A stretch of DNA of 39,312 nucleotides, from contig FP929036.1 in assembly GCA_000209815.1 (NCBI GenBank), positions 1,321,153 to 1,360,464 of the forward strand. Direction: 5' to 3'. Position 1 is the stretch's first letter. Each line of letters begins with the position of its first letter. Positions 1-39,312 of the stretch are shown one piece after another. The position numbers and the translations under genes were made by a program. This stretch comes from Butyrivibrio fibrisolvens 16/4 (GTDB lineage: Bacteria > Bacillota > Clostridia > Lachnospirales > Lachnospiraceae). Below the pieces are notes generated by a model. That model was not told the origin of the DNA. It made no database searches and worked only from the letters and a program-made list of their open reading frames with translations.

Positions 1-2
1 TT

Positions 3-107
3 GAAGCAGCAAAAGAAACCCCGGATATAAAAAATGGGATAACAAGAATTAGCAATATAATATTAATAGATATAATTTTTCTCTTAGGACTAAGCTTCAT
101 AGGTTGA
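3..107 (+). CDS. possible C-terminal tail of a gene cut by the window edge
   Basis: One frame is open from the first bases to a TGA at 105-107, giving about 34 residues that end in a hydrophobic stretch (IILIDIIFLLGLSFIG). This could be the last membrane segment of a protein that starts left of the window. No family is recognisable, and a chance open frame of this length in AT-rich DNA is quite possible. Confidence 0.25.
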   Translation, partial: EAAKETPDIKNGITRISNIILIDIIFLLGLSFIG

Positions 108-116
108 TTCCATCCA

Positions 117-144
117 TTGACACAATTGTATATGGTGATAATAC
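117..144 (+). promoter_or_regulatory. candidate promoter (TTGACA / TAATAC)
   Basis: A perfect -35 (TTGACA, 117-122) is followed after 16 bases by TAATAC (139-144), with a TG one base upstream of the -10. It points to the small ORF at 187 and the 2H phosphoesterase at 321. Judged by match to the sigma-A consensus only. Confidence 0.45.
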
Positions 145-186
145 AACAAAATTGAGGATAATTTATGACCTGCTAAAAACTAGGCT

Positions 187-315
187 TTGAATAAAAAGTC
201 TTTTTTATCTTTGAATGATGTGTTGTATAATGGAGACAAGCTCACAGCTGAGCAGGCCATGGAAGCATTAGGTATTGATAAAGGTGAATTTAGTAAATAT
301 ATGTCAATGCTATAG
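187..315 (+). CDS. small ORF or gene remnant upstream of the 2H phosphoesterase
   Basis: A TTG-initiated frame encodes 42 residues ending six bases before the ATG at 321. The peptide contains LTAEQAMEALGIDKGEFSKY, which resembles a helix-turn-helix type segment and could be the end of a larger DNA-binding protein that has lost its front part. An in-frame stop lies just upstream at 181-183 and no convincing ribosome binding site precedes it, so a decayed gene is more likely than an intact small protein. Function unknown. Confidence 0.3.
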   Translation: MNKKSFLSLNDVLYNGDKLTAEQAMEALGIDKGEFSKYMSML

Positions 316-320
316 AAATT

Positions 321-842
321 ATGTATTTAATATCTGCTTATTTTGATGAAAACACAAATAGAGTTTTGAAGGGATACATTGAAAAGGTTGCAAAGGCAAC
401 TGGAAATGATTTTATGGTGGCAAATCATGTTCCACCACATTTGACAATGTCAGCGATTGAAGCCAGGAGCGTTGATGTGTTGGTGCCTGCATTTGAAAAG
501 CTTGATAGCAAAATTTCAAGGGGAGACATTTCATTAATCACTGTGGGGCAGCTGATGCCAAAGGTTTTGTATGTTTCACCTTATTTGAATGAATATCTGC
601 AGAATCTGGAACAACAGGTTTTTGATTGTTTTAAGGACATACCTAACACTACTATTAGCAGCTGTTACAGACCATTTTCCTGGTTGCCACATATTACATT
701 GGCAAAGACACTTACCAGGGAGCAAATGCTGGCAGCAGTGCAGGTGATGGAGAATTTTAAAAGTTTGGATGCCAGTATTGTGGGTCTTGGTCTGGCAAAG
801 GTTAATCCACACCAGGATGTGAGACTTATAGACCTCCATTAG
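321..842 (+). CDS. 2'-5' RNA ligase / 2H phosphoesterase family protein
   Basis: The 173-residue protein has two H-x-T motifs in the expected places: HLTM at residues 40-43 and HITL at 124-127. This is the hallmark of the 2H phosphoesterase superfamily (LigT, ThpR, YjcG-like), in which the two histidines line a pocket acting on cyclic phosphates or 2'-5' linkages in RNA or nucleotides. The length suits a single-domain member and there is no signal peptide, so it should be cytosolic. The ribosome binding site in front of the ATG is weak, so the start could differ slightly. It is a single-gene unit closed by the terminator at 861. The substrate cannot be inferred. Confidence 0.8.
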   Translation: MYLISAYFDENTNRVLKGYIEKVAKATGNDFMVANHVPPHLTMSAIEARSVDVLVPAFEKLDSKISRGDISLITVGQLMPKVLYVSPYLNEYLQNLEQQVFDCFKDIPNTTISSCYRPFSWLPHITLAKTLTREQMLAAVQVMENFKSLDASIVGLGLAKVNPHQDVRLIDLH

Positions 843-860
843 AATAATTTTTTAGAAGGC

Positions 861-897
861 AAAAGCCCGCTCATGCAATGCATGGGTGGGCTTTTTT
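861..897. terminator. bidirectional terminator between convergent genes
   Basis: AAAGCCCGCTCATGC pairs with GCATGGGTGGGCTTT across a three-base loop, with two G-T wobbles, and is flanked by A and T runs. It sits between the 2H phosphoesterase (+) and the GH120 gene (-) and can serve both strands. Confidence 0.85.
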
Positions 898-920
898 AAT
901 TTTGGGGATATTGTTGAAAT

Positions 921-2924
921 CTATTTGAAGCTTACCAGAACTTCTTTATCATCATAGGATGCGAATGGTCCAGGTGTAGGAGCCACAGCTCTGTGATTTC
1001 CAAAGTAATCCCTGTCGAAGATGATAGGAGTACCATCTGGGTTTTCAAAAGCCTGCTCTGGCTCGAAGGCAAGTCCCAGGGACTCTGTGGAAATCATATT
1101 TCCGGTGAAATCTTTTATGGCATCCTTTAATTTGCCACTAAGGTAATATTTTCCGTCCTTTTCAACAACAGCAATCTCAGGATTAAATGATTTATCCTCC
1201 AGCTTATGCTTCTCATTTTTATAGATGTTTGCTCCGTTGAGATAAACATTTCCATCCACCCATACAGGAAGGTGTCCGAAGTGAGCCTCGGCAAGGCCGC
1301 CCATATCAGGGTCAGTGTCTGGCTCGAAAGGCTTGTGCCACTCCTCGTAGGTTGGAAAAATGTCAAATGGTGCAGTACCAACAGCCTGATAATCAGCATC
1401 CGCAGCGGTTTTTGTAGCATCAGTGATTGGATACTGCTGTACGAAAATGTTGTTGTAGATTCTATCATCTCCGTGGAGAATGGTCATAAATCCAGCTACC
1501 TCAGTCCTGTGGCGGATGTGGTAAGGAGTGTAGCGTGGCTCACGCTGATTGTTGATGATACTGTCTACGCCCGAGTTGATAAGGCTGAAGCTGCCAAGCA
1601 CCAGATTGTGCACACACGCGATTCCTTCGCTTGGAATTGTGATTGCAACAGGTGAAAGCAGAAGGTTATTGTCGATAAGTGTAGGGCCGTGGCCAACCTC
1701 AACGAACACATCAGTGTTAAACATAGCCCCATCAGCCTGATTACGACCTTCAGGTCTGCAGTTGTCGTGCATCAGGTTTCCTGTGACCCTTGCGCCCTGA
1801 GCTTCCCAGTCAAGCCAGATACCCATTATGTTGTTGTGGATGTGATTTCTTCTGATAGTTACATCGATTGCTGCGTGCAATTTGATACCAGCTGTCTCGG
1901 CGCCACCCAGCTGCTGAGAGTTGCAGATGTGGTGAATGTGGCAATCCTCAATTGTAGAGAAAACTCCACCCATTCGGCCAACGATACCTGTCTGCTCGCA
2001 GTGATGAATGTGGCAGCGTCTGATGATGTGATGGCCGATGTTCTCCTTCAGCCAGCCGTGATACTGACCTCGGCAAACTGCATCCCTTTCCATCTGAGTA
2101 GGGCTCTTCACCTTTCTTACAGTGAAATACATGTCGTTTTCTGGGTCCAGATATTTTCCAAGTGAGATACCGCAGCAGCGGCTTCCGTAAATCTCGCAGT
2201 CCTCGATAATCCATCCCTTGCTCCAGTGAGGCCCAATCATACCATCCTGATATGCTGCAGGTGGAGCCCATGTGGTAGCGGCCTTGTTGATATTGAAGCC
2301 GCTTACAGTAATGTAATTTATTCCGTTTTCATCTGGCATAAAGCAGTTGCGACGCACCAGGATTTCTACATTTTCCTTATTAGGATCAAGCCCTCTAAAG
2401 TTTGCATACAGAATAGTTTCATTTTTCTCTTCATCCTGCTCTGTGAACCAAAGATAAGAAGCCTCATCAAGATTCCAAGCGCAAGGATGTGGCTCACCCT
2501 TTTTGCAATCCCCCAGGGAATCGCATTCGTACATCATCTTGTCATTCAGGAAAACCGCCCCTGTATGTCTGATGTTATGGGAGAAATACCAGTCACCGTA
2601 AACTCTTGTGGTGTATGGATTGTAATCTGCAAAAATGCCGTTGTTAACCCTCACTGTCCAAACATTTCCATCTAATTTTTCCCAGCCAGAGATTTCTTCA
2701 GCGCCAGTGATTACGGCACCAAGCTTTTCAATAGATTTGTAAAGGATTGGCGCATCCTCAGTACCGGCATTTCTAGGAGTTACCTTCTCCCTGTAAATTC
2801 CACTTGCAACCAAAACTTCATCGCCGGCTATGGCAATGGCGGCTGCATCCCCAATATGCTTAAAAGGTCTTTCCTTGGAACCATCTCCATCTCGGAAGGC
2901 CTTCGCATCTACGTAATAAATCAT
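921..2924 (-). CDS. GH120 family beta-xylosidase (intracellular)
   Basis: This 667-residue right-handed beta-helix protein matches, from memory, the Thermoanaerobacterium saccharolyticum XylC type of glycoside hydrolase family 120 along its length. Shared segments include NPYTTRVYGDW, WAPPAAYQDGMIGPHWSKGW, AGIKLHAAIDV and IWLDWEAQGARV. The catalytic pair of XylC (Asp382 nucleophile, Glu405 acid/base) corresponds to D372 (LDWE) and E409 (DVFVEVGHGP). The two are separated by about 14 extra residues compared with XylC. No signal peptide is seen, so it should cleave imported xylo-oligosaccharides to xylose in the cytosol. The start was set at 2924 because AAAGGAG lies 8 bases upstream and the protein then begins MIYYVDAK, as in the family. 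The 46 codons further upstream are leader DNA. No transporter or regulator is adjacent. Confidence 0.9.
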   Translation of the reverse strand: MIYYVDAKAFRDGDGSKERPFKHIGDAAAIAIAGDEVLVASGIYREKVTPRNAGTEDAPILYKSIEKLGAVITGAEEISGWEKLDGNVWTVRVNNGIFADYNPYTTRVYGDWYFSHNIRHTGAVFLNDKMMYECDSLGDCKKGEPHPCAWNLDEASYLWFTEQDEEKNETILYANFRGLDPNKENVEILVRRNCFMPDENGINYITVSGFNINKAATTWAPPAAYQDGMIGPHWSKGWIIEDCEIYGSRCCGISLGKYLDPENDMYFTVRKVKSPTQMERDAVCRGQYHGWLKENIGHHIIRRCHIHHCEQTGIVGRMGGVFSTIEDCHIHHICNSQQLGGAETAGIKLHAAIDVTIRRNHIHNNIMGIWLDWEAQGARVTGNLMHDNCRPEGRNQADGAMFNTDVFVEVGHGPTLIDNNLLLSPVAITIPSEGIACVHNLVLGSFSLINSGVDSIINNQREPRYTPYHIRHRTEVAGFMTILHGDDRIYNNIFVQQYPITDATKTAADADYQAVGTAPFDIFPTYEEWHKPFEPDTDPDMGGLAEAHFGHLPVWVDGNVYLNGANIYKNEKHKLEDKSFNPEIAVVEKDGKYYLSGKLKDAIKDFTGNMISTESLGLAFEPEQAFENPDGTPIIFDRDYFGNHRAVAPTPGPFASYDDKEVLVSFK

Positions 2925-3103
2925 AGTAAAACTCCTTTCAGTATGTATATTTCTGCTTTCATTATTAATTAAAACGGGCCCTGAAAATACATAGAAAGTT
3001 TTGAATATGGAGGGGGAAAGTATAGGTTTTTGTGGTGCTTTATTATATGAAAAGAAGTACAATAATTTTATTAAGTGCCAAGGGAAAAAGGGGGATAATT
3101 AAT

Positions 3104-3263
3104 ATGGACATAAAAACAAAAGAATGCTTTTGATGACAAAAATATCAATACTGGTTTTTGGGATAGTTTTTCTTTTTTTGTTGCATCCACGAAGGCATCA
3201 GAATTATCTGTTTTTGAAAACTCAGCTGCAACACTTGAAGAATCGAAAGATTTAGTACTTAAG
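3104..3263 (+). other. split N-terminal region of the following membrane protein gene
   Basis: An AGGGGG ribosome binding site (3089-3094) precedes ATG 3104, whose frame stops after nine codons at TGA 3131-3133. That stop overlaps ATG 3133. From 3133 the frame reads MTKISILVFGIVFLF, a good membrane anchor, then runs out of frame and stops at 3253-3255. The frame of the downstream gene is already open here and encodes VASTKASELSVFENSAATLE. Adding one T to the T7 run at 3173-3179 joins the anchor to that frame. The run also reads T-TTT-TTG in the upstream frame, a classical -1 slippery heptamer, so recoding is an alternative to a sequencing or real deletion. Confidence 0.5.
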
Positions 3264-3986
3264 GTGACGGGAGTATCGATTGGATTGTCGTTTGTGATAA
3301 CACTTTTACCAGATGATTGGGGAACTCCACTGGCAGATACTCTTGCAGATTTAAATAAATATCTAGTCGCAATGCTGGGAATGATATTTTTTGAAAACCT
3401 TTTATTATCACATGGTGTGCCATTGATTTTTAGATTTCTAATCCCAATTGCTTTCATTTTATTTATAGCGTATTTGATTACTCAAAAAGAGATTATAAAG
3501 ACAATCGCTACAAAGCTAATGGCCTTATCTTTAGTTGTATTATTGGTAGTTCCATGTGGCACAGCCATATCAGATTGGTTATGTTCTAGTTCCATGAACT
3601 ATGTTAATGAAACTGTAACTATGGCTGAGGATGGTTCAAATAAGGTAGAAGAAATAACAGAAAGCTCATCTGCAGATAAAAGTTTTTATGATAAAGTATC
3701 TGGGATTTTTAATACGGCCATAGGTGGAGTAAAGGATTTATTTAATTATTACAAAGGAATAGTAGGGAAGTTTATAAATGCTATTGCAATTATGTTGGTG
3801 GCATATTGTGTTATCCCTGTGCTGACTTTTATATTTTTGTTTTGGATTTTAAATCAGTTGTTCCAATTTAATAGTTTTAGAGATAATGGTGCAAGTATAA
3901 GAAGTGAAGCTCATAAAATTTTGGTTCAAATGCAGAAGAATGAGAGTAATGAGGAGGCTGAGTCAAGAAAAAGCTTATTTTTCTAA
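3264..3986 (+). CDS. multi-spanning membrane protein of unknown function (N-terminus frame-split)
   Basis: The open part starts with a GTG inside a hydrophobic segment (VTGVSIGLSFVITLLP), so the natural protein almost certainly begins upstream. With one base restored at 3173-3179 it would run 3133-3986 (284 residues) and gain an N-terminal anchor. Visible features are hydrophobic spans near residues 1-15, 36-70, 80-100 and 170-195, a polar loop of about 70 residues rich in Ser, Asp and Glu, and a hydrophilic tail. I do not recognise a named family. It is followed within 20 bases by the DUF4230 gene, with a possible translational fusion (see findings). The pair is probably one functional unit at the membrane. 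Confidence 0.6.
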   Translation: MTGVSIGLSFVITLLPDDWGTPLADTLADLNKYLVAMLGMIFFENLLLSHGVPLIFRFLIPIAFILFIAYLITQKEIIKTIATKLMALSLVVLLVVPCGTAISDWLCSSSMNYVNETVTMAEDGSNKVEEITESSSADKSFYDKVSGIFNTAIGGVKDLFNYYKGIVGKFINAIAIMLVAYCVIPVLTFIFLFWILNQLFQFNSFRDNGASIRSEAHKILVQMQKNESNEEAESRKSLFF

Positions 3987-4006
3987 GGACTGTTAGCATT
4001 ATTTGC

Positions 4007-4651
4007 ATGGTGGCCTCTGTAATAATTATTATCGCATTCAGAGACAGTAAAATCCTACCACAAAACTATAATGATGGAGTAACTGTCATAGATCCTGATA
4101 CAATAAAGTTGAGTGATAGTGGTGTTAGAGTTTCATTTTCTGATGTCATTCTTTCTAAACGCAATGAGACAAGAAAGTTGGTTGTTTATGAACAGGAAGC
4201 TGAGGTTAGCTATGAGATAGAAGATAGATTAATTGAGGAGCTGGATTGGGATCCTACTAAGAAGCATCAAAAGGTTACTTATAAGGGGAAAGGATGTTTT
4301 ATTGTTCACCTAGATTCATTAAGTAAAAAGAATCTCGTAGAGGACAAGGTTAATAAAGTTCTTACTATAAAAATAAAGCATCCGGAATTAGATGTAATAG
4401 AAATTGATCCCTATAAGATAAAGATAGGCAATCAAAATAATGGCTTTTTTGCGATAGGAAAAATCAAGCTTACTGTGGCTGACTATAATAAGATTGAGAA
4501 AGAGTTACATGATAGATTGGAGAAATCCTTCGACAATTCCAATAATGGCCAAGCAGCAGATGATTTGGCTTTGAAAGCTGTATATGATATTTATAATCCT
4601 ATTGTTAGGGCAGTAGATAGTGATTATGAATTGAAAGTAGAATTCGAGTAA
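4007..4651 (+). CDS. DUF4230 family membrane-anchored protein
   Basis: The protein has an N-terminal hydrophobic anchor, a beta-rich domain (IKLSDSGVRVSF, VSYEIEDRL, LTIKIKHPELDVIEIDP) and a C-terminal helix ending in YELKVEFE. This is the plan of DUF4230 proteins, whose role is unknown. The first ATG (4007) cuts the anchor in half. The same frame is open back to 3962 and reads xKKKLIFLRTVSIIC, exactly the anchor one expects. A GAGGAGG element lies just before it at 3951-3957, but the codon at the expected start is GTC, not a start codon. Either the start has been lost, a rare start is used, or one base is missing in the A5 run at 3968-3972 and the gene is continuous with the preceding one. 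Confidence 0.65.
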   Translation: MVASVIIIIAFRDSKILPQNYNDGVTVIDPDTIKLSDSGVRVSFSDVILSKRNETRKLVVYEQEAEVSYEIEDRLIEELDWDPTKKHQKVTYKGKGCFIVHLDSLSKKNLVEDKVNKVLTIKIKHPELDVIEIDPYKIKIGNQNNGFFAIGKIKLTVADYNKIEKELHDRLEKSFDNSNNGQAADDLALKAVYDIYNPIVRAVDSDYELKVEFE

Positions 4652-4682
4652 TATTGTCATAAAAACAATTGCATTTTTAATG

Positions 4683-4722
4683 AAAAAGCTTATCCAATAG
4701 TAATAGTGGATGAGCTTTTTTA
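4683..4722 (+). terminator. intrinsic terminator after the DUF4230 gene
   Basis: AAAAAGCTTATCCA pairs with TGGATGAGCTTTTT around a ten-base loop with one wobble pair, followed by T-rich sequence. Confidence 0.85.
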
Positions 4723-4727
4723 TTTAA

Positions 4728-4782
4728 TTTACACATTGCGTAAAACAATATATTAAGATATCATTTACACAATGTGTAAATG
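4728..4782 (+). promoter_or_regulatory. promoter with two operators of the Xre-type regulator
   Basis: A promoter TTTACA (4728-4733), 17 bases, TATTAA (4751-4756) lies directly upstream of the small regulator gene. Two related palindromes overlap it: TTTACACATTGCGTAAA (4728-4744, 7 of 8 arm positions symmetric) on the -35, and TTTACACAATGTGTAAA (4764-4780, perfect and extending one more base pair on each side at least) at the expected transcription start. Their centres are 36 bp apart. The arrangement fits autorepression by the HTH protein at 4796. Confidence 0.7.
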
Positions 4783-4795
4783 ATGGAGGGCAGGT

Positions 4796-5005
4796 ATGGT
4801 AGAAAAAATGTTTAGTACAAAAATGAAAGAACTCCGGGAATCTACAGGATTAAATAGAAAAGAATTTTGTGAGAAATTTGAGATTCCATATAGAACAATG
4901 ACAGAATGGGAATTGGGGCATCGAAATGCTCCGCCCTACGTACTTCGATTGCTTTCATATTATATTGAAATGCAGCAAATGCATATAGAAGAAAAGGAGG
5001 ATTGA
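4796..5005 (+). CDS. Xre-family helix-turn-helix transcriptional regulator
   Basis: The 69-residue protein is a single HTH_3/Cro-CI domain: KMKELRESTGLNRKEFCEKF is helices 1-2, then EIPYRTMTEWELGHR is the turn and recognition helix, and a C-terminal helix could mediate dimerisation. A good ribosome binding site (GGAGGG, 4785-4790) sets the start. Two palindromes upstream suggest it represses its own transcription. It lies just ahead of higBA, which has its own promoter. It could be an orphan regulator or a third component of the toxin-antitoxin locus. Confidence 0.85.
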   Translation: MVEKMFSTKMKELRESTGLNRKEFCEKFEIPYRTMTEWELGHRNAPPYVLRLLSYYIEMQQMHIEEKED

Positions 5006-5040
5006 CACCTGTAACGTTACAGGATACAATATAGAATATG
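5002..5040 (+). promoter_or_regulatory. higBA promoter with palindromic operator; apparently leaderless toxin mRNA
   Basis: TTGACA (5002-5007), a 17-base spacer and TACAAT (5025-5030) make a near-consensus promoter. The spacer is occupied by the perfect 16-bp palindrome CCTGTAACGTTACAGG (5008-5023), the obvious binding site for the HigA antitoxin or the complex. Transcription should start about 7 bases after the -10, at 5036-5038, which coincides with the toxin ATG at 5038. No Shine-Dalgarno sequence precedes that ATG. Confidence 0.8.
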
Positions 5041-5316
5041 ATAAAATCTTTTTCACATAAAGGTTTGAAGGATTTTTTTGAAACTGGATCTAAAAAAGGT
5101 ATACAGGCAGATCATGCACCTAAATTGGCAAGAATGCTTGATTGGCTAGATGCAAGCACTAATCCACAAGATATGGATTTACCTGGTTATCGTTTGCATC
5201 CACTCAAAGGAGACAAGAAAGATATGTGGGCAGTGACAGTAAATGGCAACTGGCGGATGACCTTTTATTTTGAAGGACCGGATGCATATCTTGTTGATTA
5301 TACTGATTATCATTAA
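5038..5316 (+). CDS. higB: HigB-type toxin (RelE/ParE superfamily mRNA interferase)
   Basis: The 92-residue protein has the HigB layout: IKSFSHKGLKDFFETGSKKG at the start, then HAPKLARMLDWLDA, then the beta-hairpin core LPGYRLHPLKGDKKDMWAVTV and NGNWRMTFYFEG, ending in DYH. Family members cut mRNA on the ribosome. The W-R-M-T-F segment and basic residues correspond to the catalytic face. The order toxin then antitoxin is typical of higBA. The gene lacks a ribosome binding site and seems to be translated from a leaderless mRNA, while the downstream antitoxin has a strong one. This would favour antitoxin over toxin. Confidence 0.9.
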   Translation: MIKSFSHKGLKDFFETGSKKGIQADHAPKLARMLDWLDASTNPQDMDLPGYRLHPLKGDKKDMWAVTVNGNWRMTFYFEGPDAYLVDYTDYH

Positions 5317-5333
5317 TGGAAGGAGCCAGAATA

Positions 5334-5629
5334 ATGACACGAAAACCAACACATCCTGGTAGTGTTTTTTAGAAGATGTAATGAAGCCTCTTAACTTAAC
5401 AGTTACTGAAGCTGCATTTATGCTAGGAGTTAGTAGGAAGACATTGTCAGAGTTTGTTAATGAGAAATCATCACTTAGTCCAGACATGGCATTACGTATT
5501 GCAAAGGCAACAAATACTTCAGCAGAGAGCTGGCTCAATATGCAACTAAAATTGACATTATGGACTGCTAGCCAAAATGAACCAAAGAATGTAATTCCAT
5601 TTCCTTTACCAGATATTATGGAAGGGTAG
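5334..5629 (+). CDS. higA: HigA-type antitoxin, frame broken near its N-terminus
   Basis: ATG 5334 has a strong ribosome binding site (GGAAGGAG) and begins MTRKPTHPGSVF, the standard HigA opening, then hits TAG at 5370-5372. One extra T in the T6 run at 5365-5370 restores LEDVMKPLNLTVTEAAFMLG and the rest of the HTH_3 antitoxin (TEAAFMLGVSRKTLSEFVN is the HTH) to the stop at 5629, giving 98 residues. As given, only an internal ATG at 5381 (82 residues) remains, with a poor ribosome binding site. A free HigB toxin without working antitoxin would be hard to tolerate, so a base-calling error, or recoding at the slippery T run, is the best explanation. HigA neutralises HigB and represses the operon. 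Confidence 0.8.
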
Positions 5630-5658
5630 TGATTTTTTTTCGAAGAGGAGTATATGTT

Positions 5659-5838
5659 ATGAATAAGAAAGACCAAATGACAGTAGAAAATTTTGTTAGC
5701 ACGGGTATGGAGCTTGAAACTCTTTACAGCTGTTTTCCAGATTTTTCAAAAGAAGAGATAGCGGAGATTTACAATAACTACAAGGAAAATCAGCCTGAAG
5801 ATGCTGATGGACATACAATGAGCATAAACTGCTCATAG
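5659..5838 (+). CDS. small hypothetical protein (59 residues)
   Basis: The start at 5659 is chosen because GAGGAG lies 8 bases upstream. The peptide (MNKKDQMTVENFVSTGMELE...) contains FPDFSKEEIAEIYNNYKEN, an amphipathic helix-turn-helix-like segment similar to regions that recognise small regulators, but no family can be named. It follows higA by 29 bases and may be cotranscribed. It has an acidic C-terminus. Confidence 0.6.
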   Translation: MNKKDQMTVENFVSTGMELETLYSCFPDFSKEEIAEIYNNYKENQPEDADGHTMSINCS

Positions 5839-5860
5839 GAAACTATATAAGAGGTAAACG

Positions 5861-6157
5861 ATGGGATTTTTTTCAGAAATAGAGGGTGAGCTTAGACCCT
5901 CAAAGGAATATTTAGAAAGCCATACACTAGAAGGCTACGAAGCAGGAGATATGGATCACGAGGATTATGAAGTAGAGGATGATGCAGTGGCTATGTCTGT
6001 AATTAGAACCTGCAAAAACTGCGGCAAGCCATTTACTTTATCTGCAGCCATTAAAACCTTCGATAATCATTTCGAGGGTGAGTTCTATTATATGGAAGAA
6101 TTTGTAGGACAGCTTTGTGGAGCTTGCGCCATAAAAGATGTGGAACTTGATTTATAA
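5861..6157 (+). CDS. small acidic protein with a four-cysteine zinc-ribbon-like motif
   Basis: The 98-residue protein has an acidic N-terminal half (about residues 1-48) and a C-terminal part with CKNCGKPF and CGAC separated by about 36 residues. This spacing suits a zinc ribbon or treble clef. A GAGGT ribosome binding site precedes the ATG. It lies 22 bases after the 59-residue gene, so the two are probably cotranscribed. Function unknown. Confidence 0.65.
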   Translation: MGFFSEIEGELRPSKEYLESHTLEGYEAGDMDHEDYEVEDDAVAMSVIRTCKNCGKPFTLSAAIKTFDNHFEGEFYYMEEFVGQLCGACAIKDVELDL

Positions 6158-6164
6158 ATGTAAT

Positions 6165-6360
6165 TTATCACAAGAAACCTCGCCAGGGCACTTTTTTCGA
6201 TTAGCTTGTGATAAAATCCAGCCAAAATCTTTAAAAATTATCACAAGCCAGAGGAGGAAAGCGGGTTCTCGGGATATCTTGTGATAAAATCCAGCCAAAA
6301 TCTTTAAAATTTATCACAAGCCAGAGGAGGAAAGCGGGTTCTCGGGATATCTTGTGATAA
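6165..6360. repeat. 73-bp tandem repeat with internal inverted repeats
   Basis: The element CTTGTGATAAAATCCAGCC starts at 6205, 6278 and 6351, an exact 73-bp period. Two full copies differ by a single base. Each copy contains CTTGTGATAA and, about 23 bases on, its inverse TTATCACAAG, so hairpins of 10-11 bp can form. A further TTATCACAAG at 6165-6174 lies exactly 40 bases before the first copy, the same spacing as inside the array, and marks a diverged half unit. No coding potential is visible. Confidence 0.9.
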
Positions 6361-6450
6361 AATCCAGCCCACCCCGGCAAAAATCCAGCCCCCGGCAAAC
6401 ATCACACCCCGGCAAAAATCCAGCCCACCCAGGCAAACATCACCCCCCAC
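6361..6450. repeat. C-rich short tandem repeat tract
   Basis: This is a degenerate array of units of about 16-21 bases built from AAAATCCAGCCC and CCCCGGCAAA, directly continuing the third 73-bp copy. It is far more GC-rich than the surroundings. The minus strand carries several runs of three to six G. Bases 6451-6524 then form the ordinary upstream region of ddh. Confidence 0.8.
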
Positions 6451-6524
6451 AATGTTTCACTTCCTAAATAAGATGAAATTTGATATCATTAGTGCGAAAT
6501 TCGTTGGTTACAGGAGGTTCGACC

Positions 6525-7502
6525 ATGATTAAAGTAGGTATTTTAGGATACGGAAACTTAGGCAAGGGTGCAGAGGCAGCCGTTACTCTCAGCGAGGATA
6601 TGGAGCTTAAGGCTATTTACACCAGAAGAGATCCTAAGTCAGTTACAGTTAAATCAAACGTTACAGTTAAATCTACAGCAGATTTGGATACTGGCAAGGA
6701 AGATATAGATGTGCTTATTATCTGCGGTGGCAGTGCTACTGATTTACCAGAGATGACACCAAAGTACGCAGCACTTTACAACGTAATCGATTCATTTGAC
6801 ACACACGCTAGAATCCCAGAGCATTTTGCAAATGTTGAAAAGGCAGCAAAATCAGCTGGTAAAATCGGACTCATTTCTTGTGGATGGGATCCAGGAATGT
6901 TTTCTCTTAATCGTTTATATGCCACATCAATTTTACCAAAGGGTGAGGCTTATACATTCTGGGGAAAGGGCGTTAGCCAGGGCCACTCAGATGCTATTCG
7001 CCGCATCGAGGGCGTAGTGGATGCCAGACAGTACACTATTCCTGTACCAGAGGCTCTTCAGCGTGTTCGTAATGGAGAGAATCCTACACTTACTACACGT
7101 GAAAAGCACACTAGAGAGTGCTTCGTAGTAGTGGAAGAGGGCGCTGATAAGGCACGCATCGAAAAAGAAATCAAGGAGATGCCAAACTACTTCTCAGATT
7201 ATGACACTACTGTAAATTTCATCTCTGCAGAGGAGCTTAAGAAGAATCACAGCGGATTGCCACACGGAGGAAGCGTTATCTACACAGGCGAGACAGGCTT
7301 CGAAGGCAACAAGCACGTTATCGAGTACAGCTTGAATCTTGATTCAAACCCAGAATTTACAGGAGCTGTTTTAACAGCATACGCTAGAGCTATCTATCGC
7401 CTTAATGCAGAAGGTGTTACAGGAGCAAAGACAGTATTTGATATTGCACCTGCTTACCTTTCTCCAATCTCAGCTGATGAATTAAGAGCACACTTTTTAT
7501 AA
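6525..7502 (+). CDS. ddh: meso-diaminopimelate D-dehydrogenase
   Basis: The 325-residue protein starts MIKVGILGYGNLGKGAEAAV, a Rossmann NADP-binding motif. It continues with the DAP-dehydrogenase signatures CGGSATDLPEMTPKYAALYN, VIDSFDTHARIPEHF, SCGWDPGMFSLNR and WGKGVSQGHSDAIRRIEGV. It makes meso-2,6-diaminopimelate from tetrahydrodipicolinate, ammonia and NADPH in one step, feeding lysine and peptidoglycan synthesis. The start at 6525 has AGGAGG eight bases upstream. The longer frame from 6480 adds 15 residues that precede this site and is rejected. Length is normal. It stands alone after the repeat tract. Confidence 0.95.
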   Translation: MIKVGILGYGNLGKGAEAAVTLSEDMELKAIYTRRDPKSVTVKSNVTVKSTADLDTGKEDIDVLIICGGSATDLPEMTPKYAALYNVIDSFDTHARIPEHFANVEKAAKSAGKIGLISCGWDPGMFSLNRLYATSILPKGEAYTFWGKGVSQGHSDAIRRIEGVVDARQYTIPVPEALQRVRNGENPTLTTREKHTRECFVVVEEGADKARIEKEIKEMPNYFSDYDTTVNFISAEELKKNHSGLPHGGSVIYTGETGFEGNKHVIEYSLNLDSNPEFTGAVLTAYARAIYRLNAEGVTGAKTVFDIAPAYLSPISADELRAHFL

Positions 7503-7508
7503 AATTTC

Positions 7509-7517
7509 TGTTATAAT
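7509..7517 (+). promoter_or_regulatory. extended -10 promoter for the NifX/FKBP fusion gene
   Basis: TGTTATAAT is a perfect extended -10 (TGn plus TATAAT) starting seven bases after the ddh stop, with no clear -35. Transcription would begin near 7524, giving a short leader to the ATG at 7548, so this gene need not depend on ddh. Confidence 0.5.
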
Positions 7518-7547
7518 AGCAGGGATTTTGTTTAAAGGAGTATAAAA

Positions 7548-8396
7548 ATGAGAATAGCAGTTACTTACGATAATGGTCAGGTGTTCCAGCATTTTGGACA
7601 TACTGAGCAGTTCAAGATTTATGAGGTAGAGGATGGAAAGGTAGTTTCTTCTGAGGTTATCGGCTCTGATGGTCAGGGACATGGTGCTTTAGCAGGACTT
7701 CTTAGCAATAACTCAATCGATGTACTTATTTGCGGTGGCATCGGTGGCGGTGCACAGGCTGCACTTAGCGAGCACGGTATCGAGCTTTGCGCTGGTGCAT
7801 CAGGTGATGTTGATGCTGCAGTAGAGGCATATCTTAAAGGCGAGCTTATTAACACAGGTGTTAATTGCAATCACCATGGTGAGGGACATACTTGTGGCGA
7901 CCACGAGGAAGGCCATAGCTGTGGCGGACATTCTGGTTGTGGCGGATGCCACCCAGAGCCAGAATTTGAAGGCAAGAACGTAGGAAAGACTTGCCGCACA
8001 CACTACAGAGGCACATTCAATGATGGAACACAGTTTGATTCATCATATGATAGAGGCGAGCCACTTGAGTTTGTTTGCGGTGCAGGCATGATGATTAAGG
8101 GCTTTGACAAGGCTGTTGCAAATATGGAAGTTGGCGAGAAGGTAGACATTCACCTTATGCCAGAGGAAGCTTACGGTCAGCGTGATGAGGACGCAGTCAT
8201 CACATTAGAGATTGCACAGCTTCCAGGCTCAGAGGAGCTTGTTGTAGATCAGCAGGTATACTTGCAGGATCCATACGGCAGACCATTCCCAGTAAAGGTT
8301 GTTGCAAAGGATGATAAGAACATCACACTTGATGCAAACCACGAGATGGCTGGAAAAGAACTTAATTTCACAATAGAGCTTGTAGAAGTTAAATAA
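7548..8396 (+). CDS. fusion of NifX/NafY-like domain and SlyD-like FKBP peptidyl-prolyl isomerase
   Basis: Residues 1-105 are a dinitrogenase iron-molybdenum cofactor (NifX/NifB-C) type domain: MRIAVTYDNGQVFQHFGHTE, then VLICGGIGGGAQAALSEHGI. Residues 107-135 are a linker with twelve Cys or His residues (NCNHHGEGHTCGDHEEGHS and so on), clearly a metal-binding stretch. Residues 145-282 are an FKBP of the SlyD type: YRGTFNDGTQFDSSYDRGEP, GAGMMIKGFDKAVANMEVGE, EEAYGQRDED, with an inserted-flap region. SlyD proteins combine prolyl isomerisation with metal storage, usually through a C-terminal His-rich tail. Here the metal-rich stretch joins two domains. An AAAGGAG ribosome binding site fixes the start. 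Role inferred: metal (Ni, Fe or Zn) chaperoning with folding activity in the cytosol. Confidence 0.88.
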   Translation: MRIAVTYDNGQVFQHFGHTEQFKIYEVEDGKVVSSEVIGSDGQGHGALAGLLSNNSIDVLICGGIGGGAQAALSEHGIELCAGASGDVDAAVEAYLKGELINTGVNCNHHGEGHTCGDHEEGHSCGGHSGCGGCHPEPEFEGKNVGKTCRTHYRGTFNDGTQFDSSYDRGEPLEFVCGAGMMIKGFDKAVANMEVGEKVDIHLMPEEAYGQRDEDAVITLEIAQLPGSEELVVDQQVYLQDPYGRPFPVKVVAKDDKNITLDANHEMAGKELNFTIELVEVK

Positions 8397-8403
8397 AAAT
8401 TTA

Positions 8404-8468
8404 GGGAGGCTCGAAAGCCTCCCTTTTAGTATGCAAAAATTATGGGAGGCCATTATAGCCTCCCTTTT
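8404..8468. terminator. two tandem near-identical hairpin terminators between convergent genes
   Basis: GGGAGGCT-CGAA-AGCCTCCC-TTTT (8404-8427) and GGGAGGC-CATTATA-GCCTCCC-TTTT (8444-8468) repeat the same stem and the downstream TTTTAGT. They close the fusion gene on the plus strand. The stems are symmetric, so they may also serve the convergent dehydrogenase gene. Confidence 0.85.
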
Positions 8469-8481
8469 AGTTTGTCTGGTT

Positions 8482-9394
8482 TTAGAAATCAACCTCTGTG
8501 TCGTAGTAGCAGCACTTAAGAAGTTTTTCCATTTCTTCCTGGCTAGGCTGTCTAGGATTTGAACCTGTGCAGGCATCCAAGATAGCGTTTGCAGCAATGT
8601 CGTGGAGTCTCTCAAGGAAGACATCCTCTGGGACAAAGCCCTGCTCAGCAGGAAGTCCATCAGGACCGTAGTGGTTGATGCTGTGTGGAATGTTAAGATC
8701 ATCGTTCATCTTGCGTAGATAATCGATAAGGAGCTTAACCTTTTCATCATCATTAGAGCCGCCAAGATGCATATAATCAGCGATGACACCGTAGCGCTTC
8801 TTAGCTACAGGGTCCTTTGCGTTATAAGCGATGACCTTTGGAAGATACATAGCATTTGCAGCACCGTGGATGATGTGAGCACCCAAATCAGCAAAAGCTG
8901 CACCTGTCTTGTGAGCCATAGAATGAACGATACCAAGAAGAGCATTAGAGAATGCCATTCCAGCAAGGCACTGAGCATCGTGCATTGCATCTCTTGCATC
9001 CATATCCTCATTGTAAGATTTTACAAGAGTGTTCATAATCATCTCGATTGCGTGAATTGCAAGTGGATCTGTGTAAGCACAGTTTGCTGTAGAAACATAA
9101 GCCTCGATAGCGTGTGTCATAGCATCCATACCAGTGTGGGCAACAAGCTTCTTTGGCATTGTGTGTGCCAGCTCTGGATCGACGATTGCTACATCAGGTG
9201 TAATCTCAAAATCAGCGATAGGATATTTGATACCCTTCTGATAATCTGTGATGATTGAGAAAGCAGTAACCTCTGTAGCTGTTCCTGAAGTAGAAGAGAT
9301 AGCACAGAATTTTGCCTTTGTGCGAAGCTTTGGAAGTCCGAAAACCTTGCACATATCTTCAAATGTGGTCTCTGGGCAAAGTAAATCTTGCCAT
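8482..9394 (-). pseudogene. iron-containing alcohol dehydrogenase with internal deletion
   Basis: On the minus strand ATG 9394, with a GGGAGGT ribosome binding site, opens with MARFTLPRD, the usual start of this family. The reading then jumps to TTFEDMCKVFGLPKLRTKAK in another frame and stops. From there to 8482 the C-terminal 290 residues are intact, including the metal ligand segments HTGMDAMTHAIEAY and the His residues of HSMAHKT and HIIHGAANAMYLP. About 75 residues are missing compared with the usual length of about 380, including the GGGS nucleotide-binding motif. The junction is CCAGAGACC (9367-9375 on the other strand), which could encode both PRD and PET, suggesting recombination between short direct repeats. 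As given it should not make an active enzyme. Confidence 0.8.
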
Positions 9395-9576
9395 AGTAAA
9401 TTACCTCCCTTTTTATTTTACCTTCAGCAACTATTATACCTAATATGCAGGATTTGTTCCATAATTCCTTGAATGTCCCTCCTAGAGAATAGTGCCACAA
9501 AAATGATAATTAGCCGTTGCCTGATGAGATTTTTTTGTTAGACTACCGACTTTGTGAAAGGAAGGAAATGTAATTT

Positions 9577-10308
9577 ATGAAAGGAATGAGTTCAAAAGAC
9601 ATTCGATCGGGCCGCCTGGCCTGTAGTATTATTTTAATCACATCACTTTTAATATTATTATTTAACCACTGTTACAACAGAAGCTATGCTATGCCAGTAG
9701 AGGCAGCAGACGCCCCAATCACCGAAGAGACAAAAACATTTGAGAACACAGCAATGCTCAGCGAGCTTGTTGAATGTACTACAGTTACTATAGTAGAGGA
9801 GTGTGCAGTTTTAGCAGGCCCTGAAAAGCCATTGGAGGAGTACGAAAAAACTGCATATGACATCCCTAGCAGCTTTGTTAGTCCAGTATCAGGAAAAACA
9901 GTTAGCTACAAGGGTGGAAAAACAATCGAGCGTTCACGCAAGATTACATACGGAAAAGCCGGATATATTAATAGCATCGCATCCCCAGATGCCGATGGCT
10001 TTATGAAGCTTGACGACAGATATCTTGTAGCTGTCGGAAGTAGATTTAACGCACAGCCAGGACAGTATATGGATCTTATACTTCAAAATGGCGTAGTTAT
10101 TAAATGTATTATGGGCGATTTAAAAGCCGATATAGACACAGATACCACCAACACATTCACATACAGATCTTGCTGCTGTAGCGAATTTATTATTGACGAC
10201 AAGACTATTCGAAAGGACATTTACGAAAGAGGAAACGCATCCTTGAAGTATTTCTCCTGGGATGCACCAGTAGTTCGAGTAGTTGTATATGATAAAGTTT
10301 ATTGTTAA
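9577..10308 (+). CDS. membrane-anchored extracytoplasmic protein of unknown function
   Basis: The 243-residue protein has an N-terminal anchor (about residues 15-32, LACSIILITSLLILLFNHCY), then an acidic, threonine-rich linker. A C-terminal domain of about 140 residues starts near SFVSPVSGKTVSYKGG and contains LDDRYLVAVGSRFNAQPGQY, MDLILQNGVVIKCIMGDLKA and an unusual RSCCCSEF cluster. The beta-rich pattern around YLVAVGSRF recalls small beta-barrel or double-psi domains of cell-wall proteins, but this is only an impression. The ribosome binding site GGAAGG is 11 bases upstream. It is a single-gene unit with its own terminator. Confidence 0.65.
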   Translation: MKGMSSKDIRSGRLACSIILITSLLILLFNHCYNRSYAMPVEAADAPITEETKTFENTAMLSELVECTTVTIVEECAVLAGPEKPLEEYEKTAYDIPSSFVSPVSGKTVSYKGGKTIERSRKITYGKAGYINSIASPDADGFMKLDDRYLVAVGSRFNAQPGQYMDLILQNGVVIKCIMGDLKADIDTDTTNTFTYRSCCCSEFIIDDKTIRKDIYERGNASLKYFSWDAPVVRVVVYDKVYC

Positions 10309-10317
10309 TTTTATATT

Positions 10318-10349
10318 AGAGAGTCTTCAACTGAGGACTCTCTTTTTTA
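10318..10349 (+). terminator. intrinsic terminator
   Basis: AGAGAGTC pairs with GACTCTCT around a ten-base loop and is followed by TTTTTT. Confidence 0.85.
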
Positions 10350-10473
10350 TATTTTATAGAAACTTCTCATCCAGGAAAAATTTGTTAAAAAATAACCTGC
10401 AAGACTAATATTTAATAAAGTCTAAAAGTTGTTTGAAAACTTTGTGAAGTGTCAGAATTCGTATATACGATTA

Positions 10474-10482
10474 TGGTATTAT
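10474..10482 (+). promoter_or_regulatory. candidate extended -10 promoter of the chemoreceptor gene
   Basis: TGGTATTAT is an extended -10 with no good -35. A ten-base palindrome CGTATATACG (10460-10469) lies just upstream and could be a regulator site. I saw no sigma-28 type flagellar promoter and no c-di-GMP riboswitch core between 10350 and 10529. Confidence 0.35.
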
Positions 10483-10529
10483 AGCGTCATAGATGCCCAT
10501 TATTTGTTGAATGTGAAGGAGTTAACATT

Positions 10530-12329
10530 ATGGCAAAGAAAAGAGGATCATTACGAACCATTTTAGTAGCAGTTATTCTGGCAGTTGTAGTAATCACAGC
10601 AGGTATTATCTCAACATTTACAGTTGTGAATACTCTCAACACAAACAAGGAACAGACAGCAGAATATAAGGAAAGATTATATGACGATGTTAAGTCTCAG
10701 CTTAAATTTGAGACTGAGGAGGCTATGAGTATTTGTGCTTTTATGAAGGCGAAGGCAGATGCAGGTGAGATGACTTTGGATGAGGCGAAGAAGCTATCTG
10801 CCGACATCATTCGTGAACTTAGATATAACGATGGAAGTGGATATTTCTGGGTTGATACTTCCCAAGGTATAAATGTCGTTCTTTTGGGACGTGATACAGA
10901 AGGTCAGTCCCGTTGGGATGCTGTGGATAACAATGGAAATCATTATATTCAGATGATGATAGAGAATGGTCTTCAGCCAGGCGGCGGCTACACAAGCCTT
11001 ATGTTCGCAAAGCCAAACGAAACAGAGGAACTTCCTAAGATTAATTACACAGCGTACTATGAGCCTTTTGATTGGGTTATGGGTACTGGTGTATGGGTTG
11101 ATGATTTGGATGCCCTTGCATCTGAGTATAGCCGTAAGGCAGCCCAGGCTCTTAGAACCAGCGTAATGGAAACAATTGTTATTCTATTGGCTCTTATTAT
11201 CATTGGTGTTGTTATCGCACTGTTCTTTGGAACAAAGATTACAAGGCCTATTTCACTTGCAGCAAGCCAGATTGTTCGTATGTCAAACAGTGATTTCACT
11301 GAGAATGAAGAGATGGATGCAGTGCGAACCCTTGTTAATAGAAACAACGAGATTGGTTCTATTTCACAGGCTCTGGATATGATGCATCGTAATATTAGAA
11401 ATTTGATGATGGATATTTCAGATACTACAGGTTCTGTTGCGGCAGCTTCTGAAGAGCTTTCAGCATCAGCATCACAGTCGGCAGAGGCATCAGAGATGGT
11501 TGCAACCTCTTGTACGAATGTAGCAAACTCTTGCTCTAGCCAGATTGGCGCAGTTACAAACGCAAGTAATGAAACAGATTCCTTTGTTTCTAATATGGAG
11601 AACTTCCAGGAAGCAATCGCTCGTACAACAGATATGATTAAGTCTACCAATGAGGCAGCTGTAAACGGAGCCGCTGATATGACTAATGCTACCGATATGA
11701 TGGAAAGTATCAGAGAATCTGTTGAGAATACTGCTCAGGTAGTAGAGGGCTTAGGTGAAAGATTAAAGAGTATCAATGAATTCGTTGTTACTATTTCTGA
11801 GATTGCCAGCCAGACAAACCTCCTTTCATTAAATGCTTCTATTGAGGCGGCACGTGCCGGTGAAATGGGTAAAGGCTTCGCAGTAGTTGCCAGCGAGATT
11901 TCAAAGCTTGCTGATGATTCTAATCAGGCGGCGCAGAAGATTACAGAGCTTATAGCAGGTATCACAAAGAATTCTGAGGAAGCAGTTGATGCTATGCACG
12001 AAGGTGCTCAGAATGTTGTAAGTGGTGCTGAGCTTGTAAATGAGGCAGGTCAGACCTTTAATAACATTGTAAATATGGTTAACTCAATCTCTGAGGAATC
12101 AAATACTATGAGCGGAATTGTTGATCAGCTTTCATCTGGCACAGAGACCATCGCTAAAAACATTCATGATATAGAGCAGATGAGTATTGAGGTTGCCGAT
12201 GAGACATCTAATGTATCTGCCGCATCACAGCAACAGACAGCATCTTCTTATGAGGTTGCACAGGCATCTGATAAGCTTGCTGGAAATGCTCAGGAGCTTC
12301 AGGATTTCGTAGCTAGGTTCTCTTTGTAG
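10530..12329 (+). CDS. methyl-accepting chemotaxis protein with extracellular Cache sensor
   Basis: The 599-residue protein has membrane helices at about 11-33 and 213-234 enclosing an extracellular single Cache (sCache_2) domain. The family segments [12 protein letters not shown] (about 102-113) and [19 protein letters not shown] (about 176-194) are seen. HAMP follows (about 235-290), then a long coiled-coil signalling domain with the conserved tip region [20 protein letters not shown] and [18 protein letters not shown]. It senses a small ligand outside and controls CheA in the chemoreceptor array. No CheR-binding pentapeptide is visible at the C-terminus (VARFSL). GAAGGAG precedes the ATG. 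Its ligand cannot be inferred. Related sensors often bind small carboxylates. Confidence 0.95.
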
Positions 12330-12340
12330 GTGTGTTTTTT

Positions 12341-12368
12341 GCCACCCCTTTGATGGGGTGGCTTTTTT
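12341..12368 (+). terminator. intrinsic terminator after the chemoreceptor gene
   Basis: GCCACCCC and GGGGTGGC form a perfect 8-bp stem followed by TTTTTT. Confidence 0.9.
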
Positions 12369-12512
12369 AGATTATAGAAAATTGCGTTTATAGAGAAATC
12401 TTGTATGGTATTTCTGTGATTTGACTATACATTATGGTTGATAAAGTGATAAAATTTAGACAAGTATAATATAAAGTCGCATATTTCTGTGCATTCTAAA
12501 GGGAGAAATAAT

Positions 12513-12923
12513 ATGCAGGAAGGAAAGACAGGCAAACCTATTTTTCGACATAGGTATATCGGAATGAAGGAAGAGGCCATCAGGGAGGAGGTAGACCGTC
12601 TTCAGATGGAGGTCTATGCCCTGGAAAAGGCATTAGATTCCTTCGAAAAGAATGGCAAGGAAAACTGGAATCTCATAATAGAGGGGCAGAAAAAGAATGA
12701 AGAGCTTATCTCTTCCATAGATGAAAGGTTTTCAAGGCTCCAAAGCAATTTGGATTATGAGGCTCCTTTGAAAAAACAGCTTGTAAGTATTACAAAAGAT
12801 ATGGGCGAAAAGCTCAAAGATGCCAATAGGCAGGGATGGAGCAGATTAGAACAGTTTTTGCTGATTGATACCATACTACTTTTTGTGGTAATTGTTTTGA
12901 TTGTGGTTTCAATCTTAGTTTGA
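12513..12923 (+). CDS. coiled-coil protein with C-terminal membrane anchor, unknown function
   Basis: The 136-residue protein is mostly predicted coiled coil (KEEAIREEVDRLQMEVYALE onward to about residue 105) and ends in one hydrophobic helix (FLLIDTILLFVVIVLIVVSI), so it is tail-anchored with its bulk in the cytosol. The start at 12513 has AAAGGGAG eight bases upstream. An upstream GTG in the same frame (12489) is rejected because it precedes this site. It is 19 bases from the next gene, which also has one membrane helix, suggesting a membrane complex. No family recognised. Confidence 0.7.
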   Translation: MQEGKTGKPIFRHRYIGMKEEAIREEVDRLQMEVYALEKALDSFEKNGKENWNLIIEGQKKNEELISSIDERFSRLQSNLDYEAPLKKQLVSITKDMGEKLKDANRQGWSRLEQFLLIDTILLFVVIVLIVVSILV

Positions 12924-12942
12924 TAACTTTTGGGGGCGATAT

Positions 12943-13670
12943 ATGGATTGGCTTGGCGTTAATTTAACCATACTCTTTATAAGCCTGAGTTTGCTGATTG
13001 GAATGCCTATCTATTTTAGAAAGAAGAATGCAAGGGCAGCATCTAATGAAGCATTTCAGGAATATTGGCAGAATATGGTTTCGCTTGATAAGTTTTACGC
13101 ACCACACATAGAACAATTAAATAAACACCTTAATACCATAAATTACTGGCTGAAGAAGGGCATTGATCCCACTGAATCTGAGGAAGACCAGGAAAGACTG
13201 GAGCAGGAGGACAGATTTTTTGCTGGTTTGATGAATCCTTTGGAGGCCAAAAAATGGCGGGAATCAGTTAAAAAAGCCAAGGAAGACGACAGTGAGGCGG
13301 AGGACGTAAAGAGCATTCGAGTCAATGAGTTTTTTGTGGAGGATATGGAAGAAATGGAGGTAGAGCAATCCAAGATGGATTTTGTATACGCTCCAGATTT
13401 AGATGATTGCATATATTATTGTGCTACGCCGGAAGCTCTTGAAAAAAGGATTATAGGCACGTTATATACTTTACTACATCAAGACCTACCAATATTCCTG
13501 TGGTTTATCCATACAAGTACGAGGGAGCTCAGATGCTTTCATTGTACAAGCATCCAGCCCAGACAGTTTGGTTCTTGAAGAACTGGAAGAGCATTCGTGA
13601 AGGCTTGGAAGGTGGAGACGCTGAGAATATTGTGGAGCTTGATGATAGTGTTGCAGATTTTGACCTATAA
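12943..13670 (+). CDS. N-terminally anchored protein of unknown function, frame broken near its C-terminus
   Basis: The protein begins with a membrane helix (LTILFISLSLLIGMPIYF, residues 8-25), followed by a helical, acidic cytoplasmic region. The uninterrupted frame ends at 13578, but its last 44 residues look unnatural. If one A is added to the A6 run at 13442-13447, the frame continues as YRHVIYFTTSRPTNIPVVYP and KYEGAQMLSLYKHPAQTVWF to a TAA at 13668-13670, giving 242 residues. That reading is clearly protein-like, so the run is probably under-called. GGGGGCG is a modest ribosome binding site. Probably cotranscribed with the preceding coiled-coil gene. Function unknown. Confidence 0.65.
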
Positions 13671-13691
13671 ATAGAATTAATAGGTGATTAG

Positions 13692-14159
13692 ATGAATAGT
13701 GCAGATAAAAGTAAATTTGAAAAGGAATTTCTGGAAAGAAAGCCAAATCGCTGCTCTAAATGCAAAGGAAGGTTGAAATATATTGGCGGAGGCTACTATG
13801 AGTGCTACGAATGCGGCAATCAGGAGATTGATGATTTTGGCAGGATAAAGGATTACATTGATGAGCACGGTGCCGCTCCAGCAGTGGTTATTTCGGACCA
13901 CACAGGGGTTCCGATTGAGCTGATTAATGGGATGCTTCGCGAGGGACGTCTGGAGATTCCTGAGGGAAGCCGTGTATATATTACCTGTGAAGGCTGCGGC
14001 TGCAGTATCAGATATGGCAGGTATTGTCCCGATTGTATCAGGAACAAGACTAATACCTTAAAGGGAGTGTATTTTAATCCAGAGGTTGGGGAGAAGCCTC
14101 AGCGAGAGGTTAAAAGACCTGATGATGGAAAGATGCACTTTTTAGATTTTGGAAGATAA
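13692..14159 (+). CDS. zinc ribbon - HTH - zinc ribbon protein, YvyF/flagellar-operon-protein-like
   Basis: The 155-residue protein has a first cysteine pair set CSKCKGRLKY...CYECGN (about residues 21-42). A middle helical segment follows (about 50-90, IKDYIDEHGAAPAVVISDHT then GVPIELINGMLREGRL), which reads like a winged or MarR-type helix-turn-helix. A second set CEGCGC...CPDC (about 101-118) completes it. This order resembles the TIGR03826/YvyF proteins found near flgM in flagellar regions of Bacillus. No flagellar genes are adjacent here, only a chemoreceptor 1.4 kb upstream. The role could be transcriptional or assembly-related. The start has only a weak GGTGA site. It follows the preceding gene by 21 bases. 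Confidence 0.7.
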   Translation: MNSADKSKFEKEFLERKPNRCSKCKGRLKYIGGGYYECYECGNQEIDDFGRIKDYIDEHGAAPAVVISDHTGVPIELINGMLREGRLEIPEGSRVYITCEGCGCSIRYGRYCPDCIRNKTNTLKGVYFNPEVGEKPQREVKRPDDGKMHFLDFGR

Positions 14160-14163
14160 TGAG

Positions 14164-14194
14164 AGCCTGGCTTTTATTAGCCAGGTTCTTTTTA
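14164..14194 (+). terminator. intrinsic terminator
   Basis: AGCCTGGC and GCCAGGTT form a stem with one wobble, followed by CTTTTT. Confidence 0.8.
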
Positions 14195-14295
14195 TGTAGA
14201 AAACACTTTAGCTCGCTACCATGCTACCGCGCTGTGCTGACAAATGTCCGTTGAAGGTGTACAATCTCATTTGTTGTTTTAAAGAGAATAATGTA

Positions 14296-15159
14296 ATGGA
14301 GACACAAATGAAAGAGATACTTAAAACCGGGTTAATTGTTATTTTGGGATTATTCTTATATGCCCTTGGAATTGCTTTCTTCGTAGAGCCATCTGGCCTT
14401 ATTACAGGCGGCGGTACAGGAATCGCTCTTTTTATCCATCATACGTGGGGAATAAAAACATCCGAGGCGTTACTTGTTATAAACACTATTCTTTTCTTAG
14501 TAGGCTGGAAGGTTATGGGACACCGCTTCGCCGCAAATACATTACTTTCTACATTTGTATTGCCTGTAGAGATTCGAATTGCAGAGATAATCGCAGCTCG
14601 TTGTCAGCCTGTTGATGATATAGTGCTTTGCACGATTTTTGGAGGACTTCTTATAGGTGCCAGCCTTGGAATCGTTATTCGTACCGGGGCATCCACTGGT
14701 GGTATGGATATTCCGCCTATTGTTTTAAACAAGTTCTTTGGCACATCCATCTCAGGTGTTATGTGGGTTTGCGATATTATAATATTAGGCATTCAGGCTG
14801 TATTTACAGATATTAATTTGGTACTTTATGGAATCATTCTAGTAGTAATATACACAATGACTCTTGATAAGACTCTTATTCTTGGAAAGGCCAAGACTCA
14901 GATAAAGGTTGTTAGTAAGAAGAGCGATGAGATTCGTCGAGCAATCCTTCAGGATGTGGACCGTGGCGTTACTGTTATGTACGGCCGCACAGGCTATCTT
15001 GGCAAGGATACAGAGATTTGTCTATCAATCGTATCTACCAGGGAGTTGGCAAAGGCAGAGAGACTTGTTCATCAGATTGATCCAGAGGCTTTCATTATTG
15101 TAAGTCGTGTTTCTGAGGTTAAGGGACGAGGCTTTACTGAACAGAAAAAGTATTTATAG
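14296..15159 (+). CDS. YitT family membrane protein (DUF161/DUF2179)
   Basis: About 287 residues with five to six membrane helices in the first 190 residues, starting with the family signature LGLFLYALGIAFFVEPSGLI and TGGGTGIALFIHH. IVIRTGASTGGMDIPPIVLN follows. The soluble C-terminal DUF2179 domain comes next (VVSKKSDEIRRAILQDVDRG then VTVMYGRTGYLGKDTEICLS). YitT proteins are widespread in Firmicutes and their transport function is not settled. The start could be ATG 14296 or ATG 14308. The latter has GGAG at 14298-14301 and fits the family length equally well. The frame further up to 14221 lacks hydrophobic character and is not supported. Confidence 0.88.
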   Translation: METQMKEILKTGLIVILGLFLYALGIAFFVEPSGLITGGGTGIALFIHHTWGIKTSEALLVINTILFLVGWKVMGHRFAANTLLSTFVLPVEIRIAEIIAARCQPVDDIVLCTIFGGLLIGASLGIVIRTGASTGGMDIPPIVLNKFFGTSISGVMWVCDIIILGIQAVFTDINLVLYGIILVVIYTMTLDKTLILGKAKTQIKVVSKKSDEIRRAILQDVDRGVTVMYGRTGYLGKDTEICLSIVSTRELAKAERLVHQIDPEAFIIVSRVSEVKGRGFTEQKKYL

Positions 15160-15185
15160 AAGAATCATATATTCTGACAGATAAT

Positions 15186-15242
15186 AATGTGGATAACTTT
15201 CTAATTGTGCATGCTAAAAATAGAAAGTTATCCACATTTTTT
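15186..15242 (+). terminator. long perfect hairpin terminator containing two DnaA-box sequences
   Basis: AATGTGGATAACTTTCTA (15186-15203) is the exact inverse of TAGAAAGTTATCCACATT (15221-15238), with a 17-base loop and a T run. It ends the yitT unit. Both arms contain a consensus DnaA box (TGTGGATAA at 15188-15196, TTATCCACA at 15228-15236). Confidence 0.85.
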
Positions 15243-15322
15243 ATTAATAGCATGGTTTTCAAGAAGAAACGAAATAAAAATGCAGGAATACTTGCAGAGA
15301 TTTTTTTGCAATAAAAACCTTG

Positions 15323-15374
15323 GAAAACTTTGTTTAGATACTAGAAAAAACTAGGCTTTTATGATAAAGTTTTC
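15323..15374. other. nested inverted repeat upstream of the mgtE leader ORF
   Basis: GAAAACTTT (15323-15331) is the exact inverse of AAAGTTTTC (15366-15374). Inside it CTAG-AAAAAA-CTAG (15341-15354) forms a second, smaller inverted repeat. It lies in the 180-base gap between the yitT terminator and the leader ORF, where the promoter must also be. It could be an operator pair or part of the leader RNA. Confidence 0.4.
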
Positions 15375-15411
15375 TTGGAAATTCTTAAATGTATTCAATT
15401 AAAACGAAAGG

Positions 15412-15540
15412 AGAGCAGCTATGGATAAATCCGACAGTCACGGGCGATTATGTAACTTATATACAGCTGCTCTTTTAATTTTCTAATCGGGCAGTTCCCT
15501 TGTGTTGTTTAATGCAAACTACATAATCAGTGACTTTTTT
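15412..15540 (+). promoter_or_regulatory. mgtE leader: competing RNA stems and intrinsic terminator (putative attenuator)
   Basis: Three mutually exclusive pairings are visible. (1) AGAGCAGCT (15412-15420) with AGCTGCTCT (15465-15473), 9 perfect base pairs, which would hide the leader-ORF start. (2) CGATTA (15445-15450) with TAATCG (15484-15489), which includes the ORF stop codon. (3) AGTCAC plus GATTATGTA (15436-15454) with TACATAATC plus GTGACT (15520-15535), a 15-bp stem with one internal loop, followed by six T, a large intrinsic terminator 24 bases before mgtE. Stem 3 competes with stem 2 directly, and its left arm lies inside the leader ORF. The sequence does not match the M-box Mg2+ riboswitch core as I know it. 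Confidence 0.65.
15421..15486 (+). CDS. 21-residue leader peptide ORF upstream of mgtE
   Basis: AAAGGAG (15407-15413) sits seven bases before ATG 15421, a better ribosome binding site than that of mgtE itself. The ORF begins MDKSDSHGRLCNLYTA and ends in a hydrophobic ALLIF before TAA at 15484-15486. Its codons 6-12 form the left arm of the terminator at 15436-15540. Its codons 15-18 are the inverse of the region just upstream of its own start. This placement argues for a regulatory leader peptide whose translation controls mgtE rather than a functional product. No family is known to me for the peptide. Confidence 0.6.
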   Translation: MDKSDSHGRLCNLYTAALLIF

Positions 15541-15563
15541 ATTCCTATAGTTCAGGTGAAACT

Positions 15564-16952
15564 ATGGAAAACAAAGATCTTTTAGAAGATAGCAAGACTC
15601 AGGAGATTGTTGACTTGCTACGTTCTGACATGGGTGCAGAACAGTTGATTGAGGCCCTGGATGATTATCATGAAAATGATATTGCTGAGGCCTATGAAGC
15701 ACTGGATACAGAGGATCGTCAGAGACTCTTTGGCATCTTAGGTGCAGAATTACTTTCAGAAATCTTCCCTTATATTGAGGACGTAGGTGAATACTTAACT
15801 GAGATTACACCAGAGCAGGCGGCTGATGTCTTAGAGAACATGGATGCCGATGATGCGGTTGATGCTTTGGAAGATATCGAAGACGAGGAGCAGAGAGAAA
15901 AGCTCATCGAATTGATGGATGAGGATGCTTCCGCTGATGTACGACTGATCAATTCCTACGATGAAGACGAAATCGGTAGCATGATGACTACTAATTTCAT
16001 TGTCATCCAGGAGAACTTTTCAGTAAAGCAGGCTATGCGCTCCCTTATTTCACAGTCCCAGGACAATGATAATATCAATACTATCTACGTAGTGGATGAA
16101 AATAACAAATACTGCGGTGCTATCGAGCTTCGCGATTTAATTTTGGCCAGAGCCGATACACCTTTAGAGGAAATCATCAGTCACAGCTATCCAAGTGTTC
16201 CTGCGGATGCAGTGATTTCTGATACTATCGAAATGTTAAAGGATTATGCGGAGGATTCTATTCCTGTCCTTAATCCAAATGATGAAATAATTGGTGTAAT
16301 CACAGCTCAGGATATCATCGAGGCCGTTGATGATGAGATGGGTGAAGACTATGCTAAGTTAGCTGGTTTGACTGCAGAGGAGGATTTAAATGAATCCCTT
16401 CCAGAAAGTATTAAGAAACGTATTCCTTGGCTTCTTCTGCTTCTTGGATTAGGGCTTGTTACCAGCTCTGTTATCGGTATTTTCGAAGCAGTAGTTGCTT
16501 CTGTTGCAGTTGTTGTTGTATTCCAGTCGCTTATTCTTGATATGGCAGGAAACGTTGGTACACAGTCACTGGCTGTTACCATCCGCGTACTTATGGATGA
16601 GGAGATTTCTGGATTAGAAAAGGCCAAATTCGTTCTCAAGGAAATGCGAGTTGGCGGTACTAATGGATTGATTTTGGGATTGCTTGCATTTGTATTTGTA
16701 GCTTTATATCTACATGGATTAAAGGGCTACGCATGGTATGCAGCATTTAGTGTATCTGGTATTGTTGGTTTTTCACTTTTTGTGGCTATGATTGTTTCCA
16801 GCTTTATCGGTACCATCATTCCTATCTTTTTCCACAAGATTAAGGTGGATCCAGCCGTTGCATCTGGTCCACTTATCACTACAGTAAACGACCTTGTAGC
16901 TGTTGTTACATACTACGGATTGGCAGGATTGCTTCTGGTAGGACGTTTATAA
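15564..16952 (+). CDS. mgtE: magnesium transporter MgtE
   Basis: The 462-residue protein has the MgtE order. An acidic N-terminal superhelical domain (about 1-135, with ITPEQAADVLENMDADDAVD repeats) is followed by two CBS domains (about 136-262, MMTTNFIVIQENFSVKQAMR and VPADAVISDTIEMLKDYAED). A linker helix leads to five C-terminal membrane helices from about residue 287 (IPWLLLLLGLGLVTSSVIGI, ILDMAGNVGTQSLAVTIRVL). The conserved pore stretch AGNVGTQ is present. It is a Mg2+ channel that closes when cytosolic Mg2+ binds the soluble domains. AGGTGA precedes the ATG. Expression is probably set by the leader at 15412-15540. Confidence 0.95.
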   Translation: MENKDLLEDSKTQEIVDLLRSDMGAEQLIEALDDYHENDIAEAYEALDTEDRQRLFGILGAELLSEIFPYIEDVGEYLTEITPEQAADVLENMDADDAVDALEDIEDEEQREKLIELMDEDASADVRLINSYDEDEIGSMMTTNFIVIQENFSVKQAMRSLISQSQDNDNINTIYVVDENNKYCGAIELRDLILARADTPLEEIISHSYPSVPADAVISDTIEMLKDYAEDSIPVLNPNDEIIGVITAQDIIEAVDDEMGEDYAKLAGLTAEEDLNESLPESIKKRIPWLLLLLGLGLVTSSVIGIFEAVVASVAVVVVFQSLILDMAGNVGTQSLAVTIRVLMDEEISGLEKAKFVLKEMRVGGTNGLILGLLAFVFVALYLHGLKGYAWYAAFSVSGIVGFSLFVAMIVSSFIGTIIPIFFHKIKVDPAVASGPLITTVNDLVAVVTYYGLAGLLLVGRL

Positions 16953-16966
16953 AATATGAAATTTTT

Positions 16967-17014
16967 AAGCCCTCTATATTGTTATTCAATATAACAATAT
17001 AGAGGGCTTTTTTT
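16967..17014 (+). terminator. strong intrinsic terminator after mgtE
   Basis: AAGCCCTCTATATTGTTAT and ATAACAATATAGAGGGCTT make a perfect 19-bp stem with a small loop, then TTTTTT. Confidence 0.92.
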
Positions 17015-17134
17015 CACACAATATACATAAAAAACAACAAAATGTTGTAGAACTTAGGAGGCAAATAGGATAAAATTTAAGTATAAAAACTAACTGCTGT
17101 GCAAAGTTTCTTATTAAGTATAGCAGCTCTAGTG

Positions 17135-17165
17135 CACTTCCTCTTACTAGTAACACTAGGAAGTG
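17135..17165 (+). other. hairpin in the 5' region of the PIN-PhoH gene
   Basis: CACTTCCT (17135-17142) pairs with AGGAAGTG (17158-17165) about 15 bases before the AAGGAG ribosome binding site, with no T run after it. A smaller CTGCT/AGCAG pairing lies just upstream (about 17092-17126). Possibly an mRNA-stabilising or regulatory element. Confidence 0.4.
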
Positions 17166-17196
17166 GAAAATTTAATAGGTAAGGAGTGTGGTCCCT

Positions 17197-18480
17197 ATGA
17201 AGAAAAACTACGTCCTAGACACGAATATTCTGATCCATTGTCCTTCTGCATTATTTGGTTTTGATGACAATAACGTAATCATCACAACCACTACGCTTCA
17301 GGAGCTTGATTCCAAGAAGACGGCCTATGCAGAGGTGGGCTATGGTGCCAGAGAATCTATCAGGAACATCGAGTCCATAGAAGGAGATTATGCAGCGGGG
17401 GTCCAGATGCCTAACGGTGGTACCTTTAAAATCGCCAAAGAATCTGAATTTGAAAAGCTGGTTCCAGCAGAGTTTACGCTAGACAGACCTGACAATAGAA
17501 TAATCAATGGGGTTTTGGCAATTGCAAAAATGTCAGACCTTGAAACTATACTAGTTACAAATGATATTTCCATGAGAATCAACGCAACAATGTGTGGCTG
17601 TGTGGTACAGGGCTACCACAATGAAATGATTCTCGATAACGAAAATTACACAGGACGAAGAGATATCGCTCCAGAGGATATAGAGAGTCCATTTAATAAG
17701 GGATTTATTGAAAACGAATTTGGTATTTGTAGAGACGGAAGTAATTCAGCATTATATACATTCAAGGAAGATGGATGGCATCTTTTGAAGGATCGGGATT
17801 ATTACACTCCATACTGTCAGCCTAGAAACGTGGGCCAAAGATTTGCACTATATGCACTTCTTGCTCATCCAGAGGATTTGCCGCTTGTAATCCTAAAGGG
17901 TAGCGCTGGTACAGCGAAGACCTTCCTTTCGCTGGCGGCTGGTCTTCAGGGATATTATCACAATGGCTATGACAGAATAATGATTACCCGAAGCAATACT
18001 CTTTCTGATAATGATTTGGGATTTTTGCCAGGTGATTTGGAAGAGAAGATGACTCCTCTTATTGCACCATTTATGGATAACCTGCAGGTACTTTTGAAGG
18101 GGCAGAACGAGGAGAAGGAACAGGTGAAGCTGCAAATCGAGGATATGTTTGAGACCGGTATCATCGAGATTTGTTCCCTTGCTTATATGCGAGGCCGTTC
18201 TCTTGTTAATTCCTTCATTATAGTAGATGAAGCTCAAAACTGTACAATCGGACAGATTCTTGAAATCATCACTAGAGCAGGCAAAGGTTCAAAGGTTGTT
18301 CTTCTGGGCGACCCAGATCAGATAGATTCTCCAAAACTGGATAGAAAGAACAATGGACTTTCTTTTGCAGCTGAGAGAATGAAGGGCTCAAAGCTTTGTG
18401 CACAGATTACTTTTGATGAAAGTGAGACAGTAAGAAGTCCACTTGCTGCAGAAGGTGCAAAGCGATTAGTTATTAAATAG
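17197..18480 (+). CDS. PIN domain - PhoH family ATPase (PhoH2/YlaK-type)
   Basis: The 427-residue protein joins an N-terminal PIN nuclease domain (YVLDTNILIH with D8, LVTNDISMR with D122) to a PhoH ATPase/helicase domain (Walker A GSAGTAKT at about 235-242, Walker B SFIIVDEAQNC, then LLGDPDQID). PhoH2 proteins are RNA helicases with RNase activity. The Walker A has Ala in place of the second Gly (GxxxxGK[ST] becomes GxxxxAKT). The catalytic Lys is kept. The ATG at 17197 follows AAGGAG (17181-17186) by ten bases. A GTG at 17188 lies too close to that site. It is a single gene between terminators at 16967 and 18519. Confidence 0.92.
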   Translation: MKKNYVLDTNILIHCPSALFGFDDNNVIITTTTLQELDSKKTAYAEVGYGARESIRNIESIEGDYAAGVQMPNGGTFKIAKESEFEKLVPAEFTLDRPDNRIINGVLAIAKMSDLETILVTNDISMRINATMCGCVVQGYHNEMILDNENYTGRRDIAPEDIESPFNKGFIENEFGICRDGSNSALYTFKEDGWHLLKDRDYYTPYCQPRNVGQRFALYALLAHPEDLPLVILKGSAGTAKTFLSLAAGLQGYYHNGYDRIMITRSNTLSDNDLGFLPGDLEEKMTPLIAPFMDNLQVLLKGQNEEKEQVKLQIEDMFETGIIEICSLAYMRGRSLVNSFIIVDEAQNCTIGQILEIITRAGKGSKVVLLGDPDQIDSPKLDRKNNGLSFAAERMKGSKLCAQITFDESETVRSPLAAEGAKRLVIK

Positions 18481-18518
18481 TGTTTTCTCTATGTTTATTT
18501 TATAAAAATCCTCCTTTT

Positions 18519-18550
18519 GGGCTCAGGGTGGCTCCCTGGGCCCTATTTTT
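18519..18550 (+). terminator. intrinsic terminator after PIN-PhoH
   Basis: GGGCTCAGGG and CCCTGGGCCC form a 10-bp stem with one wobble and a five-base loop, then TATTTTT. Confidence 0.88.
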
Positions 18551-18596
18551 GTAATTTTAAGAATCTTAAAGAATTCTAAAATCGACACTGTACTAC

Positions 18597-18624
18597 TTGA
18601 AACAGTACTGGATATGTGTATACT
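18597..18624 (+). promoter_or_regulatory. candidate promoter of the DUF3298 lipoprotein gene
   Basis: TTGAAA (18597-18602), 16 bases, TATACT (18619-18624), about 40 bases before the ATG. An eight-base palindrome CAGTACTG sits in the spacer. Confidence 0.55.
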
Positions 18625-18665
18625 CAGTTTTTAGGTGGGAATGATAAAAATTTGGAGGTAATTTA

Positions 18666-19961
18666 ATGAAGAAAAAAATCGCACTTATGTTAGCTTGTTT
18701 GATGGCTAGTACAGCTTTATTTGCCTGCGGTCCAAAGGAAAAAGAGGCAAATAATCAGGCAGAAAAAGAAACCGCTGTAGTTGCAGAGGATACTATTGAA
18801 GAGGCTGCGGTCGAAAAGCAGGCAGGCACAGCACCTACATATGCAATCACTTCTGTCACAGCAGATGGATACGAATTTTACGCAGGTTTTCAAGAGTGCA
18901 TCCAGATTACAGATTCGGATCACGAGGAGTTGAAGAAGTCCTTAGAAGAGTTCTTTAATGGAATGGTTTCTAATTTTAATGAAGGAATTGACGCGTTAAA
19001 TGAAGAGGCTAAGGGAATCAATAAGGATCAGAAAGAATATGCTGAAGAGCAGGGGCTTGAATATGAGCCAATAAAATATATAGATAACAATTCAGTAAAC
19101 GTCGTAAGAGCAGACGATAAGATTATCAGCTTTACTGTTGCTTCCTATATGGATAGGGGTGGAGCTCACGGATCAACAGTTTATTCCGGCTACACATTCG
19201 ATGTTAACACAGGTAAGCAGCTTACTTTGGAAAACTTTGGCGACAAGGACAAAATCGTGGAAGTATCAAAGGCATACATTCTTAGCATAATTGAGGAATC
19301 TGATGATTCAGCTAAGGAAATGCTCTACAATGATGAGGTGACATCATACAAGTCAGCAATTGACGAGACTTTTTCTAATGGCTACACACCAGAGTATGTA
19401 ATTGACAATCGTGGAATCAGATTTTATTTCCAGCCATACGATATCGCTCCATATGCAGCTGGGCTCATTAGCTTCAACGTTCCATTTTATGCAATAGATG
19501 GATTTAATGAAGAATATATTCCAGTAGATGAGTTTTACACATTCCAGCTTTCAGCTTTAGGATTGATTGACAAAATTGATGTGGATAATGATGGCGAGCT
19601 TGATACAGTTAGTGTTACTAATGAATTAACTGATGAAGGCGGAGATGGTTTATATCATGTCAATGTAAAAGACAAGAGCGTTAAGCAGATTACATCAGAC
19701 TACGCTAATATTTCAGCTTCCTATGTACACTCAAAGGAAGGCAATTTCATCATAGTTGAGTGCTATGGTAAGTCCGTTACTGCTTACGAGGTTTCAAATG
19801 GCATTAAAGAAGTTGGAACTATAGAGTTAGATGATGAAACAAAAACTATCAAAGAAATCAAGGATGGAGAGTTAGTAATAGCTACAGCTACTTATGAGGA
19901 TGAAAATATAAAGTGGGGCGAGGCTGAAACTCATACATTCACAAAGAACAGTTTTAATTAG
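18666..19961 (+). CDS. lipoprotein with DUF3298 (RsiV/PdaC-like) domain
   Basis: The 431-residue protein has a lipoprotein signal peptide (MKKKIALMLACLMASTALFA, lipid-attached Cys at 21) and a Glu-rich linker. A DUF4163/DUF3298-type region follows (about residues 60-285, including VASYMDRGGAHGSTVYSGYT, LTLENFGDKDK and VPFYAIDGF). The C-terminal part contains DVDNDGELDTVSV, a calcium-binding EF-hand-like loop as in dockerin or FG-GAP type repeats. It is anchored on the outer face of the membrane. Related domains occur in anti-sigma factors and cell-wall deacetylases, but no catalytic domain is seen. GGAGG lies eight bases before the ATG. Single-gene unit. Confidence 0.82.
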   Translation: MKKKIALMLACLMASTALFACGPKEKEANNQAEKETAVVAEDTIEEAAVEKQAGTAPTYAITSVTADGYEFYAGFQECIQITDSDHEELKKSLEEFFNGMVSNFNEGIDALNEEAKGINKDQKEYAEEQGLEYEPIKYIDNNSVNVVRADDKIISFTVASYMDRGGAHGSTVYSGYTFDVNTGKQLTLENFGDKDKIVEVSKAYILSIIEESDDSAKEMLYNDEVTSYKSAIDETFSNGYTPEYVIDNRGIRFYFQPYDIAPYAAGLISFNVPFYAIDGFNEEYIPVDEFYTFQLSALGLIDKIDVDNDGELDTVSVTNELTDEGGDGLYHVNVKDKSVKQITSDYANISASYVHSKEGNFIIVECYGKSVTAYEVSNGIKEVGTIELDDETKTIKEIKDGELVIATATYEDENIKWGEAETHTFTKNSFN

Positions 19962-19979
19962 AAGAAAAGAAAGCATATA

Positions 19980-20012
19980 AGGTCTAGGCATTGCCCTAGG
20001 CCTTTATTTTTG
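19980..20012 (+). terminator. intrinsic terminator
   Basis: AGGTCTAGG and CCTAGGCCT pair with one wobble around a six-base loop, followed by TTATTTTTG. Confidence 0.82.
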
Positions 20013-20097
20013 TTATAGTTAGAAGTTGAAAAAATGTTTATATTTGGCTCCTTCCAGCAGAATAATTGTGGAAGCAGCTTATAGATAAGGAGCGCAT

Positions 20098-20649
20098 ATG
20101 AGAATAGGAACAGGTTATGATGTACATAAGCTGGTAGAGGGCAGAGACCTTATAATTGGTGGCGTCAAAATCGAGCACACCCTTGGTCTTCTTGGCCATT
20201 CTGATGCGGATGTACTTTTACATGCAATAGCAGATGCTGTTCTTGGAGCAGCTGGATTAAAGGACATTGGAGCTCATTTTCCAGATACAGACCCTAAATA
20301 TAAGGGCGCTGATTCTATGAAGCTTCTAGAAGAGGTCCGTGAGCTTGTTATGGACAAGGGCTATGTGGTAGGAAACGTTGATGCTACAGTCATTGCCCAG
20401 AAACCAAAGCTTCGTCCTTACATAGAGCAGATGGAAGAAAATGTTGCCAAGTGTCTTGGCATCGATGTGGATCAGGTAAATATAAAAGCTACAACAGAAG
20501 AACATCTTGGTTTCACGGGACGCGAAGAGGGCATCAGCTCGCAGGCAGTCTGTTTGCTCTACGAGTTTTACGATGGAAGCAATGTAGTATTTGACAGCGG
20601 ACGCAGCTGCGAAACTTGCGGAGGATGCGCTAGAAATAAAGGAGAATAA
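20098..20649 (+). CDS. ispF: 2-C-methyl-D-erythritol 2,4-cyclodiphosphate synthase
   Basis: The 183-residue protein starts [12 protein letters not shown] with metal ligands D8 and H10 and has [18 protein letters not shown] with H42. It continues [18 protein letters not shown] and [15 protein letters not shown], all IspF signatures. It cyclises CDP-ME 2-phosphate in the non-mevalonate isoprenoid pathway. The family is usually near 157-160 residues. Here a tail of about 25 residues follows the domain and carries four cysteines in [14 protein letters not shown]. The stop overlaps the ATG of cysS by one base, so the two are translationally coupled. AAGGAG precedes the start. Confidence 0.95.
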
Positions 20650-22076
20650 TGAAAATGGATTTTAAATTTTATAATACAGCAACCAGACAGGTAGAGGTTT
20701 TTAAACCAAATGAAGAGGGCAAGGTATCTATGTACACTTGCGGCCCTACAGTTTATCATTTCGCACACATCGGAAATATTCGTACATATATTATGCAGGA
20801 TGCTCTTATCAAGTCTTTAGAGTATGCAGGCTACCAGGTAAAGCGTGTTATGAACATCACTGATGTTGGACATCTTTCTTCAGACGCAGATACAGGTGAG
20901 GACAAGATGGTTGCCGGTGCAAAGCGTGAGCACAAGACAGTTATGGAGATTGCGAAGTTCTATACAGATGCTTTCTTCAAGGATTTCGATGCAGTTGGAA
21001 ACAAGCGTCCAGACGTTGTTGAGCCAGCTACAAATTGCATTCCAGAATTCATTCATATGGTAGAGGTCCTTCTTGAGAAGGGCTACGCATATGTTGCAGG
21101 TGGAAATGTATATTTCGATACCAGCAAGCTTTCAGATTACTACGTATTCTCATCATCAGTTGAGAAGGAAGCCCTCGAGGTTGGCGTTCGTGATGATGTA
21201 GAAGAAGATACAAATAAAAAGAATAAGACAGACTTCGTTCTTTGGTTTACAAAGTCAAAGTTCGAGGATCAGGCTCTTAAATGGGACAGCCCTTGGGGTG
21301 TTGGTTATCCAGGATGGCACATTGAGTGCTCTTGCATTTCAATGAAGCACCTTGGTGAGTATATGGATATTCACTGTGGCGGTGTTGATAACATCTTCCC
21401 ACATCATACTAACGAGGTGGCTCAGTCAGAGGCATACCTTGGTCACAAGTGGTGCAACTACTGGTTCCACAGCAATCACCTTAATGACCAGTCAGGAAAG
21501 ATGTCAAAGTCAAAGGGCGCTATTCTTACAGTATCTGTTCTTCAGGAAAAGGGCTACGATCCACTTGTTTACAGATTCTTCTGCTTGCAGTCACACTACC
21601 GTAAGCCACTTGTATTCTCTTGGGATAATCTTGACAACACAGTTACAGCTTACAATAAGCTGGTTAAGCGTGTTTCAGAGCTTAAGGCTGAGGGTGCAGT
21701 TGACGAGGCTGTGAAGTCGGAGTTTGAGGAGAAGTTCTGCGAGGCAGTTTCAAATGACCTTAATACATCTATGGCTATCACAATTCTTTATGATGCATTA
21801 AAGGCTGATACTAGTGATGCAACAAAGCTTGCACTTGTAGAGAGCTTTGATAAGGTGCTTTCTCTTGATCTTATTGGTCATGCAAAGGCCCTTGGCGAGG
21901 CTGGAAGCAGTGTTGATGCAGAGCTTGAGGCATATATTAACGATGCAATCGCTCGTCGTGCAGAGGCTAAGAAGGCAAAGGATTTTGCTACAGCAGATGC
22001 AATTCGTGATGAGCTTTTGGCAAAGGGTGTTGAGATTAAAGATACTCGTGAAGGAGTAGTATGGCATTTGGTTTAA
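20649..22076 (+). CDS. cysS: cysteinyl-tRNA synthetase
   Basis: The 475-residue protein is a class I synthetase: YTCGPTVYHFAHIGNIRTY contains zinc ligand C31 and the HIGH-type motif. GWHIECSCISMKHLG and HHTNEVAQSEA carry the further zinc ligands, and KMSKSKG lies near residue 285. It charges tRNA-Cys. Two start codons are possible, ATG 20649 (GGAG four bases upstream) and ATG 20655 (ten bases). It overlaps ispF by one base and mrnC by 16 bases, so it is the centre of a tight operon. Length is normal. Confidence 0.96.
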   Translation: MKMDFKFYNTATRQVEVFKPNEEGKVSMYTCGPTVYHFAHIGNIRTYIMQDALIKSLEYAGYQVKRVMNITDVGHLSSDADTGEDKMVAGAKREHKTVMEIAKFYTDAFFKDFDAVGNKRPDVVEPATNCIPEFIHMVEVLLEKGYAYVAGGNVYFDTSKLSDYYVFSSSVEKEALEVGVRDDVEEDTNKKNKTDFVLWFTKSKFEDQALKWDSPWGVGYPGWHIECSCISMKHLGEYMDIHCGGVDNIFPHHTNEVAQSEAYLGHKWCNYWFHSNHLNDQSGKMSKSKGAILTVSVLQEKGYDPLVYRFFCLQSHYRKPLVFSWDNLDNTVTAYNKLVKRVSELKAEGAVDEAVKSEFEEKFCEAVSNDLNTSMAITILYDALKADTSDATKLALVESFDKVLSLDLIGHAKALGEAGSSVDAELEAYINDAIARRAEAKKAKDFATADAIRDELLAKGVEIKDTREGVVWHLV

Positions 22077-22501
22077 ATGATTATTTGAACGAACAATTTA
22101 ACATTGAGCCAAAGGATATCAGGACTTATTCGCCACTGACACTTGCCTATATTGGCGATGCTATTTTTGATGTGGTGATTCGTTCTATCCTTGTAAATAA
22201 AGGTAACACTGCAGTAAACAAGCTTCACCAACGCGCCAGCTCTGTGGTGAAGGCACATACCCAGGCGGCTATGGCTACAGCTCTTATGGATAGCTTTACT
22301 GATGAAGAGGCCGACTGGTATCGTCGTGGTCGCAATTCCAAGCCACACACTAAGGCAAAGAACGCCACCACTATGGATTATTTGGAGGCCACAGGCTTTG
22401 AAGCCGTAATGGGTTACCTGTATTTGACTGGAAATATGGACCGTATATGCGAATTGATTAATTGTGGTATTAAACGTTTGGAATTAGATATATTGGAGTA
22501 A
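22061..22501 (+). CDS. mrnC: Mini-ribonuclease III
   Basis: The 146-residue protein is a stand-alone RNase III catalytic domain without dsRNA-binding domain. SPLTLAYIGDAIFDVVIRSI carries the catalytic acidic residues, and RRGRNSKPHTKAKNATTMDYLEATGFEAVMG gives the second conserved block. MrnC trims the 3' and 5' ends of 23S rRNA precursor. The start overlaps the cysS end by 16 bases and has GAAGGAG upstream within cysS. The cysS-mrnC-rlmB order is conserved in Firmicutes. Confidence 0.94.
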   Translation: MAFGLNDYLNEQFNIEPKDIRTYSPLTLAYIGDAIFDVVIRSILVNKGNTAVNKLHQRASSVVKAHTQAAMATALMDSFTDEEADWYRRGRNSKPHTKAKNATTMDYLEATGFEAVMGYLYLTGNMDRICELINCGIKRLELDILE

Positions 22502-22503
22502 AT

Positions 22504-23253
22504 ATGGAAGAAAGTAGAATTGTAGAAGGACGTAACGCAGTATTAGAAGCATTTCGTTCTGGAAAAACCATTGATCGTTTGTTTGTTTTAGAAGGCTGCA
22601 AGGATGGCCCTGTTCAGACTATCCTTCGTGAGGCTAAGAAAAGCAAAGATACAGTTATCAGCTTTGTTAAGAAGGAGCGTTTAGACCAGCTTTCAGAGAC
22701 TGGCAAGCATCAGGGGGTTATCGCATATGCAGCTAGCTATGATTACGCAGAGCTTGATGATATTTTAGCTGCAGCACGTGAAAAGGGTGAGGATCCATTC
22801 CTTATTATCCTTGATAATATCGAGGACCCACACAATCTTGGCGCTATCATTCGTACAGCAAATCAGGCAGGTGCTCACGGCGTGGTTATTCCAAAGCATC
22901 GTGCAGTAGGTCTTACAGCTACTGTTGCAAAGGCATCAGCTGGTGCAATCAATTACACCCCTGTTGCAAAGGTTACCAACATCAGCAAGACTATGGAAGA
23001 ACTTAAAGAGCAGGGTATGTGGTTCGTTTGTGCAGATATGGGCGGCACCACAATGTATGACCTTAATCTTACAGGTTCAATCGGTCTTGTTATCGGAAAT
23101 GAAGGCCATGGAGTATCCGATTTAGTAAAGAAGAATTGCGATATGATTGCCAGCATTCCAATGTACGGCGATATAGATTCCCTTAATGCATCAGTTGCCT
23201 GCGGCGTACTTGCATACGAGGTTGTTAGACAGAGAATTAATAAAAGTAAATAA
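22504..23253 (+). CDS. rlmB: 23S rRNA (guanosine-2'-O-)-methyltransferase, TrmH/RlmB family
   Basis: The 249-residue protein has an N-terminal SpoU substrate-binding domain (EGRNAVLEAFRSGKTIDRLF) and a SPOUT methyltransferase domain. The three knot motifs are NIEDPHNLGAIIRTANQAGA, GLVIGNEGHGVSDLVKKNCD and IPMYGDIDSLNASVACGVLA. It methylates a 23S rRNA guanosine, G2251 in E. coli numbering. It begins two bases after mrnC in the same operon. Confidence 0.93.
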   Translation: MEESRIVEGRNAVLEAFRSGKTIDRLFVLEGCKDGPVQTILREAKKSKDTVISFVKKERLDQLSETGKHQGVIAYAASYDYAELDDILAAAREKGEDPFLIILDNIEDPHNLGAIIRTANQAGAHGVVIPKHRAVGLTATVAKASAGAINYTPVAKVTNISKTMEELKEQGMWFVCADMGGTTMYDLNLTGSIGLVIGNEGHGVSDLVKKNCDMIASIPMYGDIDSLNASVACGVLAYEVVRQRINKSK

Positions 23254-23268
23254 TTCTAAGGAGTAGGT

Positions 23269-23856
23269 ATGGACCTGCGAGAAGAATATAACAATTTCTC
23301 AGACGAGGATCTTGTGAAAAAATATCAGGATGGCGATCAGGCTGTCCTGAATTATATATGTGAAAAATATAAGCCCCTAGTGTTGAAAACCTCAAAGAAA
23401 TATTTTCTTGTTGGTGGAGAAAACGAGGATTTGATTCAGGAGGGGATGATAGGTCTCTTTGGGGCTATCGGAGATTATGATACAGACTCAGAAGTGACAT
23501 TTTTTAGATTTGCTCAGCTTTGTATAGATAGACAGATGATAAAGGCGATAGAGGCCAGCAACAGAAAGAAACATTCTCCATTAAATGCTTATGTTTCGCT
23601 GTATGATGAGGATGGTGGCGAGATAGATGAGCCTTCATACACATCTGATGATCCAGCAGAGCTTATAATAGAGGCAGAAGCAAATTCTGATTTGATTATG
23701 CGACTTAAAAAAGCATTGTCACCTATGGAACAGCAGGTTTTCGATTTGTATATGCAGGATTACGACTATAAGGAAATAGCCCAAAAGCTTGGGAAAGCAG
23801 AAAAGTCTATTGATAATACACTTACAAGAATCAAACAAAAAGCACGAGCTCTTTAA
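23269..23856 (+). CDS. sigH: RNA polymerase sigma factor, SigH-like
   Basis: The 195-residue sigma-70 family protein has region 2 ([20 protein letters not shown] and [20 protein letters not shown]) and region 4 ([20 protein letters not shown] then [20 protein letters not shown]). It resembles SigH/Spo0H. Its place at the end of cysS-mrnC-rlmB matches the Bacillus and Clostridium order, which supports the assignment. The yacP gene usually found between rlmB and sigH is absent. SigH in Bacillus starts the sporulation and stationary-phase programme, but its role here is unknown. AAGGAG precedes the ATG. Confidence 0.88.
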
Positions 23857-23876
23857 AAGAACTCGTGCATTTTTTT
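23841..23876. terminator. bidirectional terminator shared by sigH and aroD
   Basis: AGCACGAG and CTCGTGC(A) pair around a loop that contains both stop codons. A7 on the left and T7 on the right make it work on both strands. The sigH TAA (23854-23856) and aroD TAA (23853-23855 on the minus strand) overlap convergently. Confidence 0.88.
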
Positions 23877-24615
23877 CATTATTGAATATAATTCGTCTGC
23901 AGGTATCTGCCCTGGTGCAGAGGCCTGTGATGCCGAGCCAAAAGTGATGGCCGAGCCAAAAAACTCACCGCAGATTCTACTGATTACACCTGTTTTGCCC
24001 ATGGACATGGTGACGATTGGTCTGTCGGCGTAATTGGAAACCATTTCTTCGGTGGCACCTAGAAGAGTGAGCACATCTGCTTTATCAACAGGCATAACTG
24101 CAATCTTTGGAATGTCAGCACCAAGATTTTGCATACGCTGAAGTCGTGAAATTAATTCTTTTTTGCTGGAGTCCTTTCAAAATCATGATTTGAGACAATT
24201 ACTTTTATATTGTTTCTGTGGGCTTCCTCTATTAGGGAACTTACCAAATCATCCCCGGTAAATAGCTCCACATCCACTAAATCAATCAGGCCAGTTCCAA
24301 TTGCATCAAGGTTTATTTGAAAATAGTCCTCCTTGCTGATTTCGAGCTCGCCGCCTTCTACTTTTGTTCTGAATGTGAATAGAAGAGGAGTGTCATCCAA
24401 AATATCTCTGAGTTTATATAAAATATCTGATACAGCTGAGGGAAAAGAACGTTTTCAAAAAAGTCCACTCTCCATTCAACTAAATCATGTTTTATTTCTT
24501 TTAATGCTAAGGCTGCCTCCAATATTTCCCCTGAAGTTTTACCTACGATAGGTACGCATATTTTAGGAATGCCTTCGCCGATTTTTACGCCTCTGATATC
24601 AATGCAGTTATTCAT
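23853..24615 (-). pseudogene. aroD: type I 3-dehydroquinate dehydratase, two frame breaks
   Basis: Three consecutive minus-strand frames spell one AroD. MNNCIDIRGVKIGEGIPKIC to VEWRVDFFE comes first, from ATG 24615 with AAGAGG upstream. Then ILDDTPLLFTFRTKVEGGEL to [15 protein letters not shown] carries the catalytic His. Last is [20 protein letters not shown], with the Schiff-base Lys segment, to [18 protein letters not shown]. Two single-base insertions restore one frame of 254 residues: one between 24440 and 24460, the other in the T6 run 24159-24164 (A6 on the coding strand). With both the total length becomes a multiple of three. The enzyme dehydrates 3-dehydroquinate in the shikimate pathway. 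Every catalytic segment is conserved, so a sequencing error is likelier than a dead gene. Confidence 0.88.
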
Positions 24616-24762
24616 GTCAGCCTCTTTTCCATAAATACGTTACTAAAAATCTTACAATAGAGAGTATCACAATTAGTGGTTAAAAACTAGCAATTCTCTT
24701 TTAATTTATTAGAATATTTGGTAGCATTAGAAAAATATTATTAATACTAACGGAGAGGGACT

Positions 24763-25268
24763 ATGTCTAATATATTTTTAATAGGATTTATGGGTACAGG
24801 AAAATCTACAATTGCAGAGGCACTTAAACGTAAATACGATATGCAGATTGTAGATATGGATGCTGAAATAGAAAAAGAGCAGAAGATGGTCATTTCTGAT
24901 ATTTTTGCCACTAAAGGTGAGGAATATTTCAGAGATTTAGAGACTCAGCTTATTAAAGATTTGCAAAAAAAGATAACGTTGTTGTCTCTTGTGGAGGCGG
25001 TGCTGTTCTTAGAGATGAGAATGTTACTGAGATGAGAAAAAGCGGAAAAGTAGTTCTTCTCAATGCTACTCCTGAAACTATTTTACAACGTGTAAAAAAT
25101 AGTCATAACAGGCCTCTTCTTGAGGGAAATAAAAATATAGATTTCATCCGTGAGCTGATGAGCAAAAGAGAAGATAAATACAATTATGCTGCAGATATTA
25201 CTGTTAATGTGGATAACAGAGCTGTAGGTGAGATAGCGGATGAAGTCTACAGTGAAGTATTTAAATAG
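24763..25268 (+). pseudogene. aroK: shikimate kinase, single frame break
   Basis: The N-terminal part (MSNIFLIGFMGTGKSTIAEA, Walker A GFMGTGKS) runs to LIKDLQKK, where the frame changes. The C-terminal part resumes as VVVSCGGGAVLRDENVTEMR in the other frame and ends at 25268 with NSHNRPLL and the lid region. One extra A in the A7 run at 24965-24971 restores a 168-residue AroK with D33-type metal ligand (VDMDAEIE), the GGG shikimate-binding motif and the R of the lid. It phosphorylates shikimate. Divergent from aroD across a 147-base AT-rich gap. Probably intact in the organism. Confidence 0.9.
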
Positions 25269-25285
25269 TAAGTTATTATTTTAAA

Positions 25286-25332
25286 TGAAAAAGCCTCAGG
25301 CTTTCCTACAAAGGAAAGGCCTCAGGCTTTCT
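25286..25332. terminator. convergent terminator for aroK and the PHP gene, overlapping the PHP stop
   Basis: AAAGCCTCAGGCTTTCC and GGAAAGGCCTCAGGCTTT form an imperfect stem (one bulge, one mismatch) around TACAAA, with A runs on the left and T runs on the right. GCCTCAGGCTTTC also occurs as a 13-base direct repeat, once in each arm. The right arm codes the last residues of the PHP protein. Confidence 0.7.
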
Positions 25333-26112
25333 GTTTTTATAAACCATATATTCTTTGAATCCGCAGGCTTTCAACATTTCTGGAAGCTTTTCAAAATCTG
25401 CGGCTACATCTTCGGGAGCGTGGGCATCTGCTCCAAGGGTTATCATCTTTCCTCCTAATTCATGGTAGCGCTTTATAATAGAAATAGCAGGATTAGGATT
25501 TTTTAGTCCTTTTCTAAGACCGCCGGTGTTAATCTCTAGGGATTTATCCATTTGGATTATCTTATTAAGGATTTCATCCACGATATCAAAGTAAGGTCTG
25601 TGGGTTTCCTCTTTAATATGAGGGTCTTTTACGTAGCGAAATGCATAATCAAGATGTGCCACTGTATCAAAATCCGTAAATGCGGTAATGTTTTCCAGAA
25701 TGCATTCGTAATAACGTTTTAGAAGAGTAGCGGCTTCCCCTGTTTCCCAGAAGGAATCAAAATATGGATCCTGCTTATCTATAAGATGAGTACTTCCTAT
25801 TATAAAATCGAAAGGAATTTCTTTGGCTACCTTGTATAATTCATCAGCTACGTGAGGCTGGATGCCTAGCTCGATTCCTGTTAATACAGTAAATCTATCG
25901 TCAGTCTGTTCTAAGGCCAGCTTATGCTGAGCTTCGTAGTAGCTGTAAGGGTCAAGTTCGAAAAAACCGTACTTAGGAGGGTAATCCAAGTCCATATGAT
26001 CTGTAAATGTGATGCCTAAAAGATGCTTGGCTCTGGCGGCATTTATCATATCTATTGGAGCAGCCTCAGAGTCCCCAGAAAAGTTGCTGTGCATATGATT
26101 ATCCCAAAACAT
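25306..26112 (-). CDS. PHP-domain phosphatase, histidinol-phosphatase (HisJ/HisK)-like
   Basis: The 268-residue protein opens with MFWDNHMHSNFSGDSEAAPI, the first PHP motif (HxH), followed by GITFTDHMDLDYP, ELGIQPHVADEL, DFIIGSTHLIDKQDPY, VAHLDYAFRY and ITLGADAHAPEDV. These are all the metal-binding motifs of the HisK/HisJ class of histidinol-phosphate phosphatases. The family also holds other phosphoesterases, and no his genes are adjacent, so the substrate is inferred only. The start at 26112 has AAAGGAGGT eight bases upstream. The 42 extra codons further up are promoter DNA. Confidence 0.85.
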   Translation of the reverse strand: MFWDNHMHSNFSGDSEAAPIDMINAARAKHLLGITFTDHMDLDYPPKYGFFELDPYSYYEAQHKLALEQTDDRFTVLTGIELGIQPHVADELYKVAKEIPFDFIIGSTHLIDKQDPYFDSFWETGEAATLLKRYYECILENITAFTDFDTVAHLDYAFRYVKDPHIKEETHRPYFDIVDEILNKIIQMDKSLEINTGGLRKGLKNPNPAISIIKRYHELGGKMITLGADAHAPEDVAADFEKLPEMLKACGFKEYMVYKNRKPEAFPL

Positions 26113-26178
26113 AAAGTACCTCCTTTTGTGGGTAATTCTAGCACTTTGAGAAAAATTTAACAATATTTCATTTTGGGG

Positions 26179-26207
26179 TTGAATTATAAATTGGTTTTGT
26201 TTAAAAT
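26179..26207 (+). promoter_or_regulatory. promoter of gap
   Basis: TTGAAT (26179-26184), 17 bases, TAAAAT (26202-26207). The leader then holds a small GTGC/GCAC hairpin (about 26222-26240) before AGGAGG and the gap ATG. The same -10 and spacing recur in front of gdhA. Confidence 0.65.
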
Positions 26208-26283
26208 GTAGTACATACGGGGTGCTTTTTTGAGGCACTTCAGAAAATTAATATTTTAAAAGAATCTTTAGGAGGATTTAAAA

Positions 26284-27300
26284 ATGGCAGTAAGAGTAGC
26301 AATTAACGGTTTTGGCCGTATCGGACGTCTTGCATTCCGTCAGATGTTCGGCGCAGAAGGTTACGAAGTAGTAGCAATCAACGACTTAACTAGCCCAAAG
26401 ATGTTAGCACATCTTTTAAAGTATGATTCATCACAGGGAAAGTACGAGCATGCAGATGAGGTTTCTTGCACAGATGATTCAATCATCGTTTGCGGTAAGG
26501 AAATCAAGATTTATGCATTCCCAGATGCAAACAATTGCCCATGGGGTGACCTTAAGGTTGACGTAGTTCTTGAGTGTTCAGGATTCTACACATCAAAGGA
26601 AAAGGCACAGGCTCATATCAACGCTGGTGCTAGAAAGGTTGTTATCTCTGCTCCTGCAGGAAACGATCTTCCTACAATCGTTTACAATACAAACCATGAG
26701 ACACTTAAGGCTTCTGATACAATCATTTCAGCAGCTTCTTGTACAACAAACTGCTTAGCACCTATGGCTGACGCACTTAACAAGTACGCTCCAATCCAGT
26801 CTGGTATCATGGTAACAATCCACGCTTACACAGGTGATCAGATGACACTTGATGGTCCACAGAGAAAGGGTGATCTTCGTCGTTCACGTGCAGCAGCAGT
26901 TAACATCGTTCCTAACTCAACAGGTGCAGCTAAGGCTATCGGTCTTGTTATCCCAGAGCTTAACGGAAAGCTTATCGGATCTGCTCAGCGTGTTCCTACA
27001 CCAACAGGTTCTACAACAATCCTTACAGCAGTTGTAAACAAGAAGGACGTTACAGTTGAGGGTATCAACGCAGCTATGAAGGCAGCAGCTAACGAGTCAT
27101 TCGGTTACAACGAGGATGAAATCGTTTCTTCAGATATCGTAGGTATGAGATTTGGTTCTCTCTTCGATGCTACACAGACAATGGTTTCAAAGGTTTCTGA
27201 TGATCAGTACGAGGTACAGGTTGTTTCTTGGTATGATAACGAGAACAGCTACACATCACAGATGGTTCGTACAATCAAGTACTTCTCAGAGTTAGCTTAA
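26284..27300 (+). CDS. gap: glyceraldehyde-3-phosphate dehydrogenase (type I)
   Basis: The 338-residue protein has the NAD-binding start [20 protein letters not shown], the active-site [17 protein letters not shown] with the catalytic Cys, and the C-terminal [15 protein letters not shown]. It oxidises glyceraldehyde 3-phosphate with phosphate and NAD in glycolysis. Codon choice is strongly biased (CTT, GTT, AAG, TCA/TCT and so on), as expected for a very highly expressed gene. It has its own promoter at 26179 and is separated from pgk by the hairpin at 27326, so gap can be made in excess of pgk and tpiA. Confidence 0.97.
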
Positions 27301-27325
27301 TTCGTTTATACGAAATACGACTTTT

Positions 27326-27359
27326 AAGGGTCCGGTCCTATTGGACCGAACCCTTTTTT
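27326..27359 (+). terminator. terminator (possibly partial) between gap and pgk
   Basis: AAGGGTCCGGTCC and GGACCGAACCCTT form a 13-bp stem with one mismatch and a four-base loop, then TTTT. pgk starts only 20 bases later with no obvious promoter in between, so read-through, or cleavage beside the hairpin, probably supplies pgk mRNA. TTCGT-TTAT-ACGAA (27301-27314) is a further small hairpin right after the gap stop. Confidence 0.8.
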
Positions 27360-27378
27360 ATTTATGGAGGATAGAAAA

Positions 27379-28602
27379 ATGGCATTAAACAAAAAGACAG
27401 TTGATGACATCAACGTAAAGGGCCGTCGTGTTCTTGTTCGTTGCGATTTCAATGTACCTCTTAAGGCAGGCGAAATCACAGATGATACACGTATCAAGGC
27501 AGCTCTTCCAACAATTAACAAGCTTATTGCTGATGGTGGAAAGGTTATCCTTTGCTCACACCTTGGAAAGGTAAAGAATGGTCCTAACGAGGGAGAGTCA
27601 CTTGCTCCAGTTGCAAAGCGTCTTTCAGAGAAGCTTGGCAAGGAAGTTACATTCGTTGCTGATTACAACGTTACAGGCGAAGCTGCTACAGCAGCAGTAG
27701 AGGCTATGAAGGAAGGAGATGTTGTTCTTCTTCAGAATACTCGTTTCCGTGGCGAGGAAGAGACAAAGAACGGCGAGGCTTTCTCTAAGGAGCTTGCTGA
27801 TCTTGCAGACGATTATGTATGCGATGCTTTCGGTTCATCACACAGAGCTCACGCTTCTGTAGCTGGTGTTACAAAGTTCATCACAGCTAAGGGTGGTTCT
27901 AACGTAGTTGGATACCTTATGCAGAAGGAAATTGACTTCCTTGGAAACGCTGTTGAGACTCCAGTACGTCCATTCGTAGCAATCCTTGGTGGTGCTAAGG
28001 TAGCTGATAAGCTTAACGTTATCAACAACCTTCTTGAGAAGTGTGACACACTTATCATTGGTGGTGGTATGTCTTACACATTCCAGAAGGCACTTGGTTA
28101 TGAAATCGGTACATCACTTTGTGATGATACAAAGCTTGACTACTGCAAGGAAATGCTTGAGAAGGCTAAGAGCATGGGTAAGGAGATTCTTCTTCCTACA
28201 GATGCTGTTACAATTGCAGAGTTCCCAGATCCAATCGATGCTCCAGTTGAGACTGTAGTATATGATTCAGACAAGATGCCTGCTGACAGAATGGGATGCG
28301 ATATCGGACCTAAGACAGTAGAGCTTTTCTCTAACAAGGTTAAGACAGCTAAGACAGTTCTTTGGAACGGACCAATGGGTCTTTTCGAGAACCCAGCACT
28401 TGCTGTAGGTACAGAGTCAGTTGCTAAGGCTCTTGCTGAGACAGACGCTACAACAATCATCGGTGGTGGTGATTCAGCAGCAGCTGTTAACCAGATGGGA
28501 TTCGCTGACAAGATGAGCCACATCTCTACAGGTGGTGGTGCTTCACTTGAGTTCCTTGAGGGTAAGGAGCTTCCAGGTGTTTACGCAGCAGACGATAAAT
28601 AA
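27379..28602 (+). CDS. pgk: phosphoglycerate kinase
   Basis: The 407-residue protein has the PGK hallmarks [74 protein letters not shown], the ADP-binding [20 protein letters not shown] and the C-terminal [15 protein letters not shown]. It transfers phosphate from 1,3-bisphosphoglycerate to ADP. The ATG at 27379 follows GGAGG by eight bases. A 5-codon extension from 27364 includes that site and is rejected. It is 17 bases upstream of tpiA and shares its codon bias. Confidence 0.97.
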
Positions 28603-28619
28603 GAAAAGAGGAAATTAAA

Positions 28620-29366
28620 ATGGCAAGAAGAAGAATTATTGCCGGCAACTGGAAGATGAACATGACACCTTCTGAGGCTGTAAAGCTTGTTGCTGAGCTT
28701 AAGGATTTAGTTAAGAACGATGATGTAGACGTAGTATATTGCGTACCTGCAATCGACATCGTTCCTGTAGTAGAGGCTGTTAAGGGCACAAACGTAAATG
28801 TTGGTGCTGAGAACTTCTACATCGAAGATAAGGGTGCTTTCACAGGTGAAATCTCAGCTCCTATGCTTGTAGATGCTGGTGTTAAGTACGTTATCATGGG
28901 TCACTCTGAGAGACGTGACATCTTTGGTGAGAATGATATCCTCATCAACGCAAAGGTTAAGAAGGCATTCGCTGCTGGTCTTACACCAATCCTTTGCTGT
29001 GGCGAGTCTCTTGCACTTCGCAAGGCTGGCACATACAAGGAGTGGATTGAGCGTCAGATTACATGGAATCTTTCAGGCGTTACAGCTGATCAGGTAAAGA
29101 ACCTTGTTATCGCTTATGAGCCAATCTGGGCTATCGGTACAGGTGAGACAGCTACAGCTGATCAGGCTGAAGAGGTTTGCGCATTCATCCGTGAGCTTAT
29201 CGCTAAGCTTTATGATGATGCTACAGCAGAGGCTGTTCGTATTCAGTACGGCGGTTCTATGAACGCTTCAAACGCTGCCGAGCTTCTTAGCAAGCCAAAC
29301 ATTGACGGTGGTCTTATTGGTGGCGCTTCACTTAAGCCAGACTTCGGAAAGATCGTTAACGCATAA
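28620..29366 (+). CDS. tpiA: triosephosphate isomerase
   Basis: The 248-residue protein begins [20 protein letters not shown] (catalytic Asn and Lys) and has [13 protein letters not shown] (catalytic His), [20 protein letters not shown] (catalytic Glu) and the phosphate-binding [19 protein letters not shown] and [10 protein letters not shown]. It interconverts dihydroxyacetone phosphate and glyceraldehyde 3-phosphate. Cotranscribed with pgk and closed by the terminator at 29399. Confidence 0.97.
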
Positions 29367-29398
29367 TTAGAATTAAAAAACTCCTAAAGTTTTTATAA

Positions 29399-29427
29399 AT
29401 GCACCACTTAGCTGGTGCATTTTTTTT
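29399..29427 (+). terminator. intrinsic terminator after tpiA
   Basis: ATGCACCA and TGGTGCAT form a perfect 8-bp stem with a six-base loop, then seven T. Confidence 0.92.
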
Positions 29428-29490
29428 ATCTAATTCTCAAACTAGGTCAGAATGAATAAAAAAGTGTACAGAATAGAGGGTTTTTTGTTG

Positions 29491-29519
29491 TTTAAAAGGT
29501 CATATTTTTATGATATAAT
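29491..29519 (+). promoter_or_regulatory. promoter of the Sel1-repeat lipoprotein gene
   Basis: TTTAAA (29491-29496), 17 bases, TATAAT (29514-29519) with TG one base upstream of the -10. Confidence 0.6.
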
Positions 29520-29567
29520 TTGCGCTGATGGATTTATGTGTATGTCCATCGAATTACGGAGGTAATA

Positions 29568-30845
29568 ATGAAGCGTAATTTTCATTTGTTATTAATGGCA
29601 GTGATTTCCGCCACAGTCTTAATAGGCTGTTCAAAGGAAGCAGAAAATGAGACCGAAGAAGTGGTAGACACTACTGAACAGGTCGCATTTGATGATGTAG
29701 AGGTAGAGGACTACACAGTCCTTTCTTATAGCGAGTTAGAGGTTCTTGCCTATCAGGGCGATACAGAAGCTCAGGTTATGTTAGGCAGAATGCTTGAATA
29801 TGGTACGGAGGATGTCAGGCAGAATTTCGCAGAGGCCAAATCCTGGTATCAGATGGCATCGGATTCAGGTAATGTAGATGGTACAGATGCACTTGGTTAT
29901 TTTTATCTTACCGGAGCAGGTGTAGATCAGGACCTGGATAAAGCAGAGGTATTATTTAAATCCGCCATAGAAAAAGGCTCAGTAAATGCAAAGGTAGGAC
30001 TTGCAAGGGTAATGCTTATCAAGGGCGATTACGAGGCCTTGGCAGAGGAAGCTCTAATGGCAGAGGAGTTAGGCGAAAACCCAGAGGATAATACCAACGA
30101 CAAAAAATTAGACAAAGAAGATAAATCAGAAAAGAGCACAAAATCTTCTAAATCTGAGGATGAGGACCAGGCTCTATCACAGATTGTAGATTTGCTTACT
30201 GTTGCACAGCAGGCAGGGGATTTAGATGGTGGATATTATCTGGGATATATTTATGAAAAGGGTATTGGCGTAGCTCAGGATTACAAAAAAGCTTACGACT
30301 ACTACAACAGAGTCATCAAATCCACTAGTACAGCATTAAATGACAGAGATTCAATTAATCTTTCCAATATCGCCATTGGTATTATGTACATCAAGGGCTT
30401 AGGCGTAGGAGAGGATTCGGATGCAGCTATGGAACATTTCACAGCAGCATCAGATAATTCATCACCAAAGGCCAGCTACTATATAGGTCAGATGTATGAA
30501 AATGGTATAGGTGTTGACAAGGATTACGAAAAAGCAATGGAGTACTACTTAAAGGCAGCGGACTTTGATTATGCTCCAGCACTTAATCAGATTGGTTATT
30601 TATATTACAATGGATATGGCGTTGATGTAGATTTTGCATCGGCGGTTTATTATCAAAAGCTTGCAGCATTGCAGGGATATGCAATTGCACAGGTTAATTT
30701 AGGTTTTCTTTATGAAAACGGATACGGGGTTGAGAGGAATTTGGAAACAGCTTTATCCTATTACGAAATGGCTGCAAATTCGGGTTATGAAGGAGCTATG
30801 GAGGCTGTTGTCCGAGTAAAGGCGCAGATTAATGAGGAAATGTAG
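29568..30845 (+). CDS. lipoprotein with Sel1-like (TPR-type) repeats
   Basis: The 425-residue protein starts MKRNFHLLLMAVISATVLIG followed by the lipid-attached Cys and an acidic linker. At least six to seven Sel1-like repeats follow, recognisable as AEAKSWYQMASDSGNVDGTD, LGYFYLTGAGVDQDLDKAEV, LGYIYEKGIGVAQDYKKAYD, YIGQMYENGIGVDKDYEKAM, IGYLYYNGYGVDVDFASAVY and LGFLYENGYGVERNLETALS. Between repeats 3 and 4 lies a charged Lys/Ser/Asp insertion (about residues 175-205). Such repeats bind other proteins. It probably scaffolds something on the outer face of the membrane. The start has GGAGG five bases upstream. The frame overlaps the next lipoprotein gene by 14 bases, implying a joint role. Confidence 0.88.
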   Translation: MKRNFHLLLMAVISATVLIGCSKEAENETEEVVDTTEQVAFDDVEVEDYTVLSYSELEVLAYQGDTEAQVMLGRMLEYGTEDVRQNFAEAKSWYQMASDSGNVDGTDALGYFYLTGAGVDQDLDKAEVLFKSAIEKGSVNAKVGLARVMLIKGDYEALAEEALMAEELGENPEDNTNDKKLDKEDKSEKSTKSSKSEDEDQALSQIVDLLTVAQQAGDLDGGYYLGYIYEKGIGVAQDYKKAYDYYNRVIKSTSTALNDRDSINLSNIAIGIMYIKGLGVGEDSDAAMEHFTAASDNSSPKASYYIGQMYENGIGVDKDYEKAMEYYLKAADFDYAPALNQIGYLYYNGYGVDVDFASAVYYQKLAALQGYAIAQVNLGFLYENGYGVERNLETALSYYEMAANSGYEGAMEAVVRVKAQINEEM

Positions 30846-32217
30846 TTATGGCTTAGCTATAATTATTGTTTTCACTTTTTTACTAGTTGGATGCGGCACA
30901 AAAGAAACATATGTGGAAACAAAGACAGCACTTGAAGAGAGACAGCCACAGATTATTCAAATTACAGACTTGAGTGATGCTTGGGATACTATTCTCAATA
31001 ATAGTACAAAGGAGTTTATAGGCGGTCATCCTATTGATGAAACTTTCCTTGCAATGGTTACATCTGATTATGGGGAAGATATTATTCAGGAGATTGCCAG
31101 CTATGCAAACTTCAATACACCAGAGATATGGTATCAGCTTACAGGCAAGAGCATTCACGTTCTTTGGTACGATTACTGCAAGAGTACCGGTTTGGAAAAC
31201 TATTCTTTTGATAGAATCCACGAGTTAGAGGCACCAGAAGGGGAGGACATTGTTCTCGATTTTTCTGGAGATGTTTCTTTTGCAAATGATGTTGCTACTA
31301 CTAATTACATGGATCATCAAATAAATGGTATCAAAGATTGCTTCTCAGATGATTTATTAAACGAGATGCGTTCTGCTGATATTATGATGATTAATAATGA
31401 GTTTACATATACCACCAGGGGCGCTGCTTTGGCGGGTAAGGCCTACACCTTTAGAGGAGACCCTAGCAGGGTATCACTTTTGGAGGATTTGGGGGTTGAT
31501 ATAGTCAGTGTTGCTAACAACCATGTTTTTGATTATGGCGAGACTGGTTTGCTGGATACACTAGATACCTTAAGAGGAGCTAATATGCCTTTTGTAGGTG
31601 CAGGTGTCAATTTAGAAGAGGCTAAAAAGCCAGTCTATTTTATTATAGGAGGCAGAAAAATAGCTATTTGTTCTGCCACGCAGATAGAGCGTACTTTGAA
31701 TTTTACACAGGAGGCCACTGGTGTTTTACCGGGGGTTTTGAAATGCCTTCATCCAGAGGTATTTTGCCAGGTTATCAGGGAGGCAAAGGCCAATTCAGAT
31801 TACGTCATCGTTATCCCACACTGGGGTACAGAAGGAAATTTGCACTACGGTGCAGATCAGACCGCCCTTGCAAGAAGCTTTGTAGAGGCAGGCGCTGATG
31901 TTATAATAGGAGGTCACACTCATTGTCTTCAGACAGTGGAGTATATGGATGATGTTCCTATTTTCTACAGTCTTGGTAATTACTGGTTCTCCATTACAGG
32001 AGAGATGCCAGCAGATTACAATACAGGATTGGCACAGATTAAGATAACAAAGGACGGACATATTGATGCATCCTTCATTCCATGTAGATTTGCATCAGGT
32101 GTTACGAGCCTTTTAAATAAAGAAGATAAAGCATATAGCGATATCATTGACAGTCTCAATAATCTATCGGGCTCAGCTCAGATAGATATGGAGGGACACA
32201 TTACTAAAAAACAATAG
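30832..32217 (+). CDS. CapA/PgsA-family lipoprotein (metallophosphoesterase-like)
   Basis: The 461-residue protein has a lipoprotein signal (GLAIIIVFTFLLVGCG), a unique stretch of about 115 residues and a CapA (PGA_cap) domain: DIVLDFSGDVSFANDV, MINNEFTYTTRGAAL, DIVSVANNHVFDYGETGLLD, YVIVIPHWGTEGN and ADVIIGGHTHCLQTVEYMDD. This is a calcineurin-like phosphoesterase fold with its Asp, Asn and His metal ligands (GD, NNH, HWG, GGHTH). Relatives take part in poly-gamma-glutamate capsule export or anchoring. No capB or capC genes are near, so a cell-envelope phosphoesterase role is as likely. It overlaps the Sel1 gene by 14 bases and has only a weak ribosome binding site, so translation is probably coupled. 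Confidence 0.88.
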   Translation: MRKCSYGLAIIIVFTFLLVGCGTKETYVETKTALEERQPQIIQITDLSDAWDTILNNSTKEFIGGHPIDETFLAMVTSDYGEDIIQEIASYANFNTPEIWYQLTGKSIHVLWYDYCKSTGLENYSFDRIHELEAPEGEDIVLDFSGDVSFANDVATTNYMDHQINGIKDCFSDDLLNEMRSADIMMINNEFTYTTRGAALAGKAYTFRGDPSRVSLLEDLGVDIVSVANNHVFDYGETGLLDTLDTLRGANMPFVGAGVNLEEAKKPVYFIIGGRKIAICSATQIERTLNFTQEATGVLPGVLKCLHPEVFCQVIREAKANSDYVIVIPHWGTEGNLHYGADQTALARSFVEAGADVIIGGHTHCLQTVEYMDDVPIFYSLGNYWFSITGEMPADYNTGLAQIKITKDGHIDASFIPCRFASGVTSLLNKEDKAYSDIIDSLNNLSGSAQIDMEGHITKKQ

Positions 32218-32261
32218 AATAATGAACTAGTATTACACTAGGCATTTAAGGAGGAATTACT

Positions 32262-33806
32262 ATGAGTAAGAAACCTGTAGTACTTATGGTTCTCGATGGA
32301 TATGGTCTCAATGACAATCCTAAGGGAAACGCCATTGCAATGGCAAAGACACCTGTTATGGACAAGCTTATGGCTGAGTGCCCATTTGTTCCGGGCCAGG
32401 CATCAGGTATGTTTGTTGGTCTTCCAGATGGCCAGATGGGAAATTCTGAGGTAGGACATATGAATATCGGCGCAGGCCGCATTATCTACCAGGATCTCAC
32501 TAGAATTACAAAGGCTATCAACGATGGCGAGTTCTTCGAGAACAAGGTTCTTCTTCAGGCAATCGAAAACTGCAAAAAGAACGATTCTGATTTACATCTT
32601 TGGGGTCTTCTTTCAGACGGTGGTGTTCACAGCCACATCGAGCATCTTTACGGAATGCTTGAGATGTGCAAGAAGAACGGCCTTTCAAAAGTTTTCGTTC
32701 ACGCATTCCTTGATGGTCGTGATACTCCACCAGCTTCTGGTAAGGATTTCTTAGCACAGCTTCAGGCTAAGATGGATGAGATTGGCGTTGGTACAATCGC
32801 TTCTCTTTCAGGCCGTTACTACGCTATGGATAGAGATAACAACTGGGATCGTGTTCAGAAGGCTTATGATTCTCTTGTTAAAGGCGAAGGCGTTAAGGCT
32901 ACTTCAGTTCCAGATGCTATGCAGGCTTCTTACGATGAGGGAGTTACAGATGAGTTCGTTCTTCCTACAGTTATCACTGATGCTGCAGGCAATCCACTTT
33001 CAGTTGTTAAGAACGGCGATTCAGTTGTATTCTTCAACTTCCGTCCAGACCGTGCTCGTGAAATTACAAGAGCATTCTGCGATGACAAGTTCACAGGATT
33101 CGATAGAGAATTCCTTAATTTATATTATGCTTGCTTCAAGGATTACGATGAGACAATCCCTAACAAGCACATTGCTTTCGAAAAGGAGAGCATTACAAAT
33201 ACTTTCGGCGAGTTCCTTGCAAACAATGGTTTAAAGCAGCTTAGACTTGCTGAGACAGAAAAATACGCACACGTTACATTCTTCTTCAACGGTGGTGTTG
33301 AGGAGCCTAATAAGGACGAGGAGAGAATCCTTGTTAACTCACCTAAGGATGTAGCTACATATGACCTTAAGCCTGAAATGTCGGCACCAGAGGTTGGAGC
33401 AAAGCTTGTAGAGGCTATCAAGTCTAACAAGTACGATGTTATCGTTATCAACTTTGCAAACCCAGATATGGTTGGTCATACTGGCGTCATAGAGGCAGCT
33501 GTTGCAGCTGTAGAGCGTGTTGACTCACTTGTAGGAGAGGCAGTAGAGGCAGTTAAGGAGATGGATGGAGCATTATTCATCTGCGCTGACCACGGAAATG
33601 CTGAGAAGATGATTGATTATGAGACAGGAGAGCCACACACAGCTCACACAACAAATCCTGTTCCATTTATCTTAGTTAACTATGATGAGGCTTATACACT
33701 TCGCGAGGGCGGTGCTCTTTGCGATATCGCTCCTACACTTATTGAGATCATGGGTCTTGAGCAGCCAAAGGAGATGACTGGTAAGTCACTTTTAATTAAG
33801 AAATAA
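32262..33806 (+). CDS. gpmI: 2,3-bisphosphoglycerate-independent phosphoglycerate mutase
   Basis: The 514-residue protein has VVLMVLDGYGLNDNPKGNAI (metal Asp), GLPDGQMGNSEVGHMNIGAG (phosphoserine nucleophile in NSEVGH), HAFLDGRDTPPASG, FNFRPDRAREITRAF, INFANPDMVGHTGVIEAAVA and CADHGNAEKMID. It interconverts 3- and 2-phosphoglycerate and needs Mn2+ in Firmicutes. GGAGG lies eight bases before the ATG. The gene is 44 bases after the CapA-like gene. It completes the glycolytic group. Confidence 0.96.
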   Translation: MSKKPVVLMVLDGYGLNDNPKGNAIAMAKTPVMDKLMAECPFVPGQASGMFVGLPDGQMGNSEVGHMNIGAGRIIYQDLTRITKAINDGEFFENKVLLQAIENCKKNDSDLHLWGLLSDGGVHSHIEHLYGMLEMCKKNGLSKVFVHAFLDGRDTPPASGKDFLAQLQAKMDEIGVGTIASLSGRYYAMDRDNNWDRVQKAYDSLVKGEGVKATSVPDAMQASYDEGVTDEFVLPTVITDAAGNPLSVVKNGDSVVFFNFRPDRAREITRAFCDDKFTGFDREFLNLYYACFKDYDETIPNKHIAFEKESITNTFGEFLANNGLKQLRLAETEKYAHVTFFFNGGVEEPNKDEERILVNSPKDVATYDLKPEMSAPEVGAKLVEAIKSNKYDVIVINFANPDMVGHTGVIEAAVAAVERVDSLVGEAVEAVKEMDGALFICADHGNAEKMIDYETGEPHTAHTTNPVPFILVNYDEAYTLREGGALCDIAPTLIEIMGLEQPKEMTGKSLLIKK

Positions 33807-33810
33807 TTAC

Positions 33811-33830
33811 TGGCCCCCTAGAGGGGCTGG
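33811..33830. other. hairpin between gpmI and purC without T tract
   Basis: GGCCCC and GGGGCT-type arms around CTAGA form a short GC-rich stem just after the gpmI stop. There is no T run, so it may be a processing or mRNA-stability element rather than a terminator. Confidence 0.4.
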
Positions 33831-33871
33831 ATAATTAATAAAAACTAAATAAAAAGAGAGAGGATTTGATT

Positions 33872-34738
33872 ATGAAACCAATTAAAGAGGGAAAAGTAAG
33901 AGAAGTATACGATAATGGAGACAGCATTATTATGGTCGCCACAGATCGTATATCTGCATTCGACGTAATTTTAAAGAACAAGATTGTTAATAAGGGTGCT
34001 GTTCTTACACAGATGTCTAAGTTCTGGTTTGACCTTACAAAGGACATCGTTCCAAATCACATGCTTTCAACTGATGTAAAAGATATGCCTGAGTTCTTCC
34101 AGAACGACGATTACAAAGGCAAATCAATGATGTGCAAGAAGCTCACAATGCTTCCAATCGAGTGCATCGTTCGAGGTTACATCACAGGCTCTGGCTGGGC
34201 AAGCTACAAGGAGAACGGTACTGTTTGTGGCATAAAGCTTCCAGCAGGTCTTAAGGAATCTGATAAGCTTCCTGAGCCTATCTACACTCCATCTACAAAA
34301 GCAGAAATTGGTGATCATGATGAAAATATCTCTTTCGAACGTTCCATAGAGGTTCTTGAAAAAGAATTCCCAGGTCACGGTTTGGAGTATGCAACTGCTC
34401 TCCGCGACAATACAATAGCTCTTTACAAGAAGTGCGCTGATTATGCTCTTACTAAGGGTATTATCATTGCTGATACAAAGTTTGAGTTTGGTCTTGATGA
34501 GGATGGCAATGTTGTTCTTGCTGACGAAATGCTCACTCCAGACAGCTCACGTTTCTGGCCACTCGAGGGTTATGAGGCAGGCCACGGACAGCCTTCTTTT
34601 GATAAGCAGTTTGTACGTGATTGGTTAAAGGCTAATCCAGATTCTGATTACCTTCTTCCACAGGATGTTATCGATAAGACTATCGACAAATATCTTGAGG
34701 CTTACAAGTTACTTACAGGTAAGGAACTTAGTATCTAA
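33872..34738 (+). CDS. purC: phosphoribosylaminoimidazole-succinocarboxamide synthase (SAICAR synthetase)
   Basis: The 288-residue protein starts MKPIKEGKVREVYDNGDSII and continues VATDRISAFDVIL, PIECIVRGYITGSGWASY, IIADTKFEFGLDEDGNVVLA and DEMLTPDSSRFWP, the SAICAR synthetase motifs. It joins CAIR and aspartate with ATP in purine synthesis. The ATG at 33872 has GAGAGAGG about eight bases upstream. The TTG at 33866 overlaps that spacing and is unlikely. The protein is of the longer type, near 290 residues. It leads purC-purF-purB, with 31 bases to purF. Confidence 0.95.
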   Translation: MKPIKEGKVREVYDNGDSIIMVATDRISAFDVILKNKIVNKGAVLTQMSKFWFDLTKDIVPNHMLSTDVKDMPEFFQNDDYKGKSMMCKKLTMLPIECIVRGYITGSGWASYKENGTVCGIKLPAGLKESDKLPEPIYTPSTKAEIGDHDENISFERSIEVLEKEFPGHGLEYATALRDNTIALYKKCADYALTKGIIIADTKFEFGLDEDGNVVLADEMLTPDSSRFWPLEGYEAGHGQPSFDKQFVRDWLKANPDSDYLLPQDVIDKTIDKYLEAYKLLTGKELSI

Positions 34739-34769
34739 AATACGTCATTTAAAGTAATAGGAGTAATTA

Positions 34770-36215
34770 ATGGGAGATTTTAACTTAAAGGACATGCCAT
34801 GGGACGGACTGCATGAGGAGTGCGGCGTCTTTGCTATGTATGATTTCGACGGTGGGGACGTTGCCTCCTCTATTTATTATGGCCTTTTTGCTTTACAGCA
34901 CAGAGGTCAGGAGAGCTGTGGTATCGCCGTATCAGATACAAATGGCCCAAAACGTAACTACGCTTTGCACAAAGACATGGGCCTTGTTAATGAAGTCTTT
35001 AATCAGGAAATATTAGAAGGAATGCACGGAGATATTGGTGTTGGACACACCAGATATTCTACAGCGGGTTCTTCCTGCCGTGAGAATGCACAGCCACTTG
35101 TAATTTCCTATGCAAAAGGACTTCTTGGAATGGCACATAATGGAAATCTTATCAATGCTGAAGAGCTTCGTGATGAGCTTTCTATGACCGGTGCTATTTT
35201 CCAAACTACTATTGATTCAGAGACAATCGCGTACATTATCGCTCGTGAACGTCTTAAGAGTGCTACCGTGGAGGAAGCAGTTGCTAGAGCTTGCGACAAG
35301 ATTAAGGGTGCATATTCACTTGTAGTAATGTCCCCTCGAAAGCTTATTGCAGCACGTGACCCACAGGGATTTAGACCTCTTTGTATTGGAAAAAGAGATA
35401 ATGCTTATGTTATCGCATCTGAGACATGTGCTCTTGATACAATCGGAGCAGAGTATATTCGTGATGTAGAGCCAGGCGAGATTGTTACCATTTCACCAGA
35501 CTTTGGAATCAAATCTGACAAGAGCAGATGTGTAGATAAATCAAAACACGGTCGCTGTATTTTTGAATACATTTACTTCGCAAGACCTGATTCTGATATA
35601 GATGGAATTTCTGTTTATGAATCAAGAATTAAGGCTGGTCGATTCCTTGCTCAGGATTCTCCAGTTGAGGCGGACTTAGTTGTTGGTGTTCCTGAATCAG
35701 GAAATGCTGCCGCTCAGGGATTTTCTCTTGAGTCTGGCATTCCTTATGGAACAGCCTTCGTAAAGAATAGTTATGTGGGCAGAACCTTCATAAAGCCAAA
35801 GCAGGCCAGCAGACAGTCATCTGTTCAGGTAAAACTTAATGCCTTAAGAGAGGTTGTAAGAGGAAAGAGAATCATTATGATAGATGATTCAATCGTTCGT
35901 GGTACTACATCTGACCGCATTGTTAAGATGCTTAGAGATGCTGGTGCAACAGAGGTGCACGTTCGTATTTCATCACCACCATTCTTATGGCCTTGTTATT
36001 TCGGTACAGATGTACCATGTCGAGAGCAGCTAATTGCATACAAGCATTCAGTAGATGAAATATGCAAGATTATTGGAGCTGATTCATTGGCATACCTGAA
36101 TTTTGAACGTTTGCCACAGATGGTTGATGGATTAGACATTTGCCATGGATGTTTCGATGGAAACTACCCAATAGAACCACCAAAACATGATATAAGAGGA
36201 GAATACGATGAGTAA
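34770..36215 (+). CDS. purF: amidophosphoribosyltransferase
   Basis: The 481-residue protein is a class II glutamine amidotransferase whose nucleophile C18 (HEECGVFAMYDF) lies behind a 17-residue propeptide, as in the Bacillus type that is cleaved on maturation. GVGHTRYSTAG and GMAHNGNLIN form the glutaminase site. VGVPESGNAAAQGFSLESGI, SYVGRTFIKP and RIIMIDDSIVRGTTSDRIV form the PRPP site. C-terminal cysteines (WPCYFGTDVPC, DICHGCFDG) suit the [4Fe-4S] cluster of this class. It makes phosphoribosylamine, the first committed step of purine synthesis. It overlaps purB by eight bases. Confidence 0.96.
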   Translation: MGDFNLKDMPWDGLHEECGVFAMYDFDGGDVASSIYYGLFALQHRGQESCGIAVSDTNGPKRNYALHKDMGLVNEVFNQEILEGMHGDIGVGHTRYSTAGSSCRENAQPLVISYAKGLLGMAHNGNLINAEELRDELSMTGAIFQTTIDSETIAYIIARERLKSATVEEAVARACDKIKGAYSLVVMSPRKLIAARDPQGFRPLCIGKRDNAYVIASETCALDTIGAEYIRDVEPGEIVTISPDFGIKSDKSRCVDKSKHGRCIFEYIYFARPDSDIDGISVYESRIKAGRFLAQDSPVEADLVVGVPESGNAAAQGFSLESGIPYGTAFVKNSYVGRTFIKPKQASRQSSVQVKLNALREVVRGKRIIMIDDSIVRGTTSDRIVKMLRDAGATEVHVRISSPPFLWPCYFGTDVPCREQLIAYKHSVDEICKIIGADSLAYLNFERLPQMVDGLDICHGCFDGNYPIEPPKHDIRGEYDE

Positions 36216-37662
36216 CACAGATAGATACAGTAGTCCACTTTCAGAGAGATATGCAAGCAAGGAGATGCAGTACATCTTTTCACAGGATAAAAAGTTTTCT
36301 ACTTGGCGCAGACTTTGGATTGCCCTTGCAGAGACTGAGATGGAGCTTGGCCTTTCTCAGGACGGTAAGCCAGTCATTACACAGGAGATGATTGACGAGA
36401 TGAAGCAGCACATCGAGGATATCAACTATGATGTTGCTGTTGCTCGCGAGAAGGAAGTTAGACATGATGTAATGAGTCACGTATACGCTTATGGCAAGCA
36501 GTGCCCTAAGGCAGCAGGCATTATTCACCTTGGCGCTACAAGCTGCTACGTTGGTGATAATACAGATATCATCATTATGCGCGATGCACTTCTTCTCATT
36601 AGAAAGAAGCTTGTGAATGTAATTGCAGAGCTTGCAGCATTTGCTGATAAGTACAAGGCTCAGCCAACACTTGCATTTACTCATTTCCAGCCAGCTCAGC
36701 CTACAACAGTAGGAAAGCGCGCTACACTTTGGCTCAACGAGTTTGTTATGGATTTAGAGGATCTCGATTATGTTCTTTCTACATTAAAGCTCCTTGGTTC
36801 AAAGGGTACTACAGGTACACAGGCCAGCTTCTTAGAGCTTTTCAATGGCGACAATGAGACAATTGACAAGATTGATCCAATGATTGCTGAAAAGATGGGA
36901 TTCAAGGCATGCTATCCAGTCTCTGGTCAGACATACTCACGTAAGGTAGACACAAGAGTTTGTAATATCTTAGCTGGCATTGCAGCTTCTGCTCATAAGA
37001 TGTCAAACGACATTCGTTTACTTCAGCATCTTAAGGAAGTAGAGGAGCCATTCGAGAAGAGCCAGATTGGTTCATCAGCTATGGCTTACAAGAGAAATCC
37101 TATGAGAAGCGAGCGTATCGCATCACTTTCTCGTTACGTAATGATTGATGCTCTTAATCCAGCAATCACATCAGCTACTCAGTGGTTCGAGCGTACACTT
37201 GATGATTCAGCTAACAAGCGTCTTTCTATCGCAGAGGGCTTCCTTGCAACTGATGGTGTTCTTGATCTTTGCCTTAATGTAGTAGATGGACTTGTTGTTT
37301 ACGACAAGGTTATTACAAAGCGCCTTATGTCAGAGCTTCCATTTATGGCTACAGAAAATATTATGATGGATGCTGTAAAGCTTGGTGGAAACAGACAGGA
37401 GCTTCACGAGAAGATTCGTACACTTTCAATGGAAGCAGGAAAGAACGTTAAGGTTGAAGGCAAGGAGAACAATCTTCTCGAGCTTATCGCAGCAGATGAC
37501 GAGTTCCCAATGGGACTTGAGGAGCTTCAGTCTACAATGGAGCCTAGCCGCTACGTAGGCCGCAGCCCACGTCAGGTGGAAGTATATCTTCGTGATGTCA
37601 TTACTCCTATCCTTGATGCTAATAAGGATATTCTTGGAGTTAAGGCTGAGATTAATGTTTAA
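36208..37662 (+). CDS. purB: adenylosuccinate lyase
   Basis: The 484-residue protein of the fumarase/aspartase superfamily has RHDVMSHVYAYGKQCPKAAG, IIHLGATSCYVGDNTD, TLAFTHFQPAQPTTVGKRAT and the signature SSAMAYKRNPMRSERIASLS. It removes fumarate from SAICAR and adenylosuccinate. The 480-residue length marks the longer eukaryote-like subfamily common in Clostridia rather than the 430-residue Bacillus type. AAGAGGAG inside the purF end precedes the ATG, and the genes overlap by eight bases. No clear terminator follows; only a small CCTGC/GCAGG hairpin at 37667-37678. Confidence 0.95.
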   Translation: MSNTDRYSSPLSERYASKEMQYIFSQDKKFSTWRRLWIALAETEMELGLSQDGKPVITQEMIDEMKQHIEDINYDVAVAREKEVRHDVMSHVYAYGKQCPKAAGIIHLGATSCYVGDNTDIIIMRDALLLIRKKLVNVIAELAAFADKYKAQPTLAFTHFQPAQPTTVGKRATLWLNEFVMDLEDLDYVLSTLKLLGSKGTTGTQASFLELFNGDNETIDKIDPMIAEKMGFKACYPVSGQTYSRKVDTRVCNILAGIAASAHKMSNDIRLLQHLKEVEEPFEKSQIGSSAMAYKRNPMRSERIASLSRYVMIDALNPAITSATQWFERTLDDSANKRLSIAEGFLATDGVLDLCLNVVDGLVVYDKVITKRLMSELPFMATENIMMDAVKLGGNRQELHEKIRTLSMEAGKNVKVEGKENNLLELIAADDEFPMGLEELQSTMEPSRYVGRSPRQVEVYLRDVITPILDANKDILGVKAEINV

Positions 37663-37727
37663 AAGAACCTGCTTGCAGGATATGTTAAGTAGTTGATTAT
37701 TTAACAGAAAAATAATTTAGAAATTTA

Positions 37728-37770
37728 TTGCTTTAAAGTACTAAATGATGTAAAATCTTTTCAGATTTTA
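37728..37770 (+). promoter_or_regulatory. gdhA promoter with overlapping palindrome
   Basis: TTGCTT (37728-37733), 17 bases, TAAAAT (37751-37756). TAAAATCT-TTTC-AGATTTTA (37751-37770), an 8-bp perfect inverted repeat, starts on the -10 and covers the expected transcription start. This is a typical position for a repressor site, or for a hairpin at the mRNA 5' end. Confidence 0.55.
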
Positions 37771-37842
37771 TGTCAGAGTCTTAAATATGGGAAATAACAT
37801 ATCAAGCTATGTGGTTGACCCAGAATAATGGAAGGAGAATAA

Positions 37843-39207
<1,365 letters not shown>

Positions 39208-39249
39208 TATAATTTACGAATAAACTTAATAACTACAAGAATTGTTTTC

Positions 39250-39276
39250 CCCGGGACTTTTGTTCCGGGTTTTTTA
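39250..39276 (+). terminator. intrinsic terminator after gdhA
   Basis: CCCGGGA and TTCCGGG pair (one G-T) around a six-base loop, followed by TTTTTTT. Confidence 0.85.
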
Positions 39277-39312
39277 TGCTTTGAAGTGCTAGTTGGTGGA
39301 GGGGGTAGTGTG

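Follow-up and report, generated by a model that had tools for sequence, protein, structure and literature searches.

In the attenuators of amino-acid operons such as trp, his and ilv and in the leader peptides of antibiotic-resistance genes, the position of the ribosome on a short leader ORF selects an antiterminator or a terminator. For Mg2+ import, the available part of the account of MgtL, which precedes mgtA in Escherichia coli and Salmonella, describes a leader peptide with Glu2 and Asp4 from which ribosomes drop off at low Mg2+, switching the importer on, and the work on EttA presented there concerns acidic residues that are adjacent or one apart (PMC11282234). According to the accessible portion of PMC8092293, mgtQ of the Salmonella mgtCBRU operon carries Asp2 and Glu5, acidic residues that reduce translation of mgtQ itself and increase output of the Mg2+ importer. 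The M-box (ykoK, RF00380) controls Mg2+ importers including Bacillus subtilis mgtE by an intrinsic terminator, as stated in the accessible parts of PMC4072509 and PMC12288461. In Mycobacterium tuberculosis, a conserved uORF lies behind the M-box of pe20 (Rv1805A) in a Mg2+-related leader; as far as the available part of PMC12810186 goes, it needs the M-box as well as Rho and is described as specific to mycobacteria, and its peptide differs from the one reported here.

The leader that we describe lies upstream of mgtE in 39,312 nucleotides of Butyrivibrio fibrisolvens 16/4 DNA (the window), whose host genome falls into the Pseudobutyrivibrio group with the MgtE of P. ruminis CF1b as nearest named relative (95% identical). 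With MgtL, as far as described in the available text, it shares a short leader ORF upstream of a Mg2+ importer and early acidic residues, which in MgtL occupy codons 2 and 4. It differs in that MgtL works with a Rho-dependent terminator and a P-type ATPase, whereas here we find intrinsic terminators, mostly mgtE genes, Clostridia as hosts and a peptide with Asp2, Asp5 and a CGA codon at position 9. The acidic positions 2 and 5 of mgtQ are those of Asp2 and Asp5 here, yet mgtQ, as portrayed in the part of its description at hand, has 8 codons, sits between mgtC and mgtB, and controls mgtB translation rather than a terminator. Amino-acid and antibiotic leader peptides share the logic of ribosome position, but here a run of regulatory codons is absent and the downstream genes are Mg2+ importers. 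Nor is the leader an M-box, and the first-pass annotation had recognised none here: RF00380 matches neither the window at its gathering score, nor positions 15150-15700 at E <=10, nor any place in the host genome, and none of the 13 M-box carriers found among 120 Lachnospiraceae genomes belongs to the 41 leader-ORF genomes at threshold.

All elements of the leader are on the forward strand. A putative promoter -10 region, TATGATAAAG, was located by its exact string at 15360..15369, about 60 nt 5' of the leader ORF, and TGTTAAA(G/T)TTTT-like strings are seen by eye at the matching place in related loci; a promoter consensus scan did not report it. The Shine-Dalgarno sequence AAAGGAG (15407..15413) stands 7 nt 5' of the ATG of a 21-codon ORF, MDKSDSHGRLCNLYTAALLIF plus stop codon (15421..15486), and a purine-rich counterpart is present in the relatives listed, having been a search criterion for part of them. 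The start-side arm of a first helix, H1 (15409..15420), can pair with the ORF-tail arm AGCTGCTCTTTT (15465..15476) and so hide the ribosome binding site of the ORF itself; within it, AGAGCAGCT (15412-15420) is the exact reverse complement of 15465-15473. This helix reaches p=0.020 in the window alone. In the predicted fold, the ORF-tail arm has a second partner, GGGCAGTT (15489..15496), which pairs with 15465-15472 and can free the Shine-Dalgarno region. Codons 6-12 of the ORF form the 5' arm of the terminator (15436..15454), and AGTCAC-GGGC-GATTATGTA pairs there with TACATAATC-A-GTGACT (15520-15535) in 15 pairs with an internal loop; together with its U-run, the 3' arm extends over 15520..15540. 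CGATTA (15445-15450), which lies within this 5' arm and includes the CGA of codon 9 (15445..15447), can alternatively pair with TAATCG at the stop codon (15484..15489). The mgtE gene itself (15564..16952) encodes a Mg2+ transporter of 462 residues that matches TIGR00400 above its cut-off as well as PF01769, PF03448 and PF00571.

An exact string search placed the ORF, its ribosome binding site, the terminator arms, the CGATTA/TAATCG pair and the inverse repeat just where the first-pass annotation had put them, and its terminator T-run is likewise present, though as five T followed by ATT, so that the claimed six T are reached only by counting the last paired one. Folding of the window leader on its own is unremarkable (z -0.89, with 45 of 200 shuffles folding equally well), and the signal rests on comparison. 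Rfam at lax thresholds gave 23 matches, none of them plausible and most on an inverted repeat at about 15181-15243, where chance miRNA matches arise. This repeat, behind the upstream gene, and another at about 16965-17010 behind mgtE are probably ordinary terminators.

Within the genus, the leader ORF is kept in all 24 Pseudobutyrivibrio-type mgtE loci (L032-L055). A 501-nt query spanning the leader and the start of mgtE (15400-15900) matches 28 of 29 same-genus genomes, the own one included, and the leader ORF is found in the loci of all 28; in 14 of them, the leader is divided between two matches, with 90-95% identity in the first one (about 15400-15454). These ORFs start with MDKSDSHGRL or differ from it by one or two residues, have 20 to 28 codons and stop directly past the shared arm. 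Single-step codon changes in codons 2-16 were synonymous in 8 cases and nonsynonymous in 8, more often synonymous than the expected 24% (p=0.02), and for codons 2-10 the changes listed comprise 5 synonymous and 1 nonsynonymous. In five of 15 leaders, one pair of H1 shows an A-U/G-C exchange on both sides. Across these 15 leaders, the number of paired cells and the covariation score exceeded those of all 500 shuffles, but that exchange is the only two-sided one, as was equalled by 459 of the 500, and pair types were fewer than in shuffles. Covariation inside Pseudobutyrivibrio is thin, and the argument is carried by the tests across genera.

Outside the genus, ORFs of the type M-D-[SN]-C-D-S-x-G-R stand in front of mgtE in further Lachnospiraceae and Clostridia, and the leader recurs in dozens of genera. 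MDSCDSTGRST, MDNCDSYGPS and VDSCDGSYRRRGC are examples from upstream of mgtE elsewhere that were picked by their Shine-Dalgarno sequence and not by any peptide criterion. A strict DNA pattern is found in 12 of 397 Lachnospiraceae genomes; its reversed form, used as control, had no match among the genomes listed. We built a sequence-only model, R1, from 30 seeds (L067 was left out), which finds one strong match in the host genome (E 4e-6; next 0.15) and, at E <=0.001, one match apiece in 41 of 397 Lachnospiraceae genomes, including all 12 with the strict pattern, nine of which had served as seeds. In 39 of the 41, an MgtE match follows downstream on the same strand. In L206, it begins 700 nt off with another possible ORF in between, and in L195 (G296) and L201 (G391) it lacks the first 110-130 residues and starts at residue 112 or 132, so these two proteins may be missing most of the N-terminal domain. 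Another match (L184/L148 in G368) precedes an mgtE remnant of around eleven codons, with a leader ORF and terminator that look intact. The last one (L209) lies upstream of a P-type ATPase; in NCBIfam, the first 390 residues of this protein score best with Mg2+-translocating ATPases, though under the full-length cut-offs.

Beyond the family, R1 at E <=0.01 matched 10 of 391 genomes of the class, comprising three Lachnospiraceae, five members of other families with the match upstream of mgtE, and two false matches (L174 and L175), which were rejected since no Mg2+-importer ORF was seen to adjoin them. We also scored 54 mgtE loci from other genera whose upstream DNA was present (L060 and L104, having none, were left out); 28 have a strong R1 match, 17 of these being seeds, and 26 do not. 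By BLAST, the leader hit 308 of 397 Lachnospiraceae genomes at E <=1, convincingly as a leader only in G153 and G049 besides its own. A search of 20 leader loci with Rfam found nothing on the leaders, and only a T-box in L079 and TwoAYGGAY in L097, both elsewhere in the loci; the check for a known riboswitch in the window leader likewise returned no family. In one locus (L154 in G024, about 1501-1900), an M-box and its terminator are followed by a second leader ORF that resembles this family, with a TTG start and the sequence DSSPGRSR, by a terminator belonging to that ORF and then by mgtE, which places two Mg2+-type controls in tandem; the R1 score of that ORF is only 17.9 bits.

Pairing was analysed in 64 leaders, made up of 42 of the 43 R1 and class leaders and 22 chosen from filtered mgtE leaders and class matches, with L209 left out. 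In five of the 64, the scan found no terminator. Of the remaining 59, 41 have a terminator hairpin 3' of the ORF with arms of <= -7 kcal/mol and an adjoining U-run, and in 18 the scan gave none of this kind. The inverse repeat before the ORF start, highlighted from the window alone, turned out to be the most consistent helix of the family: the ORF tail pairs with the Shine-Dalgarno and start region (-18 to +12) better than in dinucleotide shuffles at p<0.05 in 47 of 59 leaders and at p<0.01 in 34, though the leaders are related and neither these 59 nor the 41 with terminators are independent cases. A second helix, A2:B, joins codons 11-18 to the 5' arm of the terminator and is significant at p<0.05 in 24 of 41 leaders (15 at p<0.01; Wilcoxon 1.3e-9) and short of p<0.05 in the other 17. 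Sliding controls gave a signal for A2:B over codons 9-20, strongest at 11-18 (z below -2 in 21 of 41 leaders, compared with 0 to 3 in outside windows), and for H1 in windows that begin 20-44 nt ahead of the stop, strongest at 28 (34 of 59 leaders, compared with 0 to 6). Both helices differ in sequence between genera but are fixed in place. Directly 3' of the terminator, TTTTTATGCCC recurs across genera (L142/L176, L151/L191, L153/L178, L168 and others), perhaps as an extended U-tract or pause signal.

We then folded the leaders with a ribosome footprint of -14 to +16 nt masked, a calculation that includes neither kinetics nor pseudoknots. Averaged over the 41 leaders, the terminator forms with a probability of 0.38-0.47 while the P-site lies within codons 1-6; the value rises to 0.60 at codon 7, 0.76 at codon 8 and 0.82-0.85 at codons 10-19, and is 0.69 when no ribosome is present. 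A steeper course is seen in the 24 leaders that had been picked for their significant A2:B helix (0.32-0.50 on codons 1-6, 0.68 on 7, 0.81 on 8, 0.91-0.95 on 10-19, and 0.73 without a ribosome). When the RNA of these 24 was ended before the 3' arm of the terminator as a co-transcriptional case, about 13-14 A2:B pairs formed while the P-site lay within codons 1-6, falling to 7.7 at codon 8, 3.4 at codon 9 and about none at codons 11-19, compared with 12 pairs without a ribosome, where the antiterminator formed first in 19 of the 24 leaders. With a shorter footprint (+12), 11.1 pairs are left at codon 8 and 8.5 at codon 9. These foldings indicate that antitermination is possible when there is no ribosome or when it has got no further than about codon 8, and that a ribosome on codons 10-19 enforces termination. 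Once the ribosome approaches the stop codon, A2:B comes back (at codons 25-26, 12-13 pairs), which in this modelling is a gap in the simple scheme unless trailing ribosomes cover codons 10-19.

In the window and its closest relatives (L032-L035), the proposed switch has been rewired. The GCGACGAGACATT element that relatives carry at codons 11-18 is missing there, and codons 6-12 themselves serve as the terminator 5' arm, an arrangement that the first-pass annotation had described correctly for its own locus, together with the CGATTA:TAATCG alternative found in all five sequences of this clade, but that is not the one of the wider family. An ORF-armed terminator is also seen in the XBD2001 type (L042, L045), which is intermediate. 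We handled the clade apart because the terminator scan chose wrong hairpins in it. In all five sequences, the lower stem of the terminator forms with a probability of 0.94-0.96 when the P-site is on the stop codon and 0.00 when it is on codons 2-12; a P-site on the start codon gives 0.54-0.58, and leaders free of ribosomes give 0.01-0.23. For the window sequence only, the stem is also high at codon 13 (0.76) and from codon 17 onward. The folding thus suggests that the clade has kept a logic of finishing the ORF and switching off by other means, though termination here would be counteracted if a further ribosome followed on codons 2-12.

Taken together, the comparison supports the original proposal that the position of a ribosome on the leader ORF decides between terminator and alternative pairing, and we regard a leader-peptide attenuator that switches mgtE on when ribosomes arrest or abort early at low Mg2+ as the probable if far from certain explanation of the locus. 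The ORF, which its strong ribosome binding site, the start-codon swaps and the synonymous excess within the genus suggest is translated, the intrinsic terminator and a mutually exclusive antiterminator built from ORF codons would together class it as a ribosome-mediated transcription attenuator. Translation would occur while the leader is being transcribed, with the first nine codons, M-D-x-x-D-S-x-G-R with CGA for Arg9, as the sensing part. At low Mg2+, ribosomes would slow, stall or drop off within these codons, either because the early pair of aspartates makes the ribosome unstable during elongation or because CGA is read slowly, or both. A ribosome that is lost, or that gets no further than about codon 8, a threshold suggested by the foldings, would leave codons 11-18 to pair with the terminator 5' arm, so that no terminator forms and mgtE is transcribed; with sufficient Mg2+, ribosomes over codons 10-19 would block the antiterminator and transcription would end. 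The ORF tail folding back onto its own Shine-Dalgarno sequence would limit re-initiation. In the window clade, with codons 6-12 as the terminator 5' arm, the terminator is predicted once the ribosome reaches the ORF end. Comparison shows that the ORF exists, that some of its residues are conserved, that the two helices recur and that the leader is linked to Mg2+ importers; we infer Mg2+ as the signal from the downstream genes and the precedents MgtL and mgtQ, and ribosome destabilisation would be the mechanism by analogy to precedent.

The strongest rival keeps the ORF and the attenuator and replaces the signal by general translation speed, by a CGA9 that is read slowly (through charged tRNA-Arg or inosine wobble) or by some other ribosome state that arises incidentally from Mg2+ shortage. 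We consider it unlikely overall, yet deserving of serious attention in view of codon 9. Among 63 distinct 30-nt starts from 82 leaders, Arg9 is present in 49 and encoded by CGA in all 49, making it the sole Arg codon found at this position in the family. In the longest downstream ORFs, by comparison, CGA accounts for 6.4% of Arg codons (45 of 705), in seven window genes for 14% (13 of 92) and elsewhere in the leader ORFs for 7 of 73. Codon 9 lay outside the pattern and filter criteria, yet it is a column of R1. A ribosome awaiting CGA9 has its P-site on codon 8, which in the foldings is about the last position that leaves much antiterminator. The acidic signal is also weak, as two aspartates three codons apart fall far short of the acidic runs used for defining ribosome destabilisation. 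Against a signal other than Mg2+, Asp2 and Asp5 are each kept in 62 of the 63 starts and thereby better than Arg9 with its 49, though their conservation is somewhat inflated since they were partly search criteria (pattern, filter and R1 columns), as also holds for Asp or Glu at codon 2 in 42 and at codon 5 in 41 of 43 leaders. These two residues and the CGA codon are the fixed features of the peptide, in place of the SHGR segment proposed at first. Moreover, all 41 family matches have a Mg2+-importer type gene downstream, one remnant counted, which ties the leader to two unrelated importer families, the second by one case only. By eye, the leader peptides listed hold no run of codons for one amino acid, and hence the leader is not an amino-acid attenuator.

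An RNA-level Mg2+ riboswitch, with GGAGG..ATGGACAGTTGYGAYAGT..GGNCGAAG as aptamer and the ORF incidental or secondary, appears to us improbable, though the start region is conserved at the nucleotide level: apart from the invariable CGA, Ser3 is never encoded by TCN (0/40) and Ser6 almost always by AGY (50/52), GGCGAAG is retained in L070 despite a shifted frame, and the excess of synonymous steps across genera in codons 2-10 is weak (37 of 129, or 29%, vs 23% expected). The fixed CGA9 may mean a role at the RNA level. Yet start codons (ATG 57, GTG 5, TTG 1 of the 63) interchange in the same context in L079, L080 and L085, which speaks for translation of the ORF. Third positions also vary between C and T at Asp2 and Asp5, with GAC and GAT both common, and at Cys4; codon 4 is Cys in 46 and Ser in 11 of the 63 starts, ten of the latter by TCN in all four kinds. 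Both supported helices hide the Shine-Dalgarno sequence or use codons 11-18, neither resembling an aptamer core, and the leaders match nothing in Rfam. A functional small protein with an activity of its own, such as regulating MgtE, and encoded in the leader by chance is very improbable, since despite a conserved N-terminus, a strong Shine-Dalgarno sequence and an ORF that is open in the members listed, conservation is mainly confined to codons 1-10 and the remainder varies in sequence and length (20 to 52 codons) and follows base-pairing. Pfam and NCBIfam have no family for four leader peptides searched.

The attenuator that we favour stands beside MgtL rather than within its type: early acidic residues are present, while the separation of Asp2 and Asp5 by two residues departs in most members from the adjacent or one-apart spacing (as in EPDP) found in the accessible MgtL literature. 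It is not filed there, yet by analogy it may well work similarly. A few relatives do have D-x-D (MDPDS in L095, MDADS in L091, MDADAG in L159), and MDADSNYRS of L091 and MDPDSNYRSS of L095, both upstream of mgtE, come nearer to the acidic-x-acidic start of the enterobacterial MgtL. Short ORFs with early acidic residues also precede 6 of 17 ATPase loci examined (L158/L216, L161/L221, L157/L217, L223, L225 and L226, upstream of Mg2+-type P-ATPases), some of them alike (MDTGSNSSAGAIERSRILW, MESGSSPSMDIVPKSILW, MDGNPRSRLNDLAPQYK and MDSNPRNPINNFKSQYK), and are possibly, on their sequences, a second family of leader peptides for mgtA-type genes.

Several published motifs were considered as prior descriptions and rejected. 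In the part of PMC11109978 accessible to us, the "mgtE motif" occurs in Thioalkalivibrio only, the available text of PMC6429828 does not contain the word "magnesium" and offers for Mg2+ a corA motif of enterobacteria, and PMC4072509 and PMC12288461 both concern M-box leaders as far as their accessible parts go. Our literature search, which covered the main text of openly accessible papers, found no description of this leader. Leader-peptide attenuators are a known kind; the peptide, the gene class and the geometry are, within the reach of that search, new.

A bolder version of the favoured reading, which we put forward tentatively and hold to be doubtful as a whole, would make the leader a Clostridial peptide-based Mg2+ sensor that evolved independently of mgtL and times the ribosome against an intrinsic terminator. 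Asp2 and Asp5 would destabilise the ribosome, and CGA9, through inosine wobble, would be a second Mg2+-dependent step that stops it just short of the antiterminator arm; the sensor would serve both MgtE and the Mg2+ ATPase and replace the M-box in much of the Lachnospiraceae. Control of Mg2+ uptake in gut and rumen Lachnospiraceae is little described in the literature searched, and the M-box occurs in only 13/120 of their genomes. If true, the attenuator would be an independent case of the ribosome itself acting as a bacterial Mg2+ gauge, and its natural series of variants, including the rewired clade, would offer a test bed for the effects of nascent acidic residues and slow codons on the ribosome.
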